From Siphonodentalium dalli (taxonomy: Eukaryota; Mollusca; Scaphopoda; Gadilida; Siphonodentaliidae): a DNA stretch of 64,000 nucleotides. The stretch spans positions 247,689,474-247,753,473 of the forward strand of contig CP136065.1 in assembly GCA_032622095.1 (NCBI GenBank). The letters run 5' to 3'. Shown piece by piece: positions 1 through 64,000 of this stretch. Both the position numbers and the translations under genes were made by a program. The notes under the pieces were generated by a model. The model saw nothing but the letters and a program-made list of their open reading frames with translations. It was not told the DNA's origin and made no database searches. Within the stretch, counting starts at the first letter, position 1. Each line of letters starts with the position of its first letter.

Positions 1-328
1 GACAATGGCATGGTGGATACACCATACCGGTAAGCAGATGATAATTGATCATTGTCGGGTTGTGAAATTGGACATCTATATAGATATACTGCTAGTGCTG
101 CAGTTGGTATAGCATGACCTATGGCATCCTTGACATAAATTTGATTTGAGCAAGTTCTACACACACTAACCATGTAGCCTACAGGTACTGACTTCATCAT
201 ACATGCATAAAGAAGAACAACTGACTGACTCAGAAAGTGTCACCATGCCCTGACTACTGAGTAGTCAAAACATATTTAATTTAATTTATTCATGAATGTC
301 AAATTTTGTGAAACATGGCATGCATGTA
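1..328. other. Unannotated AT-rich flank
   Basis: No coding signal, RNA gene or repeat that I recognise. The only notable thing is that it leads into the TA dinucleotide bordering the next element. Confidence 0.5.
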
Positions 329-947
329 CTGTATACACCCATCAGTAAGCAAGGGGGCAGTGAAATTTTAGCGTTTAATCCCCTTTCCAATCAATCGATC
401 AACTATATTATTCTATTTTATTGTCAAAACTTTTGTCAAATGTATATATGTTATTATGATTGGAATAAATATGTTTACACTAAATTTTTGACACAAAAAC
501 TTGGGACTGGACTTGCCTTCGAGGATCCCCACATGCAAAATCTCAGTTTACATTCATAGCACCGATCTAACGTCGTGGTTTATATGAAACATAATGTACA
601 TTAAGTTATTTAATGAAAATAATTTGTTTTGTGTTTTATTATGTTATATAAATATTTAAAATAAGACAAAAATGTCATCTTATATATTGTAATACAGCAT
701 TTTGTGAAACACAATGCGGCAGGTAGTACTAATTAGTTTGCAATGGAAATTAGCTTGAGTATTGCTATTTTTGTGCATGAATTTTATCATCTTCATTCAG
801 AGTTAATCGATATATACTCACCATCTTATGTTCTAAAAATGGGGGTGGGCTTACATGTATCTATGAGGAACACCCCATGACTTTTTGGGAGCAAAAACAT
901 AGACTGGGCTTATCCTCAGGGATGGGCTTACTGACGGGTGTATACAG
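329..947. mobile_element. TA-flanked non-autonomous inverted-repeat element
   Basis: The ends are inverted copies: CTGTATACACCCATCAGTAA at the left and the reverse complement of CTGTATACACCCGTCAGTAA at the right, differing at one base. Each end is bordered by TA (327-328 and 948-949), the target preference of Tc1/mariner-type elements. The 619-bp interior has no transposase frame, so this is best read as a non-autonomous (MITE-like) copy. Subterminal words such as 'gactgggcttatcctc' near the right end and 'gactggacttgccttc' near the left recur in the same orientation. The 87-codon plus-strand frame across the left end is a shadow. Superfamily assignment rests only on the TA and the element size. 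Confidence 0.6.
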
Positions 948-2850
948 TATGATATAGATATTTTTTACAGACAATGGGGTTGGAAGTTAAGTGCTGGTCT
1001 TTCTTATGGGTACCACAAGGGTTTCCTCTGGGCTTAATATATAGGGTCCGTAGAACCTATGATAGGATGTGCAGACCATGGTTTGGCTCATAGTATGCAG
1101 TTCTTGAAATTAACGTGTATTTGAGATACTGTGTAAAAACTAAAGGACGTAATTCTACTTATTCAGTTCCTTCTAACTTTAAGCGAAGCACAAAAATGAC
1201 CTTACATAGTCCCTACTACCTCGGTGTGAAGCTGGGTCATATCTATGTTAAATAAAACTGATTTGACACATCTTTTTGATCTCATTCTCCAGCAATCTTG
1301 GTTATTTAACATCATGGTGTCCCAAGTTGGTCCATCTACTTGGGAAATTTTGGCAGTATTTTGTCCAAGTCGTTACCAATGAAGGGAACATCTGTTCCTC
1401 AATCAAAGAACTGATATTTTGGAATTGATCAGAACCGTATGCAGTTCAACACAAAAATTATGGCTGTCTCAGGGTCACCACATGCTGAGATTTGCTATAT
1501 TTGGGAAAAGTCTCAAATAGGTGGAAATTTGGGTAAAAAGTGGTAATTAAACGAGCAGAATATGCCTTTAATGACCATGGCGCACATGCATTGAACAGCA
1601 TAGATAATGTGTGCCAATCCTGTTTCAGATCATATGCTTTGTTGATCTGAACTGCCTGGGTTTCTGAATAAATATTAGAAAGGCTGACAAAATACAATAC
1701 AATACAGAGACACAATCTCCCGCCATCGATTGGACAAAAACGCATTTCAAACTTGGGAAAACCCACATCTTTACATGCTGTGGGTATTATATTTCTTAAA
1801 TTTGTAAATTTATTTAAAATATAATATGCCAATCACGTGCCAAAGGCTTATTTAGTTTTCTTCTAACCATATATTCATGTGATTAATCCAGATACCAATT
1901 GAAAACTATTGCAGTGTTTCCACTAGGGTTCGTAGAATGTAGGATATGACCATGTTTTTGGCCCGTCACATGCAGATTTTGAAATTCAATGTCCAAAAAA
2001 AACATACTATTTCCTTACACCAGAGAATAGTGTTGGGCAGTTGTATTGGGCTATAAAATTACCATTTGAAAATCACAACATGTAACACCTGGTTACATGC
2101 TATATCTATAATATTTAGACATTTCACTGAATTTATAATCTACTAGTATGAACAGAAGACAACCCTGGTCATGATATACATACATTACATACATGTATGT
2201 CATTGTAATATCAGATCAATCTAATCCTGAATGCGAAATCACTATTCAAGTATTCAAGAAATTGTCAACTGCACTATTTTATCAAAGTTTATATTAATGG
2301 CACATGATTATGTATTCCCATTTAAATTAATAATTTTCTGACAGAAATATATGGATGGATTAACAGAAGATTGATTTAGTGTACAGTACAAACAAGACGA
2401 TAGCCCAAAAATATCACAAATTCATGTTCAACCTTGTCTGCGCACATGCCACTGGTTTTCCTGCCACGTGTCGGCCACATGGTCTGTCTCGCCAAAATCA
2501 TACTTTTGATACAGAAACTTAAGTTTGTATTTGCCGTTGTACCCTGACCCCCTGATATTTTTTTCATTTACTGTGTCCCTCATTTAAAGGAATGACTCTT
2601 TGAATTTGTTTGTGATGAAATTGAAATAGTCAATGGTATAACAGATGGCTGCTTTCCTATGATCTGTTGCAGTTTGCGGCATTGGTTACCCGCAGTGATC
2701 TGAAATCAAATACAGAACCAGACCTGTACACACAAAAAAAACAACTCTTTTAAAATTGATTTACATTCCCTCTTCTTTTTCTTTTTTCTGGTACCGGGTC
2801 TGTTTTACTGACCTCCCCATCGGTCTAGCAGAAACCCTGTAAACCCGGTA
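948..2850. other. Long stretch without recognisable genes
   Basis: Low-complexity AT-rich sequence with short frames only. Two weakly similar segments are visible, 'ggtccgtagaacctatgataggatgtg' at about 1046 and 'ggttcgtagaatgtaggatatg' at about 1926, which suggests a diverged dispersed repeat. The minus-strand frame at 1458-1832 (124 codons) has no motif I can name and biased composition. I treat it as non-coding. Confidence 0.45.
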
Positions 2851-2854
2851 TCAG

Positions 2855-3120
2855 ATAAGATTTCATAACTTGAGTTATCATCCGGACAACAAGATATAAT
2901 TGGTAAATTCAAAAAGGGGCATAACTCCATCAGAAATGGTCTGACCAGATCCAATTTCAAACTTGATCGCAACTTTTGATCGGAAATTTAATCTAATTCT
3001 GTCAAATACTATTCAAGTTATCATCTGGACAACATACATGTACATGTATGTTCCGGGCGGATGGATGGTCGGACAAAAAGCTAAACAGATGGATGGACAC
3101 TGCTTATTTCTATAGTCCTC
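2855..3120 (+). repeat. Diverged dispersed repeat ('ggcataactc' family), copy 1
   Basis: Contains the ordered phrases 'gttatcatccggacaac', 'aaaggggcataactcc', 'gaccagatcc', a second 'gttatcatctggacaac', then 'cgggcggatggatgg' and 'tatttctatagtcc'. The same phrases occur in the same order at 60,105-60,670, showing a dispersed family. This sequence type is common in mollusc genomes (from memory). It ends just before the retrotransposon, so that element may have inserted into or next to it. Confidence 0.7.
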
Positions 3121-3589
3121 CTCTTTATTCAGCGACTCGAATGAGACTTTTCAGCCTGACAAACTTGGTATCTGACCGAGTTCCCCAGTCTACTAGCACG
3201 AGAGACCAGTATGCTACCTCTCGGCTACCGACTTCCTTTTGTACATGTTTATATTCTCAGTTAACAACATCCATGGTTTGCATTTTCCTGCAATTACAAT
3301 GCCTTGCAGTGATTCATGTATTGTTGATGATGTATTATTCAAACACAAAAAATGTCAAATATGTAACTTGAAGGGAACTCCCAATAAAGAGGAGATAGAG
3401 CAATTTTTTACAGCCCATGAGGCAATTCAGTCATCTGGGGTCAATAATTATATGTACTGTAGAATTCCAGTGGAGTCAAATTTGAAAATTGAATTTTGGA
3501 GGTCCATGCTTGAGTATTCAGAATTTCAAGATAACTTATTATGTGAATTCTTGGAATTTGGGTTCCCGATTGGATTTGTTGGAGGAAAT

Positions 3590-4330
3590 TCAGAAAGCAT
3601 CACTGAAAAACCACGGAATCATGGTGGTGCTCGAGAATTTCCAGCACATATTATCTCTTACTTAGAAAAAGAACTTTCATATAAAAGTATTATTGGACCA
3701 TTTAAATCAAATCCATTCAGGTCCATTAAGTTGAGTATTTCCCCACTCAACACAGTACCAAAAGGTTTAGAAGGGGAAAGAAGGATTATTTTAGATTTAA
3801 GTTTTCCTCCAAATAATGGTGTGAACGAAGGTATTTCAAAGAATGAATATTTGGGTGTAGATATTCAATTGAAACTACCTTCAATTGATGATTTAGTAGC
3901 ATTAATCAAACAGAAATGCCCAGGGAAGATATATTTGTATAAGAAAGATCTTAGGCGTTGTTACAGACAGATATTTATTGACCCTGGTGATGCACATTTG
4001 GTTGCCTTCCATTGGAAGGGACATATTTACTTAGAAAAAGTTCTAAGTATGGGCTCAAGATCATCATTCCATATTTGTCAAAGAGTAATGTCAGCTCTCA
4101 AATTTATGATGAATAAGCAGGGGTTTCTTATTCTGAATTACTTGGATGACCTGGCAGGGGTAGAGGTCGAATCACGTGCAATTGAAGCATATTCTGCATT
4201 ATCCAAATTGCTTGCAAGTTGTGGTTTGGAGGAGGCATCAGAGAAGGCACGTCCGCCGTGTCAGGTTATGACATTCTTAGGTATAGAGGTTGATACTGTA
4301 AATTTTTGTTTACGCATCACAGAGGATCGC
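3590..4330 (+). pseudogene. Reverse transcriptase part of the Ngaro/DIRS-like fossil
   Basis: The translation shows the DIRS-type RT start (NHGGAREFP, then GPFKSNP, SPLNTVPK), the finger motif RRIILDLSFP, and the palm motif LNYLDDLAG in the place of the catalytic YxDD of reverse transcriptases. The NHxGA...FP and ILDLSFPPN.GVN pattern is typical of DIRS/Ngaro RTs as opposed to Ty3/gypsy or LINE RTs (family knowledge). It would have copied the element's RNA into DNA. It sits upstream of the RNase H part on the same strand. Now a fossil. Confidence 0.85.
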
Positions 4331-4689
4331 ATCGCAGAAAATTTTATCACTTGTTTCAGAGTGGTTAAAGAAATCTGAAGCTTCACTTAAGGAACTTCAG
4401 TCATTACTTGGGAAACTTCATTTCATTTCTTCATGTGTTAGGCCCGGACGTCTTTTCGTTTCGAGATTACTAAGATGGTTAAAGACATTCGAGTCATCTG
4501 AGATTAAGCAGATCCCATCATTCATGAAGTTGGATTTGTATTGGTGGAGCAAATTTTTAGAGCAATTCAATGGGGTGTCGATAATGAGTTTTGAAGAATG
4601 GTCGAGTCCGGATTAGTTTGTAGAGTCAGATTCTTGTCTGACAGGTGGTGGTGGCTGGTGTCCATTATCAGGAGAGTATATGTCACTCA

Positions 4690-4990
4690 AATTTCCTTCA
4701 GTAATTTGCGATCAGAATCTGCATATCAATGCCCTGGAATATTGATGATCATGATATGCATGAAATCTTGGTGTAAAGCTTTTACAGGTAAGAAGATTCT
4801 ATTCAGGTGTGATAACCAGGCCTCGGTGGCCGTGCTTAAATCTGGTGCCTCTAGTGACAGCATAATGCAGAGTTATTTGAGAGAAATTTGTTTTTATGCA
4901 GCCTTGTTTGAGTTTGAAGTTAAAGCCGTGCATATTACAGGTGTGGATAATAGGAGGGCCGATTTGTTGTCGAGAGCGCATTTAAATTCA
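4690..4990 (+). pseudogene. RNase H part of the Ngaro/DIRS-like fossil
   Basis: Readable segments include FRCDNQASV and, near the end, VHITGVDNRRADLLSR. The 'DNQA...' and 'NxxADxLSR' signatures are those of the RNase H domain that follows RT in DIRS and LTR retroelements and removes RNA from RNA-DNA hybrids. Position between RT and recombinase fits the DIRS order. Confidence 0.75.
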
Positions 4991-5109
4991 TAATTATTGA
5001 GTAAATTCAAAGATATGACACCGGGATGTGCGCAAGTAATTGTTGGAAAAACAGCCTTTGAACTTTCTCATAACTGGTAACATGACCATACATTTGTTTT
5101 CACAGAGGC

Positions 5110-5995
5110 GCAGTTGCAATGTTTAGCACACGAACAGTGGAAGTCAATATCTTCTGCATATGCCACAAGTACTGCTAGGAATCTACTGTCACAATGGCGC
5201 AGCTTTGTTGCCTTTTGTTTATATTTTGATCTCGAACCTCTGCCAGCATCCTCAGATACAATATGCCTATATGCACAATATTTAAGTCGTTCATTATCAT
5301 TAACAGATTCCATTCGGAATTACATCAATGGGGTAAGAGTGTTCCACCTATTTCATGAGATGCCATTTGAACACAATTCATCCTTCAAGTTAAAATTGAC
5401 CCTAAAAGGTATAGCAAGGAATTCGCATCATTGTGTTTTAAAGGCAATGCCTATCACACCAGAAATCCTCATACAGATGTTTCCTCATTTTGAGTTAACC
5501 GACCCAGTCGATGCCACATTTTGGTGCTTGTTTCTGTTTGCCTTTTTTCTGATGGCCCGCAAATCAAATTTAGTACCAGACACAGCGAAATATAACTCAA
5601 CAAAGATACTGATGAGGGACGACGTTTTTAGTGATGGTGACATCATTTTGGTCCGGATCAAATGGTCAAAGACCATACAGTTTGGTGAGCAAATCCTAAA
5701 AATTCCATTGGTTACGATTCCAGGATCGATATTATGCCCGATCATAGCGTATAAAAATGTGATCATTTTAGTACCGTCAGATGTTAACGGCCCTCTCTTT
5801 GGAAAAAATAAAAAGTCCAAACTTCTCCCGATTACATATAGAAATTTCCAGAGTAAGATTAAAAGCACCATTTCGAGGATCAATCGTAATCCCGCTAGAT
5901 ACTCAACTCATAGTTTTAGGAGGGGCGGTGCTACTTTTGCTTTTCAAAGTAAAGCTCCATCTGAGTTAATACAGTTGCACGGGGATTGGAATATT
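5110..5995 (+). pseudogene. Tyrosine recombinase part of the Ngaro/DIRS-like fossil
   Basis: A region of roughly 290 codons with a phage-integrase-like fold signature: an N-terminal helical part (WRSFVAFCLYFDL), the FLMARKSNLVP segment around the first catalytic arginine (ARKSNL), and the C-terminal THSFRRGGATFA box (HxxR) of tyrosine recombinases. DIRS-type elements use this enzyme instead of a DDE integrase to insert circular DNA without a target duplication. The same domain type occurs in Crypton DNA transposons, but the RT and RNase H upstream make the retrotransposon reading far more likely. Confidence 0.85.
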
Positions 5996-6239
5996 TAACG
6001 TTCGGTACTGAAGATAAAATGTGGGTCGCTATGCAGATGAAAAAGGAATTTTGAAGAAAGGATGTTAATTCTGTGTGTGTTCATTTTCAGGAACTGATCA
6101 TGCACAACATACTGGTAGAACGACCATTATTATTTCAGACTCAATTGCCAAGTATGTATCCATTCCTCATACTCACATCTTAGCATTTAAAGGTTCCTCA
6201 TTGGGCTTTTTGGGCTTCTAAATCAGGTCGCAAAAAGAA

Positions 6240-6630
6240 TTTATTGGTTCGTTTGATGATATTGTCATTCACGGAGGTACGAACGATATATATAAGTTGG
6301 ACAGAATTCTCATAAAAGCAGCCTTTTATGATATAATATCGTTCGCCAAAAGACAGTTTCATAATAGCAATATTTGCCTTTCAGCTATAATTCCACGCCC
6401 AGTGGATCATTCAACGTCTAATAAAACCATTGTAGAGATAAATTCAGATCTTAAGCTCGCATGTCAAGAATTTCAGACCATTTATTTTCCTTCATATAAG
6501 TATTTAGTGAAGGGCGGCAAACCAAGAAGGCAGCTATATGCTAGACAAGACCAGGGTTTGCACTTAAACGATGCCGGAACTACTCTGTTTGGTTCATACA
6601 TTAAAAGGAGATTAGTGCATTTGAAATAAA
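6240..6630 (+). pseudogene. SGNH-hydrolase-like part of the Ngaro-like fossil
   Basis: The translation includes a VIHGGTNDIYKL stretch (a GxND block) and, near the end, DQGLHLNDAGTTLFGSYIKR, which has the DxxHLN arrangement of the catalytic Asp-His block of SGNH/GDSL esterases. Ngaro retrotransposons are known to carry such a hydrolase of unclear role downstream of the polymerase region. Its position after the recombinase supports the Ngaro assignment. Confidence 0.7.
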
Positions 6631-7599
6631 TGGAGGAATGACTTTTCCATAGAGTCCTTCTGTAGCCCTTGATGCCACCTTTCAGCGTCTATTATTGCCG
6701 TTGTAGGGGGTGTGTCTTTTCCTTAGGATGATATCGCTTCTTCCTTGGTAAGGCGGCCACTGTTGTAGAGTGTTATTATTACATTCTACCAGTCGCTTGT
6801 CTGCTTTCGGGGGTGATTGAAGGACACTCATGGAAAAAATATTCATCCTATTGTTTGTATTGCCAGAAATCTCCGTTTTTGAATCTATTTATCTTTTTGG
6901 TGGCCTTTGGCTTGGCGTTTCCAGTGACTTTCGTCACTAGATTTAGTATCTTTCATTTCGTGATGGTTGTGGCATTGTTTGGTTATACCCTGGTATGAGT
7001 GGATGGTTTAATAGTAGAAAAATTATGGAGTATGAGTGGATGGTTTAATAGTATGAATATAAAGTACAATTGACTAAGTGTAATGTGAATTTTCTTACTG
7101 CATGATGTTGTGTGTTGTCTAGTTCTCAACTTATCATTTATGTTTTCCTGTCTGCATGATTATATATGTTACCAGTTGCATGTAATTTATGTTTCGTTGT
7201 ATGAATGTGTTTGTTATGATACCGGTACGAGTATGTTTGCCCGAATAAATTATGCAATAATCAAATATTGTTACTCGTTAACAGTTGAGAATGTACACTT
7301 GTGGGTGTAGGTGCGTGGGACATGTCGTCACGTAAGTTTGCCTACACAGAGTTTGGATAGGTTGATTCTAAGTTTGAATCAATAATTGAATTTGGCCTTC
7401 TCTGTGTAGGGGGTGCTTGCGTGACTGTTGTGTTGCCCGCATATATATTCTTATGGTGTACTCTTTTGACTAATGCATTATGTGCAGAAGAATATACACA
7501 TACCGGGTTATGTGAGCACCTATAAGACTTTTATAGTCCTGCCATATAGAAAATAAAGGAAGCGGGATAGGGGTGTAATTCTCAGTTAATAATTATTCC

Positions 7600-8150
7600 A
7601 GTCCAGGTTTTTCATCAGTTACAAAAGAAATCAGAATTAATTTTTCTCCCTTTATCCCAGATGCATGCTGGATGTGAAAGACCGATCCTACCTGTTATTG
7701 CAGGTGTAAAACTAAAAGTTGCGGACACACCCTTATATATAAACCTTCTACTGTCCTACAACAGATTGAAAACAACTGAAGTATATCTAAATTAAAAAAT
7801 CTCTTATGGTCAGTTTTGGTACACTTTATCAGTCCTTCGAATTTGGAAAATGTAGGTGCGCGATATATCGCTCGGAGCTTTTGGAATTTGCGCGCGCCTT
7901 TTTTTGCGGGAGCACAATTCAAATTAACATGGATGAAATGATTACTGAATAAAGACAAACACAATTATAATGATACACACGTGTAATTCCAAGTGTGCCT
8001 TTGGCAACTTAAAGTGAAAACAGAAATAAAAACATATGTTTATATTGTAGTACAATATCTAGTCCACAATAATCCGATTATCTGGCAATCCAGGTGAATC
8101 TAATCACGGTAATGAGTCCACTTCCGCGTCTGAGAGCGCATGCTCACCAG
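7600..8150. other. Unannotated stretch between the retroelement and the hAT region
   Basis: I see no gene. A CG-rich patch (7855-7915, with 'gcgcgatatatcgc' and 'gcgcgcgcc') is notable against the AT-rich background. Confidence 0.4.
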
Positions 8151-8447
8151 ACTCGCAGTCGCTTAAAACTTCAAACTCGGAAGTGGAATCGTTACCGCAA
8201 TCAGATTCACCGGAATCCGACGAATCAACCGGGGCTCTCTTTCGTTTTGATATAGTCGGTATTTGAGGAGGCTCCAATGTCCATTTTTCTCCGAGTCGAG
8301 AGATACTGGCTTCGAAGTATAGTTAAACTTAAAACCTAATCTATGCCAATAATATTCAAATGAATCGGCGAATCCCGCATGCCGAAACATCAAACGAGGC
8401 TGCCAAAGAATTGACACTGTTTTTTGCGGGAACTCGCATGTGCAGCA
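8125..8447 (-). pseudogene. Possible 3' coding remnant with basic-then-acidic tail
   Basis: Read on the minus strand, one frame runs about 70 codons to a stop near 8127 and ends in SKRKRAPVDSSDSGESD, then an acidic, serine-rich tail. The KRKR cluster looks like a nuclear-localisation signal. A second frame just upstream contains FRHAGFADSFEYYWHRLGF. 'FRHAGF' is reminiscent of the C-terminal part of pogo/Tigger-type transposases or their domesticated relatives, but the match is short. The two readings are in different frames and neither is long, so this may be a decayed gene end or chance. Its upstream side is cut by the hAT-type element at 8456. Confidence 0.25.
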
Positions 8448-8455
8448 GTTGTGAC

Positions 8456-9572
8456 TAGTGATGAGCCGATAATCGGGAACGACAATCGGAATCGGCCGAT
8501 TGGGGCCCATCGGATGACAATCGGTACTCGGGTTTGAACATCGGGATTTCCGATTGTCTAAATAATAAATGAGTGCTTGTTTTTCTTTAATAAACTGTTT
8601 TAAATATGACGATGTTTTGTTGAATAAATGACCAGTAAATATGGGGAAAGTGATACCAAACACAAACTTGATATACATACATGCCCTCTGCAATACCCCG
8701 GCCGTACCTGGGTCCATGTGTGAACAATATATTAGTGGGGGTCGCCGGGAAGCACGTGACACTTTGAGTTAGAGTGAGGCAGCGAGCATGACGCCGTGAT
8801 TGCGCATAATAATTCGATTGATTTCTTTAGCATTGTGATATACACAACGTACATGTCATGTAACTTTATTGTTCGTCAACATGTAGACATTTTGATTTAT
8901 GTATGTCAAACTATCAAAAATCAAAATGTATCTATATAGTACATACAGCATAACAGGTATAAACACTACTATAGAAACCGAAAGTGCATGTCACGTGACT
9001 TTAAATAGTTGAAGACAACACCTAATCATGGATAGCAGCTATCCTCTACCCATCCAGTCAGCCTCGTGTGACGTCACGTATATGTCACCACAAATGATTA
9101 TAATGTCTGTGAAATTGACATGAACATGGTGTAACTTGCAACTAGTTCAGTCGGCTCATTTCCTTTGACGTGATGTCTTTGAATTGGGATCAAAGAAAAA
9201 TGCCGTTTGATGAATTGTTATCAAAAACGGACCATGGACATGTCGTCATGCACGTGGCTACATCAAACTTTCAAAAAATTTGTTGTGGAATAGCCTAGAA
9301 TACATGGGTATGTTGCCTGTATTCGATCACTAGTCTGCCCATACCCACCTATCTACTTACCCAAACATATACTTATGTATACAGTGTACTGGCATATTAC
9401 TACGTTTGTTGATAGCTTCTAATTCTAAGTATTATATAACACATATAACATATTCTGCTATACATTATTGAAATAATCGGAATCGGCACCTGAATCGGCC
9501 GATTCGCCCGATTGTGATCTCAAATAATCGGCAATCGGCGCACGGCTCTATTTGACAATCGGCTCATCACTA
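8456..9572. mobile_element. Non-autonomous hAT-type element with exact 8-bp target duplication
   Basis: The element begins TAGTGATGAGCCGAT and ends with its reverse complement (ATCGGCTCATCACTA). Immediately outside both ends is the same 8-mer, gttgtgac (8448-8455 and 9573-9580). Eight-base duplications and TAGxGATG-like ends are hallmarks of the hAT superfamily (family knowledge). Subterminal regions are packed with short 'aatcgg/ccgatt' words in both orientations, as expected of hAT transposase-binding subterminal repeats. The 1,117-bp interior contains no transposase frame, so it is non-autonomous. It splits the minus-strand remnant to its left from the CG-rich segment to its right. Confidence 0.88.
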
Positions 9573-9580
9573 GTTGTGAC

Positions 9581-9860
9581 GAGGTGTACCCCAATCATTG
9601 AGTGAGAAAGACGCCGGCGGCCGCTTTGATCTTTGTTATTATGTTCGTAATCAACGTCTCGCTACTGAGAAAGATACACGGTGAATAGTCTTGTCGGCGT
9701 TTAACCATTGATGTGCTGTTTGTTAAAATCTCGTTCACTGGGTGCAAATTCCGACGCGCGCATTTAAATTTTTCGCCGTGCGCATTTAATAACTCGCTGG
9801 TTTTTAGATCCGCGTGCGCCAAGGCGCGCAATTGCGCAACTCAAAATCGAAGGACTGCTT
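9581..9860 (-). other. CG-rich segment, possible former coding or promoter DNA
   Basis: Contains several 'gcgcgc' and 'gcgcaattgcgc' words in an AT-rich neighbourhood. A 78-codon minus-strand frame is open but has no motif I recognise. Removing the hAT element would place it directly next to the 8125-8447 remnant, so the two may once have been one locus. This is inference only. Confidence 0.25.
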
Positions 9861-12800
9861 TATTGTAAGCCAATATTGGCAATAAATTGAAGCGGCAGTG
9901 TATGAACTATGAATATGATCCGCTGGTCAACTTTCTGTTTACATCGAAAAAAGGCAACATTGAAGATTGAGTTCAGATGTTCACCTCTTGTGGTGGAATC
10001 CATGGTGGAGGATATTCATAAGGTGGAACCTGGTATTGCTGTTCGTCGACTGGTGGGCCATTCATCGTGATAAATACAACGATTTCCTTGAAAAAGTAGA
10101 AAATGAGCGGAGCTTCCGTGTCAAGATTTGTTTAAGAAAAGTCCACTTTCCGGTAATTTTGAATCTTTTCCGGTTGCCGGATTCGCAAGGTGAGAAAATT
10201 AGAATGATCTCCCTTGTATAGCATTTCGTTTGGACAGGTTTGGATTCATTTTTTTTTTTTAGCTCGGAACAACTGGGAACACTTGATTATTTTAAGAATG
10301 TTTTGCTACACGTACGACAATACAAAATAACCTCGAATTAATAGTCCGATGAAACCGTTTCATTCTGAAATATGTCATTCTGATGGCATCCAATATGGCG
10401 AACAAGATCTGTTTCATGGTTTGGTTTCACTTTATTAATTGGAGTGTATCATCGCTAGACCATATATATATATCACGAAGTTGTCAGTGTTGTGGGTGGA
10501 GGAAATACCGCGCAGTTGGTTAATCACCCCACTGCACGTAAAATCACATACCCCCGACCGGAGAGCAACTGAAATACTTGCTCAGATGTACGAATCACAT
10601 AATATTACTCTCCATTTGGGTAGAAATAATATCCGCAGCAATCGTGTAAAGAACAAACTTCACTAGAGCTTATATCGGGACAATGTACTATGCATGTTAC
10701 CGATTGAGCCACCGAGGAGGGGCTTCGCATATCTATGTCTCAAGGCGAAACTAGTTTGTTGTTATTCTGTCGAAAATCGACATGATAATATGATGAGACC
10801 CTTCTTGTAATATAATAAAATTTGGATAATTACCCCCCCCCCCCCACCACCCAGACCCCTGTGATTTCTATACCTCTGGTAGATGACAGACTGATGGATG
10901 GCCATAGCGCCACCCGAATGTCTACGCATGCTTGTATGTGAGCCCCCCACTCGGAAACTATCCATATAAAACACAAGCAATCGCGCTGTATCAACGCGTG
11001 ATACCGCGATCACGAGACGGGTGTGCGGCTGATAGGGACCCTGGCTTATACGCGGATCCCGGTTATATAAACCTTATAGCTATGGAAATCCGGATGGGCG
11101 ACTTGCAGTCCTTCTACCAGAGGTGCATGCAAATGAACATTAAGTTAAGTTAAGGCTATACGATACCCTAATACCGTTCTGTCCATACAACTCTTACGGG
11201 AGCGGTCCGGGTAGGTCGGTTCATTTCCCTCTTTGGTTGGACTTCGATTTGTAATTAGTTCGTGTTCTCATGTGAAATTATTCAGTATAGGGGGTTCCCA
11301 TTCGTGCGTAGAAATCCAGGCAGTATATGAGGGCCATGAGAGGTCCAGAGGTAAACAATTATCATGCATGTATTCTGGGAAGTTAAGGTATAAATGTCGG
11401 TGCTTCTGGGCGGCCGTAACATGTGTCCTAGAACTCTTGAGTGGGTTTTCAGGGACGGATGTGCAGTTTTGTCCACTAAACTCACTAATATAAGCCTACA
11501 TATAATTAAGGAATGATCCGGGTGGCTTCGGGCGGTTCCGGTGGCTTCAGGCTGTTCCGGTGGGTTATATATAGCGATGGATGCACACGGTTACATGTCG
11601 TGTATAATAATGAGAATTTTATATGGCGCTTAAACAAGTACTCGAAAGACGTTTTAAATATTACACTATTCATCATCAAATTTGGGGACTAAGTCACCAT
11701 GACTTACCCCTATTATTCCAGTAGTTTGTATAAACCAACCAATAAACATTATTCGAGATTTGAACCGCATACGAAACAACAGACAGACGTCGCTTAATTC
11801 GACCATGCCACTGTTGCGGACATACTCAATAGCCCCCATGTCGCCCTGTTGACAGTGATACAAGTCGAACATTCTAGGCACTTGACTAGTGAGCCCCTTT
11901 ATATATAGCAGTGGTGCATGTGGGGGAAGGGCCGTGCATGCAATGGAACGAGGTACATGTATACTAGCCCTAGATGTACCACACATTGAACAATCTTATT
12001 GATATCTGAAATATTAGGTGCCTACTCACCATATCATGGCTCTAGAAAGTATAGGCATTTAGTGATCTAATTCGAATGAGCTTCAAATATTCAAATCGGG
12101 TGTGCTGTTTCAATTTTAATGATATTCGACACCGAGGCCAACAAATACCTAATTTGTTTGATACAACCTGTCGACCATAAATGGTTTTTCGAATAGTCAA
12201 CGAATGAAGCTATTTGATATCATAATGATCAGGTTTTATTGTTCGGAATAATCCGGGGCAGAGGTGAAAGATAGGGAATTGTCAAGGGCGTTAACTCGGG
12301 TATCATATGAATATCACTAACAAAAGGGACACAGGAAGCAAATTGCTACTGTAACAAATAATCTGCGCGAGATATTTGTTCAGCAATGCTGTGATTTTGT
12401 CGTCTGCGCCGGGTAACAGCTTGGTTGCCATTGTTGAGGGCCCAGGAACACATGTCTGCGATTGTGAGGAGGATTTGTTGCTTTATATGAGTATGGTATC
12501 ATCGGTCGAGTTAAGAATATTCGAGGGATTTGTTGACTAGGGTCGTGTATAATTAAACCAGGTGGTGACTTTTATGAGATTAATGAACTGAATGCACTCC
12601 ATAATTTCTTGCTAATAACCGTATTCAGGACCCAAAAGTCACTGTAGTCGGATACTCTGACATGCAGGTGCATCAAACGAGGATTCCCATGGCAAGTAGC
12701 AACAGTTGTTCAGGATGTTACTATATGTTGCCGACTTCCAAGTTAAAATATATGATGGAAGATTAGAATTGACTGCATGGGTGATGGAAATCGAAAATAT

Positions 12801-13900
12801 ATCTGTCAATTATGCTTTACCGTAATGATTATAAGTGTCAAACATTTCATCTAACGGTGTGTGCATACTGAATTGATTCAGTACCTCTAATGCATATTTT
12901 TAGTCTAATAATAGGATGGACTCCAGGTCAGCCAGTGTTCCAATGAATCTAATACCACCAAAATGAACAATCGGTTTATCGATGTATTTCTTGGTATTTC
13001 CACGGTGGCGAGGTTGGCAAAATGCATGTTTGCATGCATACCTATTTTGGTTGCACTATTATCGCATGTTTAATTAACCATTATAGTCGAATCCAATTAT
13101 ATACCAGGGGAAAATGGGACACTTTATAAATCAGATACTATATAATCGCAGCGAATATGCGGAACATTGTGAGAAAGTTCAGCTCATTTAATGTCTATAT
13201 AACTAGATGATAGACTTCATTTAACTTATTTTCAAAACTCCAGTGTTAATGATGGACATCATATATAGTTCAACCGAAGACAAACAATTAAGTTACATTC
13301 ACATGGATATCCGAAGAATTATTACTGAAAACATATTATCTCATGGTCTGGATGTCATTTATCCCAAAAATTACACTGTCTTAAAACAATAATATAGCTA
13401 TACTACATGTGCTAGTAAAATTATTTGACAATCCAAAGTTCTCGCGAGTCCATGGCACCAGCATAAGAGAGTCAATGGCTCAGGATCCATAGGACTATAC
13501 AAGGTTTGACATTCTATATATTAACCTATACTTCTTTCTGTTAGATACCTCTTCGATGCTATTTATACTGCATTAAGCTGGCTATCAGACGTACAGCTAG
13601 AAGAAATCGAACTTTTATAGAAAGGAATGTTTGATCGTATTGGACCAACATTGGTATCGGCTCAGGGGCTAATTCCGGTTTAATTTGACTGATAGGTCCA
13701 TAGTGAAAAATCAATCTATCAATACGACGCCACACAACTAGGTTATTGTCCCAAGAAAGCCATCTGGCCGCACTAATCACCTAATTCTCTCGAATGACCT
13801 AACTTAAGAGGCCTATTGTTTATTGAGACAACACGACGATCTCACGAAACTGATTGCCTTCTAAGTCCTTCGATTCATGGATACAATATAGAACAAATCT
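9861..13900. other. Gene-poor stretch
   Basis: About 4 kb with no frame I can assign. Minor items are a poly-C run near 10,831-10,846 and a short G/C-rich triplicate ('ggtggcttc.gg..gttcc') at about 11,520-11,566. The short frames at 9967-10221, 10439-10666, 11233-11493 and 11666-11986 have no recognisable domains. Confidence 0.4.
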
Positions 13901-14399
13901 GATCGATGGGTGGTCATATGTGGCATATAGTGTCTAAACGCCAAATTACACGACGTGCGAAGCGCATAACTATAGAACCAAATTCGCAGCCTTCAGCTTT
14001 CGGGAACGACGAGTGCATGGCTAAAACGCCCGAGCCATAGGCGATCGATGTTAGCGCCGGTTCGAACCCCGACATAGCCGAAAATCGGGACCGATTTCCA
14101 AGCCGGATGAGACACTTCTCGATGTCCATTCCGATCGTTACATGGCCATTTCCAAAAGAAATGAGAAATCGTTCGCTCACATATATGACGCAAATTCAAG
14201 CAATGAACACATCATATATACTGAGCCAGTACCTCAGCCATGGCCCAAAAATTAGAACACGGAATGAGAGCAGAACCACGAAGACTGAAGGTCATGCATG
14301 GGTTCAAATTCTCACGAACTCAAAAGTGGGAGTGAAAATATTGACTCGCTATGGACGTGGTGTTTCCATGCAGTGTGTTTTCCGCTTTCGCGAGAACCA

Positions 14400-14813
14400 T
14401 TAGCTCGTTTGTGGTCCGATTCGTATGGCATTATAAAGTCCAACATGTGCATCAACGAAATGGCGCCGAATGGTTCCAAATAAAACATCGTTGCCATATC
14501 TGAATTCAAATTCGGCATGCGTTGCGACTCTATACTGCCAATAATACAATTTGTAAGCGAACATGTTCCCTAGAATGTCTAGAGCAGGATAAATCCGCAA
14601 ATGAACAAAGTATATGTTTTCTCTCGTATTTTGACCCCAGGATAAGGTTACAGTGAAGTAACTATTTCCCATAGGCCTCAATGTTAACATATAATGGCCT
14701 GCAGCCCTGACTATCCAAGAATTGTGATAAATGAGTACATGGTCACCGGAATTGGCATCTGCGCAAAGTTTCTGCATGAAAAAAATCATATCGTCGAGCA
14801 TGGAATGTACCAT
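14400..14813 (-). CDS. Unassigned 137-codon reading frame
   Basis: I do not recognise this confidently. It is one of the few frames in the window with balanced, protein-like composition. It is rich in aromatic and beta-strand-prone residues (HYMLTLRPMGNSYFTVTLSW, FAYKLYYWQYRVATHAEFEF), with little low complexity. The alternation of hydrophobic and aromatic residues suggests a beta-sandwich piece. A loose resemblance to the C-terminal SINA/Siah substrate-binding domain (the '...FAYRLELNGHRRRLTWEA' region) is by eye only. The first Met follows an in-frame stop about five codons upstream and no clear splice acceptor is seen. It could be an exon, a pseudogene fragment or chance. No neighbouring gene supports it. 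Confidence 0.22.
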   Translation of the reverse strand: MVHSMLDDMIFFMQKLCADANSGDHVLIYHNSWIVRAAGHYMLTLRPMGNSYFTVTLSWGQNTRENIYFVHLRIYPALDILGNMFAYKLYYWQYRVATHAEFEFRYGNDVLFGTIRRHFVDAHVGLYNAIRIGPQTS

Positions 14814-15126
14814 TAAATTTGGGATTTATAATCGAGAGTCAGAATTGCATGAAACAAATATTGACATTTTTTACCTCACACCAAAAAAATTAAATCTAGG
14901 AACCACGTGCTTTACAATGTGCCAATGTTTTGTTTGGAGTCTGAAATTTCAAGAGGAGTGATTGCATGTATTTTATATGTTTAAATATCGAAACTACTAT
15001 TATCCAACCAGAGCCCAGAATTGTTTTAATTCTCTCCTGCATCTTGGTCCAAAATCCGTTGGAGGGCGCTACCAATCGAATTACTTCACTGTAACCATAT
15101 ACATCAAATCATAAAACTTTTGATTT

Positions 15127-15243
15127 GAATTCACCAAGGGACTGCATGCGACGAGTTTTACATGTGAATTCACCAAGGGACTGCATGCAACGAGTTTTAC
15201 ATGTGAATTCACCAAGGGACTGCATGCGACGAGTTTTACATGT
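15127..15243. repeat. Tandem repeat, 39 bp x 3
   Basis: Three consecutive 39-bp units beginning gaattcaccaagggactgca, identical except for one base in the middle unit. Near identity indicates recent duplication. Confidence 0.92.
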
Positions 15244-15479
15244 CTCGAAAACATTCTCGCACGCTTGTCAGGACTCAGAACGAGTGCCCATTTAACGATT
15301 GCATGCTATGGCCCCGGACCTCGACCAACTCCCATCGCTTATTGGTCAGACTGTGTCAGCATTTAAGTGAACAAGTGACATGGGATCGAACCCCGCACCA
15401 GATTAATTACATTCTGTCCAGGCATGAAATGTCCGGTCACGTTGATCCCGGGACAAAATGAACAGCGAAGGGAGAACAA

Positions 15480-17200
15480 CTGACGGCTAATTTACCGTTA
15501 TCCATACACTTCCTGACAGTGCATTGACGGGGCTGCTGGTTCCAATTCATTAGGAACTATAATCAGATTGGATCCGAGATGGGAAAAGAGGCATATTGCG
15601 GTGGGCGCCATTGTTAATGTCCATAACCGCCGCACGAACATCTTGGCGGCACGCGACGTCTCTCGAGAGGTTTCCGGTCATCTGAATTATGCTCTATGTA
15701 AATAGTTCCGTGTCCGGTAACAAAAGTGGGCAATGTGGCAATTCCAGAATATTTCATGGACGAAATCACAGCTGGGTACACAATGGACACGCGGTGGGAT
15801 TAATCTAAGAAATTAAAAATTGCTTCATGTGACAAATGGAACAATCCTGGACAAACTGTTCAACAATTTGAAATCTCACACCTTAAACAACATGTTTGAA
15901 ATATAGGTTGAGATTGAATTATTCAACAGATATTTTTAAAGATGGTCTATATATATTATCTCTTCCCAGCAAGTTTTATATCGTTATATATATCAAGGGT
16001 ATACAATAATACAGAATAGAATAGAATAGAATATAATAATATAATAATACATGTAACATCTGGCCGGAAAAGCTTCTATCAATTAATATCAGTTTTACTT
16101 AGTATTTCTTGACATTCATGGGACAAATCTAGGAGCTATATTTTAGAAAAGAAACAAAAACGTTCGGAGCGCACCAAGAAGGAGAACACTATTTTGTTAA
16201 AAGCTGCAATCGCGGAAAATTGCAGATCAGCTAATAGATTTACCGCGAATTACAATCCAAATAAACCAGTTTATTATGCCTTTATAGACAAATAATATAC
16301 CAGATCTTCCGATGTCTCTGTGTTCATCATAAAATACACAACATTATTTGTGTCCTTGAAATCGCGGGCTTTATAACAATTATGTTGTTGGTAATTGTGG
16401 CACAGAAGAGATAACCATCTTTAACCGTTATTTTGTCCATGATTCAAGATTCAACAATGTCTATTCAATTGGAATATAAATAAACTATGTCGAATCTTAA
16501 CTCTTAGATCCCAAATAGACCATTATATTCAAAAGCAACAACTTCCACATCTTTTATAAGCAGAACAGTTCTGGAACTATCAAATAATAAAATGTTTTAG
16601 GTCGGAATATTGGATGCTGGAATGCATGAAGCAAGTTGTCGAAGTAGTTATACATTCATTTGGGTGTTTGACCCGACGGTTAGGGAGAAATGTTTTCTTT
16701 TGAAGCCAATTATAACAAACGTTCGACATCATTATATGCATTTGTTCAGGTGTACCTGTAAGGTGGATGCCGGACACGGGAACATTATTTCCCAGCACGC
16801 GGTATAATGAGTTAGCTCCCTTCATTACCGTGTTTTCTTTACCTCCGCTATAGCTTGTTTAGCCTTCAATTCATCAACGTTCTATTATTTTCTGTCATGT
16901 TCTTAGTTCTCTCTCACTTTGAAATATCATCCAATTTCGATAAATTCCCTCTGTCGGCTTAAGTCCATGTTTTCTTAACCGATAACTACAAAACCAAGTG
17001 ATTTGTTCCGTTGTCCTGTAACATCGTGCCTTAATAATGGGCCATGGTTGATAAGTCCCATGTAAGTGTCAATGGTTTGTTTACTAAGAATACAGCATTT
17101 GTTTATTCTGTCAAATTTATTTTCCAAATTGTGACTATACAGCCGTTCGGGAGGTCGATATTCCACAACACAACTACCGAATATTGGTCAATTGTATGCA
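15480..17200. other. Gene-poor stretch
   Basis: No gene recognised. It contains a short (agaat)n/(ataat)n run at about 16,013-16,050. The overlapping frames at 16,580-16,825 on both strands have no known motif. Confidence 0.4.
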
Positions 17201-17226
17201 TGCAATATCAAGCTTCAATTGATTAA

Positions 17227-17695
17227 AGGTACTCAACCCGATCAAACTCCTCTCAATTACGATTTCAATGGCTTCGGGGGTCAAAAATATTTGATTCGAG
17301 TCGAGGAAGTCACCCATCAAAGCTCAGATTTGTTAGATATCGATTTTAGAAATCTATTATTTTTCATTATCGGGAATACTATCTGGCCCAGAACTCAGTA
17401 AAAATTGCGTTAAAATTACCACTTGATTTTAGAGTTATCCATCCTTGTCTGTTTGAATAGATTTGGAGAACACATCCAGAGCAGATTACGGCAGTTAGTA
17501 GTACTGATCTCGAGTTTATAACAAATTTCAAAAATCAATATCTAATAACTCTGAGCTTTGTTTGATGGGTTCCTCGACTCGAATCAAATATTTTTTACCC
17601 CCAAAGCCAAAGAAATAGTAATATAGGACCCTCCGATCGGATTGTTGTTGTTGGAATCTGTTGAGATGGGGACCCTCTTTACGGGTTGAGTACCT
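17227..17695. mobile_element. TTAA-flanked fold-back element, copy 1
   Basis: The ends are AGGTACTCAACCCG and its exact reverse complement, each bordered by TTAA (17223-17226 and 17696-17699). Inside, a much longer imperfect inverted repeat is readable: 'gtcaaaaatatttgattcga' plus 'gtcgaggaa' on the left, and the mirrored 'tcgactcgaatcaaatattt' on the right. A single strand could therefore fold into a long hairpin. A near-identical copy lies at 57,315-57,794. TTAA duplications are typical of piggyBac-type transposition, although the end motif is not the classical CCCT. No transposase frame. The 69-codon frame at its left end is a shadow. Confidence 0.85.
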
Positions 17696-17699
17696 TTAA

Positions 17700-18800
17700 A
17701 CTAGACATTAGCTGAAATAATTATGGAAGTTGCATGTCATAATTATTGTCTTCATGGTCGGAATCACAGAGCGAAGGGCAGCATTGTGCGCAGAAAGTCC
17801 CCATATAGTATGTTTGGACATCCCGCCTGAGGTCAAATTGAGAAATACACATTGTTGTCGCCCCGAAAACAGTCGCGTTTTGTCTCCCCGAAAACAATCA
17901 GCGGGATAGCTCTTTCGAGCCCATTTTCGCCTTGGGTCGCTGAATCCGATCGTCGGAAATCAACATGTCGAAGAGTTTTCTTTTAAAGCTGACTAATCTT
18001 GTGGGTTTTTTTTCCAAATAGAAATCGAACAAAAAACTGTTTTTGAGATGTCGTTAAATTTTGGTACACATACTACATGAAATTTCACTACATCATGGCA
18101 ATGCAATGTCCACCTATTTACATGAAAACCCATCGCGTTCTCGACGACCAACACGTATAATACTATAGGAATCAGGGAGCTAAATGTGTCCCAGAGTCGG
18201 GGAGCGAGTACACCGTGGAATTGCTAAAGGTGAAGGTAACTGAAGAATGACCTTCACCTGATACATGCGACACGTTATTAAAGGATGACATCGCGTTTAT
18301 TTGATTCGTACATAATATCTGAATAACTTAAACTGGCGAATGAATGGGGGAATGGATATTTGTGAGCGGGAAATTTATTTAACTAGCTGCTGTAGTTCTG
18401 GGTTTTTCCTGATCAAATTTGGCTGTGGGATAGCCCTGTCGTACACTTGAGGATTTATTTTAAAAAGTAAACACATGACCTATGATTTTTCTTGCATTTT
18501 CGTGATCAACTGGTGTCAATCTAGCTGGGTATACATCACTGGTATATGGCCTGCAGCAGGCTTCAATTCAGTGAATTTGACTGAAACGTTAACACTGTCG
18601 CCTATGGGAAACCATTTAGTTCCGTGATTCCTATAGGCTAAAAGATGGGACTGTCCCAGTGGGACATAGGATACCCCCGCAGAGAAATTGGACTATAATG
18701 TATATATATAGCCACATTAGCATATTTGTTTTTTCTAAAGAACAAAACACAACGAATACAAGCGCGGACAAAATTATGCATGTTCACGATCATGGACAAA
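17700..18800. other. Gene-poor stretch
   Basis: Nothing assignable. 'cgccccgaaaaca' and 'tctccccgaaaaca' recur at about 17,861-17,898. Confidence 0.4.
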
Positions 18801-18801
18801 C

Positions 18802-19090
18802 ATTGATGAGCAATGACGATTCGGTTAGATAAACAGGAATCACAAGTGATTAGCAATGAATACTCGGTTAGAAGGAATAGGGCCAACAGTGATGAGCAAT
18901 GACTATTCGGTTAGAAGGAATAGGGTCAACAGTGATAAGCAATGAATACTCGGTTAGAAGGAAAATGGGTCAGCAGTGATGAGCAATGAATACTCGGTTA
19001 GAAGGAAAATGGGTCAGCAGTGATGAGCAATGAATATTCGGTTAGAAGGAACAGGGGTCATCAGTGATGAGCAATGAAGATTCGACAAGA
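18802..19090. repeat. Minisatellite, ~44 bp x 6-7
   Basis: Six to seven degenerate units of 43-44 bp with core 'gtgatgagcaatgaatactc' followed by 'ggttagaaggaa'. The central units are almost identical and the outer ones decay, as expected of unequal exchange in the middle of an array. Confidence 0.9.
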
Positions 19091-19289
19091 CAATAGTACA
19101 CTGACGAGCAATAACTGTTCGGCGAAATCAATTTAGATCAATAATGATTAGCAAGAAGAAATAAGCAAGAATAAAAAAGTTATAAAAAATGATACCCACG
19201 TCGACGGACAATCTAGATTCAGCAAAAAGGAACAATTAATAAATGGAGACCAACACCAACGATCGATGGCTCAGGATCGACAACAATAA

Positions 19290-19560
19290 ATGATTTCTAG
19301 AAATTATTTTTTATATTAAGAAAATATTAGAAAATGACATTCTAGGATTTAAGAAACTATTTCTTATATTAAGAAAATATGAGAAAATTAATTAATCCGT
19401 TCTTAGAAAACATTAAGAAAAATATTCTCATAATCAGAATTTAAATTTCTATTAGAAATTAATTTCTAAATATAAGAAAATTTTATGTAAGTACATTTTC
19501 TAGGTATAATATTTCTTGTTTTAAGTTTTTTGTTCTCAAAATAAGAAAATCCTTTTTGGC
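19290..19560. repeat. AT-rich patch with recurring TTTTCTTA/TAAGAAAA words
   Basis: Repeated 'ttaagaaaat', 'attttctt' and 'tttctaga' words in both orientations over ~270 bp. They could form alternative short hairpins. No defined ends are visible. Confidence 0.45.
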
Positions 19561-19633
19561 AGTGCAACCAAAATGTTGCCATACTTTATATACATGTAAA
19601 GCCATTCTCTCTACCAGAATCAGTTCTCGGCGC

Positions 19634-19739
<106 letters not shown>

Positions 19740-19859
19740 TTGCCACAGAGGTCGGTAATGATGAGCAATCACAATTGAGCATCGAAGATGAAACACAAAT
19801 GAAGCATGTTTGTCATATGTCATCATGGTCATTGGTAGTTTGGCAGACGATTAGATTAA

Positions 19860-21410
19860 AGTAGATTCGATCAATTTGATTAATGCTGACCAGCGCATTT
19901 TAGAGATTGGCTTCACTCAGACCATTAATGGAGCATGCTGCATGGACACTTATGGTGATTGGCCTAATGTAATGTAATGTGTAAACTAGAAATACAAATT
20001 GTTTCGCTTGGTTCTTAAAACATATTTATTTAACAAACGAATATGCATTGGAATACGGTATGCCATCGGTAAAGGATCGGAGACAGTGCTGACCACTTAG
20101 TTAATATCCTCTCCGAATACGTCAACTTTTTTTTGGGACCCATATATATATGAATTTTAGTTTTGTTGCGGCTTCTTGGTGTACACAATCATATGCATTA
20201 CATGGTGTACTGAGCTGAAAGATCACAATGTCTCTCTTGCAAAAGCCAAATATTACTTTAGTGTGGAATGCAAACACGAACAAATTGCTCTACTGTCTCA
20301 ACATACAATTTTCCACAACATATATATATATATCTATACCTGTCGTCATGCGAGTATGTGTTGGAACTTAGTATAATATACCAGATCCATTTCGGTAACA
20401 ACGTTTGCCTGTGTGTCGATGTGATGTTTAATTGTCATCCAACAGATCATTTTCAAGAAATGTATAGAGGCTTACACTTTCAGACCACGTGCACTTGGCT
20501 CACAAAGGCTACCGACATCTCAATTATACAAACATAGGTATGATATCTTTAATTAGTACTCGTTATGTGAATGGTGAATGAAAAGGTCAGAATGATTTTT
20601 GCAAATATTTGACCGAACACGCACACTCTAAAGATTCGACCACAATACACAAGTCTATCACACACAAATTCAACACCTCATTAGCCTAATATTAATAGCA
20701 GTTACACACACTCTTCGTTTTTTAAATTCGAGGTTCAGCTTATTCTCAAAGATTGTATCTCACCCAGCTGGTTGGTTCGCCAAAGTATAAAACCAACGAC
20801 GATGATGATGATAACAATGGTGCATGGGTGGTGATGGTGGTGAATATGGTGCTGATGAATGTGGAGATGGTGGTTGGTACAACAATGCACTGGTGACATA
20901 TTTCGAGTAACTATATGTAATTATTATTTACGAGAAAATAATGAGCCACAACATACATCCGCTACAGTATACTTCATTTTATGCGTGACAAATTGTGACA
21001 AGGAACATCAGATATGAGTGACACATGGCGGAAACAGTCGTTTTGGTCGTAAAACACTGGACTGGGTCTATTGTTGGTCGGATTCTGGTTTTACGGCTTC
21101 ACGCATGGTGGAGTTGAGGGTAGAGAGGCCTTTATATGACATGATATATCGTCGATTGACTAAATTTCACTCCAAAGATGTTTCTTGTGTAAGAAGGGAT
21201 GGCCGATATAGGGATTTTTTTTTCTTCAAAGTTTGCCCCCCCTCGTTGGTTGAAACAACTGTGAATCCCCCTGGTTGGTTAAAACAACTGTGGCACAAAT
21301 ATGTATTTGATGCAACAAGATGGCGATCACAACGCGTATATGTACATGCATTGAAATGGGTAACACTTTGCAGTATGTTCAGTTGATTTTAAACAAAGTT
21401 CACTGGCGCA
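19860..21410. other. Gene-poor stretch
   Basis: Contains a short (TA)n at about 20,320 and a 'gatgatgatg...ggtgatggtgg' patch at about 20,800-20,880. The 122-codon frame at 21,018-21,386 spans a duplicated 'ggttggttgaaacaactgtg' motif and has no domain. Confidence 0.4.
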
Positions 21411-21413
21411 CCA

Positions 21414-21775
21414 ATAACTATATTACAGCTTAGATATAGCACACACAATAACTATATATTACAGCTTAGCTAGCACACACAATAACTATAATACAGCACA
21501 CACAATAACTATATATTATAGCTTAGCTAGCACACACAATAACTATAATACAGCACACACAATAACTATATTACAGCTTAGCTAGCACACACAATAACTA
21601 TAATACAGCACACACAGTAACTATATTACAGCTTAGCTAGCACACACAATAACTATCATACAGTACATACACATTAACTATATATTACAGCTTAGCTAGC
21701 ACACACAATAACTATAATACAGCACACACAATAACTATATTACAGCACACACAATAACTATATTAAAGAACATGA
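21414..21775. repeat. Compound minisatellite
   Basis: Interleaved units of about 23 and 33 bp made from 'cacacacaataactata', 'atacag' and 'ttacagcttagctag'. The long and short forms alternate irregularly, a sign of repeated slippage or exchange. Confidence 0.93.
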
Positions 21776-22158
21776 TCGTGACCTATATGCTAGATGATCC
21801 CCTGGGCATGTGTACGTGACAATGCCGTTATATTCGCCCTGAAGTCCGGTGGGGACATGCTTATTACAACATTTAACACGTGACACAACAAGCACGTGGC
21901 CGACTGGTTGGTGACAACAAGTTACATCTACACCAAAAGCTCCACACCATGCAGCGTCGCTAACTTCTCTCGCGTTGTTACGCCACCTGTGGTGTATCTA
22001 GCTGCTGAGATTTTGATATTGCGTGGTGGACAGGGCGAATGCATTGTGGGGCTTTTATTTATTTATAGAGTTGGAAATTCCGTTTATTTAAAAGTCGGAA
22101 CTACGCGACCAGTAGGCCAAGTCCAGTAAAACGGTTCGTTATAGGTGCTGGTTGTTAT

Positions 22159-22215
22159 TGTTATTTTAACGGAATTCTGAGTTGGTCATTCGCGAAACCA
22201 ATATATTTTATATTC
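22159..22215 (+). repeat. Flanking direct repeat, left copy
   Basis: A segment starting 'ttaacggaattctgag' and ending 'accaatatattttatatt' recurs in the same orientation at 23,424-23,478, about 1.27 kb away, with the fold-back at 22,313-23,048 in between. Confidence 0.75.
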
Positions 22216-22312
22216 TATAATTAAAACCGTGGGTATATAATATATGATCCTCTTTATGGATATTGTAGGAAGGTAAATTTAGCTAAAGCGGTGGGACATC
22301 TTGCAAGACAAC

Positions 22313-23048
22313 ACATTTCGGTTTGCGCTATAACCGCTCAATGTTTTAAGGTGTTACACAACGTCTGATAAAAAGAGTTCTATCTGGAATATTCACACAA
22401 TTTTTTCAGAGAACATGCATAGAGTAAACATAGTCCTATCGGACTATCGTAAAGTAGTTCCGTTTAATTCGGGATTAATTAACCCTCAGACTGCCGAAAC
22501 TGCCGACAATAAATTCGCTTGTTTGTGTCCCCCGAAAATAAAACTTGCCTGTTTAGAGGTCCCATTTTCGTGGCTAATGGTGATAGAATCACAATTTTTC
22601 AGTCAAGTTCATGGATAAATTACATTACACTTAATCGGCTTATGTCCGCGGCCATAAACCTGCGTTTTGATAACAATTTATTTGAGACAAACTGTTGCGC
22701 GGGTATCAGTCGGCGCTTATCGGTTGAAGTTATTATGATCGTGCAGCCTGCACGTGCAACAAGTGTTCAAATACAACAGAAAAAAAAATACTATGTCAAA
22801 TAAATAACGTGATCAATGGACAGACACGTTTCATTTCCGTGGGACACGAAAAAGCGAATTTAATGTCGTCAGTTTCGGCAGTCTGAGGGTTTTAATTAAT
22901 CTCCTTTACGATATCCCGATAGGACTATGTTTACTCTATGTTCTCTGAAAAAAAAATGGTGTGAATATTCCCGATAGAACTATTTTTATCAGACGTTTTG
23001 TAACACATTAAAACATTGAGCAGTTAGCGCAATTTTCTGAAATTTCGG
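22313..23048. mobile_element. Fold-back element with ~230-bp inverted arms
   Basis: The left arm (about 22,313-22,556) and the right arm (about 22,821-23,048) are inverted copies. Shared words include 'gctcaatgttttaa', 'acgtctgataaaaa', 'gtaaacatagtcctatcgg' and 'ccctcagactgccgaaact'. The arms differ by scattered substitutions and short indels, so it is not recent. The ~265-bp spacer has no transposase. The frames at 22,415-22,803 are shadows of the arms. Its ends are not sharp enough to assign a target duplication. Confidence 0.8.
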
Positions 23049-23423
23049 ACTATTTCGTCTATAAAAATACGATGAGCAACTGAAAATGTTTTTCAACATT
23101 CTGGAAGGGGTATATGTCCATGGTATATATGTTTAAAATTTCACGCATAAACTATGACAGATAACAAAGTTATAATTAGTTTTATAGGCCCACCATAAAT
23201 CCCCTATAATAAACGCATGCCTCCGTAAGCACATGGCTTTGCTGTGGATACTTTCGTTCCCAGCATGCATCATTCTCGCTATCTGTAAAATGTCTATGAA
23301 CAATGGCTGCATGTGCCATGCACTCTTAGCTTTGATCCGCATTTAGAAGCATTCTGGTGTGGCGAATGAGAAACCTGCAGTAATTTATAACCCGTAGTTC
23401 ATTGTAATAATTTGAAGAATTAC

Positions 23424-23478
23424 TTGTCTTAACGGAATTCTGAGGCGGTCCATTCATGTAACCAATATATTTTATATT
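23424..23478 (+). repeat. Flanking direct repeat, right copy
   Basis: Pairs with 22,159-22,215. Either the whole locus is a duplication with the fold-back inserted in the middle, or this is a dispersed repeat present twice. Confidence 0.75.
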
Positions 23479-23846
23479 ATGATTTATATTTATGACTAAT
23501 AATACGATCTTGGTGGCGTTACCATTTCTGACTATGGTTTTCTTGTCTGGTTATGGCGAGCCGAGAACTAATTCTGGTGAAGATTGATACCCGAGGCTCA
23601 CGCTTGGCGTTATATTTTATGGGTTCTATCTAGGTATAAATTAGATATGGCCTTCCGGGCATTTCGTTGATACACTATTTCCGCCCGTAAGTCCCGATTC
23701 CCCGACAGATATATTCGTTATCAGGCCGTATAAATCCGGTCGAATTGGATTAATTATTCCTGCTAGAAGTATAAATTTACTCAGAAAGGGAATTTAAATA
23801 AGTATATCGACAAAATGTGATCGAGTTCAGGCGACTTTTTCAGCAT

Positions 23847-23969
23847 TTGATCGGGTCATCTGGCTATCAGATGATGTACCATTCCGGCGTCTCGTCATCT
23901 GTCGCTATTGTAAGAAGCGGTTGATCGGGTCATCTCGCCATCAGATGGTGTACCATTCCGGCGTCTCGT
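23847..23969 (+). repeat. Tandem duplication, ~75-bp period x 2
   Basis: Two copies of ~49 bp beginning 'ttgatcgggtcatct' and ending 'accattccggcgtctcgt', offset by about 75 bp and differing at a few positions. Confidence 0.85.
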
Positions 23970-24735
23970 TCATTAGCTCTATTTATATTCTGATGAATTA
24001 ATTTTGAATTAATGTGTATATATATGCATTCACTCCGCGGAACTTGAATGAACTTTATTTTCTGAAGTAACGCCATGAATTTCACGACTGCACAAAGTTA
24101 CAGCCATGCAAAATTATCTTTGTTGCATTATCCAACTTGGAATTACCAAATGCATCCTTTGAGAACCAAAAAAAACAACCCAACTATGCATTGGAAAACA
24201 GATTTGCTAATAGCTACCTGGGCTGATTGAATGGCAGACGATGTTGATTCTCCTATTTTTCCTGCTGTAGTTTTTCAAAGGGGCATTATCACAATGAAAT
24301 TCATGCAGTGCTGTCGATGAGTTCACTTTACATATTCGACAAACGTCACGGTAAAATAAATCTTAGAACTCTGTCATTGGAATTATAATATGCATGCAAG
24401 TTCTGGTGAGGGCTGTTGCTCGTAATTCCTATATCCAGTTGTTTCCTCCATTGGTCATATTTTAGCTAAATTTCCCGGTGATTCGTTGTGATTGGTCGTG
24501 TCCAAAGCCTGAAATTTTGTTCATTATTTATCATCGAGTAACGTTCACAGAGATGAAGATAACACAATGGATTGAGATTTATTGCATTCGAGTCGCACCA
24601 ACTAATGCATTTTATTGTCGGAATCAATTGATAAGGCGGGTCATTATAACATTGGATAATTAGAGGGATACCAGTGTGAAATTACGAGTCGCATAGATCA
24701 TACGCACTCTCGTAGATTAATCCTCAGATGATCGA
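23970..24735. other. Gene-poor stretch
   Basis: No gene or defined repeat seen. Confidence 0.4.
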
Positions 24736-24737
24736 GG

Positions 24738-25070
24738 GGGGGGGGGGGTGTAAACAGCAGACAATTCTGATTCATTTTCTCTCCTTTACCTTTGGTTATG
24801 GGGGGGTGAGACAATTCTGATTCATTTGCTCTCTTTTACCTTTGGTTATTGGGGGGTCAGCCAATTGTGAATATTTTTCTCCTTTAATACCTTTGGAAAA
24901 TATGGGGGGGGGGGAGACAATTATGAATTATTTTCTATATTTTACCTTTGGTTATATGGGGGAGGGGGTTAGACAATTGTGAATCGTTTTCTCGTTTACC
25001 TTTGGTTATTTGTGATGAGGGGGTCAGACAGATCTGATTCATTTTCTCTCTTTTACCTTTGGTAAAAAAA
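24738..25070. repeat. Minisatellite, ~57-63 bp x ~6
   Basis: Units contain 'agacaattctgattcatttt', 'ctcttttacctttggttat' and then a variable G-run. The G-run differs in length between copies, consistent with slippage. Confidence 0.88.
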
Positions 25071-25079
25071 ATTGGCGAC

Positions 25080-25535
25080 AACAGCCTACTCCCTAGCTTG
25101 ATATTATTATGTTCATTAAGGGGCATCGTAAACATTATTTCGAGAAACACGCGTCTGGTGGGTGCGTGAGCATTGTCCATAGATTGGTAAACATTTTTCC
25201 TAACATCATCTTAATTCTCCCCAAAAAACTATTTTAGGCACTTATATACTATGATTCCAAACCAGCTGTTTGCCGAAACGTGTTCATCTCACGTCACAGT
25301 GAACTTTCAATACCACCCAATATGTAAAAACAAAATCAGAACTATAGCGTCTGATGCCTAAATGAAACAGACGTAAAATCCTAAATTGACGCTTTCACGC
25401 GACGAGCGTTGCGTTCGAGAGACGTCAGGTAAATACAGAGCGCCGTGTTATAATTAGGCGTCGCATGTCGTGCGAAACAGACTACCGAAGATAATGAACC
25501 GACCCTGCCATGGCCATTTGAGTAAACAATGTGGA
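25080..25535. other. Unannotated spacer
   Basis: No gene seen; leads into the triplet-repeat block. Confidence 0.4.
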
Positions 25536-25538
25536 TCA

Positions 25539-26715
25539 TCACCATCATCATCATCAGCGATCACCATCATCATCATAATCACCACCACCATCATAATCAT
25601 CATCATGATCAACGTCAACAACCGACCTCATTATCACCACTATCATCATCGGATCATCCTTATCACTACCACCACTTATCATCACCATTTCATCATCATC
25701 ATCATCATTATCACTACTACCACCACCACCACAATCATAATCACCATTTCATCGACATCATTATCACTACCACCACCATAATCATCCTTATCATTACCAC
25801 AACCATCATCACCATCATTATAACTACCACCACCACCACCACCACCACCACCACCACCATCACCATTTAATCATAATCATGATCATTATCACTACCGCCA
25901 CCACCATCATCATAATAATCATTCTTATCACCACCACCACCATCGTCATCACCATTTCATCACTAACCTTTTTACTACCACCACGGCCATTATCACTATT
26001 TCATCACCATCAGCATCGTTATCACTACCACAACTACCATCATCACCATTTCATCATAATAACCATCATCACTATCACTACCATCATCACCATTTCATCA
26101 TAATAACAATAATCATTATCACTACCACAACTACCACCATCACCAACCTTATAACTACCACCAGCACCACCACCATCGTTATCACAATTTCATCATAATA
26201 ATCATCATCATCATCATTATCACCACCACCACCATTTCATCATAATCATCCTTATCAATGCCACCACCATCATCATTATTAACATCATCATCACTGCCAC
26301 CTTCATCATCACCATTTCATCATCCTTATCACTACCACAACCGCCAGCATCACCACTTCATCGTCATCATCATTACCATTATCATAATAATCATCACTAT
26401 ATATACCAACACCATCATCATTGCATAACCATCCTTATCACTACCACCACAACCACCACAACCACCACCACCACCACCATCATCCTCCTTATATATCACT
26501 ACCAAAACCGCCATCATCACCATTTCATCGTCATCATCATCATTACCATTATCATCATCACTATATATACCAACACCATCATCATCACCATAATCATCCT
26601 TGTCGTCATCGTCCATTTCATCATCATAATCATCGCCATCGTCATCATCGCTGTCGTCATCACCACCATCGTCGTCAACATCGTCATCATCATATAGAAT
26701 CATCGTCATCATCAT
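25539..26715. repeat. ATC/ACC triplet-repeat block, ~1.2 kb
   Basis: Almost entirely imperfect atc/cac triplets on the plus strand (gat/gtg on the minus strand). Frames through it read as His/Ile/Thr-rich (plus) or Asp-rich (minus), with no start context or domain. They are translation artefacts of the repeat. Interruptions such as 'ttatcactaccacc' recur, which suggests larger-scale duplication of segments within the block. Confidence 0.95.
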
Positions 26716-26719
26716 GGAC

Positions 26720-28515
26720 CGTCAGTCCATGAATATCCAACATATCATTATTTTAGTTTCGAACAGGACCGGTTGAATTAATGTATATCGAGAACCTTGA
26801 CAGCCACGTTTGTTTCATGATTATTATGCATACATCTGGTCCTACAACATACACATACTTCAACTTCTGTTTACAAACATAACAGTTCTCCTCGTGTGTG
26901 AACCTGACTCGCCTAAACATAAATGGACGCTTTACAAGGGAGGGGTGGATTTTCATCTATGATGTATATTGATTCCGAGTTCCTATTAGTTCACGTCTGT
27001 CGTAAAATATCAGTTCCCTAATTGTGTTAAACAAAGCAAAGTGCCATAAAAGTCCTCAAATTGGATCCTTGGTATTTATGAGCACCGTATTACATCGTTT
27101 ATGGGGAAACTGAAGCCATTGGATCGAGGCGCAAATTGAAATCCGCGGATCAGTCATTTCCAAGACGATGCAATTAGTATAACGTCACCAATAAAAACGA
27201 GAATGGCTTCCTTGTTCCACAGCCAGTGTCTCGTGCACTGTATCCAGTCAGATACAAACTTGGTTTCGAGTTGATGAGTATCACGCATTAAAAATGGCCG
27301 AGGCGATCTAAAATGCGGTCAGAAGCGAGGAAAAAGGGTAATAAACTAAGATATGACATATTACATAGTATTTTGACGGCTACACGAGCAGATGCTATAC
27401 TATTTTTCAAACAAGCTGATACCTCATTTATGTCCAAATTCACATTTGTTTGCTCTAACATTCTGACCAAAGTTGCCAGTCGAAGGATTTTACAAGATGT
27501 ATGGACTGGTGTATTCCACGCACCTCCGACTTGCAAATTTTGTCAGAATGTTATATAGAAAACCACTAAGTATTTCCGAACAAATAAGGTATCAACTTGT
27601 TTAAAAAAATAAACCAGCATATGCTCGTAACAGTCAAACTGCTATGTTTTGTGTCAGTTCCTCGTATATTATGATTTTGTGCGTTTGCACATTTTGAATG
27701 CGTGGTACTCACCAACCTCGAAACCACGTGATTCCCAACCGTGTATATGTGCGAGTCGAAAGTTTGGAGTTTGAAAGGGCTGTCATCCCTCTCCTACAAC
27801 CCACTTTTGGATGCTGTAATTCCGCCGAAGAGCGTTTGTAGGGTTGTGAGTTTGTAAGTAGATTACTATCTGCCCGTGCACAGTAGGTGTTTGCCTACTG
27901 TACATGTGGTGGATGCCAGTGGCATCATGCCACCGAAGCAGGAAGCAAAGCCCCCCACCCCCCATTCCGAACCTGGACCGGCGACGAAGACTTATTGTTT
28001 TCTTTTATGAGTTTTGCGTGTTGGTATATATATTATTTTGAGTTATGAATGGTTGCATGTAATTTAGTGTCCTATTTTGTGCTTGCATGGACTCCAGTTG
28101 CATTATTCTGTTGTATTCCGGGCTTGTACTATACGGGCTCAACGCTAGGAAGAGGGTGCAGTGCCAGTCGGTTGACTTAAGGTCGGTCGGGGCTCATCAA
28201 CTCTTGATGGTGAAATGCCCGCCTTTCAATTGTGCGAGTCTATATATCAAGCTTATAATATAATTAAGAATCTTGACACAAACAAATCAAAAATACGGAG
28301 GAACGAACTGAACAACCAATCGTTGATTATGACTATGATCAACTCGACGTTTCATTGGTTGACGGTACAAATTCGCGACGCCGATTGCTTTATATAGGGG
28401 CATTTGCGGATAGACTGTCTCTACATATATATGGTTGATTCTATCATTTTGTGGATGAGTAGCTAGTGGCACATACATTGCCATGCAACATAAATTTCTC
28501 CATATGCATGACGTG
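26720..28515. other. Gene-poor stretch
   Basis: Overlapping short frames at 27,288-27,558 on both strands (about 82 codons each) have no motif I recognise. No other features seen. Confidence 0.4.
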
Positions 28516-28571
28516 TATATGTGACCCGCCATATCAAATCTAGTCGGAAGTCGGGATTTGTTTACCCTGTG

Positions 28572-28639
28572 CCAATGCATTCTCTTATATGTGCGAGTCG
28601 ACCATAGGTCGCCTCGCATATATAAGAGAATGCATTGGC
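28572..28639. repeat. 68-bp hairpin (family H), outer left flank of the palindrome
   Basis: Arms 'ccaatgcattctcttatat' and the mirrored 'atataagagaatgcattgg', with a loop containing 'gtcgaccataggtcg'. Other copies are at 37,050-37,115, 38,799-38,878, 62,404-62,476 and 62,503-62,570, with a half copy near 36,813-36,835. Confidence 0.92.
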
Positions 28640-28846
28640 CTAACAATTTTTTCTTGTATTCTTTAACAATTTTATAATTTCACACATAGAGAGCCCCAGG
28701 CAAACATGAGCAGACGACACTCTTCTATATGCTTCTATATATGTGTGGGGCTCCCTGCAGGGTAATGGATGTTTTTTATTTTAACAGACATGACAATTGG
28801 AACTTATTCCCTATTCCTTATTCCTTATTTTCAAAAATGTCCTTTT

Positions 28847-31800
28847 CGACCGATTTGACGGCATGGTTGGGTGGCCCGCCCCAAATACCGCATAGAAACA
28901 CCCCTACCCCCCACCCATCACCCCCGGGGGGTGCCACCCCGAGGGGGTGAAAATGGGGTATGGACCATTTTCGAGAACGGTAAGGATTTCGACCGATTTG
29001 ACGGCATGGGTGGGTGGCCCGCCCCAAATACCACCTAGAAACACCCCCACCCCCACCCCCCACCCATCACCCCCGGAGGGTGCCACCCCGAGGGGGTGAA
29101 AATGGGGTATGGACCATTTTCGAGCACGGTAAGGATTTCGACCGATTTGACGGCATGGGTGGGTGGCCCGCCCCAAATAACACCTAGAAACACCCCCACC
29201 CCCCCACCCATCACCCCCGGAGGGTGCCACCCCGAGGGGGTGAAAATGGGGTATGGACCATTTTCGAGAACGGTAAGGATTTCGACCGATTTGACGGCAT
29301 GGGTGGGTGGCCCGCCCCAAATACTACCTAGAAACACCCCCACCCCCCACCCATCACCCCCGGAGGGTGCCACCCCGAGGGGGTGAAAATGGGGTATGGA
29401 CCATTTTCGAGAACGGTAAGGATTTCGACCGATTTGACGGCATGGGTGGGTGGCCCGCCCCAAATACCACCTAGAAACACCCCCACCCCCACCCATCACC
29501 CCCGGAGGGTGCCACCCCGAGGGGGTGAAAATGGGGTATGGACCATTTTCGAGAACGGTAAGGATTTCGACCGATTTGACGGCATGGGTGTGTGGCCCGC
29601 CCCAAATACCACCTAGAAACACCCCCACCCCCCACCCATCACCCCCGGAGGGTGCCACCCCGAGGGGGTGAAAATGGGGTATGGACCATTTTCGAGAACG
29701 GTAAGGATTTCGACCGATTTGACGGCATGGGTGGGTGGCCCGCCCCAAATACCACATAGAAACACCCCCACCCCCACCCATCACCCCCGGAGGGTGCCAC
29801 CCCGAGGGGGTGAAAATGGGGTATGGACCATTTTCGAGAACGGTAAGGATTTCGACCGATTTGACGGCATAGGTGGGTGGCCCGCCCCAAATACCACCTA
29901 GAAACACCCACAACCCCCACCCACCACCCCCGGACGGTGCCACCCCGAGGGGGTGAAAATGGGGTATGGACCATTTTCGAGAACGGTAAGGATTTCGACC
30001 GATTTGACGGCATGGGTGGGTGGCCCGCCCCAAATACCACCTAGAAACACCCCCACCCCCACCCATCACCCCCGGAGGGTGCCACCCCGAGGGGGTGAAA
30101 ATGGGGTATGGACCATTTTCGAGAACGGTAAGGATTTCGACCGATTTGACGGCATGGGTGGGTGGCCCGCCCCAAATACCACCTAGAAACACCTCCACCC
30201 CCCACCCATCACCCCCGGAGGGTGCCACCCCGAGGGGGTGAAAATGGGGTATGGACCATTTTCGAGAACGGTAGGGATTTCGACCGATTTGACGGCATGG
30301 GTGGGTGGCCCGCCCAAAATACCACCTAGAAACACCCCCACCCTCCACCCATCACCCCCGGAGGGTGCCACCCCGAGGGGGTGAAAATGAGGTATGGACC
30401 ATTTTCGAGAACGGTAAGGATTTCGACCGATTTGACGGCATGGGTGGGTGGCCCGCCCCAAATAACACCTAGAAACACCCCCACCCCCCACCCATCACCC
30501 CCGGAGGGTGCCACCCGAGGGGGTGAAAATGGGGTATGGACCATTTTCGAGAACGGTAAGGATTTCGACCGATTTGACGGCATGGGTGGGTGGCCCGCCC
30601 CAAATAACACCTAGAAACACCCCCACCCCCCACCCATCACCCCCGGAGGGTGCCACCCCGAGGGGGTGAAAATGGGGTATGGACCATTTTCGAGAACGGT
30701 AAGGATTTCGACCGATTTGACGGCATGGGTGGGTGGCCCGCCCCAAATACTACCTAGAAACACCCCCACCCCCCACCCATCACCCCCGGAGGGTGCCACC
30801 CCGAGGGGGTGAAAATGGGGTATGGACCATTTTCGAGAACGGTAAGGATTTCGACCGATTTGACGGCATGGGTGGGTGGCCCGCCCCAAATACCACCTAG
30901 AAACACCCCCACCCCCACCCATCACCCCCGGAGGGTGCCACCCCGAGGGGGTGAAAATGGGGTATGGACCATTTTCGAGAACGGTAAGGATTTCGACCGA
31001 TTTGACGGCATGGGTGGGTGGCCCGCCCCAAATACCACCTAGAAACACCCCCACCCCCCACCCATCACCCCCGGAGGGTGCCACCCCGACGGGGTGAAAA
31101 TGGGGTATGGACCATTTTCGAGAACGGTAAGGATTTCGACCGATTTGACGGCATGGGTGGGTGGCCCGCCCCAAATACCACCTAGAAACACCCCCACCCC
31201 CCACCCATCACCCCCGGAGGGTGCCACCCCGAGGGGGTGAAAATGGGGTATGGACCATTTTCGAGAACGGTAAGGATTTCGACCGATTTGACGGCATGGG
31301 TGGGTGGCCCGCCCCAAATACCACCTAGAAACACCCCACCCATCACCCCCGGAGGGTGCCACCCCGAGGGGGTGAAAATGGGGTATGGACCATTTTCGAG
31401 AACGGTAAGGATTTCGACCGATTTGACGGCATGGGTGGGTGGCCCGCCCCAAATACCACCTAGAAACACCCCCACCCCCCACCCATCACCCCCGGAGGGT
31501 GCCACCCCGAGGGGGTGAAAATGGGGTATGGACCATTTTCGAGAACGGTAAGGATTTCGACCGATTTGACGGCATGGGTGGGTGGGCCGCCCCAAATACC
31601 ACATAGAAACACCCCCACCCCCCACCCATCACCCCCGGAGGGTGCCACCCCGAGGGGGTGAAAATGGGGTATGGACCATTTTCGAGAACGGTAAGGATTT
31701 CGACCGATTTGACGGCATAGGTGGGTGGCCCGCCCCAAATACCACCTAGAAACACCCACAACCCCCACCCATCACCCCCGGACGGTGCCACCCCGAGGGG

Positions 31801-32355
31801 GTGAAAATGGGGTATGGACCATTTTCGAGAACGGTAAGGATTTCGACCGATTTGACGGCATGGGTGGGTGGCCCGCCCCAAATACCACCTAGAAACACCC
31901 CCACCCCCCACCCATCACCCCCGGAGGGTGCCACCCCGAGGGGGTGAAAATGGGGTATGGACCATTTTCGAGAACGGTAAGGATTTCGACCGATTTGACG
32001 GCATGGGTGGGTGGCCCGCCCCAAATACCACCTAGAGACACCCCCACCCCCCACCCATCACACCCGGAGGGTGCCACCCCGAGGGGGTGAAAATGGGGTA
32101 TGGACCATTTTCGAGAACGGTAGGGATTTCGACCGATTTGACGGCATGGGTGGGTGGCCCGCCCAAAATACCACCTAGAAACACCCCCACCCTCCACCCA
32201 TCACCCCCGGAGGGTGCCACCCCGAGGGGGTGAAAATGAGGTATGGACCATTTTCGAGAACGGTAAGGATTTCGACCGATTTGACGGCAAGGGTGGGTGG
32301 CCCGCCCCAAATACTACCTAGAAACACCCCACCCATCACCCCCGGGTGGTGCCAC
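28847..32355 (+). repeat. ~143-bp satellite array, left arm (about 24 units)
   Basis: Unit landmarks in order: 'gtgaaaatggggtatggacc', 'attttcgagaacggtaagga', 'tttcgaccgatttgacggca', 'tgggtgggtggcccgcccca', 'aataccacctagaaacaccc', a variable C-run, 'catcacccccggagggtgcc'. Most length variation is in the C-run. The unit is not a multiple of three, so frames rotate through it; the 437-, 197- and 147-codon minus-strand frames are artefacts. A block near 29,860-30,480 recurs near 31,710-32,330 with the same rare variants (offset ~1,850 bp, 13 units). Confidence 0.97.
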
Positions 32356-32372
32356 CCCGGATGGTGGCACCC
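32339..32372. other. Inversion junction between the two satellite arrays
   Basis: The left array ends in a shortened unit and the sequence turns through 'cccgggtggtgccaccccgg' then 'atggtggcaccctccggggg' into the opposite orientation. The two units either side are not mirror-identical: the left unit has 'cggcaagggtggg' and 'atactaccta', and the right unit has 'gggtgtgggtgtttc'. A simple read-through of one folded molecule would have made them identical. Confidence 0.85.
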
Positions 32373-35300
32373 TCCGGGGGTGATGGGTGGGGGGTGTGGG
32401 TGTTTCTAGGTGGTATTTGGGGCGGGCCACCCACCCATGCCGTCAAATCGGTCGAAATCCTTACCGTTCTCGAAAATGGTCCATACCCCATTTTCACCCC
32501 CTCGGGGTGGCACCCTCCGGGGGTGATGGTGGGGGTGGGGGTGTTTCTAGGTGGTATTTGGGGCGGGCCACCCACCCATGCCGTCAAATCGGTCGAAATC
32601 CTTACCGTTCTCGAAAATGGTCCATACCCCATTTTCACCCCCTCGGGGTGGCACCCTCCGGGGGTGATGGGTGGGAGGTGGGGGTGTTTCTAGGGGGTAT
32701 TTGGGGCGGGCCACCCACCCATGCCGTCAAATCGGTCGAAATCCTTACCGTTCTCGAAAATGGTCCATACCCTATTTTCACCCCCTCGGGGTGGCACCCT
32801 CCGGGGGTGATGGGTGGGGGTTGTGGGTGTTTCTAGGTGGTATTTGGGGCGGGCCACCCACCTATGCCGTCAAATCGGTCGAAATCCTTACCGTTCTCGA
32901 AAATGGTCCATACCCCATTTTCACCCCCTCGGGGTGGCACCCTCCGGTGGTGATGGGTGGGGGGTGGGGGTGTTTCTAGGTGGTATTTGGGGCGGGCCAC
33001 CCACCCATGCCGTCAAATCGGTCGAAATCCTTACCGTTCTCGAAAATGGTCCATACCCCATTTTCACCCCCTCGGGGTGGCACCCTCCGGGGGTGATGGG
33101 TGGAGGGTGGGGGTGGGGGTGTTTCTAGTTGGTATTTGGGGCGGGCCACCCACCCATGCCGTCAAATCGATCGAAATCCCTACCGTTCTCGAAAATGGTC
33201 CATACCCCATTTTCACCCCCTCGGGGTGGCACCCTCCGGGGGTGATGGTGGGGGGTGGGGGTGTTTCTAGGTGGTATGTGGGGCGGGCCACCCACCCATG
33301 CCGTCAAATCGGTCGAAATCCTTACCGTTCTCGAAAATGGTCCATACCCCATTTTCACCCCCTCGGGGTGGCACCCTCCGGGGGTGATGGGTGGGGGGTG
33401 GGTGTTTCTAGGTGGTATTTGGGGCGGGCCACCCACCCATGCCGTCAAATCTGTCGAAATCCTTACCGTTCTCGAAAATGGTCCATACCCCATTTTCACC
33501 CCCTCGGGGTGGCACCCTCCGGGGGTGATGGGTGGGGGTGGGGGTGTTTCTAGGTGGTATTTGGGGCGGGCCACCCACCCATGCCGTCAAATCGGTCGAA
33601 ATCCTTACCGTTCTCGAAAATGGTCCATACCCCATTTTCACCCCCTCGGGGTGGCACCCTCCGGGGGTGATGGTGGGGGTGGGGGTGTTTCTAGGTGGTA
33701 TTTGGGGCGGGCCACCCACCCATGCCGTCAAATCGGTCGAAATCCTTACCGTGCTCGAAAATGGTCCATACCCCATTTTCACCCCCTCGGGGTGGCACCC
33801 TCCGGGGGTAATGGGTGAGGGGTGGGGGGTGTTTCTAGGTGGTATTTGGGGCGGGCCACCCACCCATGCCGTCAAATCGGTCGAAATCCTTACCGTTCTC
33901 GAAAATGGTCCATACCCCATTTTCACCCCCTCGGGGTGGCACCCTCCGGGGGTGATGGGTGGGGGTGGGGTGTTTCTAGGTGGTATTTGGGGCGGGCCAC
34001 CCACCCATGCCGTCAAATCGGTCGAAATCCTTACCGTTCTCGAAAATGGTCCATACCCCATTTTCACCCCCTCGGGGTGGCACCCTCCGGGGGTGATGGG
34101 TGGGGGGTGGGGTGTTTCTAGGTGGTATTTGGGGCGGGCCACCCACCCATGCCGTCAAATCGGTCGAAATCCTTACCGTTCTCGAAAATGGTCCATACCC
34201 CATTTTCACCCCCTCGGGGTGGCACCCTCCGGGGGTGATGGGTGGGGGGGGGTGGGGGTGTTTCTAGGTGGTATTTGGGGCGGGCCACCCACCCATGCCG
34301 TCAAATCGGTCGAAATCCTTACCGTTCTCGAAAATGGTCCATACCCCATTTTCACCCCCTCGGGGTGGCACCCTCCGGGGGTGATGGGTGGAGGGTGGGG
34401 TGGGGGTGTTTCTAGGTGGTATTTGGGGCGGGCCACCCACCCATGCCGTCAAATCGGTCGAAATCCCTACCGTTCTCGAAAATGGTCCATACCCCATTTT
34501 CACCCCCTCGGGGTGGCACCCTCCGGGGGTGATGGTGGGGGTGGGGGTGTTTCTAGGTGGTATGTGGGGCGGGCCACCCACCCATGCCGTCAAATCGGTC
34601 GAAATCCTTACCGTTCTCGAAAATGGTCCATACCCCATTTTCACCCCCTCGGGGTGGCACCCTCCGGGGGTGATGGGTGGGGGGTGGGGTGTTTCTAGGT
34701 GGTATTTGGGGCGGGCCACCCACCCATGCCGTCAAATCGGTCGAAATCCTTACCGTTCTCGAAAATGGTCCATACCCCATTTTCACCCCCTCGGGGTGGC
34801 ACCCTCCGGGGGTGATGGGTGGGGGGTGGGGGTGTTTCTAGGTGGTATTTGGGGCGGGCCACCCACCCATGCCGTCAAATCGGTCGAAATCCTTACCGTT
34901 CTCGAAAATGGTCCATACCCCATTTTCACCCCCTCGGGGTGGCACCCTCCGGGGGTGATGGGTGGGGGTGGGGGTGTTTCTAGGTGGTATTTGGGGCGGG
35001 CCACCCACCCATGCCGTCAAATCGGTCGAAATCCTTACCGTTCTCGAAAATGGTCCATACCCCATTTTCACCCCCTCGGGGTGGCACCCTCCGGGGGTAA
35101 TGGGTGAGGGGTGGGGGTGTTTCTAGGTGGTATTTGGGGCGGGCCACCCACCCATGCCGTCAAATCGGTCGAAATCCTTACCGTTCTCGAAAATGGTCCA
35201 TACCCCATTTTCACCCCCTCGGGGTGGCACCCTCCGGGGGTGATGGGTGGGGGTGGGGTGTTTCTAGGTGGTATTTGGGGCGGGCCACCCACCCATGCCG

Positions 35301-36738
35301 TCAAATCGGTCGAAATCCTTACCGTTCTCGAAAATGGTCCATACCCCATTTTCACCCCCTCGGGGTGGCACCCTCCGGGGGTGATGGGTGGGGGGTGGGG
35401 TGTTTCTAGGTGGTATTTGGGGCGGGCCACCCACCCATGCCGTCAAATCGGTCGAAATCCTTACCGTTCTCGAAAATGGTCCATACCCCATTTTCACCCC
35501 CTCGGGGTGGCACCCTCCGGGGGTAATGGTGGGGTGGGGGTGTTTCTAGGTGGTATTTGGGGCGGGCCACCCACCCATGCCGTCAAATCGGTCGAAATCC
35601 TTACCGTTCTCGAAAATGGTCCATACCCCATTTTCACCCCCTCGGGGTGGCACCCTCCGGGGGTGATGGGTGGGGGGTGGGGGTGTTTCTAGGTGGTATT
35701 TGGGCGGGCCACCCACCCATGCCGTCAAATCGGTCGAAATCCTTACCGTTCTCGAAAATGGTCCATACCCCATTTTCACCCCCTCGGGGTGGCACCCTCC
35801 GGGGGTGATGGGTGGGGGGTGGGGGTGTTTCTAGGTGGTATTTGGGGCGGGCCACCCACCCATGCCGTCAAATTGGTCGAAATCCTTACCGTTCTCGAAA
35901 ATGGTCCATACCCCATTTTCACCCCCTCGGGGTGGCACCCTCCAGGGGTGGGGGTGGGGGTGTTTCTAGGTAGTATTTGGGGCGGGCCACCCACCCATGC
36001 CGTCAAATCGGTCGAAATCCTTACCGTTCTCGAAAATGGTTCATACCCCATTTTCACCCCCTCGGGGTGGCACCCTCCGGGGGTGATGGGTGGGGGGTGG
36101 GGTGTTTCTAGGTGTTATTTGGGGCGGGCCACCCACCCATGCCGTCAAATCGGTCGAAATCCTTACCGTTCTCGAAAATGGTCCATACCCCATTTTCACC
36201 CCCTCGGGGTGGCACCCTCCGGGGGTGATGGGTGGGGGTGGGGGTGGGGGTGTTTCTAGGTGGTATTTGGGGCGGGCCACCCACCCATGCCGTCAAATCG
36301 GTCGAAATCCCTACCGTTCTCGAAAATGGTCCATACCCCATTTTCACCCCCTCGGGGTGGCACCCTTCGGGGGTGATGGGTGGGGGGTGGGGGTGTTTCT
36401 AGGTGGTATTTGGGGCGGGCCACCCACCCATGCCGTCAAATCGGTCGAAATCCTTACCGTTCTCGAAAATGGTCCATACCCCATTTTCACCCCCTCGGGG
36501 TGGCACCCTCCGGGGGTGATGTGTTGGGGGTGGGGGTGTTTCTAGGTGGTATTTGGGGCGGGCCACCCACCCATGCCGTCAAATCGGTCGAAATCCTTAC
36601 CGTTCTCGAAAATGGTCCATACCCCATTTTCACCCCCTCGGGGTGGCACCCCCCGGGGGTGATGGGTGGGGGGTCGGGGTGTTTCTAGGCGGTATTTGGG
36701 GCGGGCCACCCAACCATGCCGTCAAATCGGTCGAAAAG
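32357..36738 (-). repeat. ~143-bp satellite array, right arm (about 30 units, inverted)
   Basis: Same unit as the left arm but in the opposite orientation, so the G-rich strand is now the plus strand. A block with rare variants ('ccctaccg' at about 33,178, 'gtatgtgg' at about 33,276, 'taatgggtgagg' at about 33,809) recurs about 1,288 bp later (9 units; about 34,466, 34,562 and 35,098). The large frames (388, 239 and 244 codons) are artefacts of the repeat. Confidence 0.97.
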
Positions 36739-36799
36739 GACATTTTTGAAAATAAGGAATAAGGAATAGGGAATAAGTTCCAATTGTCATGTCTGTTTA

Positions 36800-36885
36800 T
36801 TATATGTCCTATATAAGAGAATGCATTGGCTTAACAATTTTTTATCATGTTTTTTAAATAAATGTTTCTTACAATTTTTGGGACA
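36800..36885. repeat. Segment present only in the right arm of the palindrome
   Basis: Sequence with 'cctatataagagaatgcatt' and 'acaatttttgggacataaaa' interrupts the right flank, with no counterpart at the mirrored site in the left flank (near 28,770-28,790). It carries one arm of the family-H hairpin. Either an insertion on the right or a loss on the left. Confidence 0.75.
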
Positions 36886-37049
36886 TAAAATAAAAAACAT
36901 CCATTACCCTGCAGGGAGCCCCACACATATATAGAAGCATATAGAAGAGTGTCGTCTGCTCATGTTTGTTTGGGACTCTGTATGGGTGAAATTATAAAAT
37001 TGTTAAAGAATACAAGAACAAATTATTAAAATTGTAAAAAAAATTAGGC

Positions 37050-37115
37050 CAATGCATTCTCTTATATATGCGAGGCGACCTATGGTCGACTCGCATATAT
37101 AAGAGAAAGCATTGA
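37050..37115. repeat. Family-H hairpin, outer right flank of the palindrome
   Basis: Mirror counterpart of 28,572-28,639 with a few differences, including 'agagaaagcattgac' on its outer arm. Confidence 0.9.
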
Positions 37116-37172
37116 CACAGGGTAAAAAAAATCCCGACTTCCGACTGGATTTGATATGGCGGGTCACATATA

Positions 37173-37606
37173 CCGCTTTAAGAAACTCGACAAATAAAGG
37201 AACAAACTTCACAGCACGCATTGTTTAAGACTTGAAACTTTAATTGTTTCAAAACACCTTCCCATAAATATATTGGGACAATAATTGTTTTGTCTAACCG
37301 ACTCGAGACTGAATTGTTATCCAGGAAAACAAAACCCATGCATGCTCACATGTACACAATCTGATTCGATGGTCCTCATATCATCAGATTCCAACAACAG
37401 CATTTCTTGAAACGGTTATCAGAATCAATTTGTTGCCAACAATTATACTAACCACTGTCAACTATATATATAGTATAAAATTGTCCAAAAAGTTTTTTTC
37501 TATCAACATTTTGTTCAACGCAATTTGGTATCGAGAGTATGTCGGTCGGCATTCGTCGAATATTTGCCAGGCCACCGAATATTCCAGGTGCTGTGAAAAA
37601 TAATAG
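37173..37606. other. Unannotated spacer
   Basis: No gene or repeat recognised. Confidence 0.4.
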
Positions 37607-37735
37607 ATTTTAAAAATCGATATCTGATAACTCTGACCTTTGGTGGGTGGGTTCCTCGAATCGAATATTTACCCCCCCCCCCCCCAGCCAAAGAAATAGT
37701 AATTTAGGTGCGTTCATTCGGATTGTGCATCTTTA
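37607..37735. mobile_element. Partial, degraded copy of the TTAA fold-back family
   Basis: Contains 'atatctgataactctgacc', 'gggttcctcgaatcgaatat', a C-run and 'agccaaagaaatagtaattt'. This is the order seen in the right halves of the copies at 17.2 and 57.3 kb. It ends near 'ctttaaatt'. Only about a quarter of the element remains. Confidence 0.75.
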
Positions 37736-37739
37736 AATT

Positions 37740-38670
37740 CATCCATGATCTTTCTAACTATAATGTGTGATTGGAATGAGAGATCCGGATCCCTGCCTAA
37801 ACGACCCCGATTCAAATAGTATTTACAGACAACTGTTTCGGTGCACACATGTTCAGATATAATCTCGTCAAATGTATCCTAACAATTCAGCAAACATTTG
37901 GTTTGTTCGAGAGACTTGTGAAATTTTAGCACCTATTCTGGAAGGAAACAGTATTTTTATGAAGTCAGGTGGTATGTGGACATTAATTAGGTTTGAGTAA
38001 ACACAGTAGCCTCACGGCACCACCTGCCTAACTGCTCCGGTTCACTTAGAGTTTGATATCCAAAGTACGCGCTTTATAGTCAACATTAAAAAAACGGCGG
38101 AGCAAGAATGGCTCGTGTCGGGTGAATTCGTTTGTTTTAGTGTCAACCAGTCAAATATTTGCTTACAAACCTGCACCAATTGAAACCAGAAGTATGCTTT
38201 ATGGAACGATTTTGAAAGACAAACGTTGAGATGGATATGTTAAATAGATCGAACAATCACCATGACGGTCTCCTTAATTGACTATATTGGTTTCTATTGT
38301 ACGGAGTAACTCCTTTTGTGGAAAAATTGTTTATTTTCCAATTAGAATCGCACGCGACCTTCGTTTCGTAAATATAATGCCAAGTCACTATAGCCCAGTC
38401 GCTCAATGAAATTTCCTGAGCACAATTCTTATAGAAAATCATTCCAATTTCGGCTTCAAAGCATGCACATCGATCAGACTGATGATGGTATCAGCTAAAC
38501 CAGAATGGTGGGTTGATTGGTCGCTGCAATCCCGTTCTCTTTATTGTAGTGCCATAGTGCATATTACCATATCGGGGAGGGGGTAGCATAGTACAAACCT
38601 TAGCCTGTGACATATAGAGGCAATTAATATTTTAATCTTTCAGGACAGGAGCTTCCGTTCCTGCATACTA
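37740..38670. other. Gene-poor stretch
   Basis: Nothing recognised. Confidence 0.4.
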
Positions 38671-38677
38671 TATATAT

Positions 38678-38697
38678 CTAAGAACGCGCGTTCTTAG
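38678..38697. repeat. 20-bp perfect palindrome
   Basis: ctaagaacgcgcgttcttag, flanked by further 'tatatata' words. Function unknown. Confidence 0.8.
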
Positions 38698-38798
38698 CCA
38701 TGCATATATAGTCTGTATATATTTCTATATTATATTTGATCGTATTATTTTATCACCAGAACCCGACAAAAGCCAGAAATTGTGAAAATTAATTTGAG

Positions 38799-38878
38799 GC
38801 ATTTTCTTACATATATATATGCGAGTCTCCCACGCGAGGGATCCGCGAATATAAGAGAATGCACTGGCTTACAATGTC
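38799..38878. repeat. Family-H hairpin, solitary copy
   Basis: Arms 'gcattttcttacatatatat' and 'atataagagaatgcactggc'. It is followed by 'atttcaggaagctc.agtc.tgga', which also follows the copies near 62.5 kb. The hairpin is therefore part of a larger dispersed unit. Confidence 0.85.
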
Positions 38879-38899
38879 ATGTATAAATATCATATTTCA

Positions 38900-39735
38900 G
38901 GAAGCTCAAGTCGTGGAAGTGTTAAAGACGCCAGTAACGGATTGATTATATTATCATGCATGCAATGAATCCCTTTTTGGTCGAACAAGCCGACTTTTAG
39001 CAGCCAAGCAACAAAGAATCCATTGAATTAGTTAAAGTAAGAATGTAAGAAGCTCATTAATATCCGGGTCCCAAAATCATTCAATGACTGTATAATTATA
39101 TGGGCGGCCCACAGGCCAGTTTGAAAAGCAATATGTATGAAGATTATTTTGAAAGGAAAACAAACTTTTTAAGTGGAAATAACCTGTATTTAAGACTGTC
39201 ATAATTAAGCAGGTTGGTATCAGAGACCTCCCAGTAGCTATAAGTTGTCTCAAAAGGGACTCGACTGACACTTTGAGTACATGGTACATGTATACTATAT
39301 CTATTCATGTATACTATATCTATTCATGGGTATTGTCACTATTGTGTAGACGATGTAATTAATGATTTCGATGGATAATTATTCTTCAAAATCACTTACG
39401 ATGCTGAGAATGAGCGAGTAGCTTCGTTGCTTTGAAAAGCAAGACAATTAGCCAAAGTCGAGTACAAATTACCAAATTAGCCGCTTTCTTGTAATGATAA
39501 GCGACAAAGTTGTATAAGATATGGGCGTATAGCTAGGGGGTCTCCGCGTTTGGGAGTGGGGGGGGGGGGTGTCAGGTATAAACCATGAAATTTCCAACTC
39601 CACTGCCTTGTATATCAGATTTCCAGAAATTTTCTTTTAAACTCCCACCCCTTTGCTTTAATTTTCTAACGTTCTCAAACTTTCCAACATATATATAAAA
39701 CACCCCCTATATGGTTGGAAATTTCCAACTGATTA
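38900..39735. other. Gene-poor stretch
   Basis: No gene. The phrase 'agggggtctccgcgtt' at about 39,534 recurs at about 58,275, with a poly-G run just after it here; a dispersed repeat edge. Confidence 0.4.
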
Positions 39736-39737
39736 CT

Positions 39738-40640
39738 ATTAGTCGGATTCCTTATGTCGAAAAAAATGGTCGCGCGTTTTCGGAATGTTAAAAGCGATAT
39801 GAGAACAGTTTCTATACCACCAATGTGTCTATTTTCAGAATCTACCTGTTTCCAGCTTGATATTTTAGTGGAAACAGGTTTGTGTGAGGCTTTTGTTTGT
39901 GTACCCCTCTATTTTTTCCCCATCCACCTGGTAATACAAACATGCTATTACACATAGCAAGTTCGGTAAGTGGCTTTCTTTCTTCTTGGAAATCGAAAAA
40001 CATGGAGAGATCTTGCCACAAATTACTTAATTACATATCTTAATGTGGAATTGTATCATAAAATCATCAGATGAATTGTATTTATGACTGCATTTTCAAT
40101 TTTCTTTCCCAAATATTAAGGTATTGTATATTCTTAAAATCAGCTACATCACATATGGACGAACATGAACAATCTACAAGGATATCTTGATCATATGCCA
40201 TAAACAAAACTTCGATACTTCGAATTTTCGTAAAGATATCGCAGAAAAGCTAACCCTACCCCCACCCTCGCTGATTTCACAAGTCAGATTCCTTTGGTCG
40301 AAAACAACGGTCGCGCAATTTAGGATTGTCAAAGACGACATGCAAACGGTTTATTTATCAATAGCGTGTCTACTTTCAGAGTTTACCTGTGTCCAGTTAA
40401 AATTTTATTGGAAAAAAATTGTTTTTGGACTGTTTTAAGAATTTAAAGAGCGTTTGATTATTATGCAAAATATTAATCCTCATAACTAACCTTCTGGTGG
40501 ACTGTGCAAGTTGAAATTAACAAAGTATCAAATATGGTGGTCTACTTCTTTCAGAGTCTACTTGTTTCCAGTCTGACATGTTAGTGGAAACAAATTGTGT
40601 GGACGGTTAAAAAAATATAAAGAGCGTTCCTGATTATACA
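39738..40640 (+). repeat. Three diverged copies of a ~120-150 bp unit
   Basis: Copies begin at about 39,738, 40,283 and 40,525, with shared words 'tcgaaaa.aa.ggtcgcgc', 'tctactttcagagtctacctg', 'tttccag' and 'agtggaaacag'. The short frames over them are parallel in sequence but have no recognisable domain. Confidence 0.7.
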
Positions 40641-41247
40641 GATATTAACTAACACGATTAGCCCTTTTCATGAATTGTACGAGTTGAAATTATGCACATA
40701 TGTCAAGTATGACTAGAAATGTATTTTTGAGAATGATGTCGTCAGATAAGTCTCCGAATGTACAGTACTACAGTTGCGAACAAAACGAACGTTGAACCCT
40801 ATAGAGAGTTTGACAATTTACTCAAATGTTCACAGTGGTGCATATATGCATGGCTCTTACATGTAACCTATGGTAACTACATGTGATTTTACAAAATTAA
40901 CTTGCAATATAATCAGGCCACCAGTAGTTGATAAAAGTGTGGTTCACATCAATCATATACATCACAATCACGTGCTTCAGTGATAATGTCCACTATTCTA
41001 CAAATGTAATGTTTATCAAGACTAAAGTTTCAGGATGTCGTTGTAAAATTGATTGATTGTGTTTTTTATCAATTGACAAAATTAATGTTTATTGCCAAGA
41101 CGAAGTACCCCATAATACGGAGTTGTGTGCTAACAAATATGCGAGTCATATTTATGTAAGTTTCAGTCACTGCTTGTTAAAATTGTTCGGTCATGCTGGG
41201 TCATGTATTATTTTTTATATTTTCATGCCAAGCTATGGTGCTTATTG
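40641..41247. other. Gene-poor stretch
   Basis: Nothing recognised. Confidence 0.4.
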
Positions 41248-42457
41248 CGGTGGCTGGTTTAGGATATGGGAATATTTTTTTTTATTTCGTGGCCACGAAA
41301 TACTAATTCGTAGCCACGAAATAACTAATTCGTGGCCACGAAATAACTAATTCGTGGCCACGAAATAACTAATTGTGATATACGATCGTCAGTCCCATTG
41401 TTGTAATGGAAGCGGATAGAAATGATCTGGTTGTAGTTGTCCACCAGCTAGGCATGATCCACGGCGATTTGAGATAAAGGGTGTTGTATGGTGGCCCGTA
41501 AAACAAATTAAGTAATCACCCCTTTCACCAACTTCGATCCAAAGTTGCCGCCGTCCTGGGGGTGGGTCACATATGCATAGGGCACCACGACATTCAGTAT
41601 ATCTTGGGGCCACCCCTACAACACCAATTATACCACATCAAACGGTTAAGGGGCCGAAAATTGTATATAGGTGCCATATTTGAACCCATCTGGGTGGCCA
41701 TTTTGGATCGGGAATGGTGATAGCGGGTGAATATTTAGTTTGTCTCAGGTGTCACCCCTACAAAACACTGTATTCGACCTAAAATGGGGGGGGGGATTGC
41801 TTGGTACCATATACGGATCCCTCTGATCAGTTATCATTTTCGCTCGAGTGGGCTGAATGTGTGAAATTAGCTTGCTTTGCGAGCCACCGTACAACACCCT
41901 TTATTTGATCTATATTGGTCAAGTGGCCGAGAAATAATGTGTACCATATTTGACCCCTTCTGAGCGGCGACATTTGGAACGGGTATGGTTGACAGGGGTG
42001 AATATTTATAAGTTTGTGTTGGGCCCACCCTACAAAACACCTTATTTGACTTAAATCGGCCATTATGCCGAGAGAACTGTCATTCCCATTCGATCCCTTG
42101 TGGTAAAAACTAATGAATATTCAGTTTGTCTTGGAGCCACCTGACCCGTGTTTTCCCGTTCTCTCTGGGCTATAGTTTATATCGGACGTTCATATCACCA
42201 TGGAGCCCGGGTCCCACGCCATAAGGGGTTTATAGTAGCTTCTCTGCGATCGTACGCATTGTTTCTAAAACATCATCCAGTGTAACCAGTCGCCGTAAAG
42301 GTATCTGGATATATGCAAAGGCCAAACCAGTTATTTCTTGGCCACGAATTAGTATTTCGTGGCCACCAAATTAGTTATTTCTTGGCCCACGAATTAGTAT
42401 TTAGTATTTCGTGGCCACGAAATAAAAAAAAAATCCCATGTCCTAAACCAGCCACCG
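41248..42457. mobile_element. Inverted-repeat element with GGCC-palindrome clusters at both ends
   Basis: Ends are CGGTGGCTGGTTTAGGATAT at the left and the reverse complement of CGGTGGCTGGTTTAGGACAT at the right. Just inside each end is a cluster of 'tttcgtggccacgaaa' palindromes on a ~23-bp period (41,284-41,374, four copies; 42,328-42,426, diverged). The core has about four degenerate ~140-bp tandem units marked by 'ccaccc.tacaaaacacc..atttga' and 'gtaccatatttgacccc'. Flanks 'tgcttattg' and 'tagcttatgg' may be a decayed target duplication. No transposase. Superfamily not assigned. Confidence 0.8.
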
Positions 42458-43438
42458 TAGCTTATGGATCATTCTGTTTTAGTATTAAATTTTGGAGAAA
42501 CCCGACCAGCATCAATGTAACAACTACAACTCATCTATGCCAATGATATGTTTAGCCATACATGTGGATAGGGTGGTATTGTCTAAATATTGCTGGGCAT
42601 ATACAGATGGTTGTTCTATAATTCCTGGTCGGGTTTAAATTGGGAATTTAAATTATGTTCATCTGATGATAAAGAGAACACTTTCTCCGTCCACTCAATA
42701 CATCCCCCGGTATACATGTACCACATACTAAATTAACATCTTAGTCAACATAACAAATCACTCCCTCAAATCCTTTGCCACAAGAATAAAAATAAATTGT
42801 CAGTATAAATAGGCAAGACATCTCTGGACACGTTCTAACAGATCATTTATTTATAAGAAGATATATGTGCATTATGTGCTTGGCCTTATGGAACAGTGCG
42901 GGGACAATAATGTGTCGAATAACATAGTTGAGGGGACCCTTCCATCATTCTTCATAATGTATCATGACTCCATCTGTTGTGAACAAACCATCGACTTGGG
43001 CTTAATGGATCGTTCTCCCCCCCAATAATATACTTGGCTTTGAACCGATCAACCGATCAACACTCTGGGCCATGGTATTTTCCCGTAAATTAGATAGTGT
43101 CTATATAGTCGGATGGTATTGGTTATGTTCAATTGGTGTTAGTGGACAACAAGACAGACAAGTATAAAATAAAACAATAATATAATATGTAATCACATCG
43201 TGAACAGTCTTGTTGTGAATATTTTCGTTTGATTCAACAGGCTGCATATTATCGAAATTACAAAACCATTCGACACTTACTTTTGCCAATTGCTGTATCT
43301 TGAGGCATAACTATATCATATATTGCATCTATTAAATCATGGATAGTTACAGTGGGTCAAACACGAGTGTTATTCTACATATATAGTTGCGCACGATTGC
43401 CAATAAGTGATATTACAATCAACGTTTGAGCATAACAC
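42458..43438. other. Gene-poor stretch
   Basis: Nothing recognised. Confidence 0.4.
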
Positions 43439-43439
43439 G

Positions 43440-43790
43440 AAATTCTCCATAGGGTTAAGTGTTAAATTTTGATCGCAACTGTAGCCAGCAAGAATCATCT
43501 GATCACATCCGTTCTTTTTAAAACTACGTCTGTGTTTCATCGTTAGTATTTTTTAGGAATAACAGTACGCGCATATCATCATACGCAAAATGGCGCCATT
43601 TATCCAAAGTAATAGAATCTCCATAGGGCTCAGTGTTAAATTTTGATCACAACTGTAGCCATCAAGAAAGAAGCGATCACATCAAAATTTTCAAAAATAC
43701 ATTTAACCGTCATATCTAGTAATTTGGAGAAGTTTCAAATCGCACAGATCACCATACGCCAGATGGCACCATCTATCGTTTTCTGTAAAT
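43440..43790 (+). repeat. Tandem duplication, ~174-bp period x 2
   Basis: Both copies contain 'ctccatagggct.agtgtta', 'aattttgatc.caactgtag', 'gatcacatc' and 'atacgc.a.atggc.ccat'. Divergence is substantial, so the duplication is old. Confidence 0.82.
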
Positions 43791-44226
43791 GCGAAACGCT
43801 CTCTAAATTATGTTGACCCCGATTTAGGCCGACCCGCCAAAATTCAAGAATGGAAACAAGTCAATCCTGAAAATAGAGGTGCTCCTGTCGCATGCTCGTA
43901 TACAGGTCGTTCTCATGAAATAGATCACGAACCTGACATGATTTGTTCTTCATGATGTGGAGACGGGTGGAGACACTATGCATGGATACAATTCGAGTCA
44001 TTTAAAAAGTCTCGCGACTTTTCAACTATTGTTGTTCGTTTTCTCAAACACCAGGCTAATCAATGTGGGCGTGTATATATAGTTCCTCGAGAGAGATTAT
44101 TACTTCATTTTGAGAAAAATAGAAACAAGAATGCATGGAGATATGGAACTTTATTGCAATCATTCCTGTCCTGCAGTATACATGTATCTACATATACCTA
44201 TTATACCACTACAATCTTGTGGAATA
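43791..44226. other. Unannotated spacer
   Basis: Nothing recognised. Confidence 0.4.
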
Positions 44227-46252
44227 CACTCTAAGAATTAGGGGTTCTTCGAGGTTCTTTGAATAACTCAAGTGTTCTCTGTAAGAACTCAAAGGTTCCT
44301 CGGTGTCAGAAAAGGTTCGCTGTAATCGATAGGGTTCGTCGGTGTGTAACTATAGGGTTCTCTTGGGTGCTGAAGGGTTCTTCGTGACCAAACAATAATG
44401 CAGTTGATACATGTGCCATGGAGCCGATTTGAGTGATTAACATGAATAAAACATCAACTAGAGAGAAAGGAGTACGTGTTTGTTCGTAGTTGGGGAATGG
44501 TAATGTATAATAGTAATGCATTGCAATGCATTACATTTTCTCAAGTAATGCCAAGTAATGTGTACTGCACACTTTTCGGCATTATATAATGCACTCTTTT
44601 ATGTGTAGCCTAAATCAAATAATGTAGGCCTACTACTAACCAAAATGGTGAGTAATTCAATTACAATTTGAATTACATGTGTGATGTTTGCCTCTTCAAA
44701 TGAGGACTGCTTTCTTTAATTCTTACCAAATAAACCTTGAAATAAAAGTGTTTTCTTTACGACTGTTGGTGTTGGTCATCTTTTATAAATATTGCTGCAC
44801 CTGTTGTTTTTTTCTCCATATGTATAAGACACTGACTCAGAGGCATGTAGCCTATAAATATGCCATATCAAGGGATTTATTGCTGCATTGTTTGTTACTT
44901 TGTGCGACGATGATTTGTTGTTTTATTTTGCGTTCTTCAATGCATCATATATTTTCCTATTTGCTGAAAATATTGATAATGGTAATTGTGATGCACTTCG
45001 TGTAATGGTAATGCATTGCTTTATATCTTGATTGTAATGTTAGTGGTAATTTTAATTAATGCACAAATTGGAGATTAATGGTAATGTATTACATTCCAAA
45101 GTGTATATTGGAACCATCCCTGGTTTGCTGCAATTAAGACAGATCGAATCAAGAAGTTACTCCGCCTACATCATACAGAAACATGTGATGGCAGAATTCG
45201 CGTTTCTGATGAAAAGGTTACCAAGTTTTCTCCACTCGATTCTCTTAAAAGGCACCCTAATCGGTCAAATTCTTTCGATAATTCTATCTAAATACATCTT
45301 AGCTATTATTCGGATCAGCTCTCCCCGTCGAAAAAGTGTTAGTTGGACCAAAACGAACTCTTGAGAAAAGCTTGTTTACAACAACGTCATTACACGTTCG
45401 TCGTATATTCGTAAAATATACATAAATATGTGTTAAAGTGCAGACTAATTCACCACCTTCGTGTAATCAAGAATATGAATCACACCAAAATTAAGCGAAT
45501 TGTATACGGAATGTGCAGATATAAGCTGACATGTACATATCATTCCCCAAATGCTTCAATATCATGACAAAATATTAGTTATTATAACAAAACCCCAAAG
45601 TGTTCACAACGCCGCGATATAGGCAACGTGGCCAACATCCTATCTCTGAAGAACCATGTTGGGGTAGATTATGGTTCCGTTAAGAACCCTGTTCTGATAT
45701 ATTCGTTAAATATACATAAATATGTCTTAAAGTGCAGACTAATTCACCACCTTCGTGTAATCAAGAATATGAATCACACCAAAATTAAGCGAATTGTATA
45801 CGGAATGTGCAGATATAAGCTGACATGTACATATCATTCCCAAAATGCTTCAATATCATGACAATCTATTAGTTATTATAACAAAACCCCAAAGAACCAT
45901 GTTGGGGTAGATTATGGTTCCCTTAAGAACCCTGTTCTGATATATGAAAGGTTCTCTGAAGAACCCTTGCGTGACCCTTATGGTGGGGTCCTCCGAAGTA
46001 CCATATGGGGTTCTTATAAAGGTTCCCTGAAGAACCATGTTGGGATATATTATGGTTCCCTTAAGAACCCTGTTCTGTTATGAACAGGGTCCTCTGAAGA
46101 ACCCTCTTGGGGTTCTTCTGTGGAACCTTATGATATGGTTCTTCAGTAGAACCATATGATGGGGTCCTTTGAAGCACCAAATAAGGTGGTCCTATTGTGA
46201 CAAGGTGAAGAACCTTTTTGGGTTCTCTGAAGGACTTCTGGTTATAAGAGTG
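44227..46252. mobile_element. GGTTCT/AAGAACC-rich inverted-end element
   Basis: Begins CACTCTAAGAATTAGGGG and ends TTATAAGAGTG, so the outermost bases are inverted copies (CACTCT/AGAGTG) bordered on both sides by TA. The subterminal ~130 bp on the left and ~600 bp on the right are dense in 'ggttct' and 'aagaaccct' words ('aagaaccctgttctgatat' recurs). The CACT ends recall CACTA/EnSpm elements, but the border looks like TA rather than a 3-bp repeat, so the class is uncertain. No transposase is recognisable; frames at 44,688-45,005 and 45,059-45,364 lack known motifs. Confidence 0.6.
45411..45894 (+). repeat. Near-identical ~185-bp direct duplication (offset ~294 bp)
   Basis: Copies at about 45,411-45,600 and 45,704-45,894 share 'taaagtgcagactaattcac', 'aagcgaattgtatacggaat' and 'cataatatcatgacaa'-type runs with only a few differences. 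This is a recent tandem duplication inside the GGTTCT-rich element. It duplicates the C-terminal half of a short frame, which is not evidence of coding. Confidence 0.92.
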
Positions 46253-46394
46253 TAGTTTAAGGGATAAACCAGATCATGCCAAGATCTCTACTATGGTTCA
46301 CAAGTCCCCAGAACAAAAGTTGAACCCAGCAATACTTAATCCTATAATATTCTAAATTACTGGGGTGGGGTAAATTTTTTGGGGACCTGTGCTC

Positions 46395-46735
46395 TGACCT
46401 ACGCCCGTAGAGATCGTGCACCAATTCAAAACCTGGGAACTATTTGAAGTTCTGACCTGCATGTTGAAACTGGGGACTTTATAACGTTGAGCAACAACGT
46501 ATATAGGGAAGTTTTTTTCATTGTTCCTTAATCATCTATTTCACAGTAGGCCCGTGAGTAGGGGGAGTCCAAGTCTGCTCGTACTAAAACCATGCAGCTA
46601 ACATATTGGGATAGCGAGATGCCAGTTAACTAAACACCTCGCTATCCCAATATATGTGTTGGTTTTAGTACGAGCAGACTTGGACTAAGTAGGGGGTGGT
46701 CCCAGCTCGAGATTGCATGATCTCTACGGACGTAA
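46395..46735. mobile_element. Inverted pair flanking a nested hairpin
   Basis: 'tacgcccgtagagatcgtgca' near 46,401 and its inverted counterpart 'tgcatgatctctacggacgta' near 46,714 bracket the hairpin at 46,566-46,686. Possibly the ends of an older small element into which the hairpin inserted. Confidence 0.55.
46566..46686. mobile_element. 121-bp snap-back element with ~9-bp flanking repeat
   Basis: Arms 'agtccaagtctgctcgtact' and the mirrored 'agtacgagcagacttggact', continuing inward to 'attgggatagcgag'/'ctcgctatcccaat'. Flanked by agtaggggg (46,557-46,565) and agtaggggg (46,688-46,696, after one extra base). No coding capacity. Confidence 0.82.
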
Positions 46736-46739
46736 GCCA

Positions 46740-47130
46740 GAGTAGAGATTCGTGACATGGTCTATAAGGATAAACGACAGCATGTCATACCAACATTACC
46801 CTATAACACCAGACTGCATGGTAACCTGTGAGAAAAGATGCGGAGTCGATATATGCCATAAAATAGCTCACCCATAGGTAAGCGATATGATGCTGTTAAC
46901 ACGATAACATGCAATAAATTCAGGACAGCTTCGATGCGAGTGTCAGAGCGGAGGTCCATAAAATCTGGGGACAATTGGGGAGGTAATCGAGAGCAGCGCC
47001 CGCACGCCATGCGACACAAATTACGGCAATAAAACGGACAATGCTGTATAGGAACGATATGCCAGAATATACCGCATAATTAACACACGTATACATACAC
47101 AAACAAAATGACCCTCATTCAGGTAACGTC
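46740..47130. other. Unannotated spacer
   Basis: No gene recognised. Confidence 0.4.
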
Positions 47131-47382
47131 ATGTGTGGGAGGGAGAAAGAGAGGCGATGAAGGAGACAAGGAGACATGAAGAAATAGAGTGAAAGAGAAG
47201 CAGGAATGATAAGAGTGAGCAAGCAAGAGAAAGGACGTGTACAGGGAAAGATGAAAGAAAGAGAGTGGGGAGAGGGAGCAGGGAAAGGTAGAGAGAGGAG
47301 AGAGCAGTGGGGAACGAGAGGGAGAGGGAGTAGGAAAAGAGAGGGGTCGAGTGGAAAGACCGAGGGAGTGGGGAAAGAGATG

Positions 47383-47426
<44 letters not shown>

Positions 47427-47631
47427 CAGATGGGAACGAGTAAGGAGAGAGATTGGTGGGGAAAGATATATTTTGGGAGTATGGAACGAGAGATTGGGTG
47501 TGGAAAGAGAAAGCTAATGGGGAAAAGAGATACGAGGAAGAGATGCATGGAGTATGGAAATAGAGAGAGGTAGTGGGGAATGAGAGGTGGAGTCGGGAAC
47601 TAGAGATGGAGTGGGAAAGAGAACGGGGTGT

Positions 47632-47676
<45 letters not shown>

Positions 47677-50195
47677 TAGAGAGAGTGGAGTATAGAAATA
47701 GAGAGATGGAGATAGGGTAAGAGAGAGGGAGCGGTGAAAGAGAGAGGGGTGGAGTGGGGAAAGAGAGAGGGGTAGTAGAGAAAAGAGGGGGAATTGAGAA
47801 CGAGAGAGGGAATAGGGAACGAGAGGGAATGGGAAAGAGAAAGGGGAGAGAGGGGAGTGGGGAAAGCGAGAGGGAGTAGAGAAAGAGAGCGGGAGTGGGG
47901 AAATATAGAGGGGTAGATAAAGAGAGGAGAAAGCGAGAGAGAGAGAGAGAGTGGGGAAAGAGATAGAGTTGGAAAGAGAGAGGGTGTAGAGAAAGAGAGG
48001 AGAAAGAACGAGGGAGTGTGTGTGTGTGTGAAAAGAGAGGCCGAGTATAGAGAAAGAGAGGAGAAAGATAGAGTGGGAAAAGAGAGGGAGTGGAGAAAGA
48101 GAGAGAGAGGGGGTGGGAAAAAAAATAGGGAGTTGGGGAAAGAGAGAGAGAGAGAGAGAGGGGAGAGATCGAGAGGGAGTGGGGAAAGGGAGAGATAGAG
48201 GGGGAATAGAGAGGGTGTGGGGAAAGAGAGAGGGGATGGGGAACGAGAAGCAGGAATGGTAAGAGGGACCAAGAAAAAGAGAGGGGTGTACACAGGGGAA
48301 GATGAGTGTGCGAGTACGAAAAGAGAGGGATCGACTACCGAGTGGGGAAATAGAAGAGTAGAGCACGAGATAGCGATAGAGAGAGCGAGTCAGAGGGAAA
48401 CGAGAGATGTGGTATGGAGAGAGAGAAAGAGATGGTATATGGGGAAAGAGAGATATAGGGAGTAGGGAACGAGAGATGGAATGTGGAAAGAGAAAGGGAG
48501 AGGGAAGAGAGAGAGAGAGGTGAAGAGAGGGAGTATGGAAATAGAGATGGAGTGGGAAGAGAGAGAGAGAGAGAGAGGGGGGGGGGAGTATGGAAATGGA
48601 GATAGGGAGTAGGGACAACGAGAGAGGGAGAGGGGAAAGTTGGAGGGATATTAGGGAAAAAGAGAGGAAATATGAAACGAGAGAGGGAGTGGGGAAAGAG
48701 AGAGAGAGAGAAAGATAGGGAGCTGGGAAAGAGAGGGGAAGAGGGAGTTGAAAAAGAGAGGGAGTGTGAAAAGAGATATGAGGGAGGGTATGGAATGGGA
48801 GAGAGAGGGGGATTGTGGAAAGAGAGAGGGACTAGGGAAAGATAGGGAATGGGGAATGAGAGAGGGAGTAGGGAAAGAGATAATGGGGAACGACAGAGAG
48901 GGGGAGTGGGACAGAGGGAGAGAGAATGCGAAAGAGATAGGGGGAATAGTGAGGGAGTGTGGAACGAGGGAGGGAGTAGAGAGAGAGGGAGGGAGAGAGA
49001 GAGAGAGCGGGAATAGTGAGGGAGTGTGGAACGAGAGAGGGAGTATGGAAAGTGAGGAGTAGGGAAAGAGAGAGAGAGAGAGGTGGGACAGAGGGAGGGG
49101 AGAGGGAGCGAGAATGCGAAAGAGAGAGGGGGGATAGTGAGGGAGTGTGGAACGAGAGAGTGAATAGGTAAATAGAGGAGTGGGGAAAGAGAGAGGGAAT
49201 GGGGAAAGAGAGGGAGTAGGGGACGAGAGGGAGTAGGGAAAGAGAGAGAGGGGGACAGAAGGCGAAAGAGAGAGAGGAGGAATAGTGAGGGAGTGTGGAA
49301 CGGGAGAGGGGTGGGGAAAGAGAGAGGGAATGGGAAAGAGAGGGAGTAGGGAACGAGAGATGGAGTAGGGAAAGATAGAGAGAGGGGGGCAGAGAGAGAA
49401 GGCGAAAGAGAGAGGGGAATAGTGAGGTATTGTGGAACGGGAGAGGGAGTGGGGAAAGAGAGAGGGAATGGGGAAAGAGAGGAGTAGGGAACGAGGGAGG
49501 TGGGAAAGAGAGATATATAGAGGGGAAAGAGAGCGGAGAAAGAGAGAGAGAGAGGGGAAAGAGAGAGAGAGAGAGGATGGGGAAAGAGAGAGGGGAGAGC
49601 GAGGGAGTGTGAAGAGAGAGGGGTAGGGAACGAGAGAGAGAGAGAGAGGGTGAGTGTGGAAAGAGAGAGGGGGTAGGGAAAGAGAGAGGGGGAGTGGGAA
49701 AAGAAAGAGGGAGTGGGAAAAGAGATAGGAGAGAGAGAGGGGGTAGGGAACGAGAGAGATAGAGAGAGAGAGGGAGTGTGGAAAGAGAGAGGTGGAAGAG
49801 AGAGGGAGTGGGGAAAGGGGGAGAGGGAAAGAAAGAGGGAGAGGGAAAAGAGCGAGAGTGTGAACAGAGATAGGGGTATGGAACGAGAGGGAGTATGGAA
49901 AGAGAGAGGGAGTAGGGAACGAGAGTGGTGAGGAAAGATGGAGTGAGGGGAAAGAGCGAGGGAGTGGAACTGGATATTGAATGGGGGAGAGGCGGAGGGG
50001 AAAGAGAGAGGGTGGGGATATATGGAGTTGGAAAGAGAGGGCGAGTGGAAAGAGAGGGATGGGAGAGATCGAGAGTGAGTGGGGAAAGAGAGGAAGGTGG
50101 AATAGAGAGGGAGTGGGAGAGATGGGATAGGAGAAGAGAAAGGGATGAGATGGAGAGAGCGAGAGAGAGAGAGGGGTGAGAGAGGGAGTGGGGAG
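47131..50195 (+). repeat. 3-kb polypurine minisatellite tract
   Basis: Almost all plus-strand bases are A or G, with sparse T and C. Repeated modules include 'gagagagggagtggggaaag', 'gagagagggagtagggaacg' and 'atagtgagggagtgtggaac'. Pure GA runs are embedded (about 47,390-47,425 and 47,636-47,670). Module order repeats with a period of roughly 150-165 bp around 48,930-49,460. The 499-, 548-, 457- and 259-codon minus-strand frames (Ser/Leu/Pro-rich) arise because the pyrimidine strand lacks stop codons. They have no domains and are not genes. Confidence 0.95.
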
Positions 50196-50394
50196 ATACG
50201 TGCACCGTGTTTTACACCCCAAACCCCACCGATGCAGCGAGTATATAACGGCGAATATTTGACCTGGATCGAAAGGTAAAAGGTAGATTTTCCTCAATTA
50301 GAATTCTTTTGATCGTCGTAAAAGGTGATATATTGTTTTCATTGTTGGGGGAGCTGGTGAAACATTTAAGAGTTTTAGATTACGCAGCCTAACA

Positions 50395-50620
50395 ATACGA
50401 CGAGATGACTCGGTAAACACGTGGTAAATGATGTCAGATTAAACATGAGATATAGCGATAATTTGTTACTCGCTACCACTATATATCCTCGGGCGGTTTA
50501 CATACCACATCGTCAGCTACCGTTTGAAAATATAAGAAAATACCATTTCATTACACAGTATATATTTAGTGCCATGGTTCTTGTAGTTTGGAATAAATTT
50601 CTAAGAATGTCTATTTAGAC
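50395..50620 (+). repeat. Duplicated segment D, left copy
   Basis: Shares 'acgagatgactcg.taa.ca', 'cacgtggt', 'cgggcg' and 'gagctaccgtttgaaaat'-type phrases, in order, with 55,190-55,300 plus 55,960-56,040. The HINE-like element lies between the two copies. Confidence 0.75.
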
Positions 50621-50784
50621 CAGTTGTTGCATGAAGTTGAAAATTCAAAATTTGATTTTCTATATATATATCCTGACATGTAATGAAAGTGTCAATGACA
50701 CTGTAGCTCAACTTAGGTAGGGGAATAATTTAATGGTTGACAGTAAATGGAGGAATAGGAAAGGTGCAAATGAAATGTCTAACC

Positions 50785-51422
50785 TGCGCGAAAGGATTTA
50801 GTCATGCAAAGAGTAAAATACAAGATGGCTGCTGGCGGCCATGTTTTTTGGCCAATTGACCCCAAAATGACTCGTTCCCATCTACGTGTCATTGTTAACA
50901 TCCATGACAAATTTTATGAAGATCTGACCAAAGCTACGACCTACAAACTTCATGATCATCAGACGAACAGTATACGACCTGCAGACCGCGCCAATGGATT
51001 GAATTTTGAAATCCAAAATGGCCCGCGCGAAAGGATTTAGTCATGCAAAGAGTAAAATCCAAGACGGCTGCTGGCGGCCATGTTTTTGGACAGAATGACT
51101 CGTTTCCATCTACATGTCATTGTTATCATCCATGACAAATTTCATGACCATCTGACCAAAGCTACGACCTGTAGCCCGCACCAAAGGATATAGTCATGCA
51201 AAGAGTAAAATCCAAGATAGCTGCTGGCGGCCATGTTTCTTGGCCGAACGACCCCAAAATCACTCGTTCCCATCTACATGTCATTATTAACATCCTTGAC
51301 AAATTTCATGATGATCAGACGAACAGTACGACCTGTAGCCCGCGCCAATGGATTGAATCTTGAAATCCAAGATGGCTGCCAGCGGCCATGTTTTTTGGCC
51401 GAATGACCCCAAAATGACTCAT
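50785..51422 (+). repeat. ~160-bp tandem units, left of the nested insertion
   Basis: About four units. The last is cut after 'aaaatgactcat' by the nested element and resumes at 52,951 with 'cattcccatctacatg', exactly where the unit consensus continues. Confidence 0.9.
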
Positions 51423-52950
51423 TAGTCCAGTGCATTTATGAGAAAAAAATGCCACACCCGGAACTAATTGCAACAGAATTTTTTTTTGCTGGAATACGTA
51501 CATAAACCCTCCATAAACAACATACTAAAAATCGGAAAAAGGGAAATTGGTGAAATAAATTTGGGGAAATTTGTTCAAATCATCAATTTATGGATTTTCA
51601 TGGATGCATATAAGAACAATCAAATTCACAAATCCTACAAATGGTATGTGTATTGTGTCGACCTCAATTTCTTGAACCCAGTACTGAAAACCAGTCCCAG
51701 ATTCATTACGTATTTTTCGAGTTGTGTGCCTTCAAAAACGCGAGTTTACCTGATTTCGGCCCATTTTCGGGGCCTCAATTTCGAAGAATGAGCCAAAATG
51801 CCTTATTTGTGATTAATTATTAAAAAACTAGAGCAAACTGAAGGGATTTTTCAGTGTTATAGTAATGCTTAATACATTATCGGACGTTGATTTAGAATTT
51901 TATGGTTATGTTGTATAAAACAATCTCAAAATAGCCAATTTGACATTTCAGGAAATATGAAATTATGTATGAAAGAACAATGTAAGCAGAAACTGTTAAT
52001 ATAAAGTTTTCTGCTTCAAGATGCATAATTTTGAAGATTTTGTTGATATGCTTTCACCTACCCCATTTTTCTGCCGTTCAAATTTGGAGTATGTTTCCAC
52101 AATGATGAGTGAAATCCAGTGAAATTCATTGGTATAGCCATTGAAATGCTATTTTCTCAACAAAAAAATGATTTAAGAGGACAGATCACATAATTTTACA
52201 CAATAAACTTTCGTAATTTTTTCTGAATATGCCTAAAATCCTTTTAAAATTGACAAAAACGTCCCACAATTGCATTTTCGGAAAAGAGGCTAGACTAAGA
52301 GTTCATAGGACCATAATTTTATTTTCTTCACCAATGTATTTGGAAATACCTTTACATTTTGTTCAATCTAGTATTCTCAAAAGGTTATAAGAAAAGCATG
52401 GCATATGGATATTAATTTATTGAGTTACATGACCTCAAATATGGCATTTCATCACACGAGTTCTGTGTCAAGGCAAATTTGGCTAAGTCCATACAATGGA
52501 ACACACATTTTGTTTGAGAATATTATTATTCTCCTTATTCATAGATGCACATATTAATCATATTTTGTGTTTTATCTAGTGAGGAAATTACTAAAACAGT
52601 GTAAAAGTAATTCATTTTGCTCTAATTTTTTAAATAATTAACCATATAATACGGCATTTGGCTCATTCTGCGAAATTAAGGCTCCGAAATCAGGTAAACT
52701 CGCTTTTTTGAAGGCACACAACTCGAAAAATACTTTGTAGGACTTGTAAATTTGAATTTTTTATATACATTCATGAAAACTCATAAATTGATGATTTTAC
52801 CAAATTTTCTCAAATATTTTTCACGAAATTCACTAATTTCCCTTTTTCCGATTGTTAGTATGTTGTTTATGGAGGGTATATGTACCAATTCCAGCAAAAA
52901 AAAATTCTGTTGCAATTAGTTCTGGGTAAAACCATAAATGCACTGGACTA
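51423..52950. mobile_element. 1.53-kb element with ~400-bp inverted arms, nested in the tandem array
   Basis: Ends are TAGTCCAGTGCATTTATG and its exact reverse complement. The similarity continues about 400 bp inward on both sides: 'gaactaattgcaacagaatt', 'ccataaacaacatacta', 'tcggaaaaagggaaatt', 'cgagttgtgtgccttcaaaa', 'cgagtttacctgatttcgg'. Comparison with the unit it interrupts shows a 3-bp target duplication, CAT (51,420-51,422 and 52,951-52,953). The ~680-bp centre has no transposase frame; frames at 51,468-51,823 are shadows of the left arm. Superfamily not assigned. Confidence 0.88.
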
Positions 52951-54905
52951 CATTCCCATCTACATGTCAATGTCAACATTCATGACAAATTTCATAAAGA
53001 TTAGACCAAGGTACAACCTGTAGCCCGCGCAAAAGGATTTAGTCATGCAAAGAGTAAATTCCAAGATGGCTGCTGGCGGCCATGTTTTTTGGCCGAACGA
53101 CTCCAACAAAAAATTTCATGATGATCAGACGAACAGTACGGCCTGTAGCCCGCGCCAATGGATTGAATTTTGAAATCTAAGATGGCCGCCAGCAGCCATG
53201 TTTTTGGCCGAATGACCGCAAAATGACTCGTTCCCATCTACATGTCAATATTAATATCCATGACAAATTGTATGATGATCAGACTAAAGGTACGACCTGT
53301 AGCCCGTGCTAAAGGATTTAGTCATACAAAGAGTAAAATCCAAGGTGGCTGCTGGCGGCATTGTTTTTTGGCTGAATGACCCCAAAATGACTCGTTCCCA
53401 TCTACATGTCATTGTTAACATCCATGACAAATTTTATGATGATCAGACTAAAGGTACGACCTGTAGCCCGTGCTAAAGGATTTAGTCATACAAAGAGTAA
53501 AATTCAAGATGGCTGCTGGCGGTCATATTTTTGGGCCGAATGACCACAAAATGACTCTTTTCCCATCTACATGTCAATATTAACATCCATGACAAATTTC
53601 ATGATGATCAGATAAACAGATAAACTGTGGCCAGTGCTAATGGATTGAATTTTGAAATCAAAGATGGCCACTGGCGGCCATGTTTTTTGCCCGAATGACC
53701 CCAAAATGACTCGTTCCCATCTACATTTCAATTTCAACAGCCATGACAAATTTCATGATGATCAGACTAAAGGTACGACCTGTAGCCCATGCTAAAGGAT
53801 TTAGTCATACAAAGAGTAAAATCCAAGATGGCTGCTGGCGGCCATGTTTTTTGCCCGAATGACCCAAAAATGAGTCGTTCCCATCTACATGTGATCATTA
53901 ACATCCATGATAAATTTTATGACGATCAGAATAAAGGTACGACCTGTAGCCCGTGCTAAAGGATTTAGTCATACAAAGAGTAAAATCAAAGATGGCTGCT
54001 GGCGGCCATGTTTTTGGGCCGAATGACCCCAAAATGACTCGTTCCCATCTACATGTCAATATTAACACCCACGACAAATTTCATGATGATCAGACGAACA
54101 GTGCGACCTGTGGCCCGTGCTAATGGATTGAATTTTGAAAACAAAGATGGCCACTGGCGGCCATGTTTTTTGTCTGAATGACCCCAAAATGACTCGTTCC
54201 TATTTACATTCCAATTTCAACAGCCATGAAAACTTTTATGATGATCAGACTAAAGGTACGACCTGTAGCCCGTGCTAAAGGATTTAGTCATACAAAGAGT
54301 AAAATCCAAGATGGCTGCCATGTTTTTTGGCCGAATGACCCCCAAAATGACTCGTTCCCATCTACATTCCAATTTCAACAGCCATGACAAATTTCATGAT
54401 TATCAGACTAAAGGTACGACCTGTAGCCCGTGCTAAAGGATTTAGTCATACAAAGAGTAAAATCCAAGATGGCTGCTGGCGGCCATGTTTTTTGCCCGAA
54501 TAACCCAAAAATGACTCGTTCCCATCTACATGTCATTGTTAACATCCATGACAAATTTTATGATGGTCTGACTAAAGGTACGACCTGTAGCCCGTGCTAA
54601 AGGATTTAGTCATGCAAAGAGTAAAATCGAAGATGGCTGCTGTCGGCCATGTTTTTGGCCGAATGACCCCAAAATTACTCGTTCCCATCTACATGTCAAT
54701 ATTAACATCCATGACAAATTTCATGACGATCAGACGAACAGTACGGCATGTAGCCCGTGCTAATGGATTGAATTTTGAAATCTAAGATGGCCGCCATGTT
54801 TTTTTTCCGTATGACCCCAAAATGAATCATTCCGGTACAAATGTTGATGTCAACAGCTATGACAAATTTCATAATGATCCGATCAAAGGTACCACCTGTA
54901 GCCTC
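52951..54905 (+). repeat. ~160-bp tandem units, right of the nested insertion
   Basis: About 12-13 units in mostly regular spacing (for example starts near 53,316, 53,478, 53,637, 53,799, 53,964, 54,121, 54,284, 54,444, 54,604 and 54,763). The 'aaagga' and 'aatgga' types alternate irregularly. Short frames here are artefacts. Confidence 0.93.
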
Positions 54906-54989
54906 TATTGTTGACGCCTTACGCACACACGGACGACAAAGCCATGGCAATGGCTCAAACTTTACAAAGTAAAGTTGAGCTAAAAAGAC

Positions 54990-55190
54990 ATCAGAAGTCG
55001 GGATATGAAGTAAACTTTTTGGGGTTTTTGATTTTGTGATTGGTCCAACAATTGTTTATACAATATCATGCGAGTGTGATCAGGGACGTTAATTCGGGAG
55101 GGGTCAAACACATCACACACGTTTGTATGACATTGTATGGGGGGGGGGTCCCTTCTGAACCCCTGTATGGTGCATAGATTCGTCTGGTTA
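54990..55190. other. Unannotated spacer
   Basis: Contains a poly-G run near 55,140; no gene. Confidence 0.4.
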
Positions 55191-56040
55191 ATAACGACGA
55201 GATGACTCGATAACCACGTGGTTACAAATGTTAGATTACATGTAGACATGATATAAAAACGTTATTTTAACAGCTACTACTTCCCCGGGCGCTATATATT
55301 ATACTAGCAGATTAGCCCGCCACTGGCGGGATTGGTCCCATGCCATGGCTTTGGTCGATCCATTAATTTTTGTTTTTCAAGGTAACCCCGTACAGGCACG
55401 CCGACAGCGTGCTATCATTGCGGGTACCCGTTTCAAGGTCATGTTGGGTGGACAAAATAACCCGACAAAAATATTCCCCGTCCTGAGTTGACCATACATA
55501 ACAAATTTCACGTCGATGTCACCGCTGACGACCGAGATATCGCCCAAGGTCATTTGTGGGTACCCGTTTCAAGGTGAAGGTCACCTCAGGCGGACAAACT
55601 GATCCGACGAAAATCTCCCCCGCCCCTTGGAAGCCCTAAGTACGAATTTCGTCTCGATATCCCCAGTTTCCGAGACGGTCGATTGAGCCGTATTTATACT
55701 CGTGTATATAATCGCTCTTTAACAACGACACCGCAGATACGAACGCTCCTTAATCATTAACCCATCAATTCCAACGACGGTGGCAGGGCGAAGGGTGAAG
55801 GAGTGCTCGGACGTTCTCAGAAGCGGTGCGATGGCACTTCTCGTGGCTTTTTACCTTATATATAGATAGCAAGTTTGGGCTCAATCGGTCGAGCCGTTTT
55901 CGAGTCTATAACGGATATACACATATACGGAAGTCTCAACATATATGGTAGACTACACGGAGTTCGTGAGCTACCGTTTGAAAATAAACTTAGACAAGAT
56001 TATTTGACTGCATATATAGTAGTAGTACTGCATGAGTTTA
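55190..56040 (+). repeat. Duplicated segment D, right copy, split by an insertion
   Basis: Matches 50,395-50,620 at both of its ends (about 55,190-55,300 and 55,960-56,040), with about 0.65 kb of unrelated sequence in the middle. Confidence 0.7.
55300..55930. mobile_element. Insertion in segment D (unclassified dispersed repeat)
   Basis: Starts near 'tagcagattagcccgccact' and ends near 'cgagtctataacggatatac'. It has an internal diverged duplication of about 135 bp ('gggtacccgtttcaaggt' near 55,425 and 55,560, each followed by 'ggacaaa.t.a.ccgac.aa'). The phrase 'caatcggtcgagccgttttc' near its end is of a kind common in invertebrate interspersed repeats. No coding region. Confidence 0.6.
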
Positions 56041-57310
56041 AGACCGACGCTATTGGAGTTTATATCATGGCACTTCAATTCTTAAATTATGATAAGTTGG
56101 GATGAGGTAAACGTTCTTATCATTGTCACATATTGTGTCCAACAACTTTAAAAGACCACTTCGTAGTCCGAGATTTTCAGGTGCATATAGGGCGGGGGAT
56201 ATCAAAACAGATCATAACTTGTTAGGTATTTTGGATTTGCATATATGGGATGGATAATTGGTTATATAGAATTATGTCGGACTGAGAGTTATCGAGATTT
56301 TTTATTGGTTTAACAAAACCACTCCACTGCTCGACGAGTTCCATTTATCGATGACTGCATGGAAACCTGCAGATTGTGGTTCCAGATTAACTAATTAGTA
56401 AGTTTACAGTCCGACATGTGGGACTGATGCATTACCGGGTACCATTTATATTAGTACCCGCATAGCAACTATCTGGGATCAGAGCAATTACACCCATAAA
56501 CCTACCCGGAATAAAACATTTGTCAAACGACGCTTAATGAATTAAAGTCATACCCGCGACATTAAACAGAGAATATTATTTTCTTGATTTGTTTTATCGT
56601 CTGCTTATGTGTTTTGTAATCTTTTGTCGTCTGCTTATCGCCAATCTGACTGTATAATCTCCCTTGTTTGCAGAACGTGACCGTATTGGATGATGGTTAT
56701 TGATGGAGCTGCAACCTTCAATTAAAAAGTTACGTGCTTATTACGTGCGGCTCGAGGTGATCCGTTTTAATTCTGACAGTTCATATTTGCGCGGGAAAAT
56801 GAGTGCCTGGCATTATGTACACATTATTCCACGCCCATCGGTCGACTTCGCTGGCGGACGACAAGTGCGCGTGACAGAACAACGGAATATATATCGAGAT
56901 GACTTCGTACTGCAAACAATCCCTTGGTCGTTTGCAAGCGCATGAAATGAATAATCGCGATACAAACCGAAAGAGCATGCACTCCATTTCGTGGGCCGCC
57001 GCCCCTTTTTCAGATGCCAAAGTCCGAGAGTCAGAGTACAGACATGGTAATACACAGTAAAGGCCGATTCCCGATCGGGCCACAGAGTACCGTATACCGG
57101 TATTTCGAAGCCAACCCCCCCCCCCCGATCGTGCCATGCAATGATGCTGGACAGTTATAACAGCTTAAATGAAATTGCCAAAATTATATTGAGCATTTTG
57201 GCCAAAGGGTGATTTGAGTCTCACAACCATGCATCTTTGGTTAAAATGTTCCATAGTTGGAAATTTCATGGCGGACACAACAGGAGTTGGACATTTCAGA
57301 CGACCATACA
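56041..57310. other. Gene-poor stretch
   Basis: Overlapping frames at 56,700-56,945 (plus) and 56,781-57,137 (minus) have no motif I recognise. Nothing else seen. Confidence 0.4.
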
Positions 57311-57314
57311 TTAA

Positions 57315-57794
57315 AGGTACTCAACCCGATAAAACTCCTCTCAATTACTATTTCAATAGCTTCGGGGGTCAAAAATATTTGATTCGAGTCGAGGAAGTCA
57401 CCCATCAAAGCTCAGATTTGTTAGATATCGATTTTAGAAATCTATTATTTTTCATTATCGGGAATTCTTTCTGGCCCAGAAGATAGTAAAAAATTCGTTA
57501 TTATTACCCACTTGATTATAGAGTTATCCATCCTTGTCTGTTTGAATAGAATTTTGGCGTAAAATCTCGAGCATGTTACCAAATTGACGGCAGTTATAAG
57601 TACTCATCTCGAGAACATAAGAATTTTCAAAAATCAATATCTAATGACTCTGAGCTTTGTTTGATGGGTTCCTCGACTCGAATCAAATATTTTTTACCCC
57701 CAAAGCCAAAGAAATAGTAATATAGGACCCTCTGATCGGATTGTTGTTGTTGGAATCTGTTGAGATGGGGACCCTCTTTACGGGTTGAGTACCT
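57315..57794. mobile_element. TTAA-flanked fold-back element, copy 2
   Basis: Same ends and internal order as 17,227-17,695 (AGGTACTCAACCCG and its reverse complement) with its own TTAA borders (57,311-57,314 and 57,795-57,798). The two copies are collinear with limited differences, including in the central spacer, so the family moved comparatively recently. Confidence 0.87.
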
Positions 57795-59382
57795 TTAACT
57801 GTTTTATTTAGTATGTAATTTTATTCCAACATGATAATAGCGAGTTTGCGATACCCGTCGGACGGGTACGGGTACCGGTAGATCCAGGTAGATCGGTGAA
57901 AATCGTCACGGTCATTTGCGTACTTTGAATGAAGCACATAAAGCGATAGGGATTTGGAACGGGTAGATGTATCCCGTTGACTGGTAGTCTTTCACTAAAG
58001 TTTTCTCACTCAAAAGTACATTAGTTCTACGAAATAACAGTCAGCTATGCATTAATCTATTTATTGCACGATTTCATTGCCAAATCTCATTGATACATTT
58101 GTCATTTAAGCCATGTTTTATGTTCAAAGTATCGAGGCGGCTTCTAACACTAAGATAACTATGGAACGCCGATTTGTTTACTGACAACTGTCTTCACTCA
58201 AGTAATGACATGTTATGATTAAGAGAGTGAGTTGACGGTGCTATACGCAGTCTCGACACAGGGACGTAATTATAGGGGGTCTCCGCGTTGAGAAGGTGTG
58301 TCCATCTTCAAATTCCCAACTATATACACCCCCTTAAACCACACCAAACAGAGGTTTGTGCGTAATTCAAATTGTGCACCCCGTTGGGCTCTGATCCCCC
58401 CCCCCAACTGATCCTTCACTGTCCTGAATATTATTGTGGACTGTTCTAAATGGATCAGTAGTCTTGTTGCAGAAGTCCTGTGATGGGGGGGGGGGGGGGG
58501 TCCACATTACCGACCATGCAGTACGAGAACAGTTTTGTATATATGAACCTGGAAATTGCAAAATCATAACATCTAGTGGTCTAACACCAGGCAAATTCAC
58601 GCCCTGGTTTGTTTTTCACCAATTAATTATCAGTATTGACGAGCCACTGAATTTGGTTAGACCAGGGCATACGGGTCGACCATGGTTCGGTCTGGTGTGA
58701 GAACGTTTTGAAATCTGAACATGAAAATTGATAAATTATAGACTTTCCTCAAGCTTTACATTTGTTGGATATTTCCAACCTACTGTTGGCCATATAGCCC
58801 GAATGTTTTTCAACCAAAAGTAGGAATATTTGCAAATGTTGGTCTAAAACTATAAACAAACAATCCCCACTAATACATTTTTGGAAAATCAAACTGAATG
58901 ACAGAATAATTTCAACGTATGTTTTGGTGTGTTAGGTATATGCAATATCCAACTGTTGACAAAAGTTGGGGTGAAACACCCCAATCCTCTCGCCACGTCC
59001 CCTATCGACCCTTTCTGCATGGGCATTAGTACACCGTGAATGTGTTACACGATTGAATACAACCGTTCAGTTATTGTACCTTATGTGGTGGTGACTGATT
59101 TCTCATTTTAATATAGATATTTGACTTTTGAACGGACATGGCGCATTTGAACCCCAAGACTGTTGTATATTGTAGTGGCCAATAGTGACACCAAATACTG
59201 ATATACACACACCTCATACTCGGTACAATCTTACCGTTGTCAGAGCGACTTTTAGCTGTTTTCTTTGTTTCGCATAGAAGTGAAGCAAACGCACTTTATT
59301 CGAACCATATAATGAATAGTGTACCATTAAACACCCTTTATATTTAACAAGTTTAATTTTTCTACCTACATATATACATACG

Positions 59383-59571
59383 GGTTTAGACCCCCCAGAC
59401 AAATATCCAAGTTCTTGGGATAAATATTCCCTGCCCGACCCTTCGAAAGATTCCAACCCATTACCAGTTATATGACTAAATATTCCCCAACTAATATAAG
59501 GGGCAATTTCGGTCTTATATCTGACTAAAAGTGCATGCATGTAGGACATTCTTGGACCCTGGGTCTAAACC
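59383..59571. mobile_element. Small inverted-end element candidate (189 bp)
   Basis: GGTTTAGACCC at 59,383 and its exact reverse complement ending at 59,571, with weaker similarity further in ('aagttcttggg' against 'cattcttggaccc'). The 111-codon minus-strand frame spanning it has no recognisable domain. No target duplication is confirmed. Confidence 0.4.
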
Positions 59572-59957
59572 AACACATTTTACACCGAATAATGGCTGGA
59601 TTATTAAATTAGCGTAATTGTATATTTGTGCTATCATAACATATTTTCTCAGTCAGAAAATTCCATCTGTTCTAGACGACACTCGAACGGTCTGGGAAAT
59701 TACTTATGAAAGCCAAATATTGAAAATGTTACCAAAATGAGTCAAAGAAAGACGCCAACCCCTTCCACTTTCGCCTCGTCCCTGGTTAATGCAATCCATT
59801 ATCCACGCAGATGTCCATCATATAAACCATAGTTACGCAAGTATAACGTCGGCCATGAAAGCGAATGCGGATAACAATTTCTCTATATCATATCTATTGT
59901 GCTGCAATTGGCCCTCCATACACTACCCGTCGATATGCTTAATTCTACCCGTAAAAC

Positions 59958-60040
59958 AGTTTGCGATTTCAAAACGTGTACCGGTACGGGTAGCTACCAG
60001 TACCCGTACCGGTACCCGTACCCGTTTGAAATCGCAAACT
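59958..60040. repeat. 83-bp palindrome of ACGGGTACCGG words
   Basis: Left 'agtttgcgatttcaaaacg', right 'cgtttgaaatcgcaaact', with 'gtaccggtacggg'/'cccgtaccggtac' between. The outer words match the unit at 57,836, so this is a compact member of the same family. Confidence 0.8.
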
Positions 60041-60104
60041 CGCTATTGATCCTCATCTGGTCAAATGTGAATCACACACCAAATATCAAGAGATTCTTTT
60101 GAAG

Positions 60105-60670
60105 ATGGCTCAAGTTATCATTTAGACAACATGCAAATTATGTTTAACAAAGGGGCATAACTCTATCATAAATCATACGACCATGACAAAATTTGAACTT
60201 GACCTGTGTTTTCTGATTTGTAAAACCATTTAACAAATATCAAGAAATTCTGTTAAACATTGTTGAAGTTATCATCCGGACAACCAAAAATTAATTATTT
60301 CTGAGTAAAAAAGGACATAACTCTGTCAAAAGTTTTGAAATTGACCTGCGTTTACGAAAATGAGAACCAGATACAAAATATTAAGAAATTAATTTGAATG
60401 TTGCTCAAATTATCATCCAGTCAAAACAAGACACAGTGATTTCTAAGTCAAATAAGTTGAAAAGTGGCATCAGAAATGGTTGAACCGGACCCAAGTTTAA
60501 ACTTGGCCGATCCTTTCTCATATGAAGGCCACATACCAAATTTCATAACATTCTGTCAAATATTTTTCAGGTTATTATCCAGACAACAAATGTTTCGGAC
60601 GGATGGATAAATGGTCACACGAATACACGAACAGACGGACATTACTCATTTCTATAGTCCCCTGAAATTT
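60105..60670 (+). repeat. Diverged dispersed repeat ('ggcataactc' family), copy 2
   Basis: About four degenerate ~130-150 bp units with 'gttatcatccggacaac', 'ggcataactctatca', 'tgaacttgacctg' and finally 'cggacggatggataaatggt' and 'catttctatagtcccc'. Longer than the copy at 2,855-3,120 but with the same order and ending. Confidence 0.75.
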
Positions 60671-61520
60671 GTTTTGGGGACACCAAATGGTTTCAAGACC
60701 AATCCTATCAACTAACTGAACATTTCCCAGAGTGCATTATAATGACTAAGTGCTGAGAGACTTTTAGAAGCAATAGGTATCAGCAATAAACCAGGGCTCA
60801 ATGATATTTATCAGAGGTTTTACCAACCATTGACTCAACTGACCATTTACCTTGCAATGCAATGCATCAGACCACAATGAATGACCACAGCTCATGGTGA
60901 TTTGTTTCCATAAATGCCACATTTTGTTTATTCCCCCAATACATCCTCCCCAGATATAATCTCATAAATCCTTCCCCCAGACATCCCTCTCTGAGGATCT
61001 AAGCCCCCTCTTGTTATTAATGTCCTCCCTGGTTAATTAGAGTGATTCCAGGGGGAATAACTTAACCATTAATAAGAATGAGTTGTTTATTCTTCATGGA
61101 GAAACATCCATAACTGACCAACAACAACAAACAATACCCTCATAAACTCACACAAACTGTAATATATTATAAGCATTATATTTACATCTGTAGCATGGAA
61201 TGGTCAAACTAACACTGGTCAAGAACCAGCCTGGAGGGAGACATCTTCTCCCTAAAATATACCACTTCTCCCTATTTTTTGTCCTAGGGACAAGTGACTT
61301 CTCTCTCAGTTAAACTAGACAAATTACGTGTGTTGAATCATGTAACATAACTCACTCTACAGATAAGAATATACGCAATTAATGAATATATATATATATA
61401 TATTATGATATTATCACTATTATTCAATGTATGTAATGTCAATATATTGTATGATGTCACATGATACACTGTTAATATTATTATACATGGCAACCTGTCC
61501 CTATAATGGGGCGTCTTTTG
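60671..61520. other. Gene-poor stretch
   Basis: No gene. Contains (TA)n at about 61,387-61,402. Phrases such as 'attataagcattatatttac' and 'ccagcctgga' recur at about 61,970 and 63,898, indicating further diverged repeats. Confidence 0.4.
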
Positions 61521-61529
61521 CTGAATAAA

Positions 61530-61559
61530 TCTATCTATCTATCTATCTATCTATCTATA
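61530..61559. repeat. (CTAT)n microsatellite
   Basis: About seven tetranucleotide repeats. Confidence 0.97.
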
Positions 61560-61613
61560 CCAGTTTGAATATTTCAAAACAGCATATTTGAAGTGGATGA
61601 CTATTATGATATA

Positions 61614-61770
61614 CAGTAATGCTCTAAATAATCGACTCCTTAAACACAGCAGAATTATGGGTAACTTTTCAGGATTTAGTCGGAAATATGGCTTTTTGCC
61701 ATTCATCGGAAAGCTCTCGGCACCCACAATTCTGCTGTGGTTAAGAGGTCGATTAATTAGAGCATTACTG
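61614..61770. mobile_element. 157-bp TA-flanked element (Tc1/mariner-type MITE)
   Basis: Begins CAGTAATGCTCTAAATAATC and ends with the reverse complement of CAGTAATGCTCTAATTAATC. Arms extend ~48 bp to 'agcagaatt.tggg'. TA borders both ends (61,612-61,613 and 61,771-61,772). CAGT ends and a TA target are typical of pogo/Tigger-like members. No coding capacity; the 67-codon frame is a shadow. Confidence 0.88.
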
Positions 61771-61779
61771 TATTTCTCC

Positions 61780-62400
61780 CTAATAATATAATAGGGAGAA
61801 GTGACTTCTCCACCATTTGCATTCTCTGGGCTGGTCCCCGCTCACACTAACAGTCAAAGCCCGAATATATATTCATTGACAAATTGATACCGGAGTCACC
61901 TGACTTCACATTTTCTGTTTTTCTGACATAAGTTCAAATAAGCAAGTTAAGCAACCTCATCAAATTCTATTATAAGCATTATATTTACATCACATTGGTA
62001 GCATGCGATGGTAAGACTCATGCTAACAGTCACAGCCTGAATATATAGAGGGTGCCAGACCCCCCTCCCCATAAGACTCGCGCTAACAGTCACAGCCTGA
62101 ATATGTAGAATGTGTCACGCACCCACCCCCCCCCCCATTTCTGGTCCGTGGGATTTGGGTGACATGCATAATTCATACCCCTGTGTTAACTGGAACTCGG
62201 GATTCATATGCCCATTTTAACCGGCATTCAGAATTCAAGAACAAGGTCGGTACACAGCTTCTATAGCACAAAATTGTTCAAATTTTTATAATTTCTTAGC
62301 CAAAATGACATATCACAGGGGTACTTTTATACAGATATGAAATTTATCAGCTCTTTACCCTTTCATAACAGGAGCTGCGTTGGTGCTACATTAAAGATCA
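61780..62400. other. Stretch with diverged short repeats, no gene
   Basis: 'gctaacagtcacagcctgaatat' occurs twice at about 62,022 and 62,082, and a weaker version at about 61,846. A poly-C run lies near 62,125. Confidence 0.5.
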
Positions 62401-62403
62401 TGT

Positions 62404-62476
62404 GCCAGTGCATTCTCTTATATATGTGACTCTCTCTTAGGAATTAAGCCTCACATATATAAGAGAATGCACTGGC
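62404..62476. repeat. Family-H hairpin copy
   Basis: Arms 'gccagtgcattctcttatat' and the mirrored 'atataagagaatgcactggc'. The loop differs from the other copies. Confidence 0.92.
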
Positions 62477-62502
62477 TTACAATTCAAGGTAAATATTGTT
62501 AG

Positions 62503-62570
62503 GTCAATGTATTCACTTATATATGTGAGGCTCCCTATGGGAGACTTGCATATATAAGAGAATGCATTGG
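62503..62570. repeat. Family-H hairpin copy, ~27 bp after the previous one
   Basis: Arms 'tcaatgtattcacttatata' and 'tatataagagaatgcattgg', followed by 'cacaggg' as in the palindrome flanks. Its left arm is more diverged than its right. Confidence 0.88.
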
Positions 62571-62611
62571 CACAGGGTTTACACAAAATTTCAGGAAGCT
62601 CCAGTCATGGA

Positions 62612-62762
62612 CAAGCCTTGAAATAGTGTGCCTGTCATTTGCAGAATGAGGTCCCCAGAGGGTGAATTTAGTGATGCTAGCCCACTATGCAGGGTAGCAT
62701 CACTAAATTCACCCTCTGGGAACCTCATTCTGCAAATGACAGACACACTATTTCAAGGCTTG
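62612..62762. mobile_element. 151-bp near-perfect snap-back element with exact 8-bp target duplication
   Basis: The left arm starts CAAGCCTTGAAATAGTGTG and the right arm ends with its exact reverse complement. The arms are ~68 bp, differ at only a couple of positions, and enclose a ~15-base loop. Both sides carry gtcatgga (62,604-62,611 and 62,763-62,770). An 8-bp duplication points to hAT or P-type transposition. It sits inside the dispersed unit that follows the family-H hairpins (compare 'tcaggaagctc.agtc.tgga' near 38,900), which gives the empty-site sequence. The 94-codon frame is a shadow. Confidence 0.93.
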
Positions 62763-62940
62763 GTCATGGAAGGGTTAATACTTGGATACTTGCTGAGTGC
62801 TATGTATGTACTTGATCCCCATCCATATATAGGGATGATCATTGATAAAGTTCAACAAACAGGCTGTTTTCTGGTCTTATTACATGAGTTTTTAACTGAT
62901 ATTTTGGCATAGTTTGGCATATCCACTAAGAGAATGAAAT

Positions 62941-63420
62941 CCCTAAAAGGATTTTCAAGAGTGGAACAAAAACAATCATAGGATCTCTTGATAACTTCCA
63001 ATCAGAATTAAAATTAACACACTTTTTAAAACAGTGTGCCACATTGTCAAATTAATATTTCAAATTGTCACCGACTCGGGAATTGCAATGATCTTTTTAA
63101 GGCTTTGTAAATTGGAGAAATATTAGCCTGATTCCTGCTGATTCCATGGAATATTTCCTTATTCAATCCCTGGTATGCTTATTAGCTGAACATCCCAGCT
63201 GAACATAAAACAAAATAAAGAACTGAATAAATATTAAATAAGAAAATAGACACTATAGAATTGTGCAACATTTGGCTACATTCCACTACAAAAAAGTAAA
63301 ACCCTAAAAGGATTTTTAAGAGTATAAAAAATTCATAGGATCTCTGGATAATTTCCAATTAGAATTAAAAATTAACAAACTTTTTTAAACAGGTGCCACA
63401 TTGTCAAATTAATATGTCAA
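62941..63420 (+). repeat. Direct duplication of ~120 bp (offset ~360 bp)
   Basis: Copies at about 62,941-63,065 and 63,302-63,420 share 'ccctaaaaggatttt', 'cataggatctct', 'gataa.ttccaat.agaatta' and 'tgccacattgtcaaattaat'. Moderately diverged. Confidence 0.85.
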
Positions 63421-64000
63421 TCAATGGCAGAAATGCTCATAACTGAATAAAAATATCAAGTGGCCACATTTAAAGTCAATAAAAATTAATTTAACTTCAT
63501 ATTTTATGAGTCGTGTATCACAGCCGAACACTTTACTTTTGGCAGTTATGACGTTCATTAAATTAGCAGGCCTGAGGTATGAAATTGTTTCCGTGTCCGA
63601 TTTAATTTAGGAGCAATTAGCAAAATGTAGTTATTATACCTCTCAGCATGAACATTTAATGTCCGGATCCTCATCTCTATTCATGCACACCTGCCAACAT
63701 TACTTATTTTTGGCAAAGTGACCTTAATTTCACTTTTTATTGTAGAGGGGCAATGTCACACACTCATGCTATTTAAGAATGATATTTATAAGGCTTTCTA
63801 AAATCTGAAGTTATTCCAGAGAATTTGGCTCTTGTTTCTTGTTCGATCCCTATTTGAAGTTCAGTGCATGGTCCTGTAGCTAAGAGTGCTCAGCAGGACC
63901 AGCCTGGAGGTATCAAATTGGGAGAAGTCACTTCTTCCTCTTCGGTTATTAGGGAGAAGTGGACTGTTATCACGGAGAAGTAGTAATGGCTGAAGTTCAA
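63421..64000. other. Unannotated right edge
   Basis: No gene. 'gggagaagtcacttctt' and related 'gggagaagtg' words near 63,920-63,985 echo those near 61,250-61,320 and 61,785, indicating a dispersed repeat continuing past the window. Confidence 0.45.

Follow-up and report, generated by a model that had tools for sequence, protein, structure and literature searches.

A probable non-autonomous foldback transposon family with arms of inverted 143-bp satellite arrays in the scaphopod Siphonodentalium dalli

Target-site duplications of Mutator-like elements (MULEs) are 8–11 bp long, mostly 9 bp, and those of the hAT superfamily are as a rule 8 bp. The systems with which the locus described here is compared, by their published descriptions rather than by sequence, are Tetris, Rehavkus-1_TC, Tm1 and Galileo. 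Tetris of Drosophila virilis is described as a non-coding foldback element whose inverted termini contain internal tandem repeats of ~220 bp that also occur in long satellite-like arrays; its target duplications are given as 8–10 bp, its autonomous partner is reported as not found, and its authors assigned it to Mutator on those grounds (PMC4079207). Rehavkus-1_TC of Tribolium castaneum is reported as a 9.5-kb transposon with 164-bp satellite units in its inverted termini (PMC10218199). For the Rehavkus group, PMC6446971 gives 9-bp duplications, a minisatellite that precedes the 3′ end and a PHD-finger transposase, and a table in the same paper agrees with the MULE duplication range of 8–11 bp, mostly 9 bp. 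Tm1 of root-knot nematodes is presented as a Mutator/Foldback family with composite termini and a variable number of tandem repeats; 45 of 53 complete elements, by the paper's count, carry duplications of 8–10 bp, mostly 9 bp (PMC3169594). Galileo of Drosophila is placed in the P superfamily, with 7-bp duplications (PMC3573991).

Here we analyse a 64,000-nucleotide stretch of S. dalli DNA (C5:247,689,474–247,753,473; hereafter the window), together with searches of the genome (2.23 Gb in 9 contigs). Comparison of the window with itself displayed one large palindrome, its inverted alignment covering 7,096 columns with 96.8% identity; kilobase-scale inverted matches at ~97% exceed chance by far. 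TRF resolved the palindrome into a 143-bp array of 24.5 units on the plus strand (28,844–32,341) and a reverse-complement 143-bp array of 30.7 units (32,363–36,736). The initial annotation had described a large palindrome of opposing 143-bp arrays, with ~24 and ~30 units meeting near 32,356, and these data bear it out, with the centre at 32,342–32,362. The limits it gave, 28,516–37,172, have to be moved: the real element extends from 28,784 to 36,796. A common small repeat flanking it had led to the left end being set 268 bp, and the right end 376 bp, too far out. The palindrome can very probably be classed as a non-autonomous foldback DNA transposon, consisting of an inverted terminus of ~61 bp followed by inverted 143-bp arrays, which would move as a unit by cut-and-paste with an 8–9-bp staggered cut, its transposase being supplied in trans and most likely Mutator-like. 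The parts of the locus are as follows.

28,784–36,796, unstranded: whole probable foldback element, both termini included, with ACAGACATGACAATTGG at each end, a sequence that elsewhere adjoins unrelated DNA; genome-wide, 500 termini
28,776–28,783, unstranded: target-site duplication, left copy, imperfect (TTATTTTA), 7/8 identical to 36,797–36,804
28,784–28,844, plus strand: left terminus, ~61 bp, beginning ACAGACATGACAATTGGAACTTATTCC, identical to the inverted right terminus
28,844–32,341, plus strand: left arm, 24.5 units of the 143-bp satellite, with subfamily variants in the first unit (TRF and variant search)
32,342–32,362, unstranded: centre, where the arms are joined without a middle region (TRF and self-comparison), among 15 orientation-switch places in the loci examined
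32,363–36,736, minus strand: right arm, 30.7 units of the 143-bp satellite (TRF)
36,736–36,796, minus strand: right terminus, the inverted copy of the left one (terminus comparison)
36,797–36,804, unstranded: target-site duplication, right copy, imperfect (TTATTATA) (flank comparison)
28,516–28,783, plus strand: outside the element, a 268-bp terminal part of a distinct MITE-like repeat family; satellite and 61-bp terminus absent at 23/23 other loci read
36,805–37,173, minus strand: outside the element, second, longer, inverted piece of the same MITE-like family (flank self-match and family comparison)

At loci found through the satellite, the terminus separates the array from locus-specific DNA. 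The window has it at 28,784 and, in inverted form, at 36,796, with no difference between the two 61-bp copies. The family was searched for with a 27-base terminus at up to 2 mismatches, with the reversed pattern as control: the terminus matched the genome at 500 places (238 forward and 262 reverse), and the reversed pattern had 0 matches in the same genome. Pairing was analysed for 100 listed places of the 500, all of them exact matches, ranging over the contigs from C1 as far as C3:150.8 Mb. Where two of these 100 were neighbours at a distance below 30 kb, their order was convergent (+ then −) in 33 cases and − − in 2, with 0 in each of the orders − + and + +. The lengths of the 33 convergent pairs run from 646 to 27,410 bp, with 3,676 bp as the median. 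For 34 of the 100 listed termini, the list contains no perfect terminus less than 30 kb away that converges with them. At the first 30 listed places, read for 1.5 kb on each side, the terminus was followed inwards at once by satellite, always with the same orientation relative to it (30/30); these places are the first in C1 map order, not a random sample, and were selected independently of the satellite.

Directly outside both termini, 21 of the 33 listed pairs carry an exact duplication; 12 do not. Because two of the flank sets are duplicated loci, this corresponds to 20 of 31 distinct sites. Near misses, counted as misses, are L110/L111 (8/9) and L067/L068 and L077/L078 (each with a few extra bases). 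When left and right flanks were mismatched as a control, agreement of at least 7 bp arose in 2 of 1,122 combinations, and the duplicated locus L104/L105–L130/L131 alone would account for these. In the window copy, TTATTTTA and TTATTATA are identical at 7 of 8 positions, with 3 bp exact, and matches as good as this (7/8 or 8/9) were found in 8 of the 1,122 mismatched combinations. A genome search for the intact target that the window flanks predict gave no match to it as such; two places came up at 3 mismatches, the window itself and C3:26,550,203, the latter differing in the TGTCC part. The features of the foldback structural class are thus present, both the long inverted termini of internal tandem repeats and the dispersed copies with duplications (exact in 21/33; 7/8 in the window). 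The initial reading, a fold-back resembling a transposon with its arms expanded into satellite, is upheld by the 500 termini, their convergent pairing and the 8–9-bp target duplications.

Palindromic satellite is difficult to assemble, and the palindrome could in principle be repeat reads mis-joined into an artefact. However, short members that can be read whole (L085/L086, 754 bp; L067/L068, 1,282 bp) share the plan terminus–array–array–terminus, and target duplications require both ends to be correctly placed; we therefore regard an artefact as highly improbable.

The arms were compared over 48 normal-length units, 24 per arm, with three double-length right-arm stretches and the partial end units omitted. 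Mean identity among units is 98.0% in the left arm, 97.6% in the right arm and 97.7% between arms; 15 of the 48 units have their nearest neighbour in the opposite arm, and some units are identical across the two arms. The two outermost units are 98.6% alike, against 95.7% and 96.1% to the rest of their own arms. Two sequence variants had been taken as private to the terminal units. Within the window element they are indeed confined there, each occurring once per arm (28,862/36,706 and 28,922/36,645) and nowhere else in 28,784–36,796, but CATGGTTGGG is also found in the terminal unit of other copies (L019/L020, L021, L028, L074, L081, L082 and L088), and it is thus a subfamily mark rather than one private to the window copy. 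These data fit a process in which exchange affects the inner units and terminal units are passed on along with the subfamily.

Array orientation switches at 15 places in the loci examined, 12 from + to − and 3 from − to +; two of those in L026 look alike, and by eye the switch places have no shared unit phase. Of the 11 pairs on C1 whose two ends were both read, at least 5 (L061/L062, L065/L066, L067/L068, L069/L070 and L085/L086) resemble the window in that one array orientation gives way to the other either immediately or with ~12 bp at most in between. Rather than marking an ancestral axis, the centre of the window palindrome seems to be one idiosyncratic join among many. The frequency of such switches, with more than one at some loci (L023, L026), is what would be expected if an ordinary satellite array had become palindromic through local inversion or palindromic duplication, without transposition, and the array's outer edge without the terminus at L015 points the same way. 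Against this stand one exact terminus at hundreds of dispersed places and the convergent pairing of the listed ones with 8–9-bp duplications, which make an origin without transposition very unlikely.

The mirrored symmetry extends beyond the foldback element. As first described, the outer flanks are mirrored (28,515–28,783 against 37,173–36,886, 89.9% identity including gaps); they had also been called unique and part of an 8.66-kb element, whereas they belong to a common separate repeat. A genome search with the flank 28,516–28,850 gave 3,413 first-look candidates, of which 40 were scored, with 151 matching pieces. From these 40, 23 other loci were read, with 2–3 kb examined at each (L047 and L048 share flanks and represent one duplicated locus within the 23). 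The repeat starts with TGTGACCC and finishes with GGGTCACA, is ~440 bp long and has inverted ends; measured from four bases before TGTGACCC, its length is 396–455 bp at the 17 of 23 loci where both ends were recognised. The window's outer flanks fit this MITE-like family as two partial pieces; the satellite element does not. The outer flank had no match in a phage collection.

Identity among the 23 copies of the outer repeat averages 93.6% (range 78.5–98.9%), and the window's two flank pieces agree at 95.5% of ungapped columns. Since these pieces fall within the spread of their own family, while the termini are identical and the terminal units 98.6% alike, the outer mirrored symmetry most likely belongs to a repeat other than the element. 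The initial annotation took the symmetry as ancestral; for the flanks, a value so close to their family mean does not show an age equal to that of the arms. The 8.66-kb unit as first drawn would have the outer ends as true inverted termini and the satellite arms as expanded inner parts. The outer ends are mirrored and their repeat has inverted ends, as such a unit would require, but neither the satellite nor the 61-bp terminus was present in the 2–3 kb read at any of the 23 other loci, which goes against the unit by the initial annotation's own check for another locus with outer flank and satellite arms, the 61-bp terminus adjoins unrelated DNA elsewhere, and the outer pieces, unlike the termini, diverge about as much as unrelated copies of the family. 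We consider the 8.66-kb unit extremely unlikely. The outer flank was rejected as the terminus of the element.

Some members of the foldback family (L041/L042) have a middle of several kilobases between the arms. Two probes from the middle gave 40 scored places each, including tandem copies at a single locus. Middles of the L041/L042 type hold degenerate ~42-bp repeats, and the longest open frames in the middle are of 132 aa (L042) and 149 aa (L089); Rfam had 0 matches in the window, L042 and L089. We scanned frames from three members against Pfam: in the middle of the C2:88.95-Mb member (8 of 14 listed frames) and in a 4.2-kb stretch of middle from the C3:266.35-Mb member (10 of 17 frames), none was over the cut-off, and in 5.8 kb of the core of a 27-kb C1 member (3 of 6 frames) the sole match above it was a piece of reverse transcriptase (PF00078). 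These 21 frames gave no accepted match to a transposase. Three lines below the cut-off (E 0.033–0.066, unrelated families) were taken as chance. The core of the 27-kb member also has a 203-aa frame of another repeat family. Elsewhere in the genome, 150 listed places of 813 candidates carry the MULE domain (PF10551), and 150 listed of 1,916 candidates carry a hAT domain. None of the listed domain places on C1–C3 (58 MULE and 64 hAT) lies inside the 33 listed pairs, the closest being 32 kb (MULE) and 95 kb (hAT) from a listed pair.

The length of the target duplications bears on the superfamily. In the 33 listed pairs, 15 duplications are of 9 bp and 6 of 8 bp, with 12 pairs having none that is exact, a distribution in keeping with the MULE range. 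A Mutator-like transposase is favoured because of this 9-bp mode and the precedents. The same foldback element might instead be moved by an enzyme of the hAT or P/Galileo superfamily: hAT domains are abundant in the genome, 6 of the 21 exact duplications are of 8 bp, and Galileo exemplifies a foldback form that arose outside Mutator (PMC3573991). However, 9 bp is the commonest exact duplication (15/21), departing from the 8-bp rule of hAT elements, and exact duplications of the 7 bp reported for Galileo occur in 0 of the 33 pairs. A hAT or P mover is therefore unlikely, though it keeps a real share of the probability.

The initial annotation had raised the possibility of an undescribed element type, and the published accounts of Tetris (PMC4079207), Rehavkus-1_TC (PMC10218199) and Tm1, with its short tandem units (PMC3169594), speak against it: the kind is already described, and here we have a further foldback family, not a novel element type. 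As described, Tetris shares with it the non-coding character, the tandem repeats in inverted termini, a similar duplication length and the lack of an autonomous partner. It differs in its unit (~220 bp, as opposed to 143 bp here), in an outer domain of up to 866 bp (~61 bp here) and in having three structurally complete copies, where this genome has 500 termini. The 9-bp duplications and the satellite or minisatellite at the termini reported for the Rehavkus group are both encountered here. By contrast, Rehavkus-1_TC is described with mostly five and eight consecutive units (PMC10218199), whereas the window copy has 24.5 and 30.7, and a PHD-finger transposase is reported for Rehavkus (PMC6446971), while no transposase was seen in the copies read here. 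Tm1, in its published description, is alike in its tandem-repeat termini, its mostly 9-bp duplications and its partly non-coding membership, and differs in a repeat unit of ~14 bp and in the Phantom-like transposase of some members (PMC3169594). Galileo is alike in its long, internally repetitive inverted termini and in having copies that consist of termini only, and differs in its 7-bp duplications (PMC3573991), a length absent from the pairs here. The family itself may be unreported, as is weakly suggested by a literature search by sequence words and keywords, in which short words from the satellite, the terminus and the outer repeat found no papers.

From these comparisons a course of events can be proposed. 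The mobile unit would be excised and inserted whole by cut-and-paste, with a staggered cut of 8–9 bp, by a transposase supplied in trans, for which a Mutator-like enzyme (MULE, Rehavkus or Phantom) is the likeliest candidate. The arms may lengthen and shorten through unequal exchange or slippage, and homogenisation would act between them. Copies without a middle, as in the window, could be internal-deletion derivatives that lost it by interrupted repair. The window copy was probably inserted in, or between, MITE-like pieces, which would have given it its mirrored outer flanks.

We also put forward, tentatively and as less likely than its alternatives, that the satellite has no life of its own: its spread would be due to the transposition of a foldback family, numbering a few hundred copies, whose arms it makes up. 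Exchange between the arms of each copy, through hairpin or sister-arm conversion, would keep them alike, and the satellite and the transposon ends would then be a single system in which terminal units stay distinct and inner units are homogenised. The locus carries a lesson for the reading of such palindromes, as flanks mirrored outside the arms may come from another repeat than the arms. Discussion of transposons as seeds or carriers of satellites has so far been built on few cases. In the family described here, 500 sharply bounded termini are available within a single chromosome-scale genome, the listed pairs range from 0.65 to 27 kb and target duplications can be read; it may be of use for studying arm length as a limit to transposition, the homogenisation of inverted arrays and the routes by which the middle is lost.

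At a locus on contig C9 that was read as L019 and L021 (G000:C9:117466134-117478179), two right termini of the foldback element are spaced about 8.9 kb apart. Their flanks are identical, and the locus therefore seems to have been duplicated together with its element.

In the window, 62,481-62,578 is related to the hairpin within the outer repeat (28,564-28,660). The window also contains a second tandem array (53,173-54,769; period 164 bp, about 10 copies). An extended tract of AG-rich simple repeats, in which numerous periods overlap, occupies 47,119-50,297 and gives rise to long minus-strand frames of low complexity. At 3,239-5,998, a reverse-transcriptase frame (PF00078) is followed by a 294-aa frame, for which Pfam gave no match and which, judged by eye, looks like a tyrosine recombinase, a combination known from DIRS-type elements.

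The 203-aa open frame at locus L132 (1741-2352, minus strand; G000:C1:152906943-152907551) had no match in Pfam or the PDB. Many of its genomic copies are intact (best 150 scored, of 1,493 at first look). Among the 150 scored copies, the frames are often paired, minus then plus, with a spacing of about 4-8 kb, which suggests a separate element whose long inverted repeats each contain the frame.
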